A stretch of 64,000 nt of DNA from Methanomicrobia archaeon (GTDB lineage: Archaea > Halobacteriota > Bog-38 > Methanoflorentales > Methanoflorentaceae), in assembly GCA_015660915.1 (NCBI GenBank), contig JACTTZ010000008.1, forward strand, positions 1 through 64,000. Direction: 5' to 3'. Of the stretch, positions 1-64,000 are shown piece by piece. The notes beneath the pieces were generated by a model. That model made no database searches and was not told where the DNA came from. It saw only the letters and a program-made list of their open reading frames with translations. Position numbers and translations under genes: made by a program. The first letter of the stretch is position 1, and every line of letters starts with the position of its first letter.

Positions 1-135
1 TCGAAACCACCCCCGAAAAGAGACATCTTAAGGACATCGGTAAAAGACCGGTTTGATAGAGTCGGGATGTACGCACCAAGGCAACGAGGTGTTCAGTCCG
101 CGGCTACTAACGTCCGAGCCACGTCTTCGCATTAG
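1..135 (+). rRNA. 23S ribosomal RNA, 3' end (partial; 3' boundary approximate)
   Basis: Typical archaeal 23S 3'-terminal sequence (gatgtacgcaccaaggcaacgaggtgttcagtccgcggctactaacgtccgag), followed by tRNA and 5S. Confidence 0.85.
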
Positions 136-231
136 CTAGGCGTATACCGGACCCTTGTGGGGCGTTGCCTTCGAGCAGCGCTATTATGGAACGTGCATTT
201 TTTCCTTGCGCCAGTGGTTTGGCCCACAAGC

Positions 232-303
232 GCCAAGGTGGCGGAGCGGTTACGCGGCTGCCTGCAGAGCAGCTACACTCCGGTTCGAATCCGGACCTTG
301 GCT
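232..303 (+). tRNA. tRNA-Cys (GCA)
   Basis: Acceptor stem GCCAAGG/CCTTGGC, anticodon stem GCTGC-ctGCAga-GCAGC, T-arm CCGGTTCGAATCCGG, discriminator U73; no encoded CCA. Confidence 0.95.
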
Positions 304-430
304 TGACGTAGCGGCCATAGCGGCGGGGAAACTCCCGTTCCCATCCCGAACACGGAAGATAAGCCCGTCAACGTTCCATGTTGTACTGAAGTGCGAGAGC
401 CTTCGGGAACCATGGAGCGCTGCTACGTCT
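304..430 (+). rRNA. 5S ribosomal RNA
   Basis: gacgtagcggccatagc...cccatcccgaacacggaagataagcccgtc...gctgctacgtc; complementary termini and conserved 5S core. Confidence 0.9.
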
Positions 431-546
431 CTTATTCACTTTTTTGATTAAACGCGACTGCGATGAGAAGCTATGAGAATAGATCCTTTAACGCGCGATA
501 CGCTAGTATCCTGCTTTGCGGCTGTAGAGCCGCCTGTCAGGGGAGC

Positions 547-1656
547 TCAACTCAAAACATCTGTGAGCTGATTTGATCGCAGCGCATTTCGTATTTCAAG
601 TGCGATGCGCCTTCCACACGACATGGTGTCATATACATAGTCCGCGTACGGAGACCCTGTCGGATACAGATTCGTTCCGGCGACAAGCCTTGCTGATACT
701 TCAAACACTTTGAACTGAAGCGTATCGGTAACCATCGTCTCGAGACAGAATGGGCCGATCATGCCGCCGAACAAATCGATCGATTTTTCGACCACGCGGC
801 GCCCCATATCGAACACCTCCTCGAGAAGCTTCTCTCGCAGCACGACAGGAACGTTTCCGGTAACGACAAACGTAGGTTCGACGGCAGCTCCGCCTGCTCG
901 ATAGATCTCGTCAACGTTTGCCTCCAATCGGCGGTCAATGCCGAGCATCTCAAGAGCCCCTTTGCGCAGTCGGTAGCCAGTTTTTGCGATCGGCGAATAG
1001 AAGTAGTGAAAGTAAAATCGCGTCCCGAGAACAAACTCCTGTATTGTGTATTGTGCGGACGGCTCTATGCCTTTGACGAAGTCTGCATAATCTTTCGCGA
1101 TGAAGAAGCCTCGGCCGCCTTTGGCTCCGTGATACTTTACAATGACTGGTGACTGAATGTCTCGTGGATCGCGTATCTCTTTGGGCATATGCACGCCTGC
1201 CCCTTCCAGCCATCGTCTGCTTTTCGTCCGATCTGACTCCCATTGAAGCACGCGGCGATTTCCAAAGGTGGGCACGCTTAGGTCTAAAAAATTGTCGGCT
1301 CCGAGATACTCGACGAGGGATCCGTGAGGGATTAGAATCACGTTCTGGTCGCGCAATTCGCCGGCGTGCTTGAGCACGTCGAGATGGCTGCCTACTACCA
1401 AAAAGTCGTCAGGTTTGGCTCTTGGGTATGCGTCGTAATACTTCGGTATTTGCCCGACTGCGAGGCCGAGCGTTTTAAAGCCCTCCTCGCGGGCGCCGTG
1501 AAAAATTTGTAAGCTCGTATGGGAGCACAAAGTCGCGAGCGTTATTTCGTCCAAATCGTAGCTGGCAATGGCTTCCGGTATTGGGTCTATGCATATCCCC
1601 CGCGGACTTGATAGGACAGTATTGCGCTCAACAATATAAAAAGAACACGTGTTCAC
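547..1656 (-). CDS. PurP-family 5-formaminoimidazole-4-carboxamide ribonucleotide synthetase (ATP-grasp, DUF1246/DUF1297), copy 1
   Basis: 369 aa; PurP-like motifs (GSHLDVL, VKYHGAKGGRGFF, GPFCLETMV, ARLVAGTNLY). Confidence 0.85.
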   Translation of the reverse strand: MNTCSFYIVERNTVLSSPRGICIDPIPEAIASYDLDEITLATLCSHTSLQIFHGAREEGFKTLGLAVGQIPKYYDAYPRAKPDDFLVVGSHLDVLKHAGELRDQNVILIPHGSLVEYLGADNFLDLSVPTFGNRRVLQWESDRTKSRRWLEGAGVHMPKEIRDPRDIQSPVIVKYHGAKGGRGFFIAKDYADFVKGIEPSAQYTIQEFVLGTRFYFHYFYSPIAKTGYRLRKGALEMLGIDRRLEANVDEIYRAGGAAVEPTFVVTGNVPVVLREKLLEEVFDMGRRVVEKSIDLFGGMIGPFCLETMVTDTLQFKVFEVSARLVAGTNLYPTGSPYADYVYDTMSCGRRIALEIRNALRSNQLTDVLS

Positions 1657-1837
1657 TGCTGAACAACAGTTGCTCGTGCGTCACTGCCAACGAATGCAAA
1701 TCGATCGTTGTTTTTGTGCGGAGCGAGGTTTTTGCACCTCAGACAGACGTGCCTGTGACGTAACTTCGTTTGTCCAAGTGGCGAAGCATAGCTTCCGCAA
1801 AAAAAGTAGCTGCAGCAAAAAGCGAGCGCTTCGCTAT

Positions 1838-3253
1838 TCAGGAACCCTTCTCAAGCTCTTTGAGAATTCCACGGCCCGCGATCACGCCAGTCGCAGCTGC
1901 GTTGATTATATCCCTTGAAAGTCCCGTCCCGTCTCCTGCAGCGTAAAGCGCCTTGGTGCTCGTCGCTAATTCTCGTGAAACCTGTAGCTCCATAGCGTAA
2001 AACTTCACTTCAGGAGCATATAGCAGCGTTGAGTCAGAAGCAACGCCCGGTATGACTTCATTCAGCTTTTCAAGTCCTTCAATGATGTCCATGACGATTC
2101 TATGCGGCATTGCCATTGATATATCGCCGGGCGTGACATCTTCAAGTGTGTTTTTTACGGGGTTTCTTCGTATCCGACTCCAAGTGGAGCGCTGACCGCG
2201 ACGTAAATCCCCCATTCGTTGTATAATCGGATTGCCGCCTCCTATGGTTGTCGCCAGTTTGGAGACCGATTTGCCGTATCTTGTGGTGTCCTCGAGTGGT
2301 TCCGTAAGTTCGGTTCGTACTAAGAAAGCGAAATTCGTATTCTCGGATCGTCGGCTCTTGAGAGAGTGTCCGTTCGTGCCTATGAAACCTTCGTAGCGCT
2401 CCTTGACGACAAACCCGTGCTCGTTCGTGCAAAACGTTCTTACGAAATCGTCGTACCGCTTTGTGCGAATGTGAAACTTCGGGTCGCGGTTTATGTTGGT
2501 TATCGGGTCCATTATTATCGACGGGACCTCCACGCGAACGCCGATATCTATCGCGCCATGCTTCGCGTCGATGCCGTGACGCTTAACGAGGGTATTCACC
2601 CATTCCCCGCCAATTCGTCCCGGACAAAGCAGCGTAAACCGTGAAACAAGCTTCTCGCCGTGTTCCAACAATACCCCGGTGCACGTGTTATCCTCGATGA
2701 GCAGGTCGCGCACTGGAGCGTTTAGGCGAAATGCAGTCCCTCGAGACCTTAGATCATTTTCAAAGTTTTCGATGATGCGGGGGGCGTTGTCGGAGCCCAT
2801 GTGGCGCTGTGGAATCTCGATGAAATGAACGCCTACTGAAGCCGCGCCCCGCTTCAGCTTTTCCACTTGAACCCCCTCGGCGTTAAAAAGTTTCTCAGGG
2901 GCGCCGTACTTGAGGAACAGATTGTCGATATAATCCACAAGTTCCCAGGCAGACTTATCATCCCCCGTAATTGCGGCAAGGTCGCCTCCGATATCCGGCC
3001 GGAGATTTAGGGTGCCGTCAGAGAAAGTACCGGCACCGCCGACGCCGCACATGATGTCGCACTCCTTACACTCCGCGCATTTCCCGGTTTCCTCCATGGG
3101 GCATCGGCGCTCTTTGATGTCGCGCCCCCGATCGATGACCAACACGCGTATGTCCCGATCCGCCAGCTCGTTTGCCGCACACATGCCAGCAGGACCCGCT
3201 CCTATGATGATGACGTCCCAGTCTGTGTCTTCTTTCGATCCACTGCGTTTCAT
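1838..3253 (-). CDS. NAD(P)/FAD-dependent oxidoreductase (COG2509-like)
   Basis: N-terminal dinucleotide-binding VIIIGAGPAGMCAANEL; Cys-rich segment CAECKECDIMCGVGGAGTFSDG; C-terminal GDGTGLSRDIINAAATGVIAGRGIL. Confidence 0.85.
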   Translation of the reverse strand: MKRSGSKEDTDWDVIIIGAGPAGMCAANELADRDIRVLVIDRGRDIKERRCPMEETGKCAECKECDIMCGVGGAGTFSDGTLNLRPDIGGDLAAITGDDKSAWELVDYIDNLFLKYGAPEKLFNAEGVQVEKLKRGAASVGVHFIEIPQRHMGSDNAPRIIENFENDLRSRGTAFRLNAPVRDLLIEDNTCTGVLLEHGEKLVSRFTLLCPGRIGGEWVNTLVKRHGIDAKHGAIDIGVRVEVPSIIMDPITNINRDPKFHIRTKRYDDFVRTFCTNEHGFVVKERYEGFIGTNGHSLKSRRSENTNFAFLVRTELTEPLEDTTRYGKSVSKLATTIGGGNPIIQRMGDLRRGQRSTWSRIRRNPVKNTLEDVTPGDISMAMPHRIVMDIIEGLEKLNEVIPGVASDSTLLYAPEVKFYAMELQVSRELATSTKALYAAGDGTGLSRDIINAAATGVIAGRGILKELEKGS

Positions 3254-3254
3254 G

Positions 3255-4400
3255 TTACGTCACTATCTTCTCAATTTCGTCGAGAGCTATCGCGCGCTTG
3301 ACCTCAAGCGCGAGGCGTCGTCCTGAACTCATCCTTGTCCCAAACAGGGAATTTCCGTATGAGGCACCCACGTTCGTATGGACGTTTGTGCCTCCGCCGA
3401 TGCGCGTTGCGATATCATAAACGTAAAAGTCCATATTTTGATCAACGATGGTCTGTAGGCAGAACGGCCCAATGATCGGAGCGCTGTAATGCTGCTTGGA
3501 GAACGCGACAAATCGCTCAGCCATGAGGTAGACTCTCTCGAGCAACGACTCTCTTAGAGACGCGTTGGCGTGGCCGACGATCGTCATAAGTGGGTCACGG
3601 AACTGCGCGGGCAGCTCCAACTGCTGCTCAGCGGGAATGCGAACCAATCCGTCCAGGTTGCTTTCGAATCTGAAGTCAATCCCCAGAAGCTCGATCTCAT
3701 CATCGATGGGAGAGTAAAAGAAGTTGAAGTTGAAGACCGGGCCGATGATGTACTGTTCAATGCGGGCGTCTTTGAGGGCTTCCGTCGTAATAATCTCGCG
3801 GTTAAGGAGGCGCTCGACTTTAGCGTCGAACTCCTCTGGGGAAGCGGCCGTGAAGAACCCGCGCTCGAGCGTCATATACTTGTGATGGAGCTTCACCATC
3901 ACGAGCGTATCTATGTCGTCTTTGCTCGCGTAGTGTTTCGGGATAGGAATACCCGCTTGCTGACTGACCCAGTAGTAATTTTCTTCTTCCGTCTCCCTGT
4001 CCTCAATTTTCAACATGTCACGCGTGCCGACGAGTGGTAATCTAAACTCATTCTCGACCCGCCGCACTCCGTTGTAGACCACAAAAGACCGATTGGGGAT
4101 AAACAGCGTGTTCTTAGCGATGAGCTGTTGTTGTACGTTTTCAGTGAGGATCTCATCAAACTTGTTGAGGACAAGGCTCTCATCAACGAAGCCTTTGCGC
4201 AGTCCGTTCACGGTCCGATTCTTAAAATAGTTCGTATAAAGTCCATCGCGGCCTTTTTGGCATACGACGAGGTTGGGAATCTCTTCGTCGCGGGCACCAT
4301 CGCAGACATCTAATGCGGAATGCGAGCCGAGCACGCCGATTGTGATATTCTTTTTATCATATTCGCTCACCACATCTATGACGTCTTGCTTGGTTATCAT
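3255..4400 (-). CDS. PurP-family ATP-grasp protein, copy 2
   Basis: 381 aa; paralogous to 547..1656 (GSHSALDVCDGARDE, GPFCLQTIV, ATRIGGGTNVHTN). Confidence 0.85.
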   Translation of the reverse strand: MITKQDVIDVVSEYDKKNITIGVLGSHSALDVCDGARDEEIPNLVVCQKGRDGLYTNYFKNRTVNGLRKGFVDESLVLNKFDEILTENVQQQLIAKNTLFIPNRSFVVYNGVRRVENEFRLPLVGTRDMLKIEDRETEEENYYWVSQQAGIPIPKHYASKDDIDTLVMVKLHHKYMTLERGFFTAASPEEFDAKVERLLNREIITTEALKDARIEQYIIGPVFNFNFFYSPIDDEIELLGIDFRFESNLDGLVRIPAEQQLELPAQFRDPLMTIVGHANASLRESLLERVYLMAERFVAFSKQHYSAPIIGPFCLQTIVDQNMDFYVYDIATRIGGGTNVHTNVGASYGNSLFGTRMSSGRRLALEVKRAIALDEIEKIVT

Positions 4401-4580
4401 GAGAAGTCTCCTCCACCATGTTCATCAAGCGCATATAAAGGTTTTCGGACGATCTGATAATAAGTGGCTGTGCCCGAAATCAGTCAATTATGATTAATAA
4501 GCGAGGAATGCACGCATAGGTGCTAAAGTTCTAAAGAACACTGTCTATAAGATGCTAGGTGCCGGCGAACGGAAAAAAGT

Positions 4581-4624
4581 GTGACAAAAGAGTAACAAAA
4601 TGGTAACAAAATGATAACAAAACC
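4581..4624. repeat. Four tandem 11-bp units (consensus GTAACAAAATG)
   Basis: gtgacaaaaga / gtaacaaaatg / gtaacaaaatg / ataacaaaacc, exact 11-bp period. Confidence 0.8.
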
Positions 4625-4793
4625 ATACCATTTAAAAAAAATCAAACTACAATTAAGTGGCAGTCTACGGCACTGATTCGGCCGTAAGAACATGGGCTCC
4701 GCACAGCTTGTCTAGAGTAAAAAAAACGCTCGGCCTACAGCTCTTGCAGCGGTATGCATAGCAAAAAAAGAGGTCAGATGACGTCCGCTACTA

Positions 4794-5051
4794 TTAAGGA
4801 AGTTCGGTTTTTAGCAGAATGAGTTTATCGCCTACAGTCTTGATGCTACCGCCCAATTCGTGCAGCAAGGTATCCAGTCCGGCAACGTCAATATGCTCGC
4901 GCTTCAGAAGTCTGACCAAATAGTCGAGGTCAGCGAACTCGGCCGATAGTTCTCCAAGCTTGTCTAGTAAGTCGCCATATGTGACAGCTGCTACGAGCTC
5001 TATCCTCCCTTCATTGTTGAATTGAGGTGTAATGGCAGTTCGTATGTCCAT
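4794..5051 (-). CDS. Small hypothetical protein downstream of fwdC
   Basis: 85 aa helical ORF on the same strand, just after the Fwd cluster. Confidence 0.6.
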   Translation of the reverse strand: MDIRTAITPQFNNEGRIELVAAVTYGDLLDKLGELSAEFADLDYLVRLLKREHIDVAGLDTLLHELGGSIKTVGDKLILLKTELP

Positions 5052-5119
5052 TCGTGTGATTTATGGCCCAAGCTGGCGTAAAGTAGGCCGCCCGCGGTGT
5101 CTATGCGGGCGTTCCTTGA

Positions 5120-5941
5120 CTACATTTTTACAAACAGCTTGCCCCTCCCCAATTCCGCGTGATCTCCATTCAGAACTTGGAACGTTGTCAGCACTCCGTC
5201 GATTTCAAGCTCCTCGGTCCCATTAGGTGTGAAACCAGGCATCATGGCTCCAATTTTTCCGAACACGTAGATGTTTCCACGGTTCATCATCGCGCCGACG
5301 CGCCCTGGCGAGTTTCCGTGAATGATGATGGTTGGCGGGGGGTCTTTCCGTCCAATGCCCTTGCCCATGTGAATTCCGGCATTGATGCCGACGTCGCCTT
5401 TGACGGTGATCGTGCCGCCCATCATGTACTCTCCGACGCTTTGGCCTGCGTTCCCGTTAATAACGATCTTACCACCTTTCATGCCGCGCCAGTCACCGCG
5501 GTAAGAGGCGCCACAGTAGTCAAATACGTTCCCTTCAAAGAGGATATCGCCGCCCTCCATCTGGATGGCGCAAAAGGCATCAGCATCTCCCTTTACCCGT
5601 ATTCTGCCGCCTTTCATCCAGGCGCCACAGTACATGTCAACGTCCCCTTTGCAAAGCACAGCTCCGGCTGTCATGAACGCGCCGATGTACTTGACGCGAG
5701 GAACGTCGCCAGCTATAATGATCCCTTGGTCTTCTACCGAGTCTGCTACTTTCCCTGAGATGGCGAAAAACCGCCCGAGCGGCCACTGGGTATTTCCTTC
5801 GAGAACTGGCAACTCCGCAATTTCTTCAAGGGTTTTGCCGCACACTATATCAGGTGCTATTACTGGCGCTTCGAGTACGAGGTAATCGACGTCGTCTTTT
5901 GGTGTTAGCGTTAAGCGGTCCATTTGCGATTCGCCTCCCAC
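5120..5941 (-). CDS. fwdC: Formylmethanofuran dehydrogenase subunit C
   Basis: Glutamate-synthase-alpha-like beta-helix repeats (MKGGRIRVKGDADA, MKGGKIVINGNAG, MMGGTITVKGDVG). Confidence 0.9.
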   Translation of the reverse strand: MGGESQMDRLTLTPKDDVDYLVLEAPVIAPDIVCGKTLEEIAELPVLEGNTQWPLGRFFAISGKVADSVEDQGIIIAGDVPRVKYIGAFMTAGAVLCKGDVDMYCGAWMKGGRIRVKGDADAFCAIQMEGGDILFEGNVFDYCGASYRGDWRGMKGGKIVINGNAGQSVGEYMMGGTITVKGDVGINAGIHMGKGIGRKDPPPTIIIHGNSPGRVGAMMNRGNIYVFGKIGAMMPGFTPNGTEELEIDGVLTTFQVLNGDHAELGRGKLFVKM

Positions 5942-6333
5942 TTTGGTCTTGCCCGTTTGGTATAGTACTTTTTCATGAGCTCTTGAGGTCCAAGCACGGG
6001 GCTACTCCCTTTTTCAATTTGAACGACCAAGTTCTTGTAGCGAGGGCTGCCCGTTGATTCCGTTACTGGGGTTACGACGATGTTCGCCCACGGACCACGG
6101 GGGATAAAGATCTCTCCTCTTTGCTGCCTGTCGGTCTTTTTCGCCCTGAGGATGACGCTGTCGCCGTACGAGTTGGTGACTTTTACAAACCACGGTTTGC
6201 CTAATTCCTCGAAGTCCTCAGGACTTATATCGCAGTATGCTGCTTCTTGTGTATAGTCGTCAGTGAACTTGCGCCCGCCTTTAATGACGGCACCCTGAAA
6301 TGCGGTGCTGCCGGTATTTAGAATTATATCCAA
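5911..6333 (-). CDS. fwdD: Formylmethanofuran dehydrogenase subunit D (molybdopterin-dinucleotide binding)
   Basis: 140 aa between subunits B and C; overlaps fwdC start; VILRAKKTDRQQRGEIFIPRGPWANIVV. Confidence 0.85.
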   Translation of the reverse strand: MDIILNTGSTAFQGAVIKGGRKFTDDYTQEAAYCDISPEDFEELGKPWFVKVTNSYGDSVILRAKKTDRQQRGEIFIPRGPWANIVVTPVTESTGSPRYKNLVVQIEKGSSPVLGPQELMKKYYTKRARPKWEANRKWTA

Positions 6334-6353
6334 TCCACTCTCCCCCTGCTTTG

Positions 6354-7793
6354 TTAACCAGCCCTGGATACGAGCTTATCCAGACGTTGTCCAAACTCTT
6401 CGTCAGATAGCGGAGTCGTCTGAGGCTTCGCCTGCGCCTCTTCTTCCTTTGCCTTTTCGCGTGCTTCCAGTTTCTGAATAATGGCGTCACGCAACTGTGT
6501 ACACGTGTCTTCATTAGACTTCGTAAAGTCAAATGGCGGATCGCAGAAGCTTCGAGCGTAGATCGGCACGTTGTCCATCCGATAGAAAGTGCCCGTACAC
6601 TCCATAGCGTCTAAAACACCTGGCAGCACGACGTCGCTAATGAATGCTTGTGGTCCCTCCGCAGTTTCTATAGAGACTACGGGAATCTCGCACATCCTCT
6701 CGACCGCTATTTTCGGTAGATGAGCCCCCAGATCGGCGCACATGCAGAACAACGCGTCAACTTCGCCCCTCCGAAGTGCATCAACGCACGAGTACTCACC
6801 CGGCTGATAGCGTGGCGCCCCGGTCGAGAAGTCGACGGCGTATGGAAATCCATGTGACCAATTAAGGACTTGATTGAACCCTGTGACGTTGCAATGCCCT
6901 CTGTTTGCCAGGATCACGAACTTGCCGGTTTTGTTACCGAGCTGCGTCAACCGCATCGCCATTGATGCGTTGTAGTGTTTGCCGCGGGTGCTTGCGATGC
7001 CTAAACCGACCCATATCACTCCAAAGCGTGCATCTTTTACCATTTCTGCCGCTTTATGAATATCCTCACGGCTGATACCGGTAACATCTGTAAAGGATTC
7101 GTGCGGCTCAAATCCGTTGAGAATCGTCATAATCGCGCTGAGCACCTCGAAATCGGTGCCTGGCTTAAGCTGGAGGTGAAGGTCTGCGTGCTCAGCTGTG
7201 GTCGAGCGTCTCGGGTCGACGACGATGACCTTTCTCCCATAGCGCCCCTGTTCTGTGAAGAAACCGCGCACAAATATCGAATGGCGGCTTAAGTGCCTCG
7301 GGTGGGAGTCTTCTGGGTTGGCACCCCAGTAGATGTCAAGATCCGCTCTGTTTCGGGTTTCACCGAGTGTACATCCGGCTTGCCCCACGTCTTGCATGGC
7401 CATTACTGTCGGCCCGTGGCAGATCGTCGCGTTACCATCAACCAGTCCACCTAGCATCTCAGCGATCTCGATGGCTATTGCCATAGCCTCTGAGGTCGTT
7501 TCGCTTCCCACGAAAAAGAACGGTCGTTTCGCGTTTACGAGAAACTCAGCTGCTTTGTCGACAGCCTCGCTCCACGGGGCCTCTTTTCCATTGATTAGAG
7601 GCTTGGTAATTCGGTGACTGCTTCGAAGCTCCTTGAACTTCGCATCACCCATAATGCAGGCATTTCGCGTAACGACGGATACGTCGTCAAGTTCGACTTC
7701 AATGTCGTCGCACGCTATGCCGCATACAGGGCACGTCACGTCAGTGCATGTTATTTTATTGCTAATTTCGCTTTCTTGTGCTTCAGAGCTCAT
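6354..7793 (-). CDS. fwdB: Formylmethanofuran dehydrogenase subunit B (Mo/W catalytic subunit)
   Basis: 479 aa; CTDVTCPVCGIACDDIEV; ATICHGPTVMAMQDVGQAGCTLGETRNRADLDIYWGANP; Cys at the metal-ligand position. Confidence 0.92.
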   Translation of the reverse strand: MSSEAQESEISNKITCTDVTCPVCGIACDDIEVELDDVSVVTRNACIMGDAKFKELRSSHRITKPLINGKEAPWSEAVDKAAEFLVNAKRPFFFVGSETTSEAMAIAIEIAEMLGGLVDGNATICHGPTVMAMQDVGQAGCTLGETRNRADLDIYWGANPEDSHPRHLSRHSIFVRGFFTEQGRYGRKVIVVDPRRSTTAEHADLHLQLKPGTDFEVLSAIMTILNGFEPHESFTDVTGISREDIHKAAEMVKDARFGVIWVGLGIASTRGKHYNASMAMRLTQLGNKTGKFVILANRGHCNVTGFNQVLNWSHGFPYAVDFSTGAPRYQPGEYSCVDALRRGEVDALFCMCADLGAHLPKIAVERMCEIPVVSIETAEGPQAFISDVVLPGVLDAMECTGTFYRMDNVPIYARSFCDPPFDFTKSNEDTCTQLRDAIIQKLEAREKAKEEEAQAKPQTTPLSDEEFGQRLDKLVSRAG

Positions 7794-7926
7794 TTTAGCA
7801 CCTCAATTCGCATTTCTTGGCTTCGAAGTTCCGCGTGCAGCTCACTCAACGTCAAAGTGCACAACTCATATTTCCGATCAGTTATGAAGCAAGCTTTAAA
7901 GCCGTGCGAATTATGCCTCTGCGCTA

Positions 7927-7952
7927 GCGATATTATCTTGTTATAATATCGC
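7927..7952. promoter_or_regulatory. Putative ModE-like operator, site 1 (GCGATAT-N12-ATATCGC)
   Basis: Perfect inverted repeat GCGATATTAT-CTTGTT-ATAATATCGC in the fwdB/fmdE divergent intergenic region. Confidence 0.6.
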
Positions 7953-7969
7953 CACGTTTTAAGAGGCTA

Positions 7970-7986
7970 GCGTAAAATATAAAAGT
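7970..7986. promoter_or_regulatory. AT-rich TATA-like element between divergent fwdB and fmdE
   Basis: cgtaaaatataaaagta; TATA-like on both strands, between the two inverted repeats. Confidence 0.5.
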
Positions 7987-7988
7987 AT

Positions 7989-8012
7989 CGTTATAATGAA
8001 TAAGGTATATCG
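7989..8012. promoter_or_regulatory. Putative ModE-like operator, site 2 (CGTTAT-N12-ATATCG)
   Basis: cgttat-aatgaataaggt-atatcg, 31 nt upstream of the fmdE-like ATG. Confidence 0.55.
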
Positions 8013-8042
8013 CTGCTTGCGCCTTGCGGGCGGAAAAGTACC

Positions 8043-8669
8043 ATGAGTATTTCATTTCAAGAACTTGAAGCGTTGATGGAACAAAATGGCACGGAAGAGA
8101 GAATTCGCCAGTACGTGAGGCAGTCCGTAAGATTCCATAGTTTTGCTCCCCCAGGATTGCTTATTGGAGTATTTATGGTCGATCTAGCCCTTGAGAAACT
8201 GGGCGCGAAGCCAAATGATAAGCTTTATGCTGTAGCCGAAACGTCGAAATGTGCCCCCGATGCGGTGCAAGTCATTACCCACGCCACTGTAGGCAATCAT
8301 CGACTGCGAATAATGGAATCAGGACGATTTTCAATTACGCTGAATAGACTTGCTTCAGGAAAAGAAGCCGAGGGGATACGCGTTTATGTTGATGCAGCCA
8401 AAATCAATGCGTATCCAATACTCAATCAATGGTATACGAACGACCCAGCGTTCAAACACTTAACCGATAGGGACATGATCTACGACGAGATTCTACAGGG
8501 GGGCCGAAATATCTTATCGTGGGAGTCGGTCAGGGTACTGGTGCCTCGCAAGGCACAATGGGAAGCCGTGACGTGCCCGGTTTGCTGTGAGATAGTACCT
8601 GATTACTTGCTTAAGAATGGTACGTGTGTAACCTGTGCGGCAACAAAATATTATAAAAAATCGCCGTAG
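8043..8669 (+). CDS. FmdE-family protein (formylmethanofuran dehydrogenase subunit E-like, C-terminal zinc ribbon)
   Basis: 208 aa; CPVCCEIVPDYLLKNGTCVTC zinc ribbon; ETSKCAPDAVQVITHATVGN-type FmdE motif. Confidence 0.85.
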   Translation: MSISFQELEALMEQNGTEERIRQYVRQSVRFHSFAPPGLLIGVFMVDLALEKLGAKPNDKLYAVAETSKCAPDAVQVITHATVGNHRLRIMESGRFSITLNRLASGKEAEGIRVYVDAAKINAYPILNQWYTNDPAFKHLTDRDMIYDEILQGGRNILSWESVRVLVPRKAQWEAVTCPVCCEIVPDYLLKNGTCVTCAATKYYKKSP

Positions 8670-8767
8670 CCCTCGTTGAAGCGGTTCTCGAAACGATGAT
8701 AAGGGGCGGTTCTTGCTTGTCTATACCCAATATCCCGCTCTGCGCATCTTAATTAAGGGTTATTAAC

Positions 8768-9087
8768 ATGGACGGGACAGCGTGGTCACAACGAGGTGAT
8801 AGACACGTGAAAATTGGCTGGCGGGTGCGTTTCGGGCTCCTTCTTATTGCCCTCTCTGTACTCCTCTATTTGGTTCACTTCTCTATATCCCACGATCTAG
8901 CTCATATCGAGGCCTATGCACTTGGCGACCTTGCCCTTCTTCCCATCGAGGTGCTTCTTGTCGTCCTCGTCGTTGACCGGGTCATAAGCAGGGAAGAGAA
9001 GAGGGTCAACTCAGCAAACTCAACATTGTAATCGGCGTCTACTTCAGTGAGGTCGGCACCCCACTCTTCAGCCATTTTTCTCATTTA
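8768..9087 (+). pseudogene. Frameshifted, truncated small membrane protein
   Basis: VRFGLLLIALSVLLYLVHFSISHDLAHIEAYALGDLALLPIEVLLVVLVVDRVISREEKR, continuing after a frameshift as LSKLNIVIGVYFSEVGTPLFSHFSHLG in another frame, then an abrupt change to the modB relic. Confidence 0.65.
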
Positions 9088-9312
9088 GGCGGGAACGCTG
9101 CTTTTTTTAATCTCTGCGCGATTACCGGTAGCCCTTCAGCTGAACCATCTAACGGCATCGATAACCACAAACGAGATTAGCACAAGTGCAATTGCTATCT
9201 AAATTGCAGATTCAATATTGGCTTACATGGCGGAGTATATCGCGAGAGGCATCGCTTGAGCCCTGCCTTGGAAGTTTCCGGCAAACAGCATCGTTGCTCC
9301 GAATTCTCCGTT
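9085..9312 (-). pseudogene. Relic of a molybdate ABC permease (modB) 3' part
   Basis: Nucleotide similarity to the intact modB C-terminal region at about 11460-11640 (e.g. acgagattagcac, atatcgcgagaggcatcg, gccgaattctcc-type blocks); no open frame. Confidence 0.75.
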
Positions 9313-9406
9313 TTGATGACGCTGTCATGCTATTCCCAACTTTCAATTTTTTAAATGCGGCTAAAAGCGAAGCTAGTAGAACATCGGAAGAGGCGAAATG
9401 GCGAAC

Positions 9407-10882
9407 TTAGACTCTAAAGGCTATCTGCTTTGTTTCGAGAAATGACGCCAATCCTTCGTGGCCCCCTTCCCGGCCGATTCCACTTTGCTTTACGCCTCCG
9501 AATGGCCCCTCAACGACCGCAATGCGCGTATCGTTTATGCCAATCATCCCGTATTCAAGTCTCTCAGCAATCCGAATCGCCTTATTCAGATCGCGAGTAT
9601 AAAGGTAGGCGGCCAGTCCGTAGGGGGTGTCATTTGCACGCCCGATCACCTCTTCTTCTTCTTCGAAGGCAATTACGGGAGCAACAGGCCCAAAGGTCTC
9701 CTCTTGTGCAATGCGCATATCTGCGGTGACATCGGCCAACACTGTTGGCGCAAAAAACGAGCCAGACGCGTGCGCACCCTCACTAAGCCTGTATCCTCCA
9801 ACAAGGAGACGTGCCCCTTTGTTTATCGCGTCATTGACGTGACTTTCAACCTTGTCGACGGCAGAACGATTGATGAGTGGCCCTACGTCAGTCTCACGTT
9901 CGAGGCCGCTGCCGACCTTCAACTGTTCGACCCGAAAAGACAACCGCTCCAAGAAAGCTTTGAGCAGGCTTGAATGCACATAGATCCGATTTGGCGCTAT
10001 ACACATCTGGCCAGCATTTCCGAATTTGGCGGATATCAAACCTTCAATCGCTTTTTCGAAATCAGCATCGCTCAACACAATGAAAGGTGCATGGCCGCCG
10101 AGCTCTAATGTGACTCGTTTGATGCCATTTGCCGCACCGCTCATCAATTGTTTGCCTACCTCGATAGAACCCGTAAAAGAGATCTTTCTTACGCGGGTGT
10201 CTTCGAGAAACACTTTTCCAATCGTATTTGAATCTCCTGTGACGCAGTTAAGCACTCCGGGAGGAATGCCTGCGTCGGCAAATGCTCGCGCAACCGCCAA
10301 TCCCGTAAGCGCGGTTTGCTTGGAAGGTTTAACGACTACGGTACACCCTGCTGCCAAAGCTGCAGCAGCTGTCCGTGCTATCATATAAGCAGGAAAGTTC
10401 CAGGGAGTGATAATAGCAACAATTCCTACGGGTTGTCTGATCGTTAGTAAGCGCCTATCAGGAAGCGGGTCGGGGATCCACTCGCCGTACGATCGCCGCC
10501 CTTCCTCGGCGTACCAATAAATGAACTCAGCAGCAACACTGACTTCTTTACGCGAGGCGCGTAACAGCTTCCCCGCCTCTAAGGTGATAAGCTGCGCGAT
10601 GGGTTCTTCGCGCGAGAGCAGCAAGTCTCCTGCTCGGCGAAGTATTGCGGCACGCTCCCTCGCGGGTGTCTTTGCCCATCCGTCGAATGCGGCGTCGGCA
10701 GCGTTGATAGCCAAAATAACATCATCAGCTGATCCAGTCGGCGCCTCGCCAACCGCAGCGCCATTTGCCGGGTTGTAAATAGCGAATGAGTGATTGGACG
10801 CCGCACGAACCCACTCACCATTAATGAGCATATTCTCCAAATTCATCAGCACTTCCTCCGGGCTTACACTTCTAGCAGCCAA
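9407..10882 (-). CDS. NAD(P)-dependent aldehyde dehydrogenase (succinate-semialdehyde/lactaldehyde dehydrogenase-like)
   Basis: 491 aa; IITPWNFPAYMIARTAAAALAAGCTVVVKPSKQT, FTGSIEVGKQL, ELGGHAPFIV, GNAGQMCIAPNR catalytic Cys; probable start at MNLENMLINGEW. Confidence 0.92.
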   Translation of the reverse strand: MAARSVSPEEVLMNLENMLINGEWVRAASNHSFAIYNPANGAAVGEAPTGSADDVILAINAADAAFDGWAKTPARERAAILRRAGDLLLSREEPIAQLITLEAGKLLRASRKEVSVAAEFIYWYAEEGRRSYGEWIPDPLPDRRLLTIRQPVGIVAIITPWNFPAYMIARTAAAALAAGCTVVVKPSKQTALTGLAVARAFADAGIPPGVLNCVTGDSNTIGKVFLEDTRVRKISFTGSIEVGKQLMSGAANGIKRVTLELGGHAPFIVLSDADFEKAIEGLISAKFGNAGQMCIAPNRIYVHSSLLKAFLERLSFRVEQLKVGSGLERETDVGPLINRSAVDKVESHVNDAINKGARLLVGGYRLSEGAHASGSFFAPTVLADVTADMRIAQEETFGPVAPVIAFEEEEEVIGRANDTPYGLAAYLYTRDLNKAIRIAERLEYGMIGINDTRIAVVEGPFGGVKQSGIGREGGHEGLASFLETKQIAFRV

Positions 10883-11330
10883 GTTCTGCTTTTACTTGCT
10901 TTAACAGGGCTTCTGCCATTATTTATTCCCTCTGGACAGCAGCGACTCAACCAGCTTTCGTTTGCACTAGTAAGAAGCTGCACTCATGCGTTCAATGAAA
11001 TCGGAAGAAGCCGTCAGCGAATCCACCGACACAAATATCTTTTCAAATTTGGCGGGAGTCAATTGGCGGGAGTCAATACGCGGACGCAAATAGAACAAGG
11101 AGCGAACGCAGACGTCTTCGCGTCAGCAAACCTCAAGCAAATGAATTCGTTGGGGGGTCAGGGCTTTTTAAATAACTCAAGCGTGGCTATTTCTTTAAAA
11201 GAACAAACTTGCCATCAATGTCCCTGCTGCACATCCTACAAACACGCCACCCTTTCAGACCTCTCGCGACCAGGCTTGAAACTTGTTATCGGGACAAAAG
11301 ACGTGCCGTGGGGGAATGCATTTCACTGAG
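10880..11330 (+). pseudogene. Decayed/truncated modA (molybdate-binding protein) relic
   Basis: THAFNEIG..., GGSQ, TQIEQGANADVFASANLKQMNSLGGQGFLNNSSVAIS...LSDLSRPGLKLVIGTKDVPWGN aligns with intact ModA TDAFNETA..., YAGSQ, TQIKQGATADVFASADQKNMKSVQDAGLMNNSSVAIF...LIDLAKPGVKLDICNSSVPCGN; C-terminal half absent. Confidence 0.85.
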
Positions 11331-11393
11331 CAGACGTCGAATGATTCAAAGAGCTGCTCTCGAGATCTCCAGATTCTATTCAGAATAAGCGCA

Positions 11394-12347
11394 CTAACTA
11401 CCAGCTGGTGGCTCGATTTGGTCGAGAATGGTTTTTTCGTCTTTGGCAGCACTTTTCTCCCTTAAGGCGAGCACTTTGACGGTGATGATAACCGCAAATG
11501 ATATTAGCACGAGAATGATTGCGATGTAAACCGCGGCATCCAAGTCACTGCCGAATGCACTATATATAGCGAGAGGCATCGTTTGGGTTACGCCCTGAAA
11601 ATTGCCTGCAAATAGGATAGTTGCGCCAAATTCTCCGAGAGCACGCGCCCACGTCATGAGTGCCCCAGAAACGAGGCCGTTCAGTGCGATCGGCGCTGTC
11701 ACACGGAAAAAGGTTCCTGCGCTTGATGCTCCTAGTGTGTGGGCCGCCCTTTCGTATTCGGGGTCGACGTCTTCGAAACTCGTTGTTGCTTGCCGGATAT
11801 AGAAAGGAGACGACACAAATATTTGCGCTAGTATGACGGCGGTTGTGGTAAAGGCGATGTTGATTCCCAGGATGTTGAAGTACTGACCAAGCAATCCTCG
11901 TCGGCCAAATGCCAATAAGAGCGCGATACCTGCCACCGCAGGAGGGAGGACAATTGGAAGATCGATTAGAGTTTCTATTATTCTCTTGCCGCGGTAGCTG
12001 TGGCGCGCGTTATGGTAAGCTACCGGGGTGCCAAATGCGATGACAATCAGCAGGGTCGTCAGCGTGGTCACCAAGCTTAGCTTAAGTGCCTCCACTACCA
12101 TTTCACTCGAAAAGGAGCTAAGAAAGCCAGAGGGAGTCCCGTACCAAAAGAGCGCTACGATAGGCAGGCCGACAAACGCTACGACTACCCCAAATATTAA
12201 AAAAATGATCAGGAACCGAATGGTTCTATTAAACGTCCAAGGCAAGTGGGCCTTAGCTGTGCGGGAAGATGAAAAAGTTTTGCGAGGCACTTTTAAAGAC
12301 TGCATACGTCGCTCTTGCGCGAGGATTTCAAGAATGATCAGCCGCAC
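11394..12347 (-). CDS. modB: Molybdate/tungstate ABC transporter permease
   Basis: Multiple TM segments; [47 protein letters not shown]-type loop. Confidence 0.9.
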   Translation of the reverse strand: MRLIILEILAQERRMQSLKVPRKTFSSSRTAKAHLPWTFNRTIRFLIIFLIFGVVVAFVGLPIVALFWYGTPSGFLSSFSSEMVVEALKLSLVTTLTTLLIVIAFGTPVAYHNARHSYRGKRIIETLIDLPIVLPPAVAGIALLLAFGRRGLLGQYFNILGINIAFTTTAVILAQIFVSSPFYIRQATTSFEDVDPEYERAAHTLGASSAGTFFRVTAPIALNGLVSGALMTWARALGEFGATILFAGNFQGVTQTMPLAIYSAFGSDLDAAVYIAIILVLISFAVIITVKVLALREKSAAKDEKTILDQIEPPAGS

Positions 12348-12609
12348 TTTCGACTTTCTAAGAGTTGTGCGCTCGCTTCATGATGGAAGCGCGCCGGTAC
12401 GAAGTCGAAAGAACTGCGACTTCGAGCTTCAAACTCACAGCTAATTACAGACGAACAGTTTTTGCTATAAAAACCTATGGCCAGTTGTTTGCACAGGCGA
12501 TCTGATAAGACATTTCCTTTTTTGAACTTGATTCAGAAAGCAGCTTTGACAGAGAGGTGGATGTGAGCGCCCTCGGGACGGCCTATTAATTCAACCGATC
12601 ACGTGGCTT

Positions 12610-12646
12610 AAAAATAAGCACCGCACCGCCCGCGACGGCGGGTGCT
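12610..12646 (-). terminator. Hairpin plus U-tract between modA and modB (terminator/attenuator-like)
   Basis: Minus strand AGCACCCGCCGTCGCGGGCGGTGCGGTGCTTATTTTT. Confidence 0.5.
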
Positions 12647-12701
12647 ATCAGGACGTGTCGGCCCTAGCTTATTTCGAACGCTTTATTTAGGGCTTTACCA
12701 C

Positions 12702-13598
12702 TCAAGTCGCAGAAGCGGTAGTTGAGCTCTGCGATGTCACAGCTGAGGTGGCAGCGGTGGTCGCGTTCTGTGCCGTCGGCGGGAGGATGAAACCGTACTT
12801 CAGCAAAATTGCCTGACCCGCAGGAGAGGTAACAAAGTTGATGAAACTCTGCGCCAGTTGGGCGTTCTGTGAACCGCTCAGTATTCCGATGGGGTATTGA
12901 GCAAGGACGTTTACACTGTCAGGGATCGTGATAACCTGCACCTTACTCTGGTATGCAGCTGGTACGTCGGATTTGTAGACCATGCCCGCGTCGGCCTGAC
13001 CGAGCGCGACCTTGGCTACAACATCGTTGACATTCGTTTCCTGTGACACAACGTTTGCCAGGACGCTGTTCGTGAAGCCGGAACCGTATGTCGAGTTATT
13101 AGATGCTTTTGCGAGCATTTGCAGCGTGTAATTCCCGCAGGGGACGGAACTGTTGCAGATATCGAGTTTTACTCCTGGCTTAGCGAGGTCGATCAGGCTG
13201 GTGATGTTTGCAGGGTTCCCTGTTGGGACGATGATGGCAAGTTTGTTCTCTGCGAAAATGGCAACGCTTGAGTTGTTCATCAACCCTGCGTCCTGGACAG
13301 ACTTCATGTTCTTTTGATCGGCAGACGCGAAAACATCCGCAGTGGCCCCTTGTTTGATTTGGGTTGCCAAAACTTGACTACCAGCATAATTAAGAGCGAC
13401 AGTGACCCCCGAGTTATTAGCTTCAAAGGCCTGAGCCGTCTCATTAAATGCGTCAGTTAGCGATGCTGCAGCAAAGACAGTGAGCTTCGTGCTTTGGGTG
13501 TTTTGTGTAGTCGTGCAGCCAGATGTGGTAACGACGAGCACGCTCAACAATGCGCAAAGCAAGATAGGCATAAACTTCTTCTTATCCATATGTATCAT
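12702..13598 (-). CDS. modA: Molybdate-binding lipoprotein
   Basis: Lipobox VVTTSGC; KLTVFAAASLTDAFNETAQAF...NYAGSQVLATQIKQGATADVFASAD. Confidence 0.93.
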   Translation of the reverse strand: MIHMDKKKFMPILLCALLSVLVVTTSGCTTTQNTQSTKLTVFAAASLTDAFNETAQAFEANNSGVTVALNYAGSQVLATQIKQGATADVFASADQKNMKSVQDAGLMNNSSVAIFAENKLAIIVPTGNPANITSLIDLAKPGVKLDICNSSVPCGNYTLQMLAKASNNSTYGSGFTNSVLANVVSQETNVNDVVAKVALGQADAGMVYKSDVPAAYQSKVQVITIPDSVNVLAQYPIGILSGSQNAQLAQSFINFVTSPAGQAILLKYGFILPPTAQNATTAATSAVTSQSSTTASAT

Positions 13599-13732
13599 CT
13601 TACGTATTCTTTCGAATTAGCTTTGAGTTGCGGGAAAGAGCTCTCACCCATCGTTCCAGCGGCGTTCAGAGCCGCAAGGATTATGTCTGCATCTTTCACT
13701 TGGCTGAAAACATAATGCTTAAGATACTTAAG

Positions 13733-13756
13733 CGTTATTACTCGTTAATAACAACG
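13733..13756. promoter_or_regulatory. Putative ModE-like operator, site 3 (CGTTAT-N12-ACAACG, one mismatch)
   Basis: agCGTTAT-tactcgttaata-ACAACG upstream of modA. Confidence 0.45.
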
Positions 13757-13908
13757 ATTCAAACTTCTCTCTTCCCTACGAGGACATCTGTTTTATCAGA
13801 TGGTATTTCATTATATGCCCGCCACTTCTCAAAAACTGTTGGGAGATAAGGTATGGGTGCTGTGATCACACCCAAAACCTCAGGAGCAATATATCTTCCG
13901 TAATATAA

Positions 13909-13938
13909 AAGCGTTATGACTGATAAATAATAACGCTT
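13909..13938. promoter_or_regulatory. Putative ModE-like operator, site 4 (AAGCGTTAT-N12-ATAACGCTT)
   Basis: Perfect 9-bp arms with 12-bp spacer, directly preceded by TATA-like aatataaaag on the + strand. Confidence 0.65.
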
Positions 13939-14171
13939 AAGTATAGTTACTCCTATCCTATTCACGTAGCAACGTCAACAGAGCAGTTGCTCAGATCACC
14001 AGCTTAGCGACGTTGAACCAATCGTGGCTCAACGCTGTGAAGCTCTTGTGGCCACACGAGGAACTAATTCCCTCCAAAAAAATGCTGACCGTGAATGAAG
14101 AAGGGCTTTGAACACGAAAACGCTTGTAATGGTTTTTCTTGCGAGCTTAAACGTGCTCATCATCATCTCGC

Positions 14172-14290
14172 GTGGCCGCACCATCTTGTAAACGCACGCA
14201 CTTACGGTTTAAGCTGGCGCTAGTGATCGTTGTTCTATCTGGTTTGACGATGATTGTGACATTCACGGCTAGCGGATGTAGCGAGCGGCA
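14172..14290 (+). pseudogene. Possible lipoprotein signal-peptide remnant
   Basis: FKLALVIVVLSGLTMIVTFTASGC lipobox-like sequence with no credible mature protein after it; lies downstream of the site-4 promoter. Confidence 0.35.
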
Positions 14291-14600
14291 TGTTCCGGGC
14301 TGCTGGCTTCGAACGCTTGCTTCCGTTTGTCGCTTATGGCACCACCTCGCTCTCCTTTGACGAAGCGAAGTGCAGTTACAGCGTAATCGCGAAATGCTGC
14401 TGTCGTTATAACTTCGGCATCGGGAGCTCCAAAAGGTGGTTTTCCGACAGAGCTAGGTGGAGGATCTGGCGATTCAAGGAACGCACCGAGTGATTCTATG
14501 AGGGTTTCACTTGTTGCTTTCGTTTCGAGTCGGATCTTGCATGCCGCCAACGAGCGACCTTTTTTGTTGTTTGTGTGACTAGAGTGCGCGTGCTCCTGCC

Positions 14601-15689
14601 TTAGCGTGACATAGTCTTGCGACTCTGCTGTCTTTTGCTGATCACGTTTACCCCCGTTGCCTTGAAAGCAACGCTGACTTCACTGCCCATATCGAGTCCG
14701 AGCGTTTCCGTGGAGATGTTTGTGACATATGCGGCAAGTATAAAACCACAGTCAATAATCACCTTATTGATAGGTCCGAGGTAGAGTATCTGCTTGACCG
14801 TTCCATTGAAAGTGTTCCGTGCGCTGCTGACCGCCTGTTCGAGCATTACGGTGATGTTTTCTGGTCTGATTCCTAGGAGGACCCTTTCGCCTCGTTCATT
14901 GTTTGCGACGGCTTCAATAGTGGCATTGCCAATGTCAGCGGTAATAATTCCATCATTCTGAGCAACAACGGCACCTTCAAAGAGATTCTCCATCCCGACA
15001 AACGAGGCAACCCGTGCATCTTCCGGTTTGTCAAAGATTTGATGAACCGAGCCGGTTTGTATGAGCCGGCCGCCACACATGACGCCGAGGCGATCTGCCA
15101 GCAACCGGGCTTCAGTCTGGTCATGGGTCACAAACAAGGCCGTGATCTCAAACTGGTCAATCACGTCTCGCAGTTCTTCGCGTACCGAATCTCGTGACCG
15201 AGCGTCGAGAGCGCTTAATGGTTCATCGAGAAGGAGAACGTTCGGCTCAAGAATCAAGGATCGAGCGAGAGCCACTCGTTGCTGTTCTCCGCCGCTCAGC
15301 GTGGTAGGGGTCCGGTCTTTGAGCTTAGCAATCCCAACCAGTTCCATAATTTCCTCAATTCTTCGATCGTGATCGGGCAGCTTCGTATACCTCAGACCGA
15401 ATTTAATGTTCTTGTGCACGCTCATGTTCGGGAACAGGGCATAGTTTTGGAACATGTAACCGATATGCCGCCTCTCCGTCGGCAAAAAAGTTATGTCTGC
15501 GCCGTCGAAGAGCACCCGCCCTTGTCGCGGATATACGAATCCCGCAATGAGATCGAGCAAGACCGTTTTTCCTGCACCACTAGGGCCTAAGATGACAAAG
15601 AACTCGCCGCTAGCCACGTTGAGGCTAATGTCACGCAGCTTGAAATCGCCTAAGGTTGCGTGTGCACCTTCTACTGAAACTGTAGTCAT
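14601..15689 (-). CDS. Molybdate/tungstate ABC transporter ATP-binding protein (ModC/WtpC-type with TOBE domain)
   Basis: Walker A GPSGAGKT; signature LSGGEQQRVALARS; Walker B LLLDEPLSALD; C-terminal TOBE. Confidence 0.92.
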   Translation of the reverse strand: MTTVSVEGAHATLGDFKLRDISLNVASGEFFVILGPSGAGKTVLLDLIAGFVYPRQGRVLFDGADITFLPTERRHIGYMFQNYALFPNMSVHKNIKFGLRYTKLPDHDRRIEEIMELVGIAKLKDRTPTTLSGGEQQRVALARSLILEPNVLLLDEPLSALDARSRDSVREELRDVIDQFEITALFVTHDQTEARLLADRLGVMCGGRLIQTGSVHQIFDKPEDARVASFVGMENLFEGAVVAQNDGIITADIGNATIEAVANNERGERVLLGIRPENITVMLEQAVSSARNTFNGTVKQILYLGPINKVIIDCGFILAAYVTNISTETLGLDMGSEVSVAFKATGVNVISKRQQSRKTMSR

Positions 15690-15980
15690 CTTTCTTTTTT
15701 CCTTCTGAGGGTAACAAGCCTCAGCACTATAAATACCGTTAGCGTTACCAGAATCAGGAGTGCTGCAATGGCTGAACTAGCTCTCAGTCCAAATTGAAGG
15801 TATACATCTGAAATCAATATCGGCGCCGTTCTAGGAAAATATGTAATGATATACACCTCGCCAAACTCACTTAGCGATCGTGCCTATATCAAGAGAATAC
15901 CGACCACGATACTGCGAAAAGCGAGGGGTAGGCTAATGCGGCTAAAGACTTCGAAACGGGAAGCGCCAAGGGTTCTTCCT
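15689..15980 (-). pseudogene. Relic of Wtp/ModB-type permease C-terminus
   Basis: Frameshifted reading gives ISLPLAFRSIVVGILL / SLSEFGEVYIITYFPRTAPILISDVYLQFGLRASSAIAALLILVTLTVFIVLRLVTLRRKK immediately upstream of the ATPase gene. Confidence 0.8.
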
Positions 15981-15991
15981 GCAAGTTAGTT

Positions 15992-16024
15992 AAAAAAAGG
16001 GTAAGAGCAAAAATACTCTTACCC
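15992..16024 (-). terminator. Intrinsic-type terminator downstream of tupA
   Basis: Minus strand GGGTAAGAG-TATTTTTG-CTCTTACCC followed by TTTTTTT; perfect 9-bp stem. Confidence 0.7.
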
Positions 16025-16141
16025 CCGAATCTGCTGTCTGGCGTTGGAGGTGAATCTAACGCCCTAAGATAAGTCAATTATTTTCTCTCGCACCTCCGTC
16101 TTGGCTAGATGTACTCTATTTTCAGTGCGGTCTCGACTGTC

Positions 16142-17263
16142 TTAAGTGGCCGCCTTAGTCGTCGTCGCGCTCACAACGGCGGGCGTTGCGGCCATCCCAG
16201 TCATCGTCGCATTTGCTGTGGCGGTCGATGTGGCAGTCATCAGCGTGGGCGGCACGAGATCAGTCGCAAGGCCTGTGCAGGTGCAGTTAAACTTGCTGCA
16301 ATTTCCGTTCATCGGGTAAAACAGAGGCTGTCCGTACTGTTGTACACCGTATGCGCCGATCAATTGCTGGGTCGAATTGGAGATCATGAAGTTCACGAAG
16401 TTGTTGGCCAATTGGATCTCGTCCGTAGTGAACTTCGTGTTGTATACGGTGATAGCGCTGTACACATTCAGCATGGCGCTGTCATTCGTGACCCCCAGCG
16501 GAACGAGTGTAAGGTTACCCTTATAGGCGAGGTAAGTCCCCAGATCAGTAAGGGTATACGCTTGTTTCTGATTGGCAACCTGCAGCGTCGCGCCCATTCC
16601 TTGTCCAGTCTCGCTATACCAGGCCCCGGATCCCTCGATTTGTGTAGTGTAGTTATATCCAGCCGACGCCCAGATACCCTGCTCCTTTACGTGGGTGCCC
16701 GATTGGTCACCGCGGGAAACAAACGCCACCCCCGTGGTGTTATTCGTGCCGAGTTGGTAGATCTTCTGGAACGCCGCCACCGCGCCCGTCCCATTGATCG
16801 CGGCCGGATCGCTCGGCGGACCGACGATAACGAAGTAGTTGTAGGCAAAGCAACGGCGGTTCATCCCCGTACCGTTAGCAACGAAAGCCTTCTCTGCGGC
16901 CGGCGAATGGACGGCCAAAACACCGCAATCGCCGCGGCTTGCGACCTGTAACGCCGCACCGCTTCCCTGTGAGGTGATCAGCAGTGTACAGTTGTATTGC
17001 TGTTCGAAATAAGGCTTGAGGTAGTCCAGAAGCCCGGTGTCATATAGACTGGTGGTGGTTGCCAGCGTTAGTTGCGGCTTGGCACTTGTGGTAGAGGTGG
17101 TGCAGCCTGAAGCTGCCACCGCCATAGTGGTGACTAAAATGCACACTATTAGCATCTTACCTAATGGTTTCATTTTTCCCTCCATAGCTCGCAATCGATA
17201 TGTTGCGCAGGAAATATCATTCTCATGCTTAATGAGTTTTGCTCTTTCGAAAGCACTTGCCAA
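16142..17263 (-). CDS. tupA: Tungstate-binding protein TupA (lipoprotein; probable start at 17173)
   Basis: AASGCTTST lipobox; LATTTSLYDTGLLDYLKPYF, GDCGVLAVHSPAAEKAFV, VSRGDQSGTHVKEQGIW. Confidence 0.9.
   Translation of the reverse strand: MASAFERAKLIKHENDISCATYRLRAMEGKMKPLGKMLIVCILVTTMAVAASGCTTSTTSAKPQLTLATTTSLYDTGLLDYLKPYFEQQYNCTLLITSQGSGAALQVASRGDCGVLAVHSPAAEKAFVANGTGMNRRCFAYNYFVIVGPPSDPAAINGTGAVAAFQKIYQLGTNNTTGVAFVSRGDQSGTHVKEQGIWASAGYNYTTQIEGSGAWYSETGQGMGATLQVANQKQAYTLTDLGTYLAYKGNLTLVPLGVTNDSAMLNVYSAITVYNTKFTTDEIQLANNFVNFMISNSTQQLIGAYGVQQYGQPLFYPMNGNCSKFNCTCTGLATDLVPPTLMTATSTATANATMTGMAATPAVVSATTTKAAT
17196..17219. promoter_or_regulatory. Putative ModE-like operator, site 5 (CGATAT-N12-ATATCA, one mismatch)
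   Basis: cgatat-gttgcgcaggaa-atatca, 23 nt upstream of the tupA ATG. Confidence 0.5.
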
Positions 17264-17669
17264 AAAGCCTAATTTTTTGTTTTATAACTGCCTGTTAACT
17301 GATTTCAAGAAAGGACAATGGAGACGTTTCTAACCAGAATTTGTTTCCCATTTTGCTCGCTAATTGCGTCAATTCGTGCTTTCTAATATATCCGCTTAGT
17401 CGCATTAGTGATCCTTAAGTAATATCGACATCTGAGGAACTGAGGCTCACTTTGATTATAATAAGCGAAGTTGTCTGCAGTTCTCAGCAGATGCACAGAC
17501 GGTCGCGTGAGTCGTTATATCGTTCGTCCATCTGCAAAACCAAAATGACAGCTCACTCCGACGTTCGTATAAAACTCAAAAAGAGTAGCACAAGAAATCG
17601 TTACGTATGTTAATATGCGTTAGTAAGACGCGCTCTTACAAAACCCTTCGGAAAAGTACATGCGCCAGA

Positions 17670-17956
17670 AAGGAGTAGATCTCGCTGCTTAGCTCAATGC
17701 GGCGAAATAGACTACGCGTGGAACTATGAATCTGTGGCTTGCAGAACAATTTCAAGTACGTCGACCTGTCAGATCAGATCGACTTTTCCAACAAACCTAC
17801 GCAGACTTGTACAAGACTGTAAACGTCGCCTCCGCTGGCAAGCAGGTGACCGGATTGTTCATTGAGTTGGCATCACTATACCAAACAACGCCAAAAACCC
17901 AGAGATTGCGATCACGTTTGTCGAGTTTATATTAGGATCTCAAAGCGTTTTGAAAT
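17670..17956 (+). pseudogene. wtpA: wtpA (tungstate/molybdate-binding protein) C-terminal relic
   Basis: Across several frames: VDLAA*LN / GEIDYAWNYESVA / FKYVDLSDQIDFSNKP / YADLYKTVNVASAGKQVTG / GITIPNNAKNPEIAITFVEFILGSQSVLK, which is the WtpA C-terminal pattern. Confidence 0.85.
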
Positions 17957-18002
17957 AATTCTCATCTGAAAGATGGGTGAAAAAAAGAGGGAATTAAACG
18001 AA

Positions 18003-19112
18003 TCAATCCGTGTCTGTCCGTTCCACCACGTGGATGGCACTGGCCTTGAAGGTGAGCTCGGTCTCCTTTCCCAGCGCAAGACCGAGCTCCTCGAATGACC
18101 GTTGGGTGATGACCGCGGTCAGTTTCACTCCGGCATCGACCTTCAGGCGCACCATCGGCCCCATAGGAACGACCTCGATGATCCGCCCGGTGAACTTGTT
18201 ACGGGCACTGCTCCGGATGCTGTCTTTTTCGTAGAAGGTAATATCCTCCGGTCGCATGTAGATGGTGACCGGCGTGCCGGGGGAGACGCCTGAGCCGGCG
18301 GCGATCCGGACGCCGTTTACATCAATGGCCGCAAGCCCGGCTTCATTTTCGGTGACGACACCGTCTAAGATATCCGCGACTCCGACCATGTGGGCAACCG
18401 CCCGGTTCATCGGCTGATAAAAGATCTGTTTTGAGGTACCGATCTGGCCTATTCGCCCGTCGATGACTACGGCGATGCGGTCGGCCAGCCTCTGTCCCTG
18501 TACCATATCATGGGTGGACAGGATAATCGTGATACCGAACCGTTTCTTGAGGTCCCCGATCATGCCCTCGATCTTCTCAGTCGCTACCGGATCGAGGTTG
18601 GCGGTCGGTTCATCGAGAAGGAGGACATCAGGCTTGGTGGTGATGGCCCGGGCGATGGCCACCCGCTGCATCTCACCTCCAGAAAGGGTGATGGCCTTCC
18701 TCTCTTCATACCCCTCCAGCCCGACCAGCTCCAGTGATTCCGAGACACGCCTGGAAATCTCATCAGCATTCACGTTCCTGAATTGGAGCCCGATGGCGAT
18801 ATTGGCGTACACCGACCCACGGAGCGGAGAAGGTTTCTGGAAGACCATGCTCATCTTCCGCCGCACTTGGATCTTTGCTCGGTCACGGAGCTTGGTAACA
18901 TTGGTCCCGTCAATCAGGATCTTGCCCGATGTCGGTCGCTCCAGCATGTCGATGAGGCGCAGGAGCGTAGTCTTACCGGAGCCGCTCGGTCCGATAAAGG
19001 TGAAGATCTCACCTTTAATGATAGAGAACGACACATCTTTCAGGACATCTTTCTTCCCGAAGTTCATAACCACGTGGTCGAACTCGATCACTATATCAAC
19101 GCTCCTGCACAA
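18003..19112 (-). CDS. tupC: Tungstate ABC transporter ATP-binding protein with C-terminal TOBE
   Basis: GPSGSGKTTLLRLIDMLERPTSG, LSGGEMQRVAIARA, LLLDEPTANLDP; overlaps tupB. Confidence 0.9.
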   Translation of the reverse strand: MCRSVDIVIEFDHVVMNFGKKDVLKDVSFSIIKGEIFTFIGPSGSGKTTLLRLIDMLERPTSGKILIDGTNVTKLRDRAKIQVRRKMSMVFQKPSPLRGSVYANIAIGLQFRNVNADEISRRVSESLELVGLEGYEERKAITLSGGEMQRVAIARAITTKPDVLLLDEPTANLDPVATEKIEGMIGDLKKRFGITIILSTHDMVQGQRLADRIAVVIDGRIGQIGTSKQIFYQPMNRAVAHMVGVADILDGVVTENEAGLAAIDVNGVRIAAGSGVSPGTPVTIYMRPEDITFYEKDSIRSSARNKFTGRIIEVVPMGPMVRLKVDAGVKLTAVITQRSFEELGLALGKETELTFKASAIHVVERTDTD

Positions 19113-19782
19113 GGAAGAGGAGTGCAGTAACGATCAAAGCTATAAGCAGGAGGATAATACCCAGCGCGATGGCGAGCGGGAGGTCGCCAATCGAGGTTTC
19201 AAGCGCAATTGCAGTAGTCAGTACCCGTGTATAACCTTTGATATTCCCACCGATTATCATTGCCGCTCCGACTTCTGAGATCGCCCTGCCGAACCCCAGG
19301 ATGACGCCACCGAGAATGGCGAAACGGGCTTCTTTGACAATAGTGATAACCGTCTGAAGCTGGGTTGCCCCGAGGGAAATCACAGTATCCTGTTTGGTCT
19401 GGCTCACTCCGGATAGGGCGATCAGGGTCATCCCGATCATGAGCGGGACGATAAGAACTGTTTGCCCGATTATCATGCCGGTAGGAGTGAAGAGAAGTTG
19501 TAAAAATCCGAACGGGCCCGAGCGGGAGAGCAGGAGCCAGACGAGGAGTCCGACGAGCACCGTGGGGAGGGCATAAAGGGCCTGGATGATGGTGATCAGA
19601 CCCCTCTTTCCACCGAACTGCTTGAAATGGATGAATCCTCCGATAGGAATGGCGATCAGGGATGCCACCAAGGTTGCCGAGAGCGAGATGTAAAGGGACC
19701 GGGCAGTTATATCGAGAACCTCTGGGTTCAGGGAGACGATCAGCTGAATCGCCTGGCGTATACCTTCAACAATTTCATTCAT
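19096..19782 (-). CDS. tupB: Tungstate ABC transporter permease
   Basis: 228 aa, hydrophobic; ALPTVLVGLLVWLLLSRSGPFG...GRAISEVGAAMIIGGNIKGYTRVLTTAIALETSIGDLPLAIALG. Confidence 0.92.
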   Translation of the reverse strand: MNEIVEGIRQAIQLIVSLNPEVLDITARSLYISLSATLVASLIAIPIGGFIHFKQFGGKRGLITIIQALYALPTVLVGLLVWLLLSRSGPFGFLQLLFTPTGMIIGQTVLIVPLMIGMTLIALSGVSQTKQDTVISLGATQLQTVITIVKEARFAILGGVILGFGRAISEVGAAMIIGGNIKGYTRVLTTAIALETSIGDLPLAIALGIILLLIALIVTALLFLVQER

Positions 19783-20142
19783 CGATGAACTCCTCCCCCC
19801 CGCAGACAGCAGGCTTTTACGAAACGATGATCGATACTATTCAACAGTAGTGACAGATTTCTTGAGATAATAAATGATGTCCGCTAAACTTGTTGGTATG
19901 CCAGTTGATTATCAGTCCTGCGCCACCCTGCCGATCATCTCGGTATACAGGACGGTACCGAGGATTGCCCGCCCTCGGTCGGGTACCGGTCCTTCATCAG
20001 GGCGCCACGAAGGGAGCCCGACAAACATCACCCCGATCACTGATCTGATCTTAGGACGGACTGAAGATCGCGCTCGGGGATGTAAATGCCACCGCAGTCG
20101 TGAAGGCGCCACCGCGACACTTCTCGAACGGCTCACTGCCCC

Positions 20143-20380
20143 TCCATAGCTCGCAAGAGCGATATGTTACGCACGGAATATCGTTTTCGTACTTAATTAG
20201 TTTTGCTTACGGGTTTCACCACTTAATTGCGTGTTATTCTACTAAGTAAGTAGATTTCCTAACGGACAATGAGGGCAAGCCCGTAGCGAGAGATCCTGCC
20301 TTTTATGCTCGATAATTGCGTTTGTTTGCTAAATCTATTAAAATTGTTGGAAGCAGTTAAGACTAGCACGTTATATCGCT
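20143..20380. repeat. Diverged duplicate of the tupA leader/promoter region (other copy about 17171-17400)
   Basis: cctccatagctcgcaagagcgatatgttacgcacggaatatcgttttcgtacttaattagttttgct vs cctccatagctcgcaatcgatatgttgcgcaggaaatatcattctcatgcttaatgagttttgct; weaker similarity continues (ggacaatg..., atgctcg.taattgcgt). Confidence 0.8.
20160..20183. promoter_or_regulatory. Putative ModE-like operator, site 6 (CGATAT-N12-ATATCG)
   Basis: cgatat-gttacgcacgga-atatcg, perfect arms, in the duplicated leader. Confidence 0.55.
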
Positions 20381-20607
20381 ATGCCAGCACAACGTAAAAC
20401 CTTGAGACATCTTACGAGTTTGTTAAAAGCCATCAGGAGTCTTCAGGAGGTCTGTTGATCTTTGTCGGGCGAAAATCCGTAAGGCCGAGTCGACGCAACT
20501 CACCCTAACCAACTGATCTACATTTAAAAAAAGCGTATGACACCTAAAAGCGGCCGGCCTGCTTCCAGTGTTTAAAAAGCCTCATTACGTAGATAGAGCT
20601 TTAGACT

Positions 20608-20871
20608 TTAAGAAATCGTTTCGAGTTTTGTCTGTCTTTCATCCTCGGCTTTTTTAAGCGTATCAACATCTATGAAATACTCTAACGCTTCTGGGCATTG
20701 ACTCGCAAGTCCCTCGAAGAATCGGCGTACGACGGCGCTGGTAGCCAATTCAAGAGTCTCGCTGTAAGCAGCTACAAGTACAGGCGGCAACTTCTTCGTA
20801 CGCTCCATAATCTGCTTGATAGCAGCGACTGCGCGGTCCACTTCTCCCATCGTACTGAAGCTGTCTGCCAT
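20608..20871 (-). CDS. Small hypothetical protein
   Basis: 87 aa helical ORF. Confidence 0.5.
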   Translation of the reverse strand: MADSFSTMGEVDRAVAAIKQIMERTKKLPPVLVAAYSETLELATSAVVRRFFEGLASQCPEALEYFIDVDTLKKAEDERQTKLETIS

Positions 20872-20957
20872 GCGCTCCCTATTTCATAGATAGGTAATCG
20901 TATTTAAAAACAATGCAAATTGCGGCCCGGATTGCTCTTCTCTCGATTGATTCGGTC

Positions 20958-21587
20958 CTAAGGAGATCCATCCTGGTTACGATTGCGCCGTTTGATTTTT
21001 TCGAGCGCTTCTTCTGCAGTCGTGCGAACGTCGTTGTCTTTATCATTTAGAGCGTGCTGTAAAGCTCCACCCGCCCGAGCGTCCCCGATTCTTCCGAGAG
21101 CGTCTGCAGCACGCTCGCGCACAAATTCATCCGGGTCGTTCAGCGCCATAACAAGCGGATCAGTTGCGTCCTGGTCTCGCAGTTTTCCCAATGCGTCAGC
21201 GGCGTTCCATCTGACATCAACGTCTCGATCCTGAAGCGACTTAATGAGCGAACCGGTCGCAGTCTTACTTCTGATATTCCCGAGAGCTTCGGCGGCGTTT
21301 CTGCGGACGTACCTATTGACGTCTTGCAAAGTCCCGATAAGTGGGGCGATGGCCCTTTGATCTCCGATCTGTCCTAAGGCGAGCGCAGCGTTCCATCGGA
21401 CAAACCAATCGACATCACTCAGAGCTGCGCACAAGGGGGCTACTGCTTCATCATCCCACACTTGACTAAGGCCTGCAGATGCGGCTCGGCGAACGTGCCT
21501 ATTTTCGTCAACAAGCGCCCCTATAAGAAACGGAACTGCGCTTTTTTCGCCGCTATTCCCAAGTGTTGCGGCTGCTTTTGTCCGCAC
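20958..21587 (-). CDS. HEAT-repeat protein (PBS-lyase-like repeats); start may lie upstream
   Basis: About 6 repeats of the DxDxxVRxxAAxALGxIxDxxAxxPLIxAL type; the same frame continues upstream as FIFESLVRQLKSNNPTVRTKAAATLG. Confidence 0.85.
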   Translation of the reverse strand: MRTKAAATLGNSGEKSAVPFLIGALVDENRHVRRAASAGLSQVWDDEAVAPLCAALSDVDWFVRWNAALALGQIGDQRAIAPLIGTLQDVNRYVRRNAAEALGNIRSKTATGSLIKSLQDRDVDVRWNAADALGKLRDQDATDPLVMALNDPDEFVRERAADALGRIGDARAGGALQHALNDKDNDVRTTAEEALEKIKRRNRNQDGSP

Positions 21588-21833
21588 AGTCGGATTGTTG
21601 CTTTTCAGTTGCCGAACCAGCGACTCAAAAATAAACGTCCCTCCCTTTTTGGCTCACTGCGTCGACAGCCCTGCTGGACGCTGATGCATAAGCGCATAAC
21701 ATTATGGACGGTATGGAACAACATCACTTTAATCGATCGGCTGTCTATTTCTTGCACCAATTTTCACGGAAAAGGGGATTTCTTAGGAAACGGCTAAGAT
21801 CTGGCAGGTCGTAAGAGCTAGAGGTGATGTTAA

Positions 21834-22037
21834 GTGCAAATAAGCGTGCGCAACAAACTCGCTGGAACGGTTAAAGAGGTAAAGCTCGGCGCCGTTATGG
21901 CTGAAGTCATCGTACAGGTCGGCGACAATCAAGTCATATCAGCCATCACAAAAGACGCTGCCGAGGACCTTGCTTTGAAAGCCGGCGACAAAGTGACGGT
22001 GTTGGTGAAATCAACGTCCGTGATGATTCAAAAGTAA
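21834..22037 (+). CDS. Mop-like single TOBE-domain molybdate/tungstate-binding protein
   Basis: MQISVRNKLAGTVKEVKLGAVMAEVIVQVGDNQVISAITKDAAEDLALKAGDKVTVLVKSTSVMIQK. Confidence 0.92.
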   Translation: MQISVRNKLAGTVKEVKLGAVMAEVIVQVGDNQVISAITKDAAEDLALKAGDKVTVLVKSTSVMIQK

Positions 22038-22042
22038 GAAAC

Positions 22043-22075
22043 GACGGTGGCAAGAAGAGCCGCCGTCTTTTTTTT
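22043..22075 (+). terminator. Intrinsic-type terminator after the Mop-like gene
   Basis: gacggtggc-aagaaga-gccgccgtc + tttttttt. Confidence 0.65.
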
Positions 22076-22181
22076 GCAAACTACACTAGTCACATGAGCT
22101 TAGCTCAGATTCCAAGACGCTAAGTGCCCAGGCTTCAGGGCTAAGACAGCGAGGAACGAGCGCGCAGCGGCCACTTTCGGG

Positions 22182-23426
22182 ATGCAAAAGTATTTGTTTG
22201 ATTTTTGCCTTCCGTTAGATGTGAAACTGATCATAATTGTCGGAGATGGGATGGCAGATGAGCCGCTCAACGCGCTTCAAGGCAAGACGCCGCTCGAGTA
22301 TGCGCAAACGCCACACCTGGATGTCGTGGCACGTTCCGGTTCGACAGGTCAGTTTTACGCGATAAAGCCAGGCGTCAAAGTTGACAGTGACGCTGCTCAC
22401 TTAGCGATGCTCGGTCAGGATGTGGACCTCAGCTCTTCAAACCGTGGGGCGTATGAGGCGCTTGGAGCAGGCCTCGCTCTTGGGCCAACGGACGTCGGTT
22501 TCCGGGTCAACTTTGCTACTATCGATGACCAATTTGTGCTGATCGATGGCAGGGCGGGCAGGATTAAAAGCGAAGCGAAGGAACTCGAGGAGGCGGTCAA
22601 CGAAACGGTCGAACTGGATACGATCTCTTTTGAGTTTAAGCAGACCCTCGGCTTCAAGGGCGCTTTCGTATTGCAGGACAACGATTTTACCGTTGACGTG
22701 AGCCTGCCAACGCAATACGGCGTCGGAAGACGCATCTGGGCGCGACCGCTGGTTGAGAGTACCAGAGCACGCTACACGGCAGAAACGATCAACGAGTTTA
22801 TGTCAAAAACCCATGAGGTCTTGAAATCCCATCCGCTCAACGTGCAGCGCCTTGCTGAGCATAAGCCGTCTGCCAATGTCGTCATGCCGTGGGCTGCCGG
22901 GCAGATAAGTCGTCTGAACCCGACTATGACAAAGTACGGTAAAAGTCTGTGCGTCGCAGCTGCGCCCGTCATAAAGGGCGTGTGCAAGTACTCTGGCATG
23001 GAAATCGTCGACGTGCCGGGCGCGACCGGCGAATATGACACGGACACCTTAGCAAAAGGCAAGATGGCGCTCGAACACTTGGACGACTACGATATCGTGC
23101 TGATCCACGTCGAAGGAACGGACGAAGCCAGTCATGACGGCAACGTTGAGGGAAAACTGATTATTATTGAGAAAATTGACGCGATGGTTGGCTATTTGCT
23201 CGAACGCACCGACAGCGCACAAACCCGGTTCGCGCTCCTCGCCGATCACGGAACTTCTTGCGTCACGCACGATCACATGACGACTGACGTTCCGATAGCA
23301 GTCTGCGGCTCCGGGGTTCACGCAGACGGCGTACGGCACTATAACGAGAAATCAGCTTCAAAGGGACGGTTGAATACGCTCTTTGGGAGACAGCTCATGC
23401 CGTTCCTTGCCCGATCACGAGTGTAA
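22182..23426 (+). CDS. apgM: 2,3-bisphosphoglycerate-independent phosphoglycerate mutase, archaeal type (probable GTG start at 22221)
   Basis: KLIIIVGDGMADEPLNALQGKTPLEYAQTPHLD; VHVEGTDEASHDG-type metal motif; ADHGTSCVTHDH. Confidence 0.93.
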   Translation: MQKYLFDFCLPLDVKLIIIVGDGMADEPLNALQGKTPLEYAQTPHLDVVARSGSTGQFYAIKPGVKVDSDAAHLAMLGQDVDLSSSNRGAYEALGAGLALGPTDVGFRVNFATIDDQFVLIDGRAGRIKSEAKELEEAVNETVELDTISFEFKQTLGFKGAFVLQDNDFTVDVSLPTQYGVGRRIWARPLVESTRARYTAETINEFMSKTHEVLKSHPLNVQRLAEHKPSANVVMPWAAGQISRLNPTMTKYGKSLCVAAAPVIKGVCKYSGMEIVDVPGATGEYDTDTLAKGKMALEHLDDYDIVLIHVEGTDEASHDGNVEGKLIIIEKIDAMVGYLLERTDSAQTRFALLADHGTSCVTHDHMTTDVPIAVCGSGVHADGVRHYNEKSASKGRLNTLFGRQLMPFLARSRV

Positions 23427-23440
23427 CTGCTTTTTCAATC

Positions 23441-24544
23441 ATGCGAGTCACTGTGCGAGAAGACCTGAAACATGTGACGCCCTGCGAACACGGCGGCAGA
23501 ATCATTGAAGCCTCAGAGGCAATGCCGGGCGTGCTCGACTATAGCGCAAACTTCAACCCGTACCTGCACCCTCGAGTCAAATCCGCGATCAAGGAAGGCG
23601 TGAAGGCAGCCTATCACTATCCCGATCACACCTATAAGAGATTCAGAGAGGCTGTTGGCGAATACCTCGAAGTGCCTTCCAATGTAATTGTGCCCGGAAA
23701 CGGGTCAGTCGAACTGATCCGGCTTTGTGCCTGGGCGTTTCTTGAAAAAGGCGACAAAGTGATAATTCCGGCTCCGACGTTCGGCGAGTATGAGCTCGCG
23801 TGCCATTTAAGTGGCGCTGAGCCGTTGATCGTGCCATTGTGGAATGAGCAGGCGTTCAAGCGGGACCTTTTCAGCGCCCTGGCCGAAGAGGACATCAGAA
23901 TGGTCTTCTTGTGCAATCCTAACAATCCGACTGGTAAAGGGCTCTCGAGGGAAACAGTAACTGACATCGCTTCGAAGTGTCGCGAGACGCAAACGTTCTT
24001 GCTCGTTGATGAAGTCTTCATAGAGCTTTCTGATCCGCGGCATAGCGTCGCAAGCGATAATCTCGAAGATGTGTTTGTCCTCAGGTCCCTAACTAAGTCG
24101 TTTTCAATTCCCGGCATTCGCGCAAGCTACGGCGTAACTAATCCCGGACTTGCCTCCGCCTTAAACAGCATACGACTTCCTTGGAACCTTAATTCTATTG
24201 CAGAAGCGGTAACCGTCGTGTTGCTCAAGGACTGCGAGTCTTATCTTGATGCGTCGCGAACGAGAATCGCCACGCAGCGACGGTGGCTAATGCGTGAGCT
24301 CGCAAAGATATCCGGGCTTGAGCCGCTCGAAAGCGACGCAAACTTCATTATGGTCAATGTGGCCGGGACTTCTCTCTCTTCGAGTGAATTTGCCTTTGGA
24401 ATGAGTCGGCACGGGTTTCTGGTCCGAGATTGCCAGTCGTTTAGATTGACCGGGCACGACTACATACGGATTGCGGTGCGGAAGAAGGCAGAAAACGAGC
24501 GCTTGCTTGATGCTATCAAACGGGTCGTTGGCCAAAAAGCCTGA
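23441..24544 (+). CDS. cobD: Threonine-phosphate decarboxylase / histidinol-phosphate aminotransferase-like, PLP-dependent
   Basis: N-terminal HGG...LDYSANFNP; GNGSVELI; CNPNNPTGKGL; SLTKSFSIPGIRASY PLP-Lys motif. Confidence 0.85.
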   Translation: MRVTVREDLKHVTPCEHGGRIIEASEAMPGVLDYSANFNPYLHPRVKSAIKEGVKAAYHYPDHTYKRFREAVGEYLEVPSNVIVPGNGSVELIRLCAWAFLEKGDKVIIPAPTFGEYELACHLSGAEPLIVPLWNEQAFKRDLFSALAEEDIRMVFLCNPNNPTGKGLSRETVTDIASKCRETQTFLLVDEVFIELSDPRHSVASDNLEDVFVLRSLTKSFSIPGIRASYGVTNPGLASALNSIRLPWNLNSIAEAVTVVLLKDCESYLDASRTRIATQRRWLMRELAKISGLEPLESDANFIMVNVAGTSLSSSEFAFGMSRHGFLVRDCQSFRLTGHDYIRIAVRKKAENERLLDAIKRVVGQKA

Positions 24545-24642
24545 CTCGGTTGCTCGAACCGGCCTCGCGACCGTGACGGGCTCGCATCATTGGTGAAAGT
24601 TTATTATTCAAGGAGTCGCGTAATAGAGGAGGGGAGTACACG

Positions 24643-24903
24643 ATGACGGAAGTATTACTGCTGACTCACAAAGGTTGCCCAGTGTGCCCGATAGCGAAAA
24701 GCTTTTGGGAGAAACTGCAGCAGAGCTGTGATTTTGATTACAGACATATTGAGGTATATACGCCTGAGGGCCTCCAGCTGATTCGTCAGTACAACATCCG
24801 AAGCGTTCCAACGACACTTATCGACAAAAAAGTGGAGTTTGTCGGCGTGCCGGACTACGATAAAGCGCTTGCGAAACTAAACTGCGTTAATTCGAAACAA
24901 TAG
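24643..24903 (+). CDS. Glutaredoxin/thioredoxin-like protein
   Basis: LLTHKGCPVCPIAKSFWEKL CxxC; IRSVPTTLI cis-Pro motif. Confidence 0.85.
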   Translation: MTEVLLLTHKGCPVCPIAKSFWEKLQQSCDFDYRHIEVYTPEGLQLIRQYNIRSVPTTLIDKKVEFVGVPDYDKALAKLNCVNSKQ

Positions 24904-25969
24904 GTGCCTGCGGCACTTCATAAGCGATGTTATAGATAAGTGCCTCGAGCTGAATTCTCTCATTTAGCCCTTGGAGCCGCGCGTAGTCTGCGTTACCGAG
25001 CGTCACAAGAAGCTTAGCGAGCGCCTCTTCAGGCAGCGGCATCCCGCGGACGTGCGCTCGCATTTGGGCAAGGATTTCACTGGCGCTGAGGCCTGTTTCT
25101 AGCAACAGACGATCGAGCACATGCCTGGCCTCGGGGGCATCGTTTCGTAAAGCAAGTCGCAGCAGCTCCGCAACCCCCTCAGGGTTCATGCGCTCTGCAA
25201 GCGTTTCCAACTTGAGCGGGGGGGCACCAGAAGAATTGCTTTCTGCTACTATCTGGAGTAGCGTTAGCGCTGTTCGAAGATTGCCATCACTGAGACGTGC
25301 AACCGACAGACATCGTTCGTCCGACAACGTGAAGCCTTCGCCGGTTGCGATTCGTCGCAGGTAGGTGAGCACGGTCTCGGCGGGGAGTTGTGCAAAGTGT
25401 AACGGTAAACAGCGCGATCTGATGGGAACAATAACTTGCGACGGGCGCTCTGTAGCCAAGATAAACTTGCAGGTCCGATTATAACGTTCAATTGTCCTCC
25501 GCAACGCTTGCTGAGCGTCTAGCGTCAAGGCGTCGGCCTCGTTAATAAACAGAATTCGGTACGGAGCACCTAGCGGAGCGATTCCCGCAAGCCGATTCAT
25601 AATCAGCTTGAAATTGTCAAGCACGCCCTTTCGTGCATCGTAAAAACGCGCCAAGCTGCGTGATGCCTCGAGGTACTTTCGGCCTTGTTCAAAGATGTCC
25701 GACGCATTGAGTTCAGTGAAGTTGCCTTCCCAAACATCGCCGAATAGTTCTCTCGCTACGACTTCAGCGGCTGAGCTCTTGCCCGTCCCTGCCGGGCCGC
25801 TGAAAAGCAGGTTCGGCAAGTTCTTGCTGTCGACAATTCGCTGTAGTTGCACCTTAGCAATCGACTGACCCAGCATCTCGTCGAATGATTGCGGCCGGTA
25901 CTTCTTCACCCACAGGATATCTAGGTCTCCGCGAGCGGTATGCGTGTGTATCTCCTCTTTCCGATCCAT
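24887..25969 (-). CDS. Replication factor C small subunit
   Basis: WVKKYRPQSFDEMLGQ; GPAGTGKSSAAE; FINEADALTLDAQQALRRTIERY; SRC motif. Confidence 0.92.
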   Translation of the reverse strand: MDRKEEIHTHTARGDLDILWVKKYRPQSFDEMLGQSIAKVQLQRIVDSKNLPNLLFSGPAGTGKSSAAEVVARELFGDVWEGNFTELNASDIFEQGRKYLEASRSLARFYDARKGVLDNFKLIMNRLAGIAPLGAPYRILFINEADALTLDAQQALRRTIERYNRTCKFILATERPSQVIVPIRSRCLPLHFAQLPAETVLTYLRRIATGEGFTLSDERCLSVARLSDGNLRTALTLLQIVAESNSSGAPPLKLETLAERMNPEGVAELLRLALRNDAPEARHVLDRLLLETGLSASEILAQMRAHVRGMPLPEEALAKLLVTLGNADYARLQGLNERIQLEALIYNIAYEVPQAPIVSN

Positions 25970-26191
25970 AGCTTTCGATAGGTGCCGATGTGCCGTCTGT
26001 TCGTATACCCTTCAAGGCAGCATTTGAACGAGAGTTCTCAGAACGTCAGGCCACGTGCAATCGGTTGCAGCAGTGTCAGTGCGTTAGACTTTTGGCCGAA
26101 ACGCTCTTTGGGCCGCCGCAACGCAGCTTTCGAGCATGAGAATTATCTACTGCATCTACTATGAAGATGTCGAACAGTTGGAGCGCCGCTG

Positions 26192-26818
26192 TTAGATCTG
26201 CTCGCGCTCACTTTGAGTTGCTTCCGGCTCTCGCCGTTCTTCCTCGGCGTCTATGGGGATGCTGCTGACCCTCCGACTTTCTGCGCCAACAAGTGAACTG
26301 TTTTTTCGTTCAACCTCGGTTTCCGCCTCGTTTATCGGAATTTGCCGTGGTCGCTCCCTGCGGGGTTCTGAAGTTGATTGGACTGTAGGCCCGAGAGGTC
26401 GTGTGTCGGTAGGTGGTTCACTCGTACCCTCATGAAGTAGTCTCAAGAAGAGATAGGCCAAAACCACCAGGAGAATAAGGATTGTGGCTGCGATCACTAA
26501 TCCGGTCGGAACCACCAATCCATTGAAAGGCTGCGCGCCGGCACTTGAAGTGTTTTCGACCCTTGCTGGAACGATGATACGAGTGGTATTGTTTGCCTTC
26601 AAAGGGTTGGCGGCTTGCGCCGAGTTATTCAACGCGGCAAACTGAAATGCTAGTACGTGAGGATCTGAAGTTGCATTTGAGCGTAGTGTCACCTCAAGAT
26701 GTTGGTTTGTCTGGCTGTTCGGCACCGCCGTTCCAGCCCAAACCGCTGCTGTCACGCAAGCTGTTGCAAGAAACGCCACCAGCAAGCTTGCGATGAGAAG
26801 CGAGGCTTTTCTTATCAT
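26192..26818 (-). CDS. Membrane protein with signal peptide and one C-proximal TM segment
   Basis: N-terminal signal, TM LVIAATILILLVVLAYLFL, charged tail. Confidence 0.6.
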   Translation of the reverse strand: MIRKASLLIASLLVAFLATACVTAAVWAGTAVPNSQTNQHLEVTLRSNATSDPHVLAFQFAALNNSAQAANPLKANNTTRIIVPARVENTSSAGAQPFNGLVVPTGLVIAATILILLVVLAYLFLRLLHEGTSEPPTDTRPLGPTVQSTSEPRRERPRQIPINEAETEVERKNSSLVGAESRRVSSIPIDAEEERREPEATQSEREQI

Positions 26819-27056
26819 TAGGTGTCGACAGTTCCGACAGAGGTGCTAAGCATACAAGTAGCCTTCGATGTGGTTTTGCGAGCAGTTGTACCATCAAAAC
26901 TAACAGCGTAGACGAGATGCCTAAACTCTAAGCAAGCGCTTTCCTTAGCGTGAAATCGAAGGTTTGGTTGAATTGCAGCAAAAAACGGGATCTTTTGGTG
27001 CAGTGTTTCCCCTCTTGAATCATAGCGCTCTGGAAAATTCGCTTGGCGCCGGGTTG

Positions 27057-28349
27057 TCAGGTCTGCAGGTGTCGACCTTGGTAGGATGCAGCGTCTCCGA
27101 GGAATTCTTGGATTCTCAAGAGCTGGTTGTATTTCGCATTGCGGTCACTCCGCGCTGGAGCGCCAGTTTTAATGAATTCTGAGCCCAATGCGACTGAAAC
27201 GTCGGCAATCGTCGTATCTTCGGTCTCTCCTGATCGGTGGCTAACAACTACCGAATACCCATTCCGAAAGGCAAGGGTTGCGGCATCGAAGGCTTCAGAC
27301 ATCGTCCCAATTTGGTTAAGCTTCAGGAGCAAAGCGTTTGCTGCTCCGAGACTTATGCCTTTTGAGAGTCGTTCGACGTTCGTGACGAACAAATCATCCC
27401 CTACAATGGTCGTCCCCGGGAGTCGCGAAGTTATCTGGGCGAAGTCTTCAAAAGCGTCCTCGCCGAATGGATCTTCAATGAGTATTAAGGGATATCGGTC
27501 GACCAAATCCTCATAGTAATTGCTGAGTTCTGTAGAAGAGAGTCTGTTGCCGTCTATGGAATACGTTTTTGTTTCCTTGTCGTAGAACTCAGATGCAGCA
27601 CAGTCAACACCGAGCCGCATCTCCTGAACGTACCCTGCCTGGCCGATGGCCGTTATTATGGCGTCAAGTGCTTCAGAAGATGAATGAAGCGGGGGGGCGA
27701 ATCCACCCTCGTCTCCCACATTCGTGGCCCCCGGTCCATATTGCGCCTGCAAAACACGCTTGAGCTCGTGATAGGTCTCGACACCCATTCTGAGGGCGTC
27801 GGAAAACGTCTCCGCTCCCATCGGTATGATAAAAAACTCTTGAATAGACAGCATGTTTCCGGCGTGCGCCCCTCCGTTAATGACGTTCATTAAAGGCACG
27901 GGCAGCGTGCAGGCATTTGGACCGCCCAAGTACTCGTAAAGGTGCATGTTAACTGAATTCGCGGCTGCGCGGGCAACGGCCATTGACACCCCTATGATGG
28001 CATTTGCTCCGAGATTTGACTTATTAGGCGTCCCGTCAAGGTCGTTCATCGATTGGTCTATGCTTCGCTGCGCTCGAACGTCCATCCCGATGAGCTCTTC
28101 TGCTATAATAGCGTTGACGTTGCTTACCGCCTGCAACACCGTTTTTCCGCCGAAGCTCATCTCGTGGTCTCGAAGTTCAAGCGCTTCATTTGATCCAGTG
28201 GATGCGCCGGAAGGCACGATCGCCCTACCGAAGCCACAACCCGTGAAGACTTCTACCTCCACCGTAGGATTTCCGCGCGAATCGAGGACTTGTCTCCCTA
28301 AAACACCTTCGATTTCGAACATAATTCCAGTATGTCTTAATGTATTCAA
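27057..28349 (-). CDS. eno: Enolase
   Basis: MFEIEGVLGRQVLDSRGNPTVEVEV; LLKLNQIGTMSEAFDAA; VVSHRSGETEDTTIADVSVALGS. Confidence 0.97.
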   Translation of the reverse strand: MNTLRHTGIMFEIEGVLGRQVLDSRGNPTVEVEVFTGCGFGRAIVPSGASTGSNEALELRDHEMSFGGKTVLQAVSNVNAIIAEELIGMDVRAQRSIDQSMNDLDGTPNKSNLGANAIIGVSMAVARAAANSVNMHLYEYLGGPNACTLPVPLMNVINGGAHAGNMLSIQEFFIIPMGAETFSDALRMGVETYHELKRVLQAQYGPGATNVGDEGGFAPPLHSSSEALDAIITAIGQAGYVQEMRLGVDCAASEFYDKETKTYSIDGNRLSSTELSNYYEDLVDRYPLILIEDPFGEDAFEDFAQITSRLPGTTIVGDDLFVTNVERLSKGISLGAANALLLKLNQIGTMSEAFDAATLAFRNGYSVVVSHRSGETEDTTIADVSVALGSEFIKTGAPARSDRNAKYNQLLRIQEFLGDAASYQGRHLQT

Positions 28350-28636
28350 TCTCAGAGGGTCAGAAGCAATATTAATCTTATCGCTAACGTAAGCCCCCCC
28401 TCATTGCCTTCAAACGTGAGTGTGTTAGCCTATATGCGTTGCTGAGCCAGGCCGGCACAGTCTCACGCTATACCTCATTATTACCCACGCTCCTCCGTGG
28501 CGCTTCCCGGTCTTCTCGATAGCAAGAAACGGTCGCCGTCAGGTGCTTCGCTTACAGACCGCCCGTGAGATACCGATGTGGCCCCGTGCACGCAGGGCGC
28601 ATCGCTTAGGCAATTTTAAATCCTCATAGCTGTAAT

Positions 28637-29839
28637 TTGGAGCGGATGTTTGGGAAGCGATTCTCGAGGGACGGTCTTGTTTTCGGCGTTAGTTTGAACG
28701 TTTTAGTCCTCGGGATTGTGAGTCTGTTTGCCGACATGAGCACGGAGATGATTTATCCGCTCATCCCTCTTTTTCTCGTGAGCGTGCTCGGGGCGACGTT
28801 CATTGACGTGGGCCTTATTGAGGGCGTTGCTGAAAGCACAGCAAGCATACTGAAGATAGTTTCAGGGTATCTCTCCGACAGGTTCGGGAAACGCAAGCCC
28901 TTAGTGTACTCTGGCTACGCGATTGCTGCGATCGCTAAGCCCCTGTTGGCATTTACAACCGGGTGGCAACAAGTCTTGGCGATTCGCTTTCTTGATCGCC
29001 TGGGTAAGGGCGTAAGAGACTCAGCGCGTGATGCCATCGTGTCTGAGTCAAAGAGTCTCGGGGTGGGCAGGTCGTTCGGCTTTCAACGCTCTCTCGACAC
29101 ATTGGGGGCCGTTATCGGCCCGCTGATCGCGGTAGCTCTGTTTGGCATACTAAGCTTTAGGGGGCTGTTCCTCCTCGCATTTATTCCAGCTATACTTGCT
29201 ACCGCTCTTGTGGTTTTTTTCGTCAAAGAGACTGCCGTCGGGTCGCGAAGCAAACAGTCTTACAAGGTATCTTTTAGGTCGTTCGACGCGAACTTTCGGA
29301 TCTTTCTTTTGGGCCTCGGTCTCTTCTTTGTTGGTAATTCAAGCGACGCTTTCCTCTTTTTGCGTGCGCAAAACCTCGGCGTCCCGACGCTAGTGGTGCC
29401 GCTACTCTATCTCTTGATGAACGTTGTCTATGCGGTTTTTGCATTTCCGTTTGGCATTATCTCCGACAAAATAGGACGTAAGGCGGTACTTTTGATGGGC
29501 TTTGCGATCTTCTTCATAGTCTATCTGGGATTTGCATTCGCCTCGTCCGCACTCGTTCTTTGGGTCCTTTTTCCAGTGTACGGACTCTACTATGGCCTTA
29601 CTGACGGAGTGTCCAAAGCGCTCGTTTCTGATCTCGCTCCTCCGCATCTCAAAGCCACCGCATTTGGTACGTATTACTTCGTTGTCGGCGTCGTCGCACT
29701 TCCCGCAAGCTTGATTGCTGGCACGCTCTGGCAAACCGTCGGCCCTACGTTTGCCTTTCTCTACGGTGCGTTCATGGCCGTCGCCGCTTTCTTGATAATC
29801 GGCTTTTTCGTGCATAGTAACCGACCGACTAATCCGTGA
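28637..29839 (+). CDS. Major facilitator superfamily transporter
   Basis: 400 aa, about 12 TM; SGYLSDRFGKRKPLVYSGY; GIISDKIGRKAVLLMG. Confidence 0.88.
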   Translation: MERMFGKRFSRDGLVFGVSLNVLVLGIVSLFADMSTEMIYPLIPLFLVSVLGATFIDVGLIEGVAESTASILKIVSGYLSDRFGKRKPLVYSGYAIAAIAKPLLAFTTGWQQVLAIRFLDRLGKGVRDSARDAIVSESKSLGVGRSFGFQRSLDTLGAVIGPLIAVALFGILSFRGLFLLAFIPAILATALVVFFVKETAVGSRSKQSYKVSFRSFDANFRIFLLGLGLFFVGNSSDAFLFLRAQNLGVPTLVVPLLYLLMNVVYAVFAFPFGIISDKIGRKAVLLMGFAIFFIVYLGFAFASSALVLWVLFPVYGLYYGLTDGVSKALVSDLAPPHLKATAFGTYYFVVGVVALPASLIAGTLWQTVGPTFAFLYGAFMAVAAFLIIGFFVHSNRPTNP

Positions 29840-30074
29840 CTTAAGTCCGCTTTAAGCACCGTTTAACGGCTTTAGCGAGCGTGCTCTTGAGAGCAGTGTG
29901 AGCCCCAAGCGCAACCGAGATGCGACCGTAAGTTCAACCAACGTTGTGCTGGACCGACTCGCGCGCTGTCAAATTGTAAGAACGCCGTTTGTGGGGTCTT
30001 TTGACAAATAACGGTATTCCCTGTAAGAAATTTTATATAGAACAACAACTCTACTTATTTCGGAGGTTAGCATA

Positions 30075-31169
30075 GTGATTGGTGGTCAACCAATTCTCAT
30101 TCTCAGAGAAGGAACACAAAGGACGAAGGGCAGGGAAGCCCAGTCTATGAATTTTACCGCATGCAGGGCCGTGGCTGAAGCAGTACGAACCACGCTCGGA
30201 CCAAAAGGCATGGACAAGATGCTCGTTGACTCAATGGGTGAGGTAGTCATAACAAACGACGGCGCTACGATATTGAAGGAAATGGACATCGAGCATCCTG
30301 CAGCGAAGATGATAGTCGAGGTCGCTAAGACGCAGGATGATGAAGTAGGCGACGGCACAACAACAGCCGTTATCTTGGCAGGCGAATTGCTAAAGAACGC
30401 AGAAGAGCTACTTGAGCAAGATATCCACCCGACGGTTATCGAAAAAGGCTACAACCTCGCTGCAGAAAAAGCGATTGAGGTTGCAGAATCGCTGTCTCGT
30501 AGCGTTTCGATCAGCGACGACGATCTGTTGGAGAAGATTGCTCAGACAGCGCTTACGGGCAAGGGCACCGATGTGGGAAAACACGTTCTTCCAAAGCTCG
30601 TGGTTGAAGCGGTCAAAAACGTCGCGCAAAAGGTCAACAAGAAGTTCAAAGTCGATGAGGAAGACATCAAAATTGAAAAGAAAGTCTCCGGTTCTGTCTC
30701 TGATTCAGAACTCGTCGAAGGCGTCGTCATCGACAAAGAACGCGCCGCAGAGGGAATGCCGCGAAAAGTATGCGATGCGCGGATCCTCGTCTACGATCAG
30801 CCACTGGAGCTAACCAAAACCAAAACTGATGCCAAAATCAAAATAAAGGATCCCACTCAAATGAAGCTCTTTATGGAACGCGATCACGAAGCGCTCATCG
30901 AAAAGGCTGACAAAATTCTGGCAAGCGGTGCAAACGTCATCTTTTGCCAGAAGGGTATCGACGATCTTGTTCAATGGCACTTTTCGCGGAACAACGTGAT
31001 GGCAGTAGAGAACGTCAAACGAGAGGATATGGAGACGATTTCTAAGGTGACAGGCGCCCAGGTCGTGTCCAGCTTAGACGATCTAAGTGCTGCTGACTTG
31101 GGTCAAGCAGGCGAGGTTGAAGAAACCACTGAAATCGAATCCAGTTGTGATACCTGCGGCATTGATTAG
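30075..31169 (+). CDS. Thermosome (group II chaperonin) N-terminal fragment protein, split gene
   Basis: [59 protein letters not shown]; continues through the apical domain to LGQAGEVEE, then a novel tail [14 protein letters not shown] and TAG. Confidence 0.95.
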
Positions 31170-31184
31170 AGAGAGGTCCAAGCA

Positions 31185-31748
31185 ATGATAACAATAAAAG
31201 ACTGTAAGAACCCCCGCGTCGTAAGTATCGTCGTTCATGGAGGCGCTGATCATATCGTCGAAGAGACGGGCAGAGCTGTGTATGATGCGGTTCGAGTCGT
31301 TCAAGCGTCGATCGAAGACGGCAAGGTCGTTGCTGGCGGAAGCGCTTCCGAAGTAGAGATTGCCATGCAACTACGCGATTATGCTTCAACGCTTAGTGGG
31401 AGAGAGCAGCTGGCAGTTATCGCGTTTGCCGAAGCGATCGAGATAATCCCAAAAACGCTTGCCGAAAACTCGGGCTTGGATCCGATGGACTCGCTCGTTG
31501 GCTTAAGGACTGCGCACGAGTCGGGAAATAAAACGATGGGGCTTCAGATTTCAACAGGAAAAGCCACAGACATGTGGCCTGACGTGGTGGAGCCTTTGAG
31601 AACCAAGAAGCAGGCTATCTTGTCGGCCACCGAAGCTGCGAACATGATCCTTCGAATCGATGACGTGATTCAAGCCGCCACGTTTTCGAAGGGGCCATCC
31701 GAAGAGGAAATGGCGGGCATGTCCGATCAAATGATGGATCAAATATAG
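31185..31748 (+). CDS. Thermosome (group II chaperonin) C-terminal fragment protein, split gene
   Basis: MITIKDCKNPRVVSIVVHGGADHIVEETGRAVYDAVRVVQASIEDGKVVAGGSASEVEIA...EAANMILRIDDVIQAATF; SD-like gagaggt before the ATG. Confidence 0.95.
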   Translation: MITIKDCKNPRVVSIVVHGGADHIVEETGRAVYDAVRVVQASIEDGKVVAGGSASEVEIAMQLRDYASTLSGREQLAVIAFAEAIEIIPKTLAENSGLDPMDSLVGLRTAHESGNKTMGLQISTGKATDMWPDVVEPLRTKKQAILSATEAANMILRIDDVIQAATFSKGPSEEEMAGMSDQMMDQI

Positions 31749-31753
31749 GTCTA

Positions 31754-31798
31754 GTGCCGCCGTAGACGCTACGGTATCTGCGGCGCTCGTCTTTTTTT
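31754..31798 (+). terminator. Intrinsic-type terminator after the thermosome pair
   Basis: agtgccgccgtagacgctacggtatctgcggcgct hairpin followed by a T-tract. Confidence 0.55.
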
Positions 31799-31894
31799 AA
31801 CAGTTCTTTGGCATTGCCGTCAATCTACGGCCGTTCTGGGGCTGCAAGAAGAATCGTGAGGATGCGCGTCTATTTTAGAATGTCGCATTTTTCT

Positions 31895-32032
31895 CTATAA
31901 GAAGTACCCCTCAGCTTCGTCTTTTGTGACCTCGACATAGGAGCTCATGGTTTCGCACGTAGGGCATATCTCGGGCGGATTTTCCCCGTAATGGACGTCG
32001 TCACAAACCGTGCAGTGGAAGTACCGCTTCAT
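31895..32032 (-). CDS. 45-aa rubredoxin-like / zinc-ribbon protein (absent from ORF track)
   Basis: MKRYFHCTVCDDVHYGENPPEICPTCETMSSYVEVTKDEAEGYFL; two CxxC knuckles. Confidence 0.85.
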   Translation of the reverse strand: MKRYFHCTVCDDVHYGENPPEICPTCETMSSYVEVTKDEAEGYFL

Positions 32033-32264
32033 AATCCTCAAAAAAAGCTCTAATTATTTAGCTCTTTTGCTATAGCGTCTGGAGACGGCTCTTTTGCTCC
32101 CTTCAAGCGCGTGCATTAGCTTAGCAACGGCTTGTGGTAAGCGCCACACGAATCTCGGCAACGCGAGAAAGGCGCTTGCGGCGCCGCAATCCGCAAGGGT
32201 GAACCGCTTGCAAACAGTAGTTATGAGAAAGAGGGCCCGCCCGCTGAGCCACGTGAAACGGTCT

Positions 32265-32963
32265 TCACCCGCCGAGCGTGATATCCTGCTTGTCGTACCA
32301 ATTGAGAGCCGCGAAGAAGTGTTCAGGCTTGAAATCAGGCCAGAGTTCATCGACAATGTAGATATCTGAGTATACCGATTGCACCGGCAAAAATCCGCTT
32401 AGTCTTCTTCTGCCACCCCAGCGAATGATCAAATCAATACGAGAGACATCTGACGATCGTATCATGTTATTGACGTTTCCTGCCCGCGATGTGGATTTAG
32501 GTTGAGCAAAGAGAGGGTTCAAGTCCCACTGCCAGCCATAGTTGACTAGAAAGTTCACTTTTATTTTTCCCGTGCCAAACTTGGTTCTTTTTGTGTACGG
32601 GCGGAGCTCCTGTGGGAACATCGGGGAGTCTGTATCTCCGACGACGAGCAGGCGAGCGTCTTCCTGCTTGAGAATCTCGACGCCGTTGATGCACGCTTTT
32701 TGGAAAGCCCTTCTCTGCTCTTGGGATCTTTTCGTATTGTCTTGAGTGAAGCCGTATGTGGTGACCTCTTTGACACCAACGTTCGCACACAGTCTGAGCA
32801 ACTCTAGTCCGGGCGACAAGCCAGCTTCGTAGCCCGCTTTCTTTGGCAAACCCCGAGCAACTGCCCACCGACGGTTCCCGTCGGGAATGATGCCGATGTG
32901 GCGCGGTATTCGAGTCATGTGAAGACGTGGTATTGTAACCGGTGGCGACTGTATCTTGCTCAA
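32265..32963 (-). CDS. uppS: Cis-prenyltransferase (UppS family)
   Basis: PRHIGIIPDGNRRWAVARGLPKKAGYEAG; GFTQDNTKRSQEQ; DLIIRWGGRRRLSGFLPVQSVYSDIYIVDELWPDF. Confidence 0.93.
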   Translation of the reverse strand: MSKIQSPPVTIPRLHMTRIPRHIGIIPDGNRRWAVARGLPKKAGYEAGLSPGLELLRLCANVGVKEVTTYGFTQDNTKRSQEQRRAFQKACINGVEILKQEDARLLVVGDTDSPMFPQELRPYTKRTKFGTGKIKVNFLVNYGWQWDLNPLFAQPKSTSRAGNVNNMIRSSDVSRIDLIIRWGGRRRLSGFLPVQSVYSDIYIVDELWPDFKPEHFFAALNWYDKQDITLGG

Positions 32964-33303
32964 GGTTCATAATCTTTGTCTAGCCCACTTTTAGCGTTTG
33001 TGCGTGTTCTTGCAGATCATCTTTACACTTAGAGTTGCCTCGAAGCTTGCGAGGCACGAAAGTGAAATCAGCGCTACCCCGGTTGCAGTTTGCAACGTGG
33101 GGACTTGACAAAAGCTGGCAACCTGAGGGCCCCTCACAGATTCGCATAGATTGTCTCGAGCGTTGCAAGAAGCCGTTCGCTAGGCATCGAAAGAGAAGTA
33201 AAAGCGGGCAGCGAGTTAGCAGCGATAGTGTTGTGACGTGGGGCAATGATTATTGCGGAGCAAGTCGAACAGATAGGGGATAGCAAAGTCGGAAGTAATA
33301 GTC

Positions 33304-33798
33304 GTGGAACCGCAAGAAAGCACTAAAGAACATCGTGAAGCTATCGTTTGGGGTGTACATTTATCTGACGCGCATAATCTAACAAAAGAGGAACGAGAAG
33401 AGCTCCTTTTTAAGCTAAACCGACTGTCCACGTTCGTTGGTACAGAAATACCTGAAGAGATCGAACTCGACGGGCAAGTCGTTGCGCTCCACGAAGTCAT
33501 GTGGCGTTTGGTCAATCATTGTAACGAACTCACTCCCGAAGAATTTGCGGCAGTTCAAAGGCTTTACGTTGCGATCGAGAGAAAAATACACGAAATCGAA
33601 TCTGCCATTAGGGGCCAGGACATCGATGAGCACGAAGCGATCGCTTTGTATGCAGAAGCGCAAGGGCTGATCCGCGCTGCTGTTGAACTGAGAGACTTTG
33701 AGAAAGGGAAGCTGCTCGACAATTGCGTTAAGCCTGCATCGACAGATAGAAACGAAGCCCAAAAAAGGTGGCTTAGCTATCTTAAAAAGATAAAATAA
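33304..33798 (+). CDS. Hypothetical archaeal protein (DUF5788-like)
   Basis: 164 aa; EREELLFKLNRLSTFVGTEIPEEIELDGQVVALHEVMWRL. Confidence 0.6.
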   Translation: MEPQESTKEHREAIVWGVHLSDAHNLTKEEREELLFKLNRLSTFVGTEIPEEIELDGQVVALHEVMWRLVNHCNELTPEEFAAVQRLYVAIERKIHEIESAIRGQDIDEHEAIALYAEAQGLIRAAVELRDFEKGKLLDNCVKPASTDRNEAQKRWLSYLKKIK

Positions 33799-33878
33799 AC
33801 TTCTCTCTGAGATTATCTAAGTGTCGTCGTCTTGTGAACGCGACACGGCTTCGAACGTGAGGGTTTAGCTGAGTGCGT

Positions 33879-34109
33879 TTAAAAGCCTATCGAATCTTCG
33901 CTGTCACTAAGCATCTCTTGCGCTATTTGGAGATTAACAAACAGATCGTCACACGAAGCCACCACAGTTCGCAGATTCTTCCCCCTCACTACTGCCAGCA
34001 CTTTTTTTCCTATGGCCTTCATGCGTATTTCTGGCGTATTATCAGGCTGAAGAGCTTCGACTAGTGTGGACGCTTTCGGGTGCTCTAAAACGAGGATTGC
34101 GGTGTTCAT
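33879..34109 (-). CDS. pcc1: KEOPS complex subunit Pcc1
   Basis: ILVLEHPKASTLVEALQPDNTPEIRMKAIGKKVLAVVRGKNLRTVVASCDDLFVNLQIAQEML. Confidence 0.85.
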   Translation of the reverse strand: MNTAILVLEHPKASTLVEALQPDNTPEIRMKAIGKKVLAVVRGKNLRTVVASCDDLFVNLQIAQEMLSDSEDSIGF

Positions 34110-34226
34110 AGTGTGCTGGGGTGGGAAATGGCGCTGGTATAATCAGCTTCGTGTGCTAGGCTCGCTCACCACCACGTTAGGTTGCTGCGCCTGCTTTTAG
34201 AAACCGCCAGAAGAACTACAAGCACT

Positions 34227-34679
34227 TTATCGTGAGATCAGCATCTCTACGGTATCGAGCCGGTAAGACCACTCATTCGGCAGTACGGCCCTGCTCTTGT
34301 AGTAGTTCACAAGCCTTCGAATCTTCGACTCTGTAAGTTGAAGGGCTCGTTTATTGTGCAGGTCCTTCTTGTTTTCCTCAAGATGATCTCTAAGATTTAG
34401 CGCTTTAGTGATTAGATTGAACAGATCTTCAGGGAGTTCAGGGGCGACTCCGCCATCGCGAAGCACTTCAGTCAGACTCTTCTTCGTCACCAACTTAACG
34501 TCCGGTATGCCGTACGTGTCCCTCAGAACGATGCCGATCTGGCTCGAAGAAAGCCCGCTGTTTCGCAGCTCGACGACCACCTTCTGTACTTCTTCCGGGG
34601 TCATAGTAATAGGAACATTACTTTTCAGCGGCCTAGTCGATCCAGACACTCCTTTCCTTCTTGCGTGCATTCGCGCCAT
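34227..34679 (-). CDS. rps15: 30S ribosomal protein S15
   Basis: MARMHARRKGVSGSTRPL; LSSSQIGIVLRDTYGIPDVKLVT; RALQLTESKIRRLVNYYKSRAVLP. Confidence 0.97.
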   Translation of the reverse strand: MARMHARRKGVSGSTRPLKSNVPITMTPEEVQKVVVELRNSGLSSSQIGIVLRDTYGIPDVKLVTKKSLTEVLRDGGVAPELPEDLFNLITKALNLRDHLEENKKDLHNKRALQLTESKIRRLVNYYKSRAVLPNEWSYRLDTVEMLISR

Positions 34680-34747
34680 TTGAGCTCCTTGTCCCTGTCA
34701 GATACGTTTCTGACGTGCTATGGGGTGTGCTATTCTATGATCTCCTT

Positions 34748-35287
34748 TTATATAACTGTCGATGCCCATTTCAAGAATAGCTCTGCGGCTTCGCTGCGAT
34801 GTGATATAGCATTCTTCTCGTCGATCATCATCTCGCCAAAAGTGCGACCCTCGTGCTCGAAGATGGGGTCGAATCCGAAACCGCTGCGGCCTCGTGAACG
34901 GACTATGCGTCCTTCGACTTGTCCACGGAACAGCCTGAAATCGTGATAACAGCTTCCGATGATTGACTCAAATCGCGCCGGTACCCCTTCTCCGACAAGT
35001 TTGACCAAGCCGCGGTTACCTACAGTCCTGTGGACGTACGACGAGAACGGCCCCGGGAACCCGTGGAGAGTATCAACGAAGAGACCAGAATCTTCAATGA
35101 TAAATGGTGCTGGGAACTTCTTCTGGCAGTAAGCAAGTCCGTATCGAACGACGTCTTCCAGCGTGTCAGCTTGCAGCTCCGGGTAAGGCGCACTGATGTG
35201 GTTAATCGTTAATTCGAACTGCTTGGCCTTGGCTCGGAGCTCGGCTACCTTCGCGTTGTTTTGCGTGATAAAGTTGATCTCCTTCAA
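34748..35287 (-). CDS. XTP/dITP diphosphatase (Ham1/RdgB family)
   Basis: INFITQNNAKVAELRAK; FIIEDSGLFVDTLHGFPGPFSSYV; SGFGFDPIFEHEGRTFGEM. Confidence 0.95.
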   Translation of the reverse strand: MKEINFITQNNAKVAELRAKAKQFELTINHISAPYPELQADTLEDVVRYGLAYCQKKFPAPFIIEDSGLFVDTLHGFPGPFSSYVHRTVGNRGLVKLVGEGVPARFESIIGSCYHDFRLFRGQVEGRIVRSRGRSGFGFDPIFEHEGRTFGEMMIDEKNAISHRSEAAELFLKWASTVI

Positions 35288-35871
35288 AGGTATCGACCTC
35301 GCCCTTTGATCTCTTGTACTTTGCAGAGTATCTGCTCAGCGTCCCGGCATTTTTTGGCGTAGCCGGCTAGAAATGCATTTTTGAGCGCATGGAAATTATC
35401 ATGTGAAGCTTCAAGGCACTGGAAAAAAACGTGGACGTCTACGCCGCGGGCCTCAAGACTTCTGTCATAGGAGGCAAGCCCAAAATCGATCAAATATACT
35501 CGTCTAGATGAGACAATCATGTTGCGCGTCGTTGGATCTCCGTGAGCGATGCCTGCTGAGTGAAGCGTGCAGAGAACTTCGCCAACCTGTTCTGCGATTG
35601 CCTCGTTTATCACAAAGCGCACAGGCGGCCCCTCTATCCGCTCCATAGTAATTTTAAAGCTGTCGACTGCTTGTATAATAGGTGTCGGCACTCCCGCCTT
35701 TCGTGCTTCCGATTGGATCTTTGCTTCGAGTCTTGTGCGTTCTTTTCGCAGCTTTGTATCGAGCTCTGCTGCGCGGTATCCTTTTGGAACGCGCTTTTTT
35801 GTCACGGAGTGAGCCCGAAAATAGATGGTCGCTTCCGCCCCTGTAACCACCTCTGCTACCCCTTGATCCAT
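35284..35871 (-). CDS. bud32: Kae1-associated kinase Bud32
   Basis: GAEATIYF; HGDPTTRNMIVSSRRVYLIDFGLASYDRSLEARGVDVHVF. Confidence 0.93.
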   Translation of the reverse strand: MDQGVAEVVTGAEATIYFRAHSVTKKRVPKGYRAAELDTKLRKERTRLEAKIQSEARKAGVPTPIIQAVDSFKITMERIEGPPVRFVINEAIAEQVGEVLCTLHSAGIAHGDPTTRNMIVSSRRVYLIDFGLASYDRSLEARGVDVHVFFQCLEASHDNFHALKNAFLAGYAKKCRDAEQILCKVQEIKGRGRYL

Positions 35872-36830
35872 AGCACCTCGACCTCGTCTGGCCTGAAGTT
35901 CGGATTAGCCCCCGAAGCGGTGATTGGCGTTCGAAGACCGTGTGATAGCATTAGGAGACCTGTGTACGCGATCATTGCGCCATTGTCTTGTAAATACTCA
36001 GGTTTAGGTGCGAAGAAATGTGCACCGCGCTCAGCGCACATAACGGATAGCATCTCTTGGAGCCTATTGTTTGCGCCGACCCCTCCTGCTAAGAGTAAGT
36101 CTGATTTATCCGTTTGCGATAGAGCTCGCTCACAGACTTCGACGAGCATAGAGAAAGCAGTCTCTTGAAAGCTATAGCATATATCCTCAAGTGGGGTAGA
36201 CTTCAAAGCCTCTTGAGCCGCGGTAACGATCCCCGAAAACGAAAAGTCCATTCCCTTGACGACGTACGGCATTAGTAAATATTTCTTTGACTCTTGCGCG
36301 AGTCTTTCCACCTTCGGGCCGCCTGGATGGGGCAAACCTGCTGATCGAGCGAACTTGTCTAAACAGTTCCCTATTCCGATGTCCAGAGTCTCTCCGAGAA
36401 TACGATACCTCTTTTGACGGTACGAGAGTACTTGCGAATTTGCGCCGCTGACGTAGAGGACGATCGGAGCTGAGAGATCAGTTTTCCATCGCTCCACTTC
36501 AATGTGAGCAATACAGTGGTTGACCCCGACCAAAGGCACGCCAAGCCGCAAAGCAATGGCTCTTGCAGCAGTGCCCACAATACGCAAGCACGGTCCTAAG
36601 CCAGGGCCTTGTGAAAATGCTATGCCTTCGATAGAACGAGGATCTGTTGAATTGAGGACTTGGCGAACAACCCCGGCCACGTTGCTCGCGAAATGTTGGG
36701 CCGCATCTCTTGGATGAATTCCGCCTGAAGTAGGTACGTACGCTGAATTCACCTCGCACAAAACCTCATCATCATTTACTAGGCTTGCGCTGAGATTCCA
36801 AGCGGTCCCCTCCAGGCCTAAAACTATCAT
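35856..36830 (-). CDS. kae1: tRNA N6-adenosine threonylcarbamoyltransferase Kae1
   Basis: IVLGLEGTAWNLSASLV; GIHPRDAAQHFASN; VNHCIAHIEVERW; LAGGVGANNRLQEML. Confidence 0.96.
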   Translation of the reverse strand: MIVLGLEGTAWNLSASLVNDDEVLCEVNSAYVPTSGGIHPRDAAQHFASNVAGVVRQVLNSTDPRSIEGIAFSQGPGLGPCLRIVGTAARAIALRLGVPLVGVNHCIAHIEVERWKTDLSAPIVLYVSGANSQVLSYRQKRYRILGETLDIGIGNCLDKFARSAGLPHPGGPKVERLAQESKKYLLMPYVVKGMDFSFSGIVTAAQEALKSTPLEDICYSFQETAFSMLVEVCERALSQTDKSDLLLAGGVGANNRLQEMLSVMCAERGAHFFAPKPEYLQDNGAMIAYTGLLMLSHGLRTPITASGANPNFRPDEVEVLWIKG

Positions 36831-36845
36831 TCCTGAGAATGCGGA

Positions 36846-37004
36846 TCACTTTTTAAACTGCGTGTATCCGCACTTGCCACAAGACAACCTATCCTTATGC
36901 TCGGCTAAAAAGACTCCTTCGCCGCAGCGCGGACAGTTCTGGCGCTTCCTATGCACCTTGTCGTCGCTTAATTCATACAACTCGCTTGTCTTAACTTTCT
37001 TCAC
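36846..37004 (-). CDS. rps27ae: 30S ribosomal protein S27ae (GTG start overlapping the S24e stop)
   Basis: [52 protein letters not shown]; Cys4 zinc ribbon. The track ORF 36846..37133 is over-extended. Confidence 0.92.
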
Positions 37005-37398
37005 CCCCTTGTGGCGGTTTGGGGCTCGGCTCAGCTGTCGGTTCCGGAGTCGGCTCAGCTGTCGGCTCAGCTGTCGGTTCCGGAGTCGGCTCAGCTGTCG
37101 GTTCAGCTGTCGGCTCAGCTGTCGGCGGTGCATTCCTTTTCAGGATATGCTCTCGTTCTATTTGCTGGGCGACTTCTGCGGATTCGTATATCTTGACGTA
37201 TGCCGTAGTTTCTTTCTTGCCAAAAGCGGTCTTCATGTTATCGATTATCACTCGCTCAGGCTCAACCTTCAAGTCGGCCGCAACCTTGTGTTTGACTTCG
37301 ATCCGCGCCGGAGTAGCCGCAGGGTGCTCAATCTTGATTTGCAGCTCTTTCCGATTCAGTAAAGTATTATCCTCTTCCTTGATAACTTCGATTTGCAT
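36991..37398 (-). CDS. rps24e: 30S ribosomal protein S24e with (PTAE/PTPE)n C-terminal tail
   Basis: [73 protein letters not shown]. Confidence 0.93.
37024..37128. repeat. 12-bp tandem repeat array (unit about GGCTCAGCTGTC on + strand) in the S24e tail
   Basis: Repeated cggctcagctgtcgg / ggttccggagt units encoding PTAE/PTPE. Confidence 0.9.
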
Positions 37399-37418
37399 AG
37401 CAACTCCTTTATTGCCTA

Positions 37419-37931
37419 TTACGGAATTATTTTCAATATCTTGCGCATTAAGCGTTTCGCTTTTTCTTTTCTCTCTCGCGTTACAGCAATGATAACCATG
37501 CCCTCGTTCGGCTGTCCATAAACGACTGCGGCTCCCAAAGGGGCTTCCACGACAGCCGGAATAACTGCAAGATCCTCCTCGCCGTGGACGATGATTCTTA
37601 CGGGTTCAGACCCGGCGACGTGCTGCATCGAGCTGTTGAGGGCGTTGCGCAGCTCCTGCGAGATGGAACCTGGAGGGTTTTCTACTTTGTAGATAGTGTG
37701 GGCGTCGATGCTTATCGCGCGGCAAATCTCATCAGGCACCTTCTCTCTCATTGTGATGCCGTCAATGATGCTTATGTCAGGCACAATGCCGGCTTGTACG
37801 ACATTGTAGGTCGTTATATCCCCAACAGTGACTATCTTGCTATAAGCTCTCAACTTTTCTGCACAATTGGCATTTGAGCAAAGATCACCAAATGGTTTCT
37901 GCAGCTCAGCTTTGAGTTTGTCGGTGAGCAT
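37419..37931 (-). CDS. GTP-dependent dephospho-CoA kinase (DUF359)
   Basis: VTVGDITTYNVVQAGIVPDISIIDGITMRE; VHGEEDLAVIPAVVEAPLGAAVVYGQPNEGMV. Confidence 0.93.
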   Translation of the reverse strand: MLTDKLKAELQKPFGDLCSNANCAEKLRAYSKIVTVGDITTYNVVQAGIVPDISIIDGITMREKVPDEICRAISIDAHTIYKVENPPGSISQELRNALNSSMQHVAGSEPVRIIVHGEEDLAVIPAVVEAPLGAAVVYGQPNEGMVIIAVTRERKEKAKRLMRKILKIIP

Positions 37932-37938
37932 GAGCTTT

Positions 37939-38124
37939 TTATCGAACTTTAAGCGCGTACTTTCCAGGTAAGTCGATATTCATCTGCTTGGCTACTTCGG
38001 AGCGTTTCGGATCGATGATGATCAAATAGCCGCTCCAATCTCGTCCGAGCGAGCTCGATCCGCATACAGGGCATACAAGTCCTTCGACAAACCGATGACA
38101 AGTTTTACACACTTGTTCTGGCAT
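37939..38124 (-). CDS. spt4: Transcription elongation factor Spt4
   Basis: MPEQVCKTCHRFVEGLVCPVCGSSSLGRDWSGYLIIIDPKRSEVAKQMNIDLPGKYALKVR. Confidence 0.93.
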   Translation of the reverse strand: MPEQVCKTCHRFVEGLVCPVCGSSSLGRDWSGYLIIIDPKRSEVAKQMNIDLPGKYALKVR

Positions 38125-38698
38125 TCTGTTCCTCTTCTTCTTTCTTTGCTTTGTCTCGTGCTTCAGCAAGCCATTCGACCTTGCCGAGAGCTGCTTGTCG
38201 CATAGTAAGGCCAATTTTGCTCTCTCGCGGTTCTCGTTCATTGAGGCTCACCGCGACTATCCGAGCCCGTAGCATATCTCCTTCGGCAATGGCCCTTCCG
38301 GTCTCTTTTCCAACCAATCTAGCGTTCTTCTCGTCGTATGAAATATAGTCGTCAGCTATTTGGCTAACGTGCAACAATCCATCGAGCGGCCCTAATCCGA
38401 CAAAGGCGCCAAATTCAACTATTTCTACGACTTTGCCTTCGAGTATCTCTTGCAGCTCTGGTTTGAAGGTAATCGCATTAAAAGTGACATCGTAATATAT
38501 AGCGCCGTCTCCCGCGAGTATGCGCCCTTCGCCGATGTCTAAGACGTCGGTGACGGCGATTATTGACCCGAGCATTTTGTCTATTCGGCCTTCTAGCTTA
38601 TCACGCAGGAGGTCCTTTAAGACGGCTATCGTTTCTTCTCCTAGCCTTTCAGGCGGTAGCCTCACAGTGTCAATCAACTTAGCTTTTTTATACATCAA
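38105..38698 (-). CDS. rpo7: DNA-directed RNA polymerase subunit Rpo7 (E')
   Basis: KLIDTVRLPPERLGEE; YYDVTFNAITFKPELQEILEGKVVEIVEFGAFVGLGPLDGLLHVSQI. Confidence 0.95.
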   Translation of the reverse strand: MMYKKAKLIDTVRLPPERLGEETIAVLKDLLRDKLEGRIDKMLGSIIAVTDVLDIGEGRILAGDGAIYYDVTFNAITFKPELQEILEGKVVEIVEFGAFVGLGPLDGLLHVSQIADDYISYDEKNARLVGKETGRAIAEGDMLRARIVAVSLNEREPRESKIGLTMRQAALGKVEWLAEARDKAKKEEEEQNARTSV

Positions 38699-38857
38699 TC
38701 ACCCTCGTGAACAAGTCCATCGAGTATTATAAACGTTCCTTGACGGCTTCTGCATCTTCCCATCCGATTACTGTTATTTCCGATTCCCCTTAGGAATCTC
38801 TACCACCACGGGGATTCTTCTGGTGGTCGCGTGCTGTTACAATGTCTTTCTATAGGT

Positions 38858-39220
38858 TTATTGCAGATCGACCTCCAAATACTTCTTGTTTCTAAGCTGT
38901 ACTACACGTACGCCGTGCTCACGAAGCTCTCGTTTCAAATCCTTGTCGTTTGTTACAACTGCTGCCTTGTATTTAAGAGCAGTGTTGAGGATTTGGTCGT
39001 CAACGGTCGATCCGCCCGCGGTTTCGATGATCTGACAGCGCGCAGAAAGGCTCAGCGCCACACCTGCCCCCGTCAAGCCCTTTTTCATCAACACGTTCAA
39101 TTCGTGACGAACCGGTTCGATCGTCGCAGGCATAAACCCCAGTCCGCGCAATTCCTCAAACACGTCGATTTTAAAATGCCAGGGAATGAGAAGCGCATTG
39201 GCATCCAATATGGCGATCAT
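38858..39220 (-). CDS. PIN-domain nuclease
   Basis: [56 protein letters not shown] overlap with aIF2-gamma. Confidence 0.88.
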
Positions 39221-40440
39221 TTGACAAGCGTTCCAGCTCCAATAAGCCGCCATCGAGAGCCAATCCGTCTCGAAATGGCAATTCGAGACCCGATTTCTGC
39301 ACAGACGGGCCGCTTGAGCGCTACCTCGACAGCTGAATTGCGCGCGCTAGTGGCGATACCAACGGTCGTTGCGGTGCCTACGCTCAACATGAGTGGCTCA
39401 CTCGTGTGTATTGAATCGACGTTAAGCTCATCGGAGCTCCCAACCACACGATCGAGGAGCTTAACTTCCATCGTAAACGATTTCCAAACAGGGGGCAAAC
39501 TTCCCGGCGTTCCGGCAATCTGGCCGACTAGAGAATCGCTTTTTACCAAAGCAGGGTCCAATTTTGTCCCGACACCAAGGAGGCCTCCCGGCGTCGCGAC
39601 TTTCAGTCTCTCTTTTTCGGACACAATGCTTGACACTGAAGTCGTGATAGGCACCCACTCGTTCTTACCACCAACTTCGACGCTCCGTCCGGGTCGTATC
39701 TCGATTTCGTCTTTGAGCTTGAGTTCCCCTTGGTTCAGCGTCCCACCGATGACACCGCCGAGCAGCTTCGCGATGTCCGTTCCAGGCTTATTAACGTCGA
39801 AAGAGCGTGCGATGAACATTTGCGCAGGTTTGGTCGCGTCGTGGGCGGTGCACGGGATCTCCTTCTCGATAAGGTCAATTAGCAAGTCGATGTTGACCGC
39901 TTGCTGGGCCGATATAGGAACAATCGGGGCGTGCTCTGCAACAGTCCCTTTCACAAATTCCTTGATCTGTTCGTAGTTCACGAGCAAATCGTCGTGCGAG
40001 ACTAGATCAATCTTATTTTGGACAATGATTACCTTCTTAATCCCAATTATGTCGAGCGCCATAAGGTGCTCTTTCGTCTGTGGCTGAGGGCAGGGCTCAT
40101 TTGCTGCAATAACAAGTATCGCGCCGTCCATTATTGCCGCCCCCGATAGCATCGTAGCCATAAGTGTCTCGTGTCCCGGCGCGTCTACAAATGAAACAGT
40201 ACGCAGCGGTTCTGCTGTAGCACCGCATGTGCCGCACACTTCTGAGACTGTATATGCCTCGGGCTCCGGACACTGCGGGCATCTCCTAAAGGTGACGTTC
40301 GCATAGCCGAGTCTGATCGAAATACCACGCTTGACTTCTTCACTGTGCTGGTCTGTCCATATGCCTGAAAGAGCGGACACTAAGGTTGTTTTGCCGTGGT
40401 CGACGTGTCCTACCATTCCTATGTTTACGCAAGCTTCCAA
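39217..40440 (-). CDS. eif2g: Translation initiation factor aIF2 subunit gamma
   Basis: [75 protein letters not shown]. Confidence 0.97.
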
Positions 40441-40527
40441 GTTTGCTACCTCCGCGCGACAAGCGGCCGGATTTGTTTATGCTTCCTATCTACTCATTCT
40501 CCGCGCGCTCGTCACAGAGCTGCTTAG

Positions 40528-41814
40528 CTAGATATTCTCATATTCGCTCATCTTGAGCTCAAATCGTTTGCTGAAGTTGCTGACGGCCTCTTCAAGGTCA
40601 TGTTGCGATAGATCCGTTCGTTCTTCAAACAACGCCTGTAACACAGCTTCTCTCAATATCAGCCTAAGATCTGAGCCAGTGCATTGATCGGTCATGTCCG
40701 CGAGTTTCTGAGTGTCAAACGTACCCGTAATACGGGCCAAGATCTTTTCAAATATCTCTTTTCTCATGACTGCGTCGGGAAGCGGAAAATTCACAATCTT
40801 GTCAAATCGCCTCCACGCAGCTGAATCAAGAAGCTTTGGATGATTCGTCGCTCCGATCAGAAGCACTCCGTCATCGACGAGGCTGATGTCGTCGATACTC
40901 TTGAGCAGCATGTTTACGGCTCTTTTTATCGCGCCGTGCTCGTCAGCGAGACGAGTTTTTGCGACGTAATCAAACTCATCGATAAACAGGATGCAGGGGT
41001 TCAATCGTTTCGCGAGAGCGAACACTTTGCCGATGTTCTTGGTTGTCTCTCCAAGATACTGCGAGGTAATCATCGAGAGCCGGACCTCCAAGAACGGGAG
41101 CCCCAACTCTTTTGAAAGGGCCCGAGCAACAGAGGTCTTCCCCGTTCCAGGGGGCCCTACAAACAACAGCTTTCCGATTTCGAAGAGTTCTATCTTCTTC
41201 AGATAATCTCTATACTGAATTGCTTTGACTATCTTTTCGACTTCGTCTATTTGTTCCTGAGTGAGGACAAGTTTATTGAGACTTTCGCGAACATCCTCGG
41301 GCGCAGAGATTGTAACCAGCTTGAGCATATCTTCCGCTTCTTCGCCTTCACCTGCGATCTCATCTATCAGCGAGTGTATCCATTCCCTGTCCATTTCCTT
41401 GGGCCAGTTGACTTGACGCGCTCGTTCGTAGTCGACATCGATTGAGTCATGTCGGGAGTAATAGAAAGCCAAGGCTGGATTTCGCTTGATACGAGAAAGA
41501 GAGTCTTGATTGGCAAACCATTTAGCAGCCAAGTCAAGCACGGTGAGGTTGATCCGAGCGCCAAACTCATCAAACGAGACAAATGGCAGCGTTTTAATCA
41601 AATTCCATCCGTGTGGAATCCCAAAGACTCTGTCAACGGCTTTTTCTGAAACGATGATGGGCCTATCTACCTTTCGCTCTTTCGAATTCCAATAGTTTTT
41701 TCTGATTGGTGGAGGCAGGTCGTCTTCATCAAGTTGATCATTGCCATTGTAGATATGCGCAGTGAGCAACAGCTCAACTATATCAAGGATCTGACTTTCT
41801 GAATCTTCCATCAA
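40528..41814 (-). CDS. AAA+ ATPase
   Basis: LLFVGPPGTGKTSVARALSKELGLPF; CILFIDEFDYVAKTR; LLIGATNHPKLLDSAAWRRFDKI. Confidence 0.93.
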   Translation of the reverse strand: MMEDSESQILDIVELLLTAHIYNGNDQLDEDDLPPPIRKNYWNSKERKVDRPIIVSEKAVDRVFGIPHGWNLIKTLPFVSFDEFGARINLTVLDLAAKWFANQDSLSRIKRNPALAFYYSRHDSIDVDYERARQVNWPKEMDREWIHSLIDEIAGEGEEAEDMLKLVTISAPEDVRESLNKLVLTQEQIDEVEKIVKAIQYRDYLKKIELFEIGKLLFVGPPGTGKTSVARALSKELGLPFLEVRLSMITSQYLGETTKNIGKVFALAKRLNPCILFIDEFDYVAKTRLADEHGAIKRAVNMLLKSIDDISLVDDGVLLIGATNHPKLLDSAAWRRFDKIVNFPLPDAVMRKEIFEKILARITGTFDTQKLADMTDQCTGSDLRLILREAVLQALFEERTDLSQHDLEEAVSNFSKRFELKMSEYENI

Positions 41815-41906
41815 ACACCGTTCCTATATAAACCAGGTTTATTGCATGAAAAGCATATAAAGATTAGGTTGAAGGCAGATGGCCGAAAAAACGCCCGAAA
41901 GCCGTA

Positions 41907-42776
41907 TCAGATTCTAGTTATGACTTCACTTCCATCGGTCGTCACAATAAGCGTATCCTCAGCTTGCGAAACGAGTCCTCGATCTTTTAACACGGGATAC
42001 GCGTGGATTATGCCTGCCGCTTCCAATTGCTTTAACCCTAGATCGACACGGCCTTTAAGCCACCTTCTCGCGAAGGGTAGTGATTTATAGGTCTCAATTT
42101 CTTTCAAAATGGCCCTGGCCTCAGGCGATCGCACAGGCTTTTCCTTCACGAGGCTGAAGATTTCCGCTTTTCCTGTCTCATACACCCGACCATTACCATT
42201 AGAGGAAAAAGGTTCAATAGCTATTACCTGTCCTTCTTTGAGCTTCGTACCGCTTTGAGTTCGTCGGTTGTGTATCGGAGGTGGGGCGTGTTGTGTATAG
42301 CGCTCTAGGCCATGTCCAGTAAGATTGACGACAGGATGAAAGCCATAATCTGTGATAGTCTGTTCGATAACCGCGCTGATCGCTGCCGTGTCAACATCTG
42401 CGTGCACAACGTCAATTGCCCGCTCGAGTGCGCTGTTCGAGGCTTCTACTAGTTTTTTGTTATTTCCAAGGTCAATGGTGATCGCCGTGTCTGCGATATA
42501 GCCATCTATATGGACGCCGATATCAAGCTTGACGAGATCGCGGCTAAAAATCGACGCATCAGCCTCAGAAGGAGTAGCATGCGCTGCTTCTTCGTTCAAG
42601 GAAATGTTCGTCGGAAAGGCGACTGCACCGCCTTTTTGCTGAATTGAGCGTTCTACGCTTTCAGCTACGTCAAGTAGTTTTACACCGACTTTTACCTTTT
42701 TGATGGCTTCTCCACGAACTTCTGCTAGTATGCGGCCAGCTTCGCGGTACTTATCCAACACCTCGGGTTCTTGCAC
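41907..42776 (-). CDS. map: Methionine aminopeptidase
   Basis: LVKLDIGVHIDGYIADTAITIDLG; VNLTGHGLERYTQHAPPPIHN; VIAIEPFSSNG. Confidence 0.95.
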   Translation of the reverse strand: MQEPEVLDKYREAGRILAEVRGEAIKKVKVGVKLLDVAESVERSIQQKGGAVAFPTNISLNEEAAHATPSEADASIFSRDLVKLDIGVHIDGYIADTAITIDLGNNKKLVEASNSALERAIDVVHADVDTAAISAVIEQTITDYGFHPVVNLTGHGLERYTQHAPPPIHNRRTQSGTKLKEGQVIAIEPFSSNGNGRVYETGKAEIFSLVKEKPVRSPEARAILKEIETYKSLPFARRWLKGRVDLGLKQLEAAGIIHAYPVLKDRGLVSQAEDTLIVTTDGSEVITRI

Positions 42777-43937
42777 TTATATCACAAACTCCTTTGGAAA
42801 CTGAGTGATGGTTTTATTCCCGTTATGAGTAATAACAGCTACGTCTTCGAGTCGTACCCCACCGATGCCGGGGTAATATAAGCCCGGTTCAACTGTGACC
42901 ACGTTGCCTTTTTCCAGGAGCCCCCCCCTTTTGCTGAGGAACGGCAGTTCGTGAACCTCTAATCCTAGTCCGTGACCTGTAGAGTGAATGAACCCTTGAC
43001 CGTTGTCGAGGTCCGTCTGGAAGCCGCTCTGTTCGAAGTGATCAGCCACGGCTAGGTGGACCTCTGCTCCGCTAATCCCCGGCCTTAGCATTTCAACGGC
43101 AAGGTGTTGCGCCTCTTGTACTGCCGAATACATATCGGAGAGTTCAGACGGGGCATCTCCACGTAGCACCGTGCGCGACATGTCTGCGTGGTATCGCGAT
43201 GCTATCGATTGTGGAAAAACATCAAAAACGATCGCAGAATTTGCTTTGACCGGCCCTGATCCCGTCAGATGGGGTAGCGCGGAGTCATCGCCACTCGACG
43301 CGATGACGTCTTCTGATGTGCAAGCGTCGTTTATGAGTGAGCAGCCGATTGCGCTCTTTAATCGCTCCGACGTAAGCACCTGCCCGTCATACCGCAACGT
43401 GTCACCACTGATTTTGCTATGAGCTAAGATGGTGAGTGCGGATGCGAGCGCTTTTTCGCTAGCACGCTGCACTTGCGCCATAAGTTTCAGTTCACGGGCC
43501 GTTTTGATGGAACGTAAGCTTTCGATTGGACCAGACATAGGCTTTAGCTCGTAACCGGCACGCCGCAGTTCGTCAGCCAAACCTATCGGAAAATCAGCAT
43601 TAACTCCCAAGCGCTTGATCTTACACTCTTTAAGAACTGAGCCAATCATGGTGGGTGTGGTTCGATCGCCTTCCGTTTCGCGCGAATCTCTTTGAAAATC
43701 CTCTCTCGCTTGCACGCGATCAGCAATCGAAGATCTAACGGCCCTCGCTTTCTCCATGCTTGAGATTACTAGGAGTGATTGTCCGCCTGAGCGCAAAAAC
43801 AGGAATGGATCCTCTGCTAAAAAATTTGTCAAGTAGTAGAGATTTGCGTCCTGCGAAGACGCTGCGTACTGCGCATAACCGTCGAGTTGAAGCTCGGCGA
43901 TTTTTCGATCGAGGGTGACAGCTTGCATCGAATTCAA
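42777..43937 (-). CDS. Xaa-Pro aminopeptidase-like M24 peptidase
   Basis: IVFDVFPQSIASRYHADMSRTVLRG; FIHSTGHGLGLEVHELPFLS; VVTVEPGLYYPGIGGVRLEDVAVIT. Confidence 0.92.
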   Translation of the reverse strand: MNSMQAVTLDRKIAELQLDGYAQYAASSQDANLYYLTNFLAEDPFLFLRSGGQSLLVISSMEKARAVRSSIADRVQAREDFQRDSRETEGDRTTPTMIGSVLKECKIKRLGVNADFPIGLADELRRAGYELKPMSGPIESLRSIKTARELKLMAQVQRASEKALASALTILAHSKISGDTLRYDGQVLTSERLKSAIGCSLINDACTSEDVIASSGDDSALPHLTGSGPVKANSAIVFDVFPQSIASRYHADMSRTVLRGDAPSELSDMYSAVQEAQHLAVEMLRPGISGAEVHLAVADHFEQSGFQTDLDNGQGFIHSTGHGLGLEVHELPFLSKRGGLLEKGNVVTVEPGLYYPGIGGVRLEDVAVITHNGNKTITQFPKEFVI

Positions 43938-44062
43938 GTCTTTCTCAACTCAGCAAGGTCTTTGGAGAGCTCTAAGTTGGCTTTACGTCGCTGAACGCGA
44001 TCGGATGCTCGAAATGTTGTCGCTCGCATCTCAAATAGCTGAAAGATGCGCGGGCGAGCCAT
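43934..44062 (-). CDS. Candidate 42-aa basic small protein between proS and pepQ (absent from ORF track)
   Basis: MARPRIFQLFEMRATTFRASDRVQRRKANLELSKDLAELRKT; SD aggag before the ATG; TTGA overlap with the next gene. Confidence 0.5.
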   Translation of the reverse strand: MARPRIFQLFEMRATTFRASDRVQRRKANLELSKDLAELRKT

Positions 44063-44084
44063 TCACTTGCTCCTGATACCTGCA

Positions 44085-45503
44085 TCAGTACGACCGAGCT
44101 AGAAGCGCCCGGATGGTCGTCGGTGCGTCGCATATGGGGCAAAGGCCTTCCATAGGCTCTGTCTCTCCTAATACGTCAGCGTCACTTAATTCTTGAAGCT
44201 TACGGCCGCAGGACTCGGATCTGCACCACGAGATCTGAAATATGCCTGTCTTGCCTTTTGCTTGCTCGGGTATTTCTATGGCGACGGTGTGCGAAACGAG
44301 AAACGCTCGCGCTTTTTTAGTAATGTTTTCCAAGACATTAATCATCGCTTCAGCGAGTCGAAACTGCAGTTCAGAGCGTTTGACGCTCTCTTTTTTTCCT
44401 GTATCCCTACGTACTAGGGTAACAGAGCTTTTCGAAAGATCTCTTGGGCCGATCTCTAATCGAATAGGGACCCCTTGTTTTTCCCACTTGTAAAATTTAG
44501 CGCCCGGCCGGACGTCGTCTGTGTCCAGAACAACCCGATAGCGCGAAAGTTCGTCTCTAAGTTCGTTGCAGGCTTTCAAGATGGCCTCGCTGTCAGCCTG
44601 TTTGCTGTAGATCGGGATAATAACAACCTGAACGGGGGCTATCTCGGGTGGAAGTACTAAGCCCTTGTCGTCGCCGTGGACTGAGATGACGGCTGCGATG
44701 CAGCGTTCTGAAATGCCGTAGCACGTCTGATTGACGAACTGCTGGTTGCCGTCACGATCTTCGTACGTGATATCAAAGGTCTTTGCAAAGTTCGTGCCGA
44801 GATGGTGAATCGTACCGACTTGGAGGCTTTTCCCATCAGGCATGAGCGTGTCAAAAGCGAGTGTGTAGTCGGCTCCCGGGAACCTGTCCCACTGTGGTCG
44901 ACGCGAAACGATGTATGGAATGCCGAGCCGGTCGTAGAATTCCTTATATAAAGCTACAGCGGCGTCGGTCTGCAATTTGGCATCCTCCCAAGAGGCATGT
45001 GCGGTATGGGCCTCCTTAAAGCTCGTTATCTCTCGCAGGCGAATTAGTGGTCGCGTGTGTTTTGTTTCATATCGAAACGTGTTCACGAGCTGATAAATCT
45101 TCAGAGGCAGATCTGCATGTGAGCGAATCCAAATGCTAAACATAGGATATATTGCGGTTTCCGAAGTCGGCCGCAACGCGAGCGGGATGTCTAATTCAGC
45201 AAAACCACCCCGGGTTACCCAGAACACTTCTTCTTCAAATCCTTTGATGTGCTCCGATTCTTTGAGTAGCTCATTTTCAGGTATAAGCAGGGGGAAATAT
45301 GCTTCCTCGTGATCTCTATCAAGGAGTGATCGGAGCACGTCGTAGGTCAGTTTCCGCAATTTGAAGCCGAACGGAAACCATACATAAAGTCCTTTGATCG
45401 GGTATCGCACGTCCATAATTTGCGCGTCAATTAGTATGTCGTTGTACCATTCGCTGAAATTAGTTTTCTTCACCCTACCACTCCTGAACTGTCGGGCGGG
45501 CAC
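44085..45503 (-). CDS. proS: Prolyl-tRNA synthetase
   Basis: [95 protein letters not shown]. Confidence 0.97.
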
Positions 45504-45530
45504 GTGGAAGGCATTTCCGCCTCAAACGTG

Positions 45531-46364
45531 TCATATACCTAAGGTCATCCGTAATGTGTCCCTTATGGCTGGGGCGAGGCCCACCGTGAGAATAGCAAGC
45601 TTTACGAGCCCGACAAGATTCTTTGACTCGGTCTTTAAATACTGATCTATTATGAACAACACGGGAACGGTCACCATGAGCTTGAGCGGATACATTACAA
45701 AGGCGGTGCCCGTGGCTTCGATGAGAAAGTTCGGAAGCACGTGCTTCTCTGCATAGGGCAGGAACGTGAGGCCAAACGACGTAGCTGTCGCATCGAACAG
45801 TTGTCCGTCGAGCACGAAGGCGTTTACGCGATCCTTTAGAAGCGTGAAATTTAACAAGCGAGCGATGGCGTAGACGGCAAAGCTAAGTGCGACGGCGACC
45901 GACAATATGAGCGCTAAAATCCCTGCGTTAAACGATGGTGCTGTTTGGTAGAGTAGCCAGACGTTCAGGGCACTCCACGCTACGCCGGCCGTCGCGAAGG
46001 GCCAATAGTAGTTGATGTGGATTGCGCGCTGTAACCCAACCGATAACATAAGCACCGCGACGCACACAAAGAATATGAAGAGATAGATCAGCGGCGTTAT
46101 TAGGAGATACTTGAACGGCGCGGCAACGATGCCGGCGTCTTCCACGACTCGCAACGAACCCCCCACAAAGATATAAGGAGATACGGCGAAAATGAACACC
46201 TCATCAACCGTGACGTCAAGCTTGTCGAGAAGTTTAACGACCCCAAATAGGCTAAGGCCGAGAATAATGGCCCAGGTTATCGTGTTGATTGGGTTATATC
46301 CGGTGTCGTGTATAATGGGGTTTATATAGTACTCGTTTATAAAGTTCCCTAAATCGACTGCCAA
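45531..46364 (-). CDS. DUF63 family membrane protein
   Basis: NFINEYYINPIIHDTGYNPINTITWAIILG...FVGGSLRVVEDAGI; multiple TM segments. Confidence 0.88.
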   Translation of the reverse strand: MAVDLGNFINEYYINPIIHDTGYNPINTITWAIILGLSLFGVVKLLDKLDVTVDEVFIFAVSPYIFVGGSLRVVEDAGIVAAPFKYLLITPLIYLFIFFVCVAVLMLSVGLQRAIHINYYWPFATAGVAWSALNVWLLYQTAPSFNAGILALILSVAVALSFAVYAIARLLNFTLLKDRVNAFVLDGQLFDATATSFGLTFLPYAEKHVLPNFLIEATGTAFVMYPLKLMVTVPVLFIIDQYLKTESKNLVGLVKLAILTVGLAPAIRDTLRMTLGI

Positions 46365-46374
46365 ATGATCACCG

Positions 46375-47409
46375 ATGAAACAATGGATGTCGCTCCCTAG
46401 AATAGTCGTGATGGAACAAGACGCTATACGCTATACTGCTAACGTTCTTAGGGAACTTAAACTTGGTGGGGACGGGTTAATAGTTTGCGGAAAGCACACG
46501 TGTGCATTCGGGCGACAGATTGAGGGCATCTTGGGGAACGAATATCCGGCTGAGGTGCTTGTCGTTGGTTCGGCTACCATGGAAGAAGTCGAGCGAGTCG
46601 CAAGTCACGCTGTGGATAAGGGCTTCATTGTTGCTGTTGGCGGCGGCAAGACTATTGACATCGCTAAGATTGCTTCTGTCACGGCGAAATTGCCTTTCAT
46701 AAGTGTGCCCACCGCAGCAAGTCACGATGGAATCGCCTCGATGCGCGCTTCCATACGTTTTAGTGAGGGAACGCAGTCTATAGAAGCTCAAACCCCGCTG
46801 GCAATTATTGCAGACACTCGAATCATAGCTCAGGCACCGCATCGGCTACTTGCTGCAGGTTGCGGCGACATCATATCCAACTACACTGCAGTGAAAGACT
46901 GGGAACTCGCCAGGAAGCTGCGAGGTGAAGAGTTTAGCGAATATGCCGCCGCGCTCTCCCTCATGACCACTGAGATAATTATCAACTCGGCTAGCCAAAT
47001 CAAGCCTAATTTGGAGGACTCTGTTAGGCTCGTGGTAAAAGCCTTAGTTTCGAGCAGCGTTGCTATGAGCATTGCTGGATCCTCTCGTCCGGCCTCAGGC
47101 AGTGAGCATAAGTTTAGTCATGCGCTTGACGTCATAGCTCCAAAACCGGCTTTGCACGGCGAGCAATGCGGCGTTGGAACGATTATGATGGCGTATCTGC
47201 ATGGTGGTGACTGGCAACGAATTCGGCAAGCGCTGCAGAGCATTGGCGCACCAGTCAACGCTCGAGATTTGGGGGTAGAGAGCCAGTACATCGTTCAAGC
47301 GCTGCTGCACGCAAAGGACGTCCGACCAGAGCGTTACACGATCCTTGGCGAAGGATTGACGAGAAAAGCTGCGGAAGAGTTAGCGAAGGTCACATTGGTG
47401 ATTGAGTAG
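46375..47409 (+). CDS. egsA: sn-Glycerol-1-phosphate dehydrogenase
   Basis: [79 protein letters not shown]. Confidence 0.96.
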
Positions 47410-47495
47410 CTGCATTGATATCTTTATAATGCAACAGAGCAACCTACTTTCGTCAGGCCGCAGCGTGCTTACGTTGTACTCACAGGATTGATAAC

Positions 47496-47945
47496 ATGCC
47501 AAAAGGAAACGCCAGCATCACTCTGATCGGTGTAGATTTGGCCAGGAGCGGCACAGAGTTTGTATTCAATGGACCTGCAAACGAATGCGAGATGTGCAAG
47601 CTTAAAAACACCTGCCTAAATTTGGACGTTGGACGTCGCTACAGGATAGTGACGGTGCGCGGGAATATGAGGCACGATTGCGCCTTGCATGATATTGGAG
47701 TAAAAGCTGTAGAAGTCGTCGAAAGCCCAAGCGTCGTCGCAATCGACTCTAAAAATGCATTTGTCGGCTCGAGAATCTTATATAAGCAGAATGAGTGTGA
47801 AGTATCTAACTGCAAGATCTATGAATTGTGCCATCCGAACGGGCTTGTACGAGAGGAGAAATACACGATTTCTGAGGTTCTCGGTGATACACCGGATACC
47901 TGCCCTGAGGGTAAGTCGTTGAAACTGGTTGAGCTAAAGAGATAA
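47496..47945 (+). CDS. UPF0179 family protein
   Basis: ITLIGVDLARSGTEFVFNGPANECEMCKLKNTCLNLDVGRRYRIV...C-rich. Confidence 0.88.
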   Translation: MPKGNASITLIGVDLARSGTEFVFNGPANECEMCKLKNTCLNLDVGRRYRIVTVRGNMRHDCALHDIGVKAVEVVESPSVVAIDSKNAFVGSRILYKQNECEVSNCKIYELCHPNGLVREEKYTISEVLGDTPDTCPEGKSLKLVELKR

Positions 47946-48100
47946 CGGCTCATCACTTGAGTGACGTGCTCGGCCCTCGAGGCTCTTTAAACAATTGCAG
48001 GTCGATGGTTGGAAAGGAGCAAAAAAACGTCTCTCTACGGGCTTTCGAGGCGCGCAATAGGGGACTTCTGTCATTCTTTTATAGAACGCCAAAGGCCCGT

Positions 48101-48853
48101 TTATGCGTGTTCGTCAGGAGCCTGCGCTTCCTCCGTTCCGCGCGCTTCCGGTTGTTGATCCGCGGTTTCCTGTGCAGCTTCTTCGCTGACGGGTTCGGAT
48201 CGTTTATGCACTTCGACGTAGTCGACTTCGTCTATGCTAGCAAAAAGCATTATTTTTTCAGCAAGGAGCTTCTTGTAGTACTGCACCTGCTGGTTAAACC
48301 CTAATTCATAGGGCACGTCGACTCTCACTCTTTTCTTGACGATCGAAACATCGAAGTCCTTATTCAAGTAATACTTGAGCAAACCTTTGACTTTTTGTAC
48401 GGTTCTGGCAACCTTCTCTTCAATCTTGTACTGGTAGCTGACTGTCTTGCCCGCGTACGGCGAATTAAAATCTATCCGTACACGTCCCCCAATTACGCTC
48501 TCAACCGTCCCGGTCTTGTTATCGAGCGAAACTCGCATCCCAGGTGCTGGTTTCTTTTCGAATCTGCGTGTCGGGACGACCTCAACCAATTCAGGCTTTC
48601 GTTCGCCAAACGCATCTTTTGGCGGAATCTTAACTTCTCCTTCGTAGCCAGCTGCTTTTCCGATTAAATCTTCGTCAAGCCCCTTGACTACCATATTCTC
48701 TCCTACGATGATCGTTATTGGCGCATAGCTTACGCCCTCAGCGAATAGCTCATTATCCTTGGCAATATCTTCGTTCGTGGTGTCAAAAACATCGCCGTTG
48801 TCTAATCGGCCGGTGTAAGACAATCTGATGAAATCGCCCCTTTCAACGTTCAT
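48101..48853 (-). CDS. FKBP-type peptidyl-prolyl isomerase (SlyD-like, extended)
   Basis: GDFIRLSYTGRLDNGDVFDTTNEDIAKDN; VVKGLDEDLIGKAAGYEGEVKIPPKDAFGERKPELVEVV. Confidence 0.93.
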   Translation of the reverse strand: MNVERGDFIRLSYTGRLDNGDVFDTTNEDIAKDNELFAEGVSYAPITIIVGENMVVKGLDEDLIGKAAGYEGEVKIPPKDAFGERKPELVEVVPTRRFEKKPAPGMRVSLDNKTGTVESVIGGRVRIDFNSPYAGKTVSYQYKIEEKVARTVQKVKGLLKYYLNKDFDVSIVKKRVRVDVPYELGFNQQVQYYKKLLAEKIMLFASIDEVDYVEVHKRSEPVSEEAAQETADQQPEARGTEEAQAPDEHA

Positions 48854-49273
48854 GGTGGATACTTGCGGTTAATACTTAAAAACCCTTATGTTGGAGTATT
48901 AGGCTCAAAGTTGAGGCCGCACTCTCCGATGGGGCCTTCAGGGGCTTAGTCAAATTTGATTTGTCAACCTCAACGCCTAATGGCGAGTTGCCTAACGTCA
49001 AGCTTCAGCCGTGCTGCCGCCCATAAATCAAGCTAAGTGATTCGTCGCAGGCGGGCATTGGCGTAACGGCGGAAACGGGGGCGATATACGTCTCTTCGCG
49101 CTTTAGAGATACGTCTAGCCACATTGTTTAAGCTCTGGGTTTTCCGAAGGTTGCGAGACTGCAAAGACGGAATTCTTTTCGTTGCACAAAACTAGCGTTG
49201 CGCGCGGGCAATCGCGAATCGTGCTTGAGGCTGCGCAACAAAATAACCGCGCGACGTTGATTGTCGCGTCGAC

Positions 49274-49915
49274 TCAACCTTGAATCAGCGAGACGTTTGC
49301 CTTCTCTTCGGGGAGAATTTTGACGACCGCGCCAAAGCCGCGGGCGGCCATCCCAGGATTCACGATCGTGGTTTTGCCAGCAATAAGCGTGCCGCGCTGC
49401 TCGTGTATGTGCCCGCACGCGAGCGCGTCGACAATGCCAACTGCGCGAAGAATTGCCTCACTTCCGACGTGCGTCGAGTCAACTGCATCTAAGAATCCTT
49501 TCGGGGGGGTGTGTGACAGTAAAACAGTCGTCTCGCCGACATCGGTCAAGAGCGTGTCGACATAACTCTGTATTTCTGCCTCACTGAGTTCAAAAGGAGT
49601 GTTGAACGGCGTGGGGTTGGATCCGCCGATGCCTAGAAATTTAATGTCATCGTAGTCAAAACTCTTAAGATGCAAGTTGACTGCAGGAGACTCTTCTATC
49701 GTCTCAACAATAGTAGGAAGATCACAGTTTCCTGGAATCATGAGTGTAGGCACATCCTCCCCGAGCAGCGAAAGTAGTTCTTGAACTAGGCTGTTCGGTC
49801 CAAAATCAGTAATATCTCCAATTACACAAACGGCGTCGACATCTCCTGCCTTAAATAATAGCTGGGCGATATGAGAATAGACGCCGTGCGCATCCGAAAG
49901 GACTAGAAATTTCAT
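49274..49915 (-). CDS. YfcE-type metallophosphoesterase (start corrected to 49915)
   Basis: MKFLVLSDAHGVYSHIAQLL; VCVIGDITDFGP; MIPGNCDLPTIV; LLSHTPPKG; CGHIHEQRGT. Confidence 0.93.
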   Translation of the reverse strand: MKFLVLSDAHGVYSHIAQLLFKAGDVDAVCVIGDITDFGPNSLVQELLSLLGEDVPTLMIPGNCDLPTIVETIEESPAVNLHLKSFDYDDIKFLGIGGSNPTPFNTPFELSEAEIQSYVDTLLTDVGETTVLLSHTPPKGFLDAVDSTHVGSEAILRAVGIVDALACGHIHEQRGTLIAGKTTIVNPGMAARGFGAVVKILPEEKANVSLIQG

Positions 49916-49964
49916 AAGCATCTCAAGCTTGACAAGACGTATTGTAGCCTCTGTTTTAAATCGT

Positions 49965-51122
49965 TTATCTTTTTGTTTCGTGCACCAACTGGGGTTCCCA
50001 GCGTCCGGAAAGCTTTCCATCGCGTGCCAGTTTGCCCAGTCTTTTTCGTACCACGTTAAGCACCGGAGCGGGGCTCTCGTTTTCGTAGGGCGTTCCGGGC
50101 AAAGGAATAAAGTAGTGGGCACGTGCTCGTCCGCCTTTAGAGACGATTGAGTCAATAAGATCTAGGCTCTCGAGCTGATCAGCTGCAACTTCGGTTGGAA
50201 GCCCAAAGATGAAGTCCACTACTGGGCAGAAACCGTGACTGCGGCATATGTCGACCGCTACTTCAACGTTGTGACGCGAATGCCCTCGGTTAGTCTCCTC
50301 CAGCACGGCATCGCTTCCCGATTGTGCTCCGATATGAATTGAAGTGTTCGCGCAGCGTTCCTTGACGACCTCAAGAAGCTCATCTGTAACAAAGTCTGGG
50401 CGCACCTCGGACGGAAAGGTTCCGAAATAAACTCGACCGTGAAGCGACGCGAGGAGCTCGGCAACTCTTGTGAGTGCTATGTGATGCCCGTCAGATCCAT
50501 AAGCGAATGCGTTAGGCGAGATAAATCTGACATCTGAAAGGTAATTACTATAGAATGCGATAGCTTCCACGCTGCGATGCCGCATTTTCGTGCCGAAGAG
50601 GCGCGATGTTTGACAGTACTTGCAGTTGTGCGGGCAACCGCGGCTGATTTCGATAGGGGCCCGCAGGTTCTGGTTGAAGGGTGGGTAGGCGTCAAGTGGT
50701 ACGTGAGGTCTTGGGCGGGTTTTGTGGATCCTGCCTGACTTTCTGTATGCGATACCTCGCACCTTGTCAAGGTCGCTATCGTCCGTAAGCGTAAGGATTA
50801 GTTCAGGGAGTGTTTCCTCGCCCTCTCCGAGCACGACGACGTCGAATTGTTCCAATGCCTCGGCCGCTTTGGCTGAAGGATGAGGCCCACCCGCTATGAA
50901 TACAGATTGAGTTCGTGAGTTTGCTACCTCACGATAGACTTCACGTGCTTGCGGCGTGGCGAAGCTATAGATCATTATTCCATCGCGCGGTCGCGATGAA
51001 AAACCTATTTCGATCCCTCGTGAGGTGAGTATTGCTTGGATTGCTGCCAAGCTAAACGTGTTCCTCTTATCAAAGCGTATAGTCACGCCTGAAGTGGGAT
51101 TGGGGTGAAACAAGCTACGCAT
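49965..51122 (-). CDS. B12-binding/radical SAM domain protein
   Basis: APIEISRGCPHNCKYCQTSRLFG; IAGGPHPSAKAAEALEQFDVVVLGEGEETLPEL. Confidence 0.9.
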   Translation of the reverse strand: MRSLFHPNPTSGVTIRFDKRNTFSLAAIQAILTSRGIEIGFSSRPRDGIMIYSFATPQAREVYREVANSRTQSVFIAGGPHPSAKAAEALEQFDVVVLGEGEETLPELILTLTDDSDLDKVRGIAYRKSGRIHKTRPRPHVPLDAYPPFNQNLRAPIEISRGCPHNCKYCQTSRLFGTKMRHRSVEAIAFYSNYLSDVRFISPNAFAYGSDGHHIALTRVAELLASLHGRVYFGTFPSEVRPDFVTDELLEVVKERCANTSIHIGAQSGSDAVLEETNRGHSRHNVEVAVDICRSHGFCPVVDFIFGLPTEVAADQLESLDLIDSIVSKGGRARAHYFIPLPGTPYENESPAPVLNVVRKRLGKLARDGKLSGRWEPQLVHETKR

Positions 51123-52144
51123 AGGCCGAAAGCAATGATTCCTAACACGACGCGCTTAGTATCCAGCTTTTTCATGTCGTTGATCGGCTGCGGATGTCCT
51201 CCGGCCGCGAAAAACAAGGTGAAGAACCCCCAAAACAGAAGCATTTCTCCGTTTAAACCACTTAGCGAGTAGTAAACGCCGGTAGCCATCAGTACGAGCG
51301 GAACTGCTGCTGATATGTACGCCGTTTTCTCTCCAGAGAGGGCTCGGGCAACATGTCCTCCGTCGAGCTGTCCCACGGGCAGGAGGTTTAGGCTGGTTAT
51401 GAGCATGCCTATCCAACCAGCGAACGCCACTGGGTGCGTGCCGATCGACGTGGTCGGAACAACTTTTTCGATCAAAGCAAAGAGAAGGGGCGTTCCAAAA
51501 GCTATGGTTTGCGCTTGAGAGGGGCCAGCGGCAATGGGGGGGAGCAGGAATCCGACTATTGTGACAGCAACAGCTGCCGCGAGGCCCACAAGCGGACCAG
51601 CAACTCCCACGTCAAAAAGTGATTTTCGGTCTGGAATGGCTCCTTTAAGCTTGATGAGTGCGCCGAGAGTTCCGATGGGGGATATCAAAGGCAGCGGTAT
51701 AAAGAACGGTAAGCTAGCCCTCATTCCGCGACGCTTTGCGACTAAGTAGTGAGCTAACTCGTGAGAGCCAAGCACAAACATGACGGCTGCTGCAAATGGC
51801 AGCCCCTTGTAGATAAGGAAGGGCTCAGTGAACGGATTGACGTCGTAAAAAAGAACCGCACCGGTGAGCATGATGGCCAAAGCGGTAGCGATTGCAAGAA
51901 TAACGTTGATATGCTTCTTGTCGTCAGCATCGCTAATAGGCGTCGCCAAGAGAACAAACTCACCGTGTTCGCGCTTTAGTTCCACATCGTAACCTCTCTC
52001 GGCAAACTCATTCCAGAGAGTCGCGAAAAGCGTCTTGCTGTCAACTTTAGGTTCGCCGTAATATTTGATAACGGGCCCAGCAGCTTGCATCTCATAAACG
52101 TGGAATACGATGTTGATTCGGTCCAAGTCGACTGGTTCGTTCAC
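51083..52144 (-). CDS. Site-2 protease family (M50) membrane metalloprotease
   Basis: FVLGSHELAHYLVAKRRGM HExxH variant; LNLLPVGQLDGGHVARAL. Confidence 0.92.
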   Translation of the reverse strand: MNEPVDLDRINIVFHVYEMQAAGPVIKYYGEPKVDSKTLFATLWNEFAERGYDVELKREHGEFVLLATPISDADDKKHINVILAIATALAIMLTGAVLFYDVNPFTEPFLIYKGLPFAAAVMFVLGSHELAHYLVAKRRGMRASLPFFIPLPLISPIGTLGALIKLKGAIPDRKSLFDVGVAGPLVGLAAAVAVTIVGFLLPPIAAGPSQAQTIAFGTPLLFALIEKVVPTTSIGTHPVAFAGWIGMLITSLNLLPVGQLDGGHVARALSGEKTAYISAAVPLVLMATGVYYSLSGLNGEMLLFWGFFTLFFAAGGHPQPINDMKKLDTKRVVLGIIAFGLCVACFTPIPLQA

Positions 52145-52560
52145 GTTTCCACCTCAATGAAACCTTCAACGCAATTTACGAAGACTCGTGATCCGGATTT
52201 GATGGCAGCGATCGGGTCGACCTCAAGTCTGTCGATGAGTGGTATGTTTGAGATTATCGCACCAACGGCAACAATAGTTTCGCTCGAAACGTTAATAATT
52301 GCGGCCGGGGCTTTCCCGTTTCTTTTGAGTTGATACATTACATACGATCCGACTGTGGATCCCTTGCCTTGCGGAAAAGTGAGAATAGTCCCCACAATTG
52401 ACGTACCGTACAGCTCGTGCTTTGGATCCTTTATAACTCCCTGTGTGGGATCCACACCCCCCAAGAACGAGAGTGGTTGATGCGTAACTACGGCACTCCC
52501 TTCGCCAATCCCTTTCGATATTATTCGACCTTTAATCCGTTGGAGCATAGAAAACGCCAT
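52141..52560 (-). CDS. Phosphomevalonate dehydratase small subunit (AcnX small, DUF126)
   Basis: KGRIISKGIGEGSAVVTHQPLSFLGGVDPTQGVIKDPKHELYGTSIVGTILTFPQGKGSTVGSYVMYQL. Confidence 0.92.
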   Translation of the reverse strand: MAFSMLQRIKGRIISKGIGEGSAVVTHQPLSFLGGVDPTQGVIKDPKHELYGTSIVGTILTFPQGKGSTVGSYVMYQLKRNGKAPAAIINVSSETIVAVGAIISNIPLIDRLEVDPIAAIKSGSRVFVNCVEGFIEVET

Positions 52561-52576
52561 TATCGTGTCGAGGTCA

Positions 52577-53704
52577 CTATGTGTTGCACGCGGTATTCAC
52601 ACAGCTCGAAGTCGTTCCGATGACGGTATGCGAATTACACAAGTTTGGTCCGTATTCAAGGGCTTTTCCGGAATTAACCATCATGCTTCGTTTTTCAAAC
52701 GCTGGCGACACAATCATGCACGTGTCGCAGATTACGCGGGCGCCAGTCGCTTCAATACGAGAGATCAATGAGCTGCAACGATCGGCCACAAACCGTGACG
52801 TGCAGATCCAGAGAGGCCGCGTGACGGTGCGTCCTTCTAAAAGCCGTGCAATCTCCGTGAGTTCAGAACGTGAGCAGTGCGGACATCCTAGCACGACGAC
52901 GTCAGGTTCGCTCGAAGAATATATGTCGACGTCTGAACGTTCGAGTTCGATGATTTCGCTGGACATCGCTCCTTGTTCTGGATAAAAAAGGGCCACAGAG
53001 CCTGTTGCGGCCATGCCGGCACCAAGCGCTTTCAGTTCATCATCGCTTGGTGGGGTAACAAAGGAAAATTGTGGCACCTGCGAGTTAATAATCTTGCCAA
53101 CAACGTAACCAAGCGCGCCAAAATCAGCGCCAGCAAGGGGAAAATCTATTTTTATTGATATGTCTGGGACTCTATTCTCATCGAGGTGATACCCGTAGTC
53201 TGGCGTTTTTCCCACCAGTGCAGCAGCAAGTGCGCTGGGCCCTCCCTCTCGATTGGTCCGCGCGCCGAGAACGGAGTTCGCATAAGAGACCGCGGACGAC
53301 TCGGACCAGCTCAGATGAGCCTCTTTGCGTGGAGCTTTCACATAGTAGGGCGTGCAGGTGCATTGGGCATCGATTCCGAGCGACTCATATCGTCTGATAA
53401 TAGCTAGCTGCTTTTCAACGAAAGCTTCCTTGATTCCCATCTGTCGCCATTTGTATCTATCCATACCCATTGGATTGAGCATCGTTGGAACGGTAACGCT
53501 CCCAGTTAGGTCTGTCAGGTATTCTAGCCCAGCCTCGCCAATGGTTTTATATGAAACACCAGCGATCTGAGCGCTTTCGATTGGAATAAGTTTTTCCGCT
53601 CCGTAGATATCGCCAAGAGCGACTAGGATCTCCATCGCTTTTTGTTTGACAGGGCCTAATTCGCCAGCGAGGGTATCTTCGTCGTTTCGATTCAGGTGCA
53701 TCAT
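52577..53704 (-). CDS. Phosphomevalonate dehydratase large subunit (AcnX large, DUF521)
   Basis: AQIAGVSYKTIGEAGLEYL; CTPYYVKAPRKEAHLSWSESSAVSYANSVLGARTNREGGPSALAAALVGKTPDYGYHL. Confidence 0.94.
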   Translation of the reverse strand: MMHLNRNDEDTLAGELGPVKQKAMEILVALGDIYGAEKLIPIESAQIAGVSYKTIGEAGLEYLTDLTGSVTVPTMLNPMGMDRYKWRQMGIKEAFVEKQLAIIRRYESLGIDAQCTCTPYYVKAPRKEAHLSWSESSAVSYANSVLGARTNREGGPSALAAALVGKTPDYGYHLDENRVPDISIKIDFPLAGADFGALGYVVGKIINSQVPQFSFVTPPSDDELKALGAGMAATGSVALFYPEQGAMSSEIIELERSDVDIYSSSEPDVVVLGCPHCSRSELTEIARLLEGRTVTRPLWICTSRFVADRCSSLISRIEATGARVICDTCMIVSPAFEKRSMMVNSGKALEYGPNLCNSHTVIGTTSSCVNTACNT

Positions 53705-54061
53705 ACGTACTTTATAGTCACATTACTATAAAAACTAGCCCCGATCGACGGAACTGATTATGGCGCAAAAGCGACAAATCCGAGCAGCTGCGTGCCTCAA
53801 TCCGAGGGGACAACACGCACACCTCACGCGCTAAGTCCCCATAGGTAGCATAGCATAAGTGCGCTTATGATCGTCTAAATAGAAAAGGTGGTCTGAATCT
53901 GCGGACGAAGACGGCGCCGGTTTTCCCGTAATAGCTATCTTGCAAAAACTCACATCTGATGACCAAGAATAAGGAATAATACTTGCCAGCAGCCCTAGAA
54001 TTGAACACTCGCGCGAAGCTTTTGCCTGGCTGTGCTTCGCGACACCGCGACGTGCTCTAAC

Positions 54062-54262
54062 ATGGCGATACTTATTGACGATCCGAAGGCGCTTCCAAAG
54101 TGGCGGTTTGTATTCGTCTGCAAATCAGAGCGATGCTTGGACGAGCGGCTCACCGAGCTAAAAGAACTCGAAAACAAGTTTCCGCAATACTTATACAGCT
54201 ACAAATGGGAACACATTGGCAAAAATTATGTGGTTCGTTTGATAAACGTGACTCTGCGATAA
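54062..54262 (+). CDS. Small hypothetical protein
   Basis: MAILIDDPKALPKWRFVFVCKSERCLDERLTELKELENKFPQYLYSYKWEHIGKNYVVRLINVTLR. Confidence 0.5.
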   Translation: MAILIDDPKALPKWRFVFVCKSERCLDERLTELKELENKFPQYLYSYKWEHIGKNYVVRLINVTLR

Positions 54263-54661
54263 TCTCTGTGAGGAATCAGCTACGGAGTTTGACGCACACG
54301 TGAGCGCAGGATGGACGCTTTTTGACGTCCTTAAAAGCGCATGGACCGGTCGCTAGAGCTTGCGAACGCTATCAAAACTTTATCTCGTCTACGCAAAACG
54401 AAGTCGCGGTGCCGAGCACGTTGTTCGCAACATAGTGCCCTTTCGCGTTACCAATACACACGTTTTCGACTAAACCATCAAAAGGTAAGCGCGACCCGTC
54501 CAGCGCGTGCGGCCGTGTCGGAACTGTAGATTTTCAATAGTGTTCCTCTGTGCACGCGTGCTATTGATTACTGTCACCCTAGCTCATATGTTCGGGCCCC
54601 CACGAGACCACTCTCAGCTGCGCGGCCCGGCTATAGCTTCGTTGATGCCAACTGGTAACGT

Positions 54662-55189
54662 TTATGTCTTCGTGAGATCTGAGTTCCTGTCCCCTCTAGA
54701 AACTTCCTTTAGTCTGTTAACGCCGTCGATTTGATCTATGACCTCAGCTACAGCTTGTGGTACAAGTTGCTTCCACGGTTCGTCACAAAGCATCCTTCTT
54801 CGAATCTCTGAGCCTGAAAAGGCTTCTCGTTGGTAGAGCGGGGAAGACTTGACGCTAAATCCTACCTCATTGAACAGTCGGATTACGTACGGATTGTTCG
54901 TGTAAACGACATCGAAAGGAGGGGTCATTGTCATTACGTGCGAAACCCATACCGCGTTTCTGCGGATGTCTTCAATCGGTATGACGTACAACAAGACATT
55001 AATATTGGCTAACGAGCGCGTAATCATTAATATTCGTTCACCAGCTGTAAACGGATCTGAAAACGTGTGACTGAGCTGAGCACTACCGACGCCGACAATA
55101 ATCTCCTCGCATTCGCGAGCTATTGTTTCTAGGACTTCCTGATGTCCTAAGTGATATGGCTGAAAGCGGCCGATGTAAAACGCGCGCAT
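54662..55189 (-). CDS. nadM: Nicotinamide-nucleotide adenylyltransferase
   Basis: [58 protein letters not shown]. Confidence 0.95.
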
Positions 55190-55404
55190 GACGTTGGGCT
55201 CTCTTTTGGGAATGCTCTTGTAGCTTTATAACGCTTTTGTTCACTCTTATTCGATTTCCGAGCGTGCAAGACTAATCCAAAAGTGTTTAAGCGCAGTTTT
55301 GTAGTTTTTGAGAGGATCGATTTGAACGGGTCAAACGCGAAATTAGTAACTCAGTGGGCAACCGATTGAAATATGTTTAGTAAAGGTAACACAATGCTAT
55401 CATA

Positions 55405-55836
55405 ATGACAGACGATCGCAGGGGGACAGAGCCGCTGAGGGATACAGTTGCCGGCACAGGGACCGCTAGTGTGAGACGTTTGCTGCACCAGAGTAACGAA
55501 CTCATTGATAATATTGCCGCGCTAACCGACAAGCGTGCTGCGCTGAATCCGCTTCCAGGCTCACTGCGAAAACGGCACCTACGATGCGGCAAGCGGAGCT
55601 GTCGCTGTAGGGCTGGCGCGTTGCACGGCCCGTACTACTATTTTGAGCCCTCACGGCAGCACGGGAAGTGGCGTTACGTACCCAAGGAACGGCTCAGCGA
55701 AGTGCGGCAGGGCATCGCAGATTGGAAAAAGCAACGGGAAATCGATGAGATGCTCGGAGCGTGTGCAGCGCAGCTTTATGCTTCTCTCAAAGTGCTACGG
55801 CAGGAAGTCGAATTGCTCGTACAACCGGCGCAGTGA
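55405..55836 (+). CDS. DUF6788-like protein with Cys-rich motif
   Basis: GSLRKRHLRCGKRSCRCRAGALHGPYYYFEPSRQHGKWRYVPKERLSEVRQGI. Confidence 0.65.
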   Translation: MTDDRRGTEPLRDTVAGTGTASVRRLLHQSNELIDNIAALTDKRAALNPLPGSLRKRHLRCGKRSCRCRAGALHGPYYYFEPSRQHGKWRYVPKERLSEVRQGIADWKKQREIDEMLGACAAQLYASLKVLRQEVELLVQPAQ

Positions 55837-55944
55837 GTTCTTGGCATAGACGGCGCGGTGGGACTATTTTCGCGCGGGAGGTTCCTACTCTAGCTAAACC
55901 AATATACTTATATATATAGAGTAGGATAAGCATGCACACGTAGG

Positions 55945-56682
55945 GTGGCGCTGTGCAGCGTGCAGCACCGCATCGCGCAGGAATTGTCGATGGCGCATAT
56001 TCATTTGCCAGACGGGGTCTTTTCGATCCAGTGGGTAATCTTTTGGTGGGTGCTGGCGATCGCGCTCATTACGATAGTCCTCATTATCGCGCGCCGGCAG
56101 ACCATCACGACGCAGCGGCTCGCTACTGCGGCGATGGTGGCAGCAGCATCGTTTGCGATCTTTCAGATAAACCTGCCCTTCGCCGGCGGAGTGCACATGA
56201 ACCTCACTCCGCTCATCGGTATTCTGGCCGGCCCGGTTATCGGACCGATGGTTGTGTTCATCGTCAACCTGCTCAGCGCCTCTATAGGCCACGGCGGGTG
56301 GGGAATGATCGGCGCAAACACCCTCGTCAACTCGAGCGAAGTCATCAGTGGGTTTTATCTCTTTTACTTTGCTACCCGGCGGTATGAGCTCTTCACCCGC
56401 GGCGCGGTCGCCGCGTTCGGCGGGTTGATGGTCGGAAACGTACTGGCAGCGCTCATTATAGTGATCTCGGGAATACAGGGGAGCACGCTTTCGGGTGTTA
56501 CGTTGGCGATTTACACGTTGCAGGTTCCCATACTGAACATGTTCGTGGCCGTAATCGAGGCGATCTTGACGGGGTTTGTGGTGCAGTACTTAGGCAGGGT
56601 GCGGTACGACTTGATCGCACCAAAGACGTTGCTGGGTGAGATGAGACACGACCTGCTCGTACCTCAGGTGCCTGGTGAGTGA
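55945..56682 (+). CDS. cbiM: Energy-coupling factor cobalt transporter S component CbiM (probable start at MAHIHLPDG)
   Basis: MAHIHLPDGVFSIQWVIFWWV; NLPFAGGVHMNLTPLIGILAGPVIGPMVVFIVNLLSA. Confidence 0.93.
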   Translation: MALCSVQHRIAQELSMAHIHLPDGVFSIQWVIFWWVLAIALITIVLIIARRQTITTQRLATAAMVAAASFAIFQINLPFAGGVHMNLTPLIGILAGPVIGPMVVFIVNLLSASIGHGGWGMIGANTLVNSSEVISGFYLFYFATRRYELFTRGAVAAFGGLMVGNVLAALIIVISGIQGSTLSGVTLAIYTLQVPILNMFVAVIEAILTGFVVQYLGRVRYDLIAPKTLLGEMRHDLLVPQVPGE

Positions 56683-56953
56683 CGTGAAGTGGCAGTACCT
56701 CATCGTTGCATTGATCTTCATCGGCGCCGTAGTGATCGCCCTTTGGACTGCCACCCACGTCAACATGGTCGATATTGAAAAGACCTTGTCTTCACCAACA
56801 AACTCCTCGGGAGCCAACTCCTCGCCGGAGCCAATCTTCTTTTTGAACGAGAGCATTATCGAGGGGGGCCAAATCCTGCTATATCTCGCGATTGTGGTGA
56901 CCTTGTTTGTTATCGCAATTGGCAGCACCATTTACGTGTCGAGGCGCCGATGA
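56675..56953 (+). CDS. Small two-TM membrane protein between CbiM and CbiQ (positional CbiN analogue)
   Basis: 92 aa, overlaps the cbiM stop; TM segments near both ends. Confidence 0.65.
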   Translation: MSDVKWQYLIVALIFIGAVVIALWTATHVNMVDIEKTLSSPTNSSGANSSPEPIFFLNESIIEGGQILLYLAIVVTLFVIAIGSTIYVSRRR

Positions 56954-57123
56954 TCGCACGCTTGCGGTTTCGTAAGCTATTACGGTCTCGTCGAAGCTGG
57001 CTGGTGCATATCTCGCCGCGGGAATGAATCCGACAATCTATCGCGTGATTTTATGAACTTTGCGCAAACAATAGTTACGTGCCTAAGATGGCGAGGCCAT
57101 CTGGCAGGCTTTGAAAGACAATA

Positions 57124-57927
57124 ATGACGAGACTTGGCTTTAGCAAACACATACCCGATCTGGGCTTGATTACGCACTATTCAGAATTCGGGGACAGTCC
57201 CGTACATCGTATCAACCCATGGATCAAGTTCGCTCTGCTCCCACTGATAATATTTGATCTTACAGTCGTCTCTAACGGAACTCTGCTCACCTTCATGTAC
57301 TTGGCTGTACTCATTTTTTGGGTTGCATCAGAGTCACCTGTCGTCTTGCTCGCATACTGGTACACGATGCCTCTCTTTTTCGTTGTAAGCATTGCATTCT
57401 TTCTTATGTTCGCAGTTCCAGGCGCACCTTTGATAAGTTGCGGTCCGTTACAGCTGACTGTCCAAGGGCTGGAGTTCCTTGCCACACTTGTTCTCAGGTC
57501 GCTGATAGGGGTAACGTACAGTCTGACGTTGCTCATGACCACAAAATACAACTATATCACCCATATAATCTCTAAAGTTATGCCGAGCCCACTAGACCAA
57601 ATTGCCTTGCTCATGTATCGGTTCCTTTTTCTGATGCTAGACGGGTTGGCCTCGACGATCGTGGCTATGAAAAGTCGGGGTGGTCTCAACCTATCGGGCA
57701 TTAAAGAAGCCAGCACGTTCTATGGCGCTGTCTTTGCCCTCGCTTTCATCAGATCATTCGACCGAGCCGAACGTGTGGCAAAGGCGATGGAATCGAGAGC
57801 GTACGATGGGAAACTTGCCTCATCTTTTAGCCCGCCGAGACTCGCTTACAGTGGCTATGCTTTCATACTTTCAGCTGCTTTCATTTCTGTAATCCTTTAT
57901 TCATACGGGAGGTTCTCGCTTATTTAG
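57124..57927 (+). CDS. cbiQ: Cobalt ECF transporter T component CbiQ
   Basis: SPVHRINPWIKFALLPLIIFDLTVV; VAKAMESRAYDGK motif. Confidence 0.9.
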   Translation: MTRLGFSKHIPDLGLITHYSEFGDSPVHRINPWIKFALLPLIIFDLTVVSNGTLLTFMYLAVLIFWVASESPVVLLAYWYTMPLFFVVSIAFFLMFAVPGAPLISCGPLQLTVQGLEFLATLVLRSLIGVTYSLTLLMTTKYNYITHIISKVMPSPLDQIALLMYRFLFLMLDGLASTIVAMKSRGGLNLSGIKEASTFYGAVFALAFIRSFDRAERVAKAMESRAYDGKLASSFSPPRLAYSGYAFILSAAFISVILYSYGRFSLI

Positions 57928-57930
57928 CGA

Positions 57931-58824
57931 GTGTTGAAGATGTCCATCAATAGGCTGGCCAGCGCGTGCGATTTCCACGAAGTTAAAGAAGACGAGTTGA
58001 TTCACGTCGACTGCATTGAACACACTTACCCCGACGGAACTAGCTCTTTGCACAATGTTTGTTTCTCATTGTTCAAGGGCGAAATTGTGGCAATCTGCGG
58101 CTCAAATGGAGCGGGGAAGAGCACTTTGATAGAACATCTAAATGGGCTTTTGAAGCCTAGCGTGGGGCGGCTCGTTGTACTGCAGCACGAGGTCACTCAG
58201 AAAACGGGCATTATTAGCGAGGTCGGAGTGGTGTTTCAAGACGCGGATAGCCAGGTCTTCGCTCCGACTGTTATTGACGATGTGATGTTCGGGCCGCTGA
58301 ACAAAGGGCTTTCCAAGGATGAAGCACGCAAGGCTGCACTAGATGCGCTGGAAAGTATTCAAGCCGCCCACCTAATGAAGAGGATACCGTACTTTTTAAG
58401 CAAGGGAGAAAAGCGACTTGTCGCGATTGCTGGGGTTCTGGCTATGGATCCTAAGGTGATCGTAGCAGATGAGCCTACAAGTGACTTAGACCCAGTGCAT
58501 TCGCGTCGGATTGAATCAGTTCTGGTTGACCTGAAAACCAACTACGGGATGAGTGTTGTCATTGCGACTCACGATATGGATCTGGCGGCAAGGCTGGCCG
58601 ATCGTATTTATGTGCTGGCTGAAGGTCAGGTTATCTCGGAAGGAAAGCCAAGCGACATCTTCTACGACAAAGCTATCTTGAAAAGGGCCGGTCTGGAACA
58701 GCCCGCAGCAGTGCGGATTTATGAAAGCATTAGCCAAGATCATTCATTGGTCGACGCGAAACCAGTCAAAGAGCACGATCTGATCGAGATACTCTCGCGC
58801 GTGCTCCAGGGCGCCCGATTGTGA
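57931..58824 (+). CDS. cbiO: Cobalt ECF transporter ATP-binding protein CbiO
   Basis: CGSNGAGKSTLIEHLNGLLKPSVG; VGVVFQDADSQVFAPTVIDDVMFGPLNKGL; DEPTSDLDP. Confidence 0.94.
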   Translation: MLKMSINRLASACDFHEVKEDELIHVDCIEHTYPDGTSSLHNVCFSLFKGEIVAICGSNGAGKSTLIEHLNGLLKPSVGRLVVLQHEVTQKTGIISEVGVVFQDADSQVFAPTVIDDVMFGPLNKGLSKDEARKAALDALESIQAAHLMKRIPYFLSKGEKRLVAIAGVLAMDPKVIVADEPTSDLDPVHSRRIESVLVDLKTNYGMSVVIATHDMDLAARLADRIYVLAEGQVISEGKPSDIFYDKAILKRAGLEQPAAVRIYESISQDHSLVDAKPVKEHDLIEILSRVLQGARL

Positions 58825-58864
58825 GGATAGAACTTAATCGCTTTTACGGCAAACAGAGGGTCAC

Positions 58865-59104
58865 ATGAAATGGAAAGAATTGTGGGGCGTCGAAGTAGAG
58901 AGTTCAAAAAGCGTTTCGCTGAGGATTAGCATCTCCGAGGGGGAAGATACAGCTCAGGTACTCGGCATTCGTAAGTGGGTGCAGCGTGGCACTGAGAAGT
59001 ATCCGACTAAAGATGGCTTTGCAATACAAGTGACGCGCGCGACCATCGATCAGCTTATTAACGCATTAGAAGCGGCAAGAGACTACGCAAGCGAAGGCGA
59101 GTAA
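58865..59104 (+). CDS. Small protein, possibly PC4/YdbC-like nucleic-acid-binding fold
   Basis: LRISISEGEDTAQVLGIRKWVQRGTEKYPTKDGFAIQVTRATIDQLINALEAA resembles the PC4 IRkWy...PTkkGi pattern. Confidence 0.4.
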   Translation: MKWKELWGVEVESSKSVSLRISISEGEDTAQVLGIRKWVQRGTEKYPTKDGFAIQVTRATIDQLINALEAARDYASEGE

Positions 59105-59218
59105 AGGACGCGTTCTTTCAGTAGTGAGCTGCCAAGTCAAGTTCAAAGCGCTGACCAACGCGGAAACGCGTTTTTGACACCGTAACGCTTCTATACTCAT
59201 ACGTCTTATTACATCTGA

Positions 59219-59638
59219 ATGTCAGACGCGGAGCTCGAAAAATTCATACGAGAGAAAATAAGGCAGCTTGGGGTGGACGGATTATATGATAATCCGAAAC
59301 TAACCCTCGTAGCTGAGCTGATTTACGGAACTCTCGATAGAGCTCTCGAAGCAGCGCTGAATTACGACATCATGGATGACATTATTGCTTTATATCGAAA
59401 TCGATTCGATATGACGGCAATCAGTGCGGAGATGGACCATCCTGAGGTTTATAGCAAAGCCATCAAAGACTATGGGTCGTGGCGCGGCGCTTTGAAGGCT
59501 GCGAAGGCAAAGTGCGAACAAATGCGTGCAATCGAAAAGGATGAATGGACGTTCCCCAGTTACAAGACGCAAGAGTTATCTAAACGACTGGCAGCAGACG
59601 CCGATGCGGATAACAAAATAAATTCAAGCCGAGATTAA
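59219..59638 (+). CDS. Hypothetical protein with one homing-endonuclease-associated-repeat-like motif
   Basis: MTAISAEMDHPEVYSKAIKDYGSWRGALKAAKAKCE resembles the p.ly..a...yGSW..AL.AAG repeat; no nuclease domain seen. Confidence 0.45.
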   Translation: MSDAELEKFIREKIRQLGVDGLYDNPKLTLVAELIYGTLDRALEAALNYDIMDDIIALYRNRFDMTAISAEMDHPEVYSKAIKDYGSWRGALKAAKAKCEQMRAIEKDEWTFPSYKTQELSKRLAADADADNKINSSRD

Positions 59639-59820
59639 GAGCCCAAGCGCGCCTTTTTTGAACACTTCAATACTGATGATTGTATCTCGGAGCACTGGTG
59701 TTTAATATCGTGTTCTAGGCCGTTTAGATAGTCTATGAGCGTATTGCGCGCACAGTTTAGGCAAATATTTATATTTCACTCTCGTACATAGAAGCTAGAC
59801 GAAGAATCACAAGTGATAAG

Positions 59821-60597
59821 ATGGGTGAATACGACTTCGACCGCCTTATTCGGTACAGGAGAGTTGACGTGCTTTCGAAGGCTTTAAATGACGAAAATGA
59901 GCACCAGCGATTTAAGGCAGTTGATGCGCTCGAAGCGGTTGCGCTTGCTTCAGGCGATGCGGATTCATCAGCCCGCGATGTGTTGGTTCAAGCTGCGACG
60001 CAGAGCGCACACGAAGACGTGAGGTTGCACGCTAAGATCGCTCTAAGAACTCTAAGCACCTTACAAGAAGGTCGCTTCCAGAAGACGAACGATCACCGAG
60101 AAAACGGTCTGCAACATCCCGAATCTAAGAAAAACACGACGCAGAAGCCGCAACGTGAAAACCACCAACCTGAGAATAGGCTTCTTTGCGAACTGGATGA
60201 GGATTGTACGACTTTGATGGTCCGCGGGAGTTCTCTAAGCCCACGTCATAGGCCAGGCGCAATAAAGGGCGGCAAATGGGACAAACAGGCGAGGGTATGG
60301 CGATTTCCGATCAATCGAGCATCGATTGAAAGCCTCAAGAACGGTGGCGTCGTGCTGCATCCGACCGTGCAGTGTTTATGCACATCTTCTCACAACACTT
60401 GGGCTGTAGGAACGCGCAATAAGAAATGGATCAAGGTTTTAGGGGATACCCACGAGATAGAGGGCAGTATTAAACAGGTTCCAGGGTCTCAATGGGATAA
60501 CTCGGAAAAAGCGTGGAGAATTCCATTTAAAGCTGACTCCATCAAGCGCCTCATACGGATCGACCGTCTTTACGTCAGCCCGTTCATCCTCGACTAG
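59821..60597 (+). CDS. HEAT-like N-terminus plus two HARP-like modules
   Basis: VDVLSKALNDENEHQRFKAVDALEAVA...; two copies of IKGGKWDKQARVWRFPINRASIESLK and IKQVPGSQWDNSEKAWRIPFKADSIKRLI. Confidence 0.5.
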   Translation: MGEYDFDRLIRYRRVDVLSKALNDENEHQRFKAVDALEAVALASGDADSSARDVLVQAATQSAHEDVRLHAKIALRTLSTLQEGRFQKTNDHRENGLQHPESKKNTTQKPQRENHQPENRLLCELDEDCTTLMVRGSSLSPRHRPGAIKGGKWDKQARVWRFPINRASIESLKNGGVVLHPTVQCLCTSSHNTWAVGTRNKKWIKVLGDTHEIEGSIKQVPGSQWDNSEKAWRIPFKADSIKRLIRIDRLYVSPFILD

Positions 60598-60701
60598 TCT
60601 ATCCTTTTTTGCGCTTTTTTAGCACAGCTAGCGCGACGGAGACGTTGGCAACACTCTTCTGCGCTGTTAAAAAAAAGAGAAAAGAGTAATAGAAGGAACT
60701 A

Positions 60702-61523
60702 TCACTCTGGTTTCGATATCAGCTTAGTCTTGCTAAGTATGGCACCGTCTCTCGAGTGAGGTGCTCTCTTTACCGTGTCACCAGCCTTTTCCATCTCACG
60801 TGCTTCATCTACGAGTTTGGCCGCGGTGCGCATCATATCGTGAGACGCCGCTGTAAGGGGCACGTACTTCTCCCACTCTTTAGTCATAAAGCAGGCTTTA
60901 ACGTTGACGTCGGCGACTTTTGCTGCCATTTCGTACGCGGCGATCGCTTTTGCCCGCGCGTAGGGGTTGCTGAACTCATTGATAGTCGCCTTTTCCGCCG
61001 TCATAACGATCTTAGGTAGCTCGCATTCTTTGCCCTCTTTAATCGCTGTGAGACAAGTGTCAAGCGCAGTGTGGAGCACTCTAAAGGTGCCAGTTGCCGC
61101 AAGGACCTTCATCAAGTCGGCGTTGTAAATGGCCATCTCTACAGGGTCTAACCACTCTCTCCTGGCGCCGATCATCGCATCAGCGTTAATTAGGATGTAC
61201 CCGAATCCCCCTTCCTCTTCAAGCTTGTCCTTCAGCTTTGGTGAGTCCGTAATGACGACGACCTTCTTGCCTGCAGCCTTTAACAAAGTTCGAGCTTTTG
61301 TTGGGCCTGGTTGCGCCGCATTAGGCGACACAACGACACACAAATCCGGTTCAAATTTCAGCAGTGCTTCGACAACCTTTGCCGCATCTTCTTCTTTCAT
61401 CTTCGTGCCGCTCGTAACGGTCACCGCTTCAAAATCATCACGGTCTGCGCGCTCGTCGAGCAGCAAATCAGTCATCAAACCGCTTACGATGTTACCTATT
61501 TTCGCGATTCCTAATTTCACCAT
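60702..61523 (-). CDS. mtd: F420-dependent methylene-tetrahydromethanopterin dehydrogenase
   Basis: MVKLGIAKIGNIVSGLMTDLLLDERADRDDFEAVTVTSGTKMKEEDA; VVSPNAAQPGPTKART. Confidence 0.97.
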   Translation of the reverse strand: MVKLGIAKIGNIVSGLMTDLLLDERADRDDFEAVTVTSGTKMKEEDAAKVVEALLKFEPDLCVVVSPNAAQPGPTKARTLLKAAGKKVVVITDSPKLKDKLEEEGGFGYILINADAMIGARREWLDPVEMAIYNADLMKVLAATGTFRVLHTALDTCLTAIKEGKECELPKIVMTAEKATINEFSNPYARAKAIAAYEMAAKVADVNVKACFMTKEWEKYVPLTAASHDMMRTAAKLVDEAREMEKAGDTVKRAPHSRDGAILSKTKLISKPE

Positions 61524-61670
61524 ATTTAATTCACCTGTTACCTTTAAAAGCTAAGCTGTAGCTCTCGTAGGGCCACATCATTCTTAAGTTAAGGCAGGAT
61601 ATATCTCTTTTGGTTACCGGTCAGACAGAGGCTTTCACAGGCCTCTATCTACAAACGGAACTCGCAACGA

Positions 61671-62579
61671 TCATTCTAGGTCAGCATAATCGCTCAGAAT
61701 CTGGTGAAGGTCGAACTTGAAAGGCCCAAGCTCTCCTCCGTAGTTGCCTGCTGATATACTCTTAATTCCTTGCGCATGAGCTGCGGCGTGCATTCCCCGC
61801 TTCATCGCTTCAGCAATAACCCCTTCGTCAAGGCCACAAATTACGATTTCATAAATCGATTTCACGCCGTCCGGGACGAATGAATCAGGGATTTTGTCTT
61901 TGAGTGTCGGGGCAAGTCTGTGGTGGGTAGAAGCCTTCATAAAAGTCGAGTATGTTGGACAACCTACTTTAGACCCGGATGCAACAATCCCTCCTGGGAA
62001 CGGGGTTATCGTCCCTTCAACAGATTTGATTGCTCCAACTGCAGCTTGAGCGGCCAAGAGCGCCGAACCTTGCGTTTCGCCGTAGATAAAGAAATTGCCC
62101 CCGGCAACACCCTTTTGCACGCCATAGGTCTCTTCACAGATGAACTCGCCCTCAAGAATGGGGATCGCCCACACGCTCCGACCACCGACAGTGGTCTGAT
62201 ATTCGTATCCGTCTCCAAAGAAGTGGAGCTTCACCGGCACTGTTTCTTCTGATTCCAACGCGTTGAACACAGCGGTTGTGGCGGCGGTGAGGACGCATTC
62301 TCCAATCCTTTCAATAAGGTTGCTTTTTATCTGTTTCTTGGATGGATGAACAACCATAATTATGACCCCTGGTCTGCCATCAGGAGTCTCGTTAGGCTGT
62401 ACATAGCGATCTATTCCTGCTTCTGCGCTACAACCGATGACCGATGTTGCAAATCCAGTCGCAACGATTGCAGCAGTTTCGGCAAGCGCGGTGGTTGCGC
62501 CCGTAATCAAGACGCGTGCTACGTATACGGGGAATGCCTCTGCGTAGGTGTCGTCAATTTTTACGCCGTTTACCTTCAT
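61671..62579 (-). CDS. ftr: Formylmethanofuran:tetrahydromethanopterin formyltransferase
   Basis: MKVNGVKIDDTYAEAFPVYVARVLITGAT; GASGSKVGCPTYSTFMKASTHHRLAPTLKDKI-type; C-terminal GGELGPFKFDLH. Confidence 0.97.
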   Translation of the reverse strand: MKVNGVKIDDTYAEAFPVYVARVLITGATTALAETAAIVATGFATSVIGCSAEAGIDRYVQPNETPDGRPGVIIMVVHPSKKQIKSNLIERIGECVLTAATTAVFNALESEETVPVKLHFFGDGYEYQTTVGGRSVWAIPILEGEFICEETYGVQKGVAGGNFFIYGETQGSALLAAQAAVGAIKSVEGTITPFPGGIVASGSKVGCPTYSTFMKASTHHRLAPTLKDKIPDSFVPDGVKSIYEIVICGLDEGVIAEAMKRGMHAAAHAQGIKSISAGNYGGELGPFKFDLHQILSDYADLE

Positions 62580-62792
62580 TTTAAACCTTCCAACATTTTA
62601 TCATCCCTTAGCATCGTCCGCTATTATATCTTTCTGTTTCAAAAAATAGGGCTGTCAGGACTCGGTGCGCTTCTATGACCTTAGATCAATTAGTTGGAGC
62701 ATTGCCGTGCGTTGATTTCTGGCTCGAAGTATCTACGGGGCGTATAAGCGTACTGGATGCGCGCGTCTGCGACATAGTACTTTAAAATTGTT

Positions 62793-63230
62793 TTGTGCAA
62801 GCGTTTATTGCGCATTATTCACATAGATTCTATGATGCGTTATCCTCGCAGTCGTTTTGTTGTGCAGGAGCATTTCGCTAGGCATCATCACTATGACTTT
62901 CGTCTCGAAATGGACGGAACTTTAAAGAGCTGGGCAATTCCAAAAGAAGTCCCTCGCGTACGGAAAGTTAAGCGCCTCGCTGTAAAAGTCGAGGATCACG
63001 ACTTGGATTACATTGGCTTTGAGGGAGAGATTGCGGAGGGCCAATACGGTGCGGGGACCGTCAAGATATTCGATTCAGGGGACTACTACTTGCTCGAAAA
63101 GAAAGAGGATAAGATTAAAGTGGCCCTTCTCGGTAGCAAGCTCGAGGGCGTATACGAGCTTATTCGTTTGAAAGATCCGAAGAACTGGCTCATGTTTATG
63201 GTGGGTGATCGTCCGTACGTTACCAGTTAA
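62793..63230 (+). CDS. Stand-alone LigD-type 3'-phosphoesterase domain protein (start probably about 62832-62835)
   Basis: RSRFVVQEHFARHHHYDFRLEMDGTLKSWAIPKEVP; EDHDLDYIGFEGEIAEGQYGAGTVKIFDSGDY. Confidence 0.93.
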   Translation: MCKRLLRIIHIDSMMRYPRSRFVVQEHFARHHHYDFRLEMDGTLKSWAIPKEVPRVRKVKRLAVKVEDHDLDYIGFEGEIAEGQYGAGTVKIFDSGDYYLLEKKEDKIKVALLGSKLEGVYELIRLKDPKNWLMFMVGDRPYVTS

Positions 63231-63242
63231 GCAGGAGCAGAC

Positions 63243-63410
63243 GTGACCAACTCAAGAAAGATATTGTGTAAGGATGGATGCACGGGATGCAACGTCGCGA
63301 ACACTGCGCTGATCGTGCCTATCCATAAAATGAAAGAAAGAGACTTTAAGAAGTTGGGTATCGACTTTTGGACCTCAGACTTCAGCGACATATTTTCGAA
63401 CGGAACATGA
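63243..63410 (+). CDS. Candidate 55-aa Cys-containing small protein (absent from ORF track)
   Basis: GTG start: VTNSRKILCKDGCTGCNVANTALIVPIHKMKERDFKKLGIDFWTSDFSDIFSNGT. Confidence 0.4.
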   Translation: MTNSRKILCKDGCTGCNVANTALIVPIHKMKERDFKKLGIDFWTSDFSDIFSNGT

Positions 63411-63492
63411 TTACGTCTGATAAGCGCCTTTTACAGTTATTTGAGACTGCCAAGAAAATGCAATCCCAATCGATCTCTGTTAGAGACTCAAA

Positions 63493-64000
63493 ATGCTGAA
63501 AAAGCCTCTTAAGGACTTTCAAGGTAACGAGTATCTCGAAAAGTATTTTTCTGTTGATTTCAGAACGATTGCTCGCGACACGTGCTTTCTAATGTCGAGC
63601 GTTGCCACCGTAAAAAAGCACAAGTTAACTCCACATGTTTACACAAGCAATAAGTTGGCAGACAGACGAGTCGGTTGGATCTACTACCAAGCCTATACGT
63701 TAGCTCTATCGGGCAAGTATGTCGAAAGCCTCGCGCGATTTGATGAGGTGTTGAGACTGGAGCCAGGGTACATCCACGCGTGGAATCAAAAAGGTCTATG
63801 CAACTATTTTTTAAAGCGCTATAGTAGCGCCATCAGTTGCTTTGACAAAGCTAGCTCTTTGAACTCGCTCTATCTTGAGTCGCTTAACAACAAAGGCTGC
63901 GCTTTGCAGAGACTTGATGAGTTTGGAGCAGCAATCGATTGCTTTGATAAAGTGGAATCGATACGCGCAGGTTTGTTTGAGACGTTAAACAACAAAGCCC
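63493..64000 (+). CDS. TPR-repeat protein (runs off window end; absent from ORF track)
   Basis: YYQAYTLALSGKYVESLARFDEVLRLEPGYIHAWNQKGLCNYFLKRYSSAISCFDKASSLNSLYLESLNNKGCALQRLDEFGAAIDCFDKVESI. Confidence 0.85.
   Translation, partial: MLKKPLKDFQGNEYLEKYFSVDFRTIARDTCFLMSSVATVKKHKLTPHVYTSNKLADRRVGWIYYQAYTLALSGKYVESLARFDEVLRLEPGYIHAWNQKGLCNYFLKRYSSAISCFDKASSLNSLYLESLNNKGCALQRLDEFGAAIDCFDKVESIRAGLFETLNNKA

Follow-up and report, generated by a model that had tools for sequence, protein, structure and literature searches.

A wtpA remnant and an orphan wtpC among mod and tup genes of a probable Methanoflorens genome

The window, i.e., the whole stretch of DNA analysed here, spans positions 1-64000 of a contig of 88 kb, which belongs to an archaeal draft genome of 2.04 Mb (G000). 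GTDB genus Bog-38 corresponds to Methanoflorens stordalenmirensis, a hydrogenotrophic methanogen from thawing permafrost (PMC10805028). G000 most likely belongs to this genus. The locus carries intact genes of the mod and tup types together with pieces of WtpABC, the most common Mo/W transporter of archaea (PMC6147048). Its features are as follows:

11394-12347, minus strand: modB-type permease, intact (TIGR01581 257 bits, TIGR02141 221 bits, both over cut-off)
12702-13598, minus strand: modA, molybdate-binding protein, intact (TIGR01256 171 bits, cut-off 62.5)
14601-15689, minus strand: wtpC, intact WtpC-type ATPase, ABC_tran and TOBE (NF040840, Pfam, dN/dS)
15698-15982, minus strand: wtpB relic, WtpB residues 176-270 of 270 (NF040839, profile, NCBIfam)
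16142-17185, minus strand: TupA-type substrate-binding protein, intact, longest ORF to 17263 (NF041772 175 bits, cut-off 400; Pfam PBP_like_2)
17603-17638, plus strand: weak 5' extension of the wtpA relic, profile from about residue 194 (milder gap/stop penalties only)
17639-17937, plus strand: wtpA relic, profile residues 205-306 of 343 (frameshift-aware alignment, shuffles, NCBIfam)
17938-17956, plus strand: degraded end of the same relic, overlapping the tupC-flank junction (blastn against contig C144 of the congeneric genome G003; alignment end)
18003-19112, minus strand: tupC-like ATPase of the tup cluster, intact (model matches, Pfam, dN/dS)
19096-19782, minus strand: TupB-type permease, intact (NF038017 246 bits, NF041773 154 bits)

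The models for WtpABC were TIGR03730 and NF003196 (WtpA), NF040839 (WtpB), and NF040840 (WtpC). The TupA and TupB scores both lie under their curated cut-offs. Two further gene remnants were seen on the plus strand. Positions 10886-11317 hold a second relic, a copy of modA with several frame changes that scores 215 against the intact ModA. Positions 14269-14408 encode a C-terminal piece of 47 residues from a protein that resembles, as judged by eye, an NAD(P)H oxidoreductase; the congeneric loci L027 (7275-7901) and L029 encode this protein intact. Two other genomes (G030 and G039) each contain a single frame of about 600 residues that is WtpA-like at the N-terminus and TupA-like at the C-terminus, i.e., a fused tungstate-binding pair, the TupA-like half of which is 40% identical to the TupA of the window. 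Frames of 623-887 aa at WtpA matches in other genomes may be similar fusions.

A preliminary description of this DNA had recognized a WtpA C-terminus that can be read only by switching frames several times. We took 12 intact WtpA proteins encoded in related genomes, built a WtpA profile of 343 columns, and aligned it with the DNA using a custom-written, frameshift-aware local DNA-versus-profile aligner. The match at 17639-17937 reached a score of 211 half-bits, whereas 1000 dinucleotide shuffles of the relic DNA averaged 28.6 (sd 3.9) and peaked at 46.6, and over the rest of the 64-kb window the profile scored no higher than about 47, except at the homologue ModA (132). The chosen alignment path contains no stops and four frame changes, each net -1, near 17689, 17739, 17792, and 17866; the peptides first quoted for the relic do follow one another in the order given, in successive plus-strand frames. 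Of 101 aligned residues, 50 (50%) are identical to the WtpA consensus. Searched against NCBIfam, the read-through peptide matched only two WtpA models (E 1.3e-27 and 1.8e-26) and no ModA model; it also finds matches in 182 of 394 genomes of the phylum, with 42-51% identity to the best intact WtpA proteins. Plain tblastn with intact WtpA queries likewise recovered the relic, with E values down to 1e-9.

What survives is the C-terminal part of WtpA without its very end, so that the earlier assignment to the C-terminus holds except for the last 25-37 residues or so, which are absent. Profile alignment found no trace of WtpA residues 1-193 anywhere in the 64-kb window, and the relic lacks a continuous frame of about 340 residues with a start and a signal peptide. 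We therefore regard 17639-17937 (plus strand), with high confidence, as the dead remnant of a wtpA gene that once belonged to a wtpABC importer operon. It is an ordinary pseudogene, and nothing useful is made from it.

The two partners that had been named for this relic, a permease relic and an ATPase on the opposite strand, proved to be real. The wtpB relic represents the C-terminal third of WtpB, contains one internal TAG and no frameshift, gives a profile alignment score of 246.6, and lies directly upstream of the intact wtpC on the same (minus) strand. The wtpC product scored 396.8 bits with NF040840, the best of all models despite a curated cut-off of 440, compared with 225 for ModC; both this best match and the adjoining wtpB relic identify it as WtpC. 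Its closest named relatives come from the Euryarchaeota MAGs bog_38, fen_3, and fen_29 and from a SPRUCE peat MAG. Since the wtpA relic is read on the plus strand, the Wtp genes of the window do not share one strand as expected of a wtpABC operon.

Among six congeneric genomes, four retain differing wtpB scraps immediately upstream of wtpC. In the loci L027-L029 (G004, G002, and G001), the final 21-24 or so wtpB codons remain before an intact wtpC, and this locus lacks the stretch corresponding to window positions 15742 to about 20608, in which tupA, the wtpA relic, and tupBC lie; these three genomes keep modAB and the orphan wtpC. In G003, a piece resembling WtpB residues 80-108 lies between tupA and wtpC, but this match is weak (57 versus a whole-window background of up to about 61). 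A membrane protein which we take to resemble MOT1-type molybdate/sulfate transporters is split over two frames beside the tupA of G003 (L026, 177-1273). No WtpA scored over the cut-off in G000 or in the six congeners, and no wtpA relic was found in the congeners by read-through search or, in L025-L029, by profile, which matched only ModA there. Other stages of the same wtpAB decay are seen in the congeners.

It had also been proposed that TupA replaced WtpA, an idea that finds only partial support. In G000, tupA does stand beside the relic. However, TupA was found only in G000 and G003 among the own genome and its congeners, and G001, G002, and G004 (80-88% complete) yielded neither TupA nor WtpA. 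The loss of WtpAB in these three sister species is therefore independent of any gain of TupA, and replacement by TupA cannot be the general cause of WtpA loss.

In relatives with an intact wtpA, a motif scan placed wtpB and wtpC on the wtpA strand wherever they were seen nearby. Using blastn, we detected synteny with G003 on the tupC side starting at 17948, which coincides with the 3' end of the wtpA relic at about 17940. In G003 the same tupC flank adjoins, in reversed orientation, the sequence found at window position 20315, and tupBC are oriented relative to the HEAT-repeat gene in the reverse of the window's arrangement. The flank orientation and the boundary at 17948 together indicate that the window and G003 differ by one inversion or more and that a rearrangement boundary falls at the relic. 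An inversion, as first suggested from the strand disagreement, is thus likely and the best reading; we infer the event itself as well as its order relative to the gain of the tup genes. An out-of-frame peptide at 19880-20136 (minus strand) recalls, by eye, the start of a class III adenylate cyclase. We rejected the idea that the inversion had split wtpA and left its N-terminus on the minus strand near 19880-20140, after a tupA-like leader, because the WtpA profile matches nothing there.

Could assembly or read errors account for the broken frames, with the gene still whole in the living organism? All four changes are net -1 and the protein sequence between them is well conserved, as base skipping would yield. 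Mending the frames, however, still leaves about 200 N-terminal residues and the C-terminus missing, with no N-terminus elsewhere in the window, so that read correction could not restore the gene; furthermore, the adjacent tupA, tupB, tupC, wtpC, and modA are all intact, and wtpB is separately truncated and carries a stop. We consider sequencing error very unlikely. The conserved amino acids between the shifts could also be taken to mean that the fragment is expressed as a short protein through programmed frameshifting, but this would demand four shifts in 300 bases from a sequence that lacks a start, a signal peptide, and the N-terminal lobe, is truncated at the C-terminus, and has no conserved copy in congeners, which leaves it practically negligible. 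An origin from ModA or another substrate-binding protein is scarcely more credible: ModA is a homologue of WtpA, and positions 10886-11317 nearby hold a modA-like relic, but the read-through peptide matches WtpA models only and retains its similarity to intact WtpA of the phylum.

A more serious alternative is that exchange between congeners brought in the tup block and, along with it, an already broken wtpA fragment, instead of the fragment being left by decay of a resident operon. Between G000 and G003, dS reaches 2.4 for wtpC (near or beyond saturation and hence of qualitative use only) and 0.67 for the neighbouring HEAT gene but is lower, at 0.36-0.40, for tupA and tupC, so the tup block probably moved. 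The wtpC of G000 is closer to those of L027-L029 (dS 0.42-0.60) than to that of G003. This uneven divergence shows the locus to be a mosaic, to which exchange between congeners probably contributed, and makes any order of inversion, tup gain, and decay tentative. Nevertheless, no trace of wtpA lies next to the tup genes of G003, and several species carry wtpB scraps adjoining wtpC, as expected if wtpABC was a resident operon. Arrival of a pre-broken wtpA fragment is therefore unlikely in our view, and we retain decay of the resident operon as the preferred reading.

Under resident decay, an ancestral wtpABC operon encoding a tungstate/molybdate ABC importer was dismantled within the genus. A rearrangement, in the simplest case a single inversion that ended within wtpB, would have parted wtpA, now on the plus strand, from wtpC and the 3' portion of wtpB, both of which stayed on the minus strand. 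The same inversion would have set tupA beside wtpB; the predicted order, wtpC (minus), 3' part of wtpB (minus), tupA (minus), wtpA (plus), is the one observed. Deletions and frame changes would afterwards have worn down wtpA and wtpB. In this scheme wtpC was retained, most likely to energise ModAB, as modA and modB lie a few kb away and ModC has no family-level match, and TupABC would supply extra tungstate uptake in those species that carry tup genes.

The wtpC gene is under purifying selection: dN/dS is 0.12-0.16 between G000 and L027-L029 and up to 0.23 within L027-L029. These values indicate that the ATPase does work for some system. In G001, G002, and G004, wtpC is the sole ATPase matching ModC at E <= 1e-40 and lies on one contig with modB, 6-7 kb apart. 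No ATPase of the genus passed the ModC cut-off, the best ModC-like protein being the wtpC orthologue. In the window, wtpC and modA do not form one operon and are separated by about 1 kb that includes relic DNA. From this proximity and the missing ModC we tentatively suggest that WtpC outlived WtpA and WtpB and may now power ModAB, as a hybrid ModAB-WtpC transporter across the genus; the case for and against is nearly balanced. No modAB was seen in G003 (77% complete), which has wtpC and tupABC, and the suggested pairing thus does not extend to this genome. Within the part of the literature that was covered, no earlier account of a WtpC/ModAB hybrid or of a wtp pseudogene in a methanogen was found.

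The mod and tup genes may also share regulation. The palindrome CGWTAT-N12-ATAWCG occurs at seven places in the 2-Mb genome (reversed control, 0), and a further ModE-type operator with one mismatch lies upstream of tupA:

7928-7951, 7989-8012, 13912-13935, and 20160-20183: palindrome sites in the window (genome scan)
C16:44113, C16:44329, and C19:222627: palindrome sites in the rest of the genome (genome scan)
17196-17219: ModE-type operator preceding tupA, with one mismatch

Six of the palindrome sites lie by Mo/W genes, namely the fwd/fmd operon and FmdE, modA, the tup cluster, and, as judged by eye, a probable formate dehydrogenase gene. The palindrome agrees with the ModE consensus of E. 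coli, CGNTATATA-N6-TATATANCG (PMC545781). ModE-like DNA-binding genes are present on contig C19 of the genome, and we regard the sites as a candidate ModE regulon. A leader of about 66 bases, comprising the ModE-type site and the ribosome-binding region, is found at 17178-17243 (tupA) and again at 20140-20207 (84%, same orientation); the second copy lies upstream of tupB and is followed by no tupA-like gene. An Rfam search over 13500-20700 returned nothing, with no known riboswitch before the tup or wtp genes.

The relic can be read as a scar showing that the usual archaeal importer was given up by a major group of permafrost-peat methanogens that require Mo or W for their formylmethanofuran and formate dehydrogenases; this group now presumably relies on ModAB, plus TupABC in some species. 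The intact orphan wtpC offers a testable case of the motor of one ABC transporter being reused by another and, if the hybrid is true, the wtpA and wtpB scraps would be the fossil record of the switch. For annotation, a lone wtpC is no evidence for a WtpABC transporter.

Compared with known systems, the three pieces of the window match WtpA, WtpB, and WtpC best, but they differ from a WtpABC transporter in that only wtpC is intact whereas wtpA and wtpB survive as fragments, one on each strand. The locus resembles TupABC in that tupA, tupB, and an ATPase adjoin the relic, but the relic shows no match to TupA. With respect to ModABC, modA and modB of the window pass their cut-offs, whereas the genus has no ATPase over the ModC cut-off. 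Methanimicrococcus has lost wtpAB, tupAB, and modABC, i.e., all importers, together with its Mo/W enzymes (PMC9723798). The present case shares with it the loss of a Mo/W importer in a methanogen but differs in that here the Fwd/Fmd enzymes and two other importers remain.
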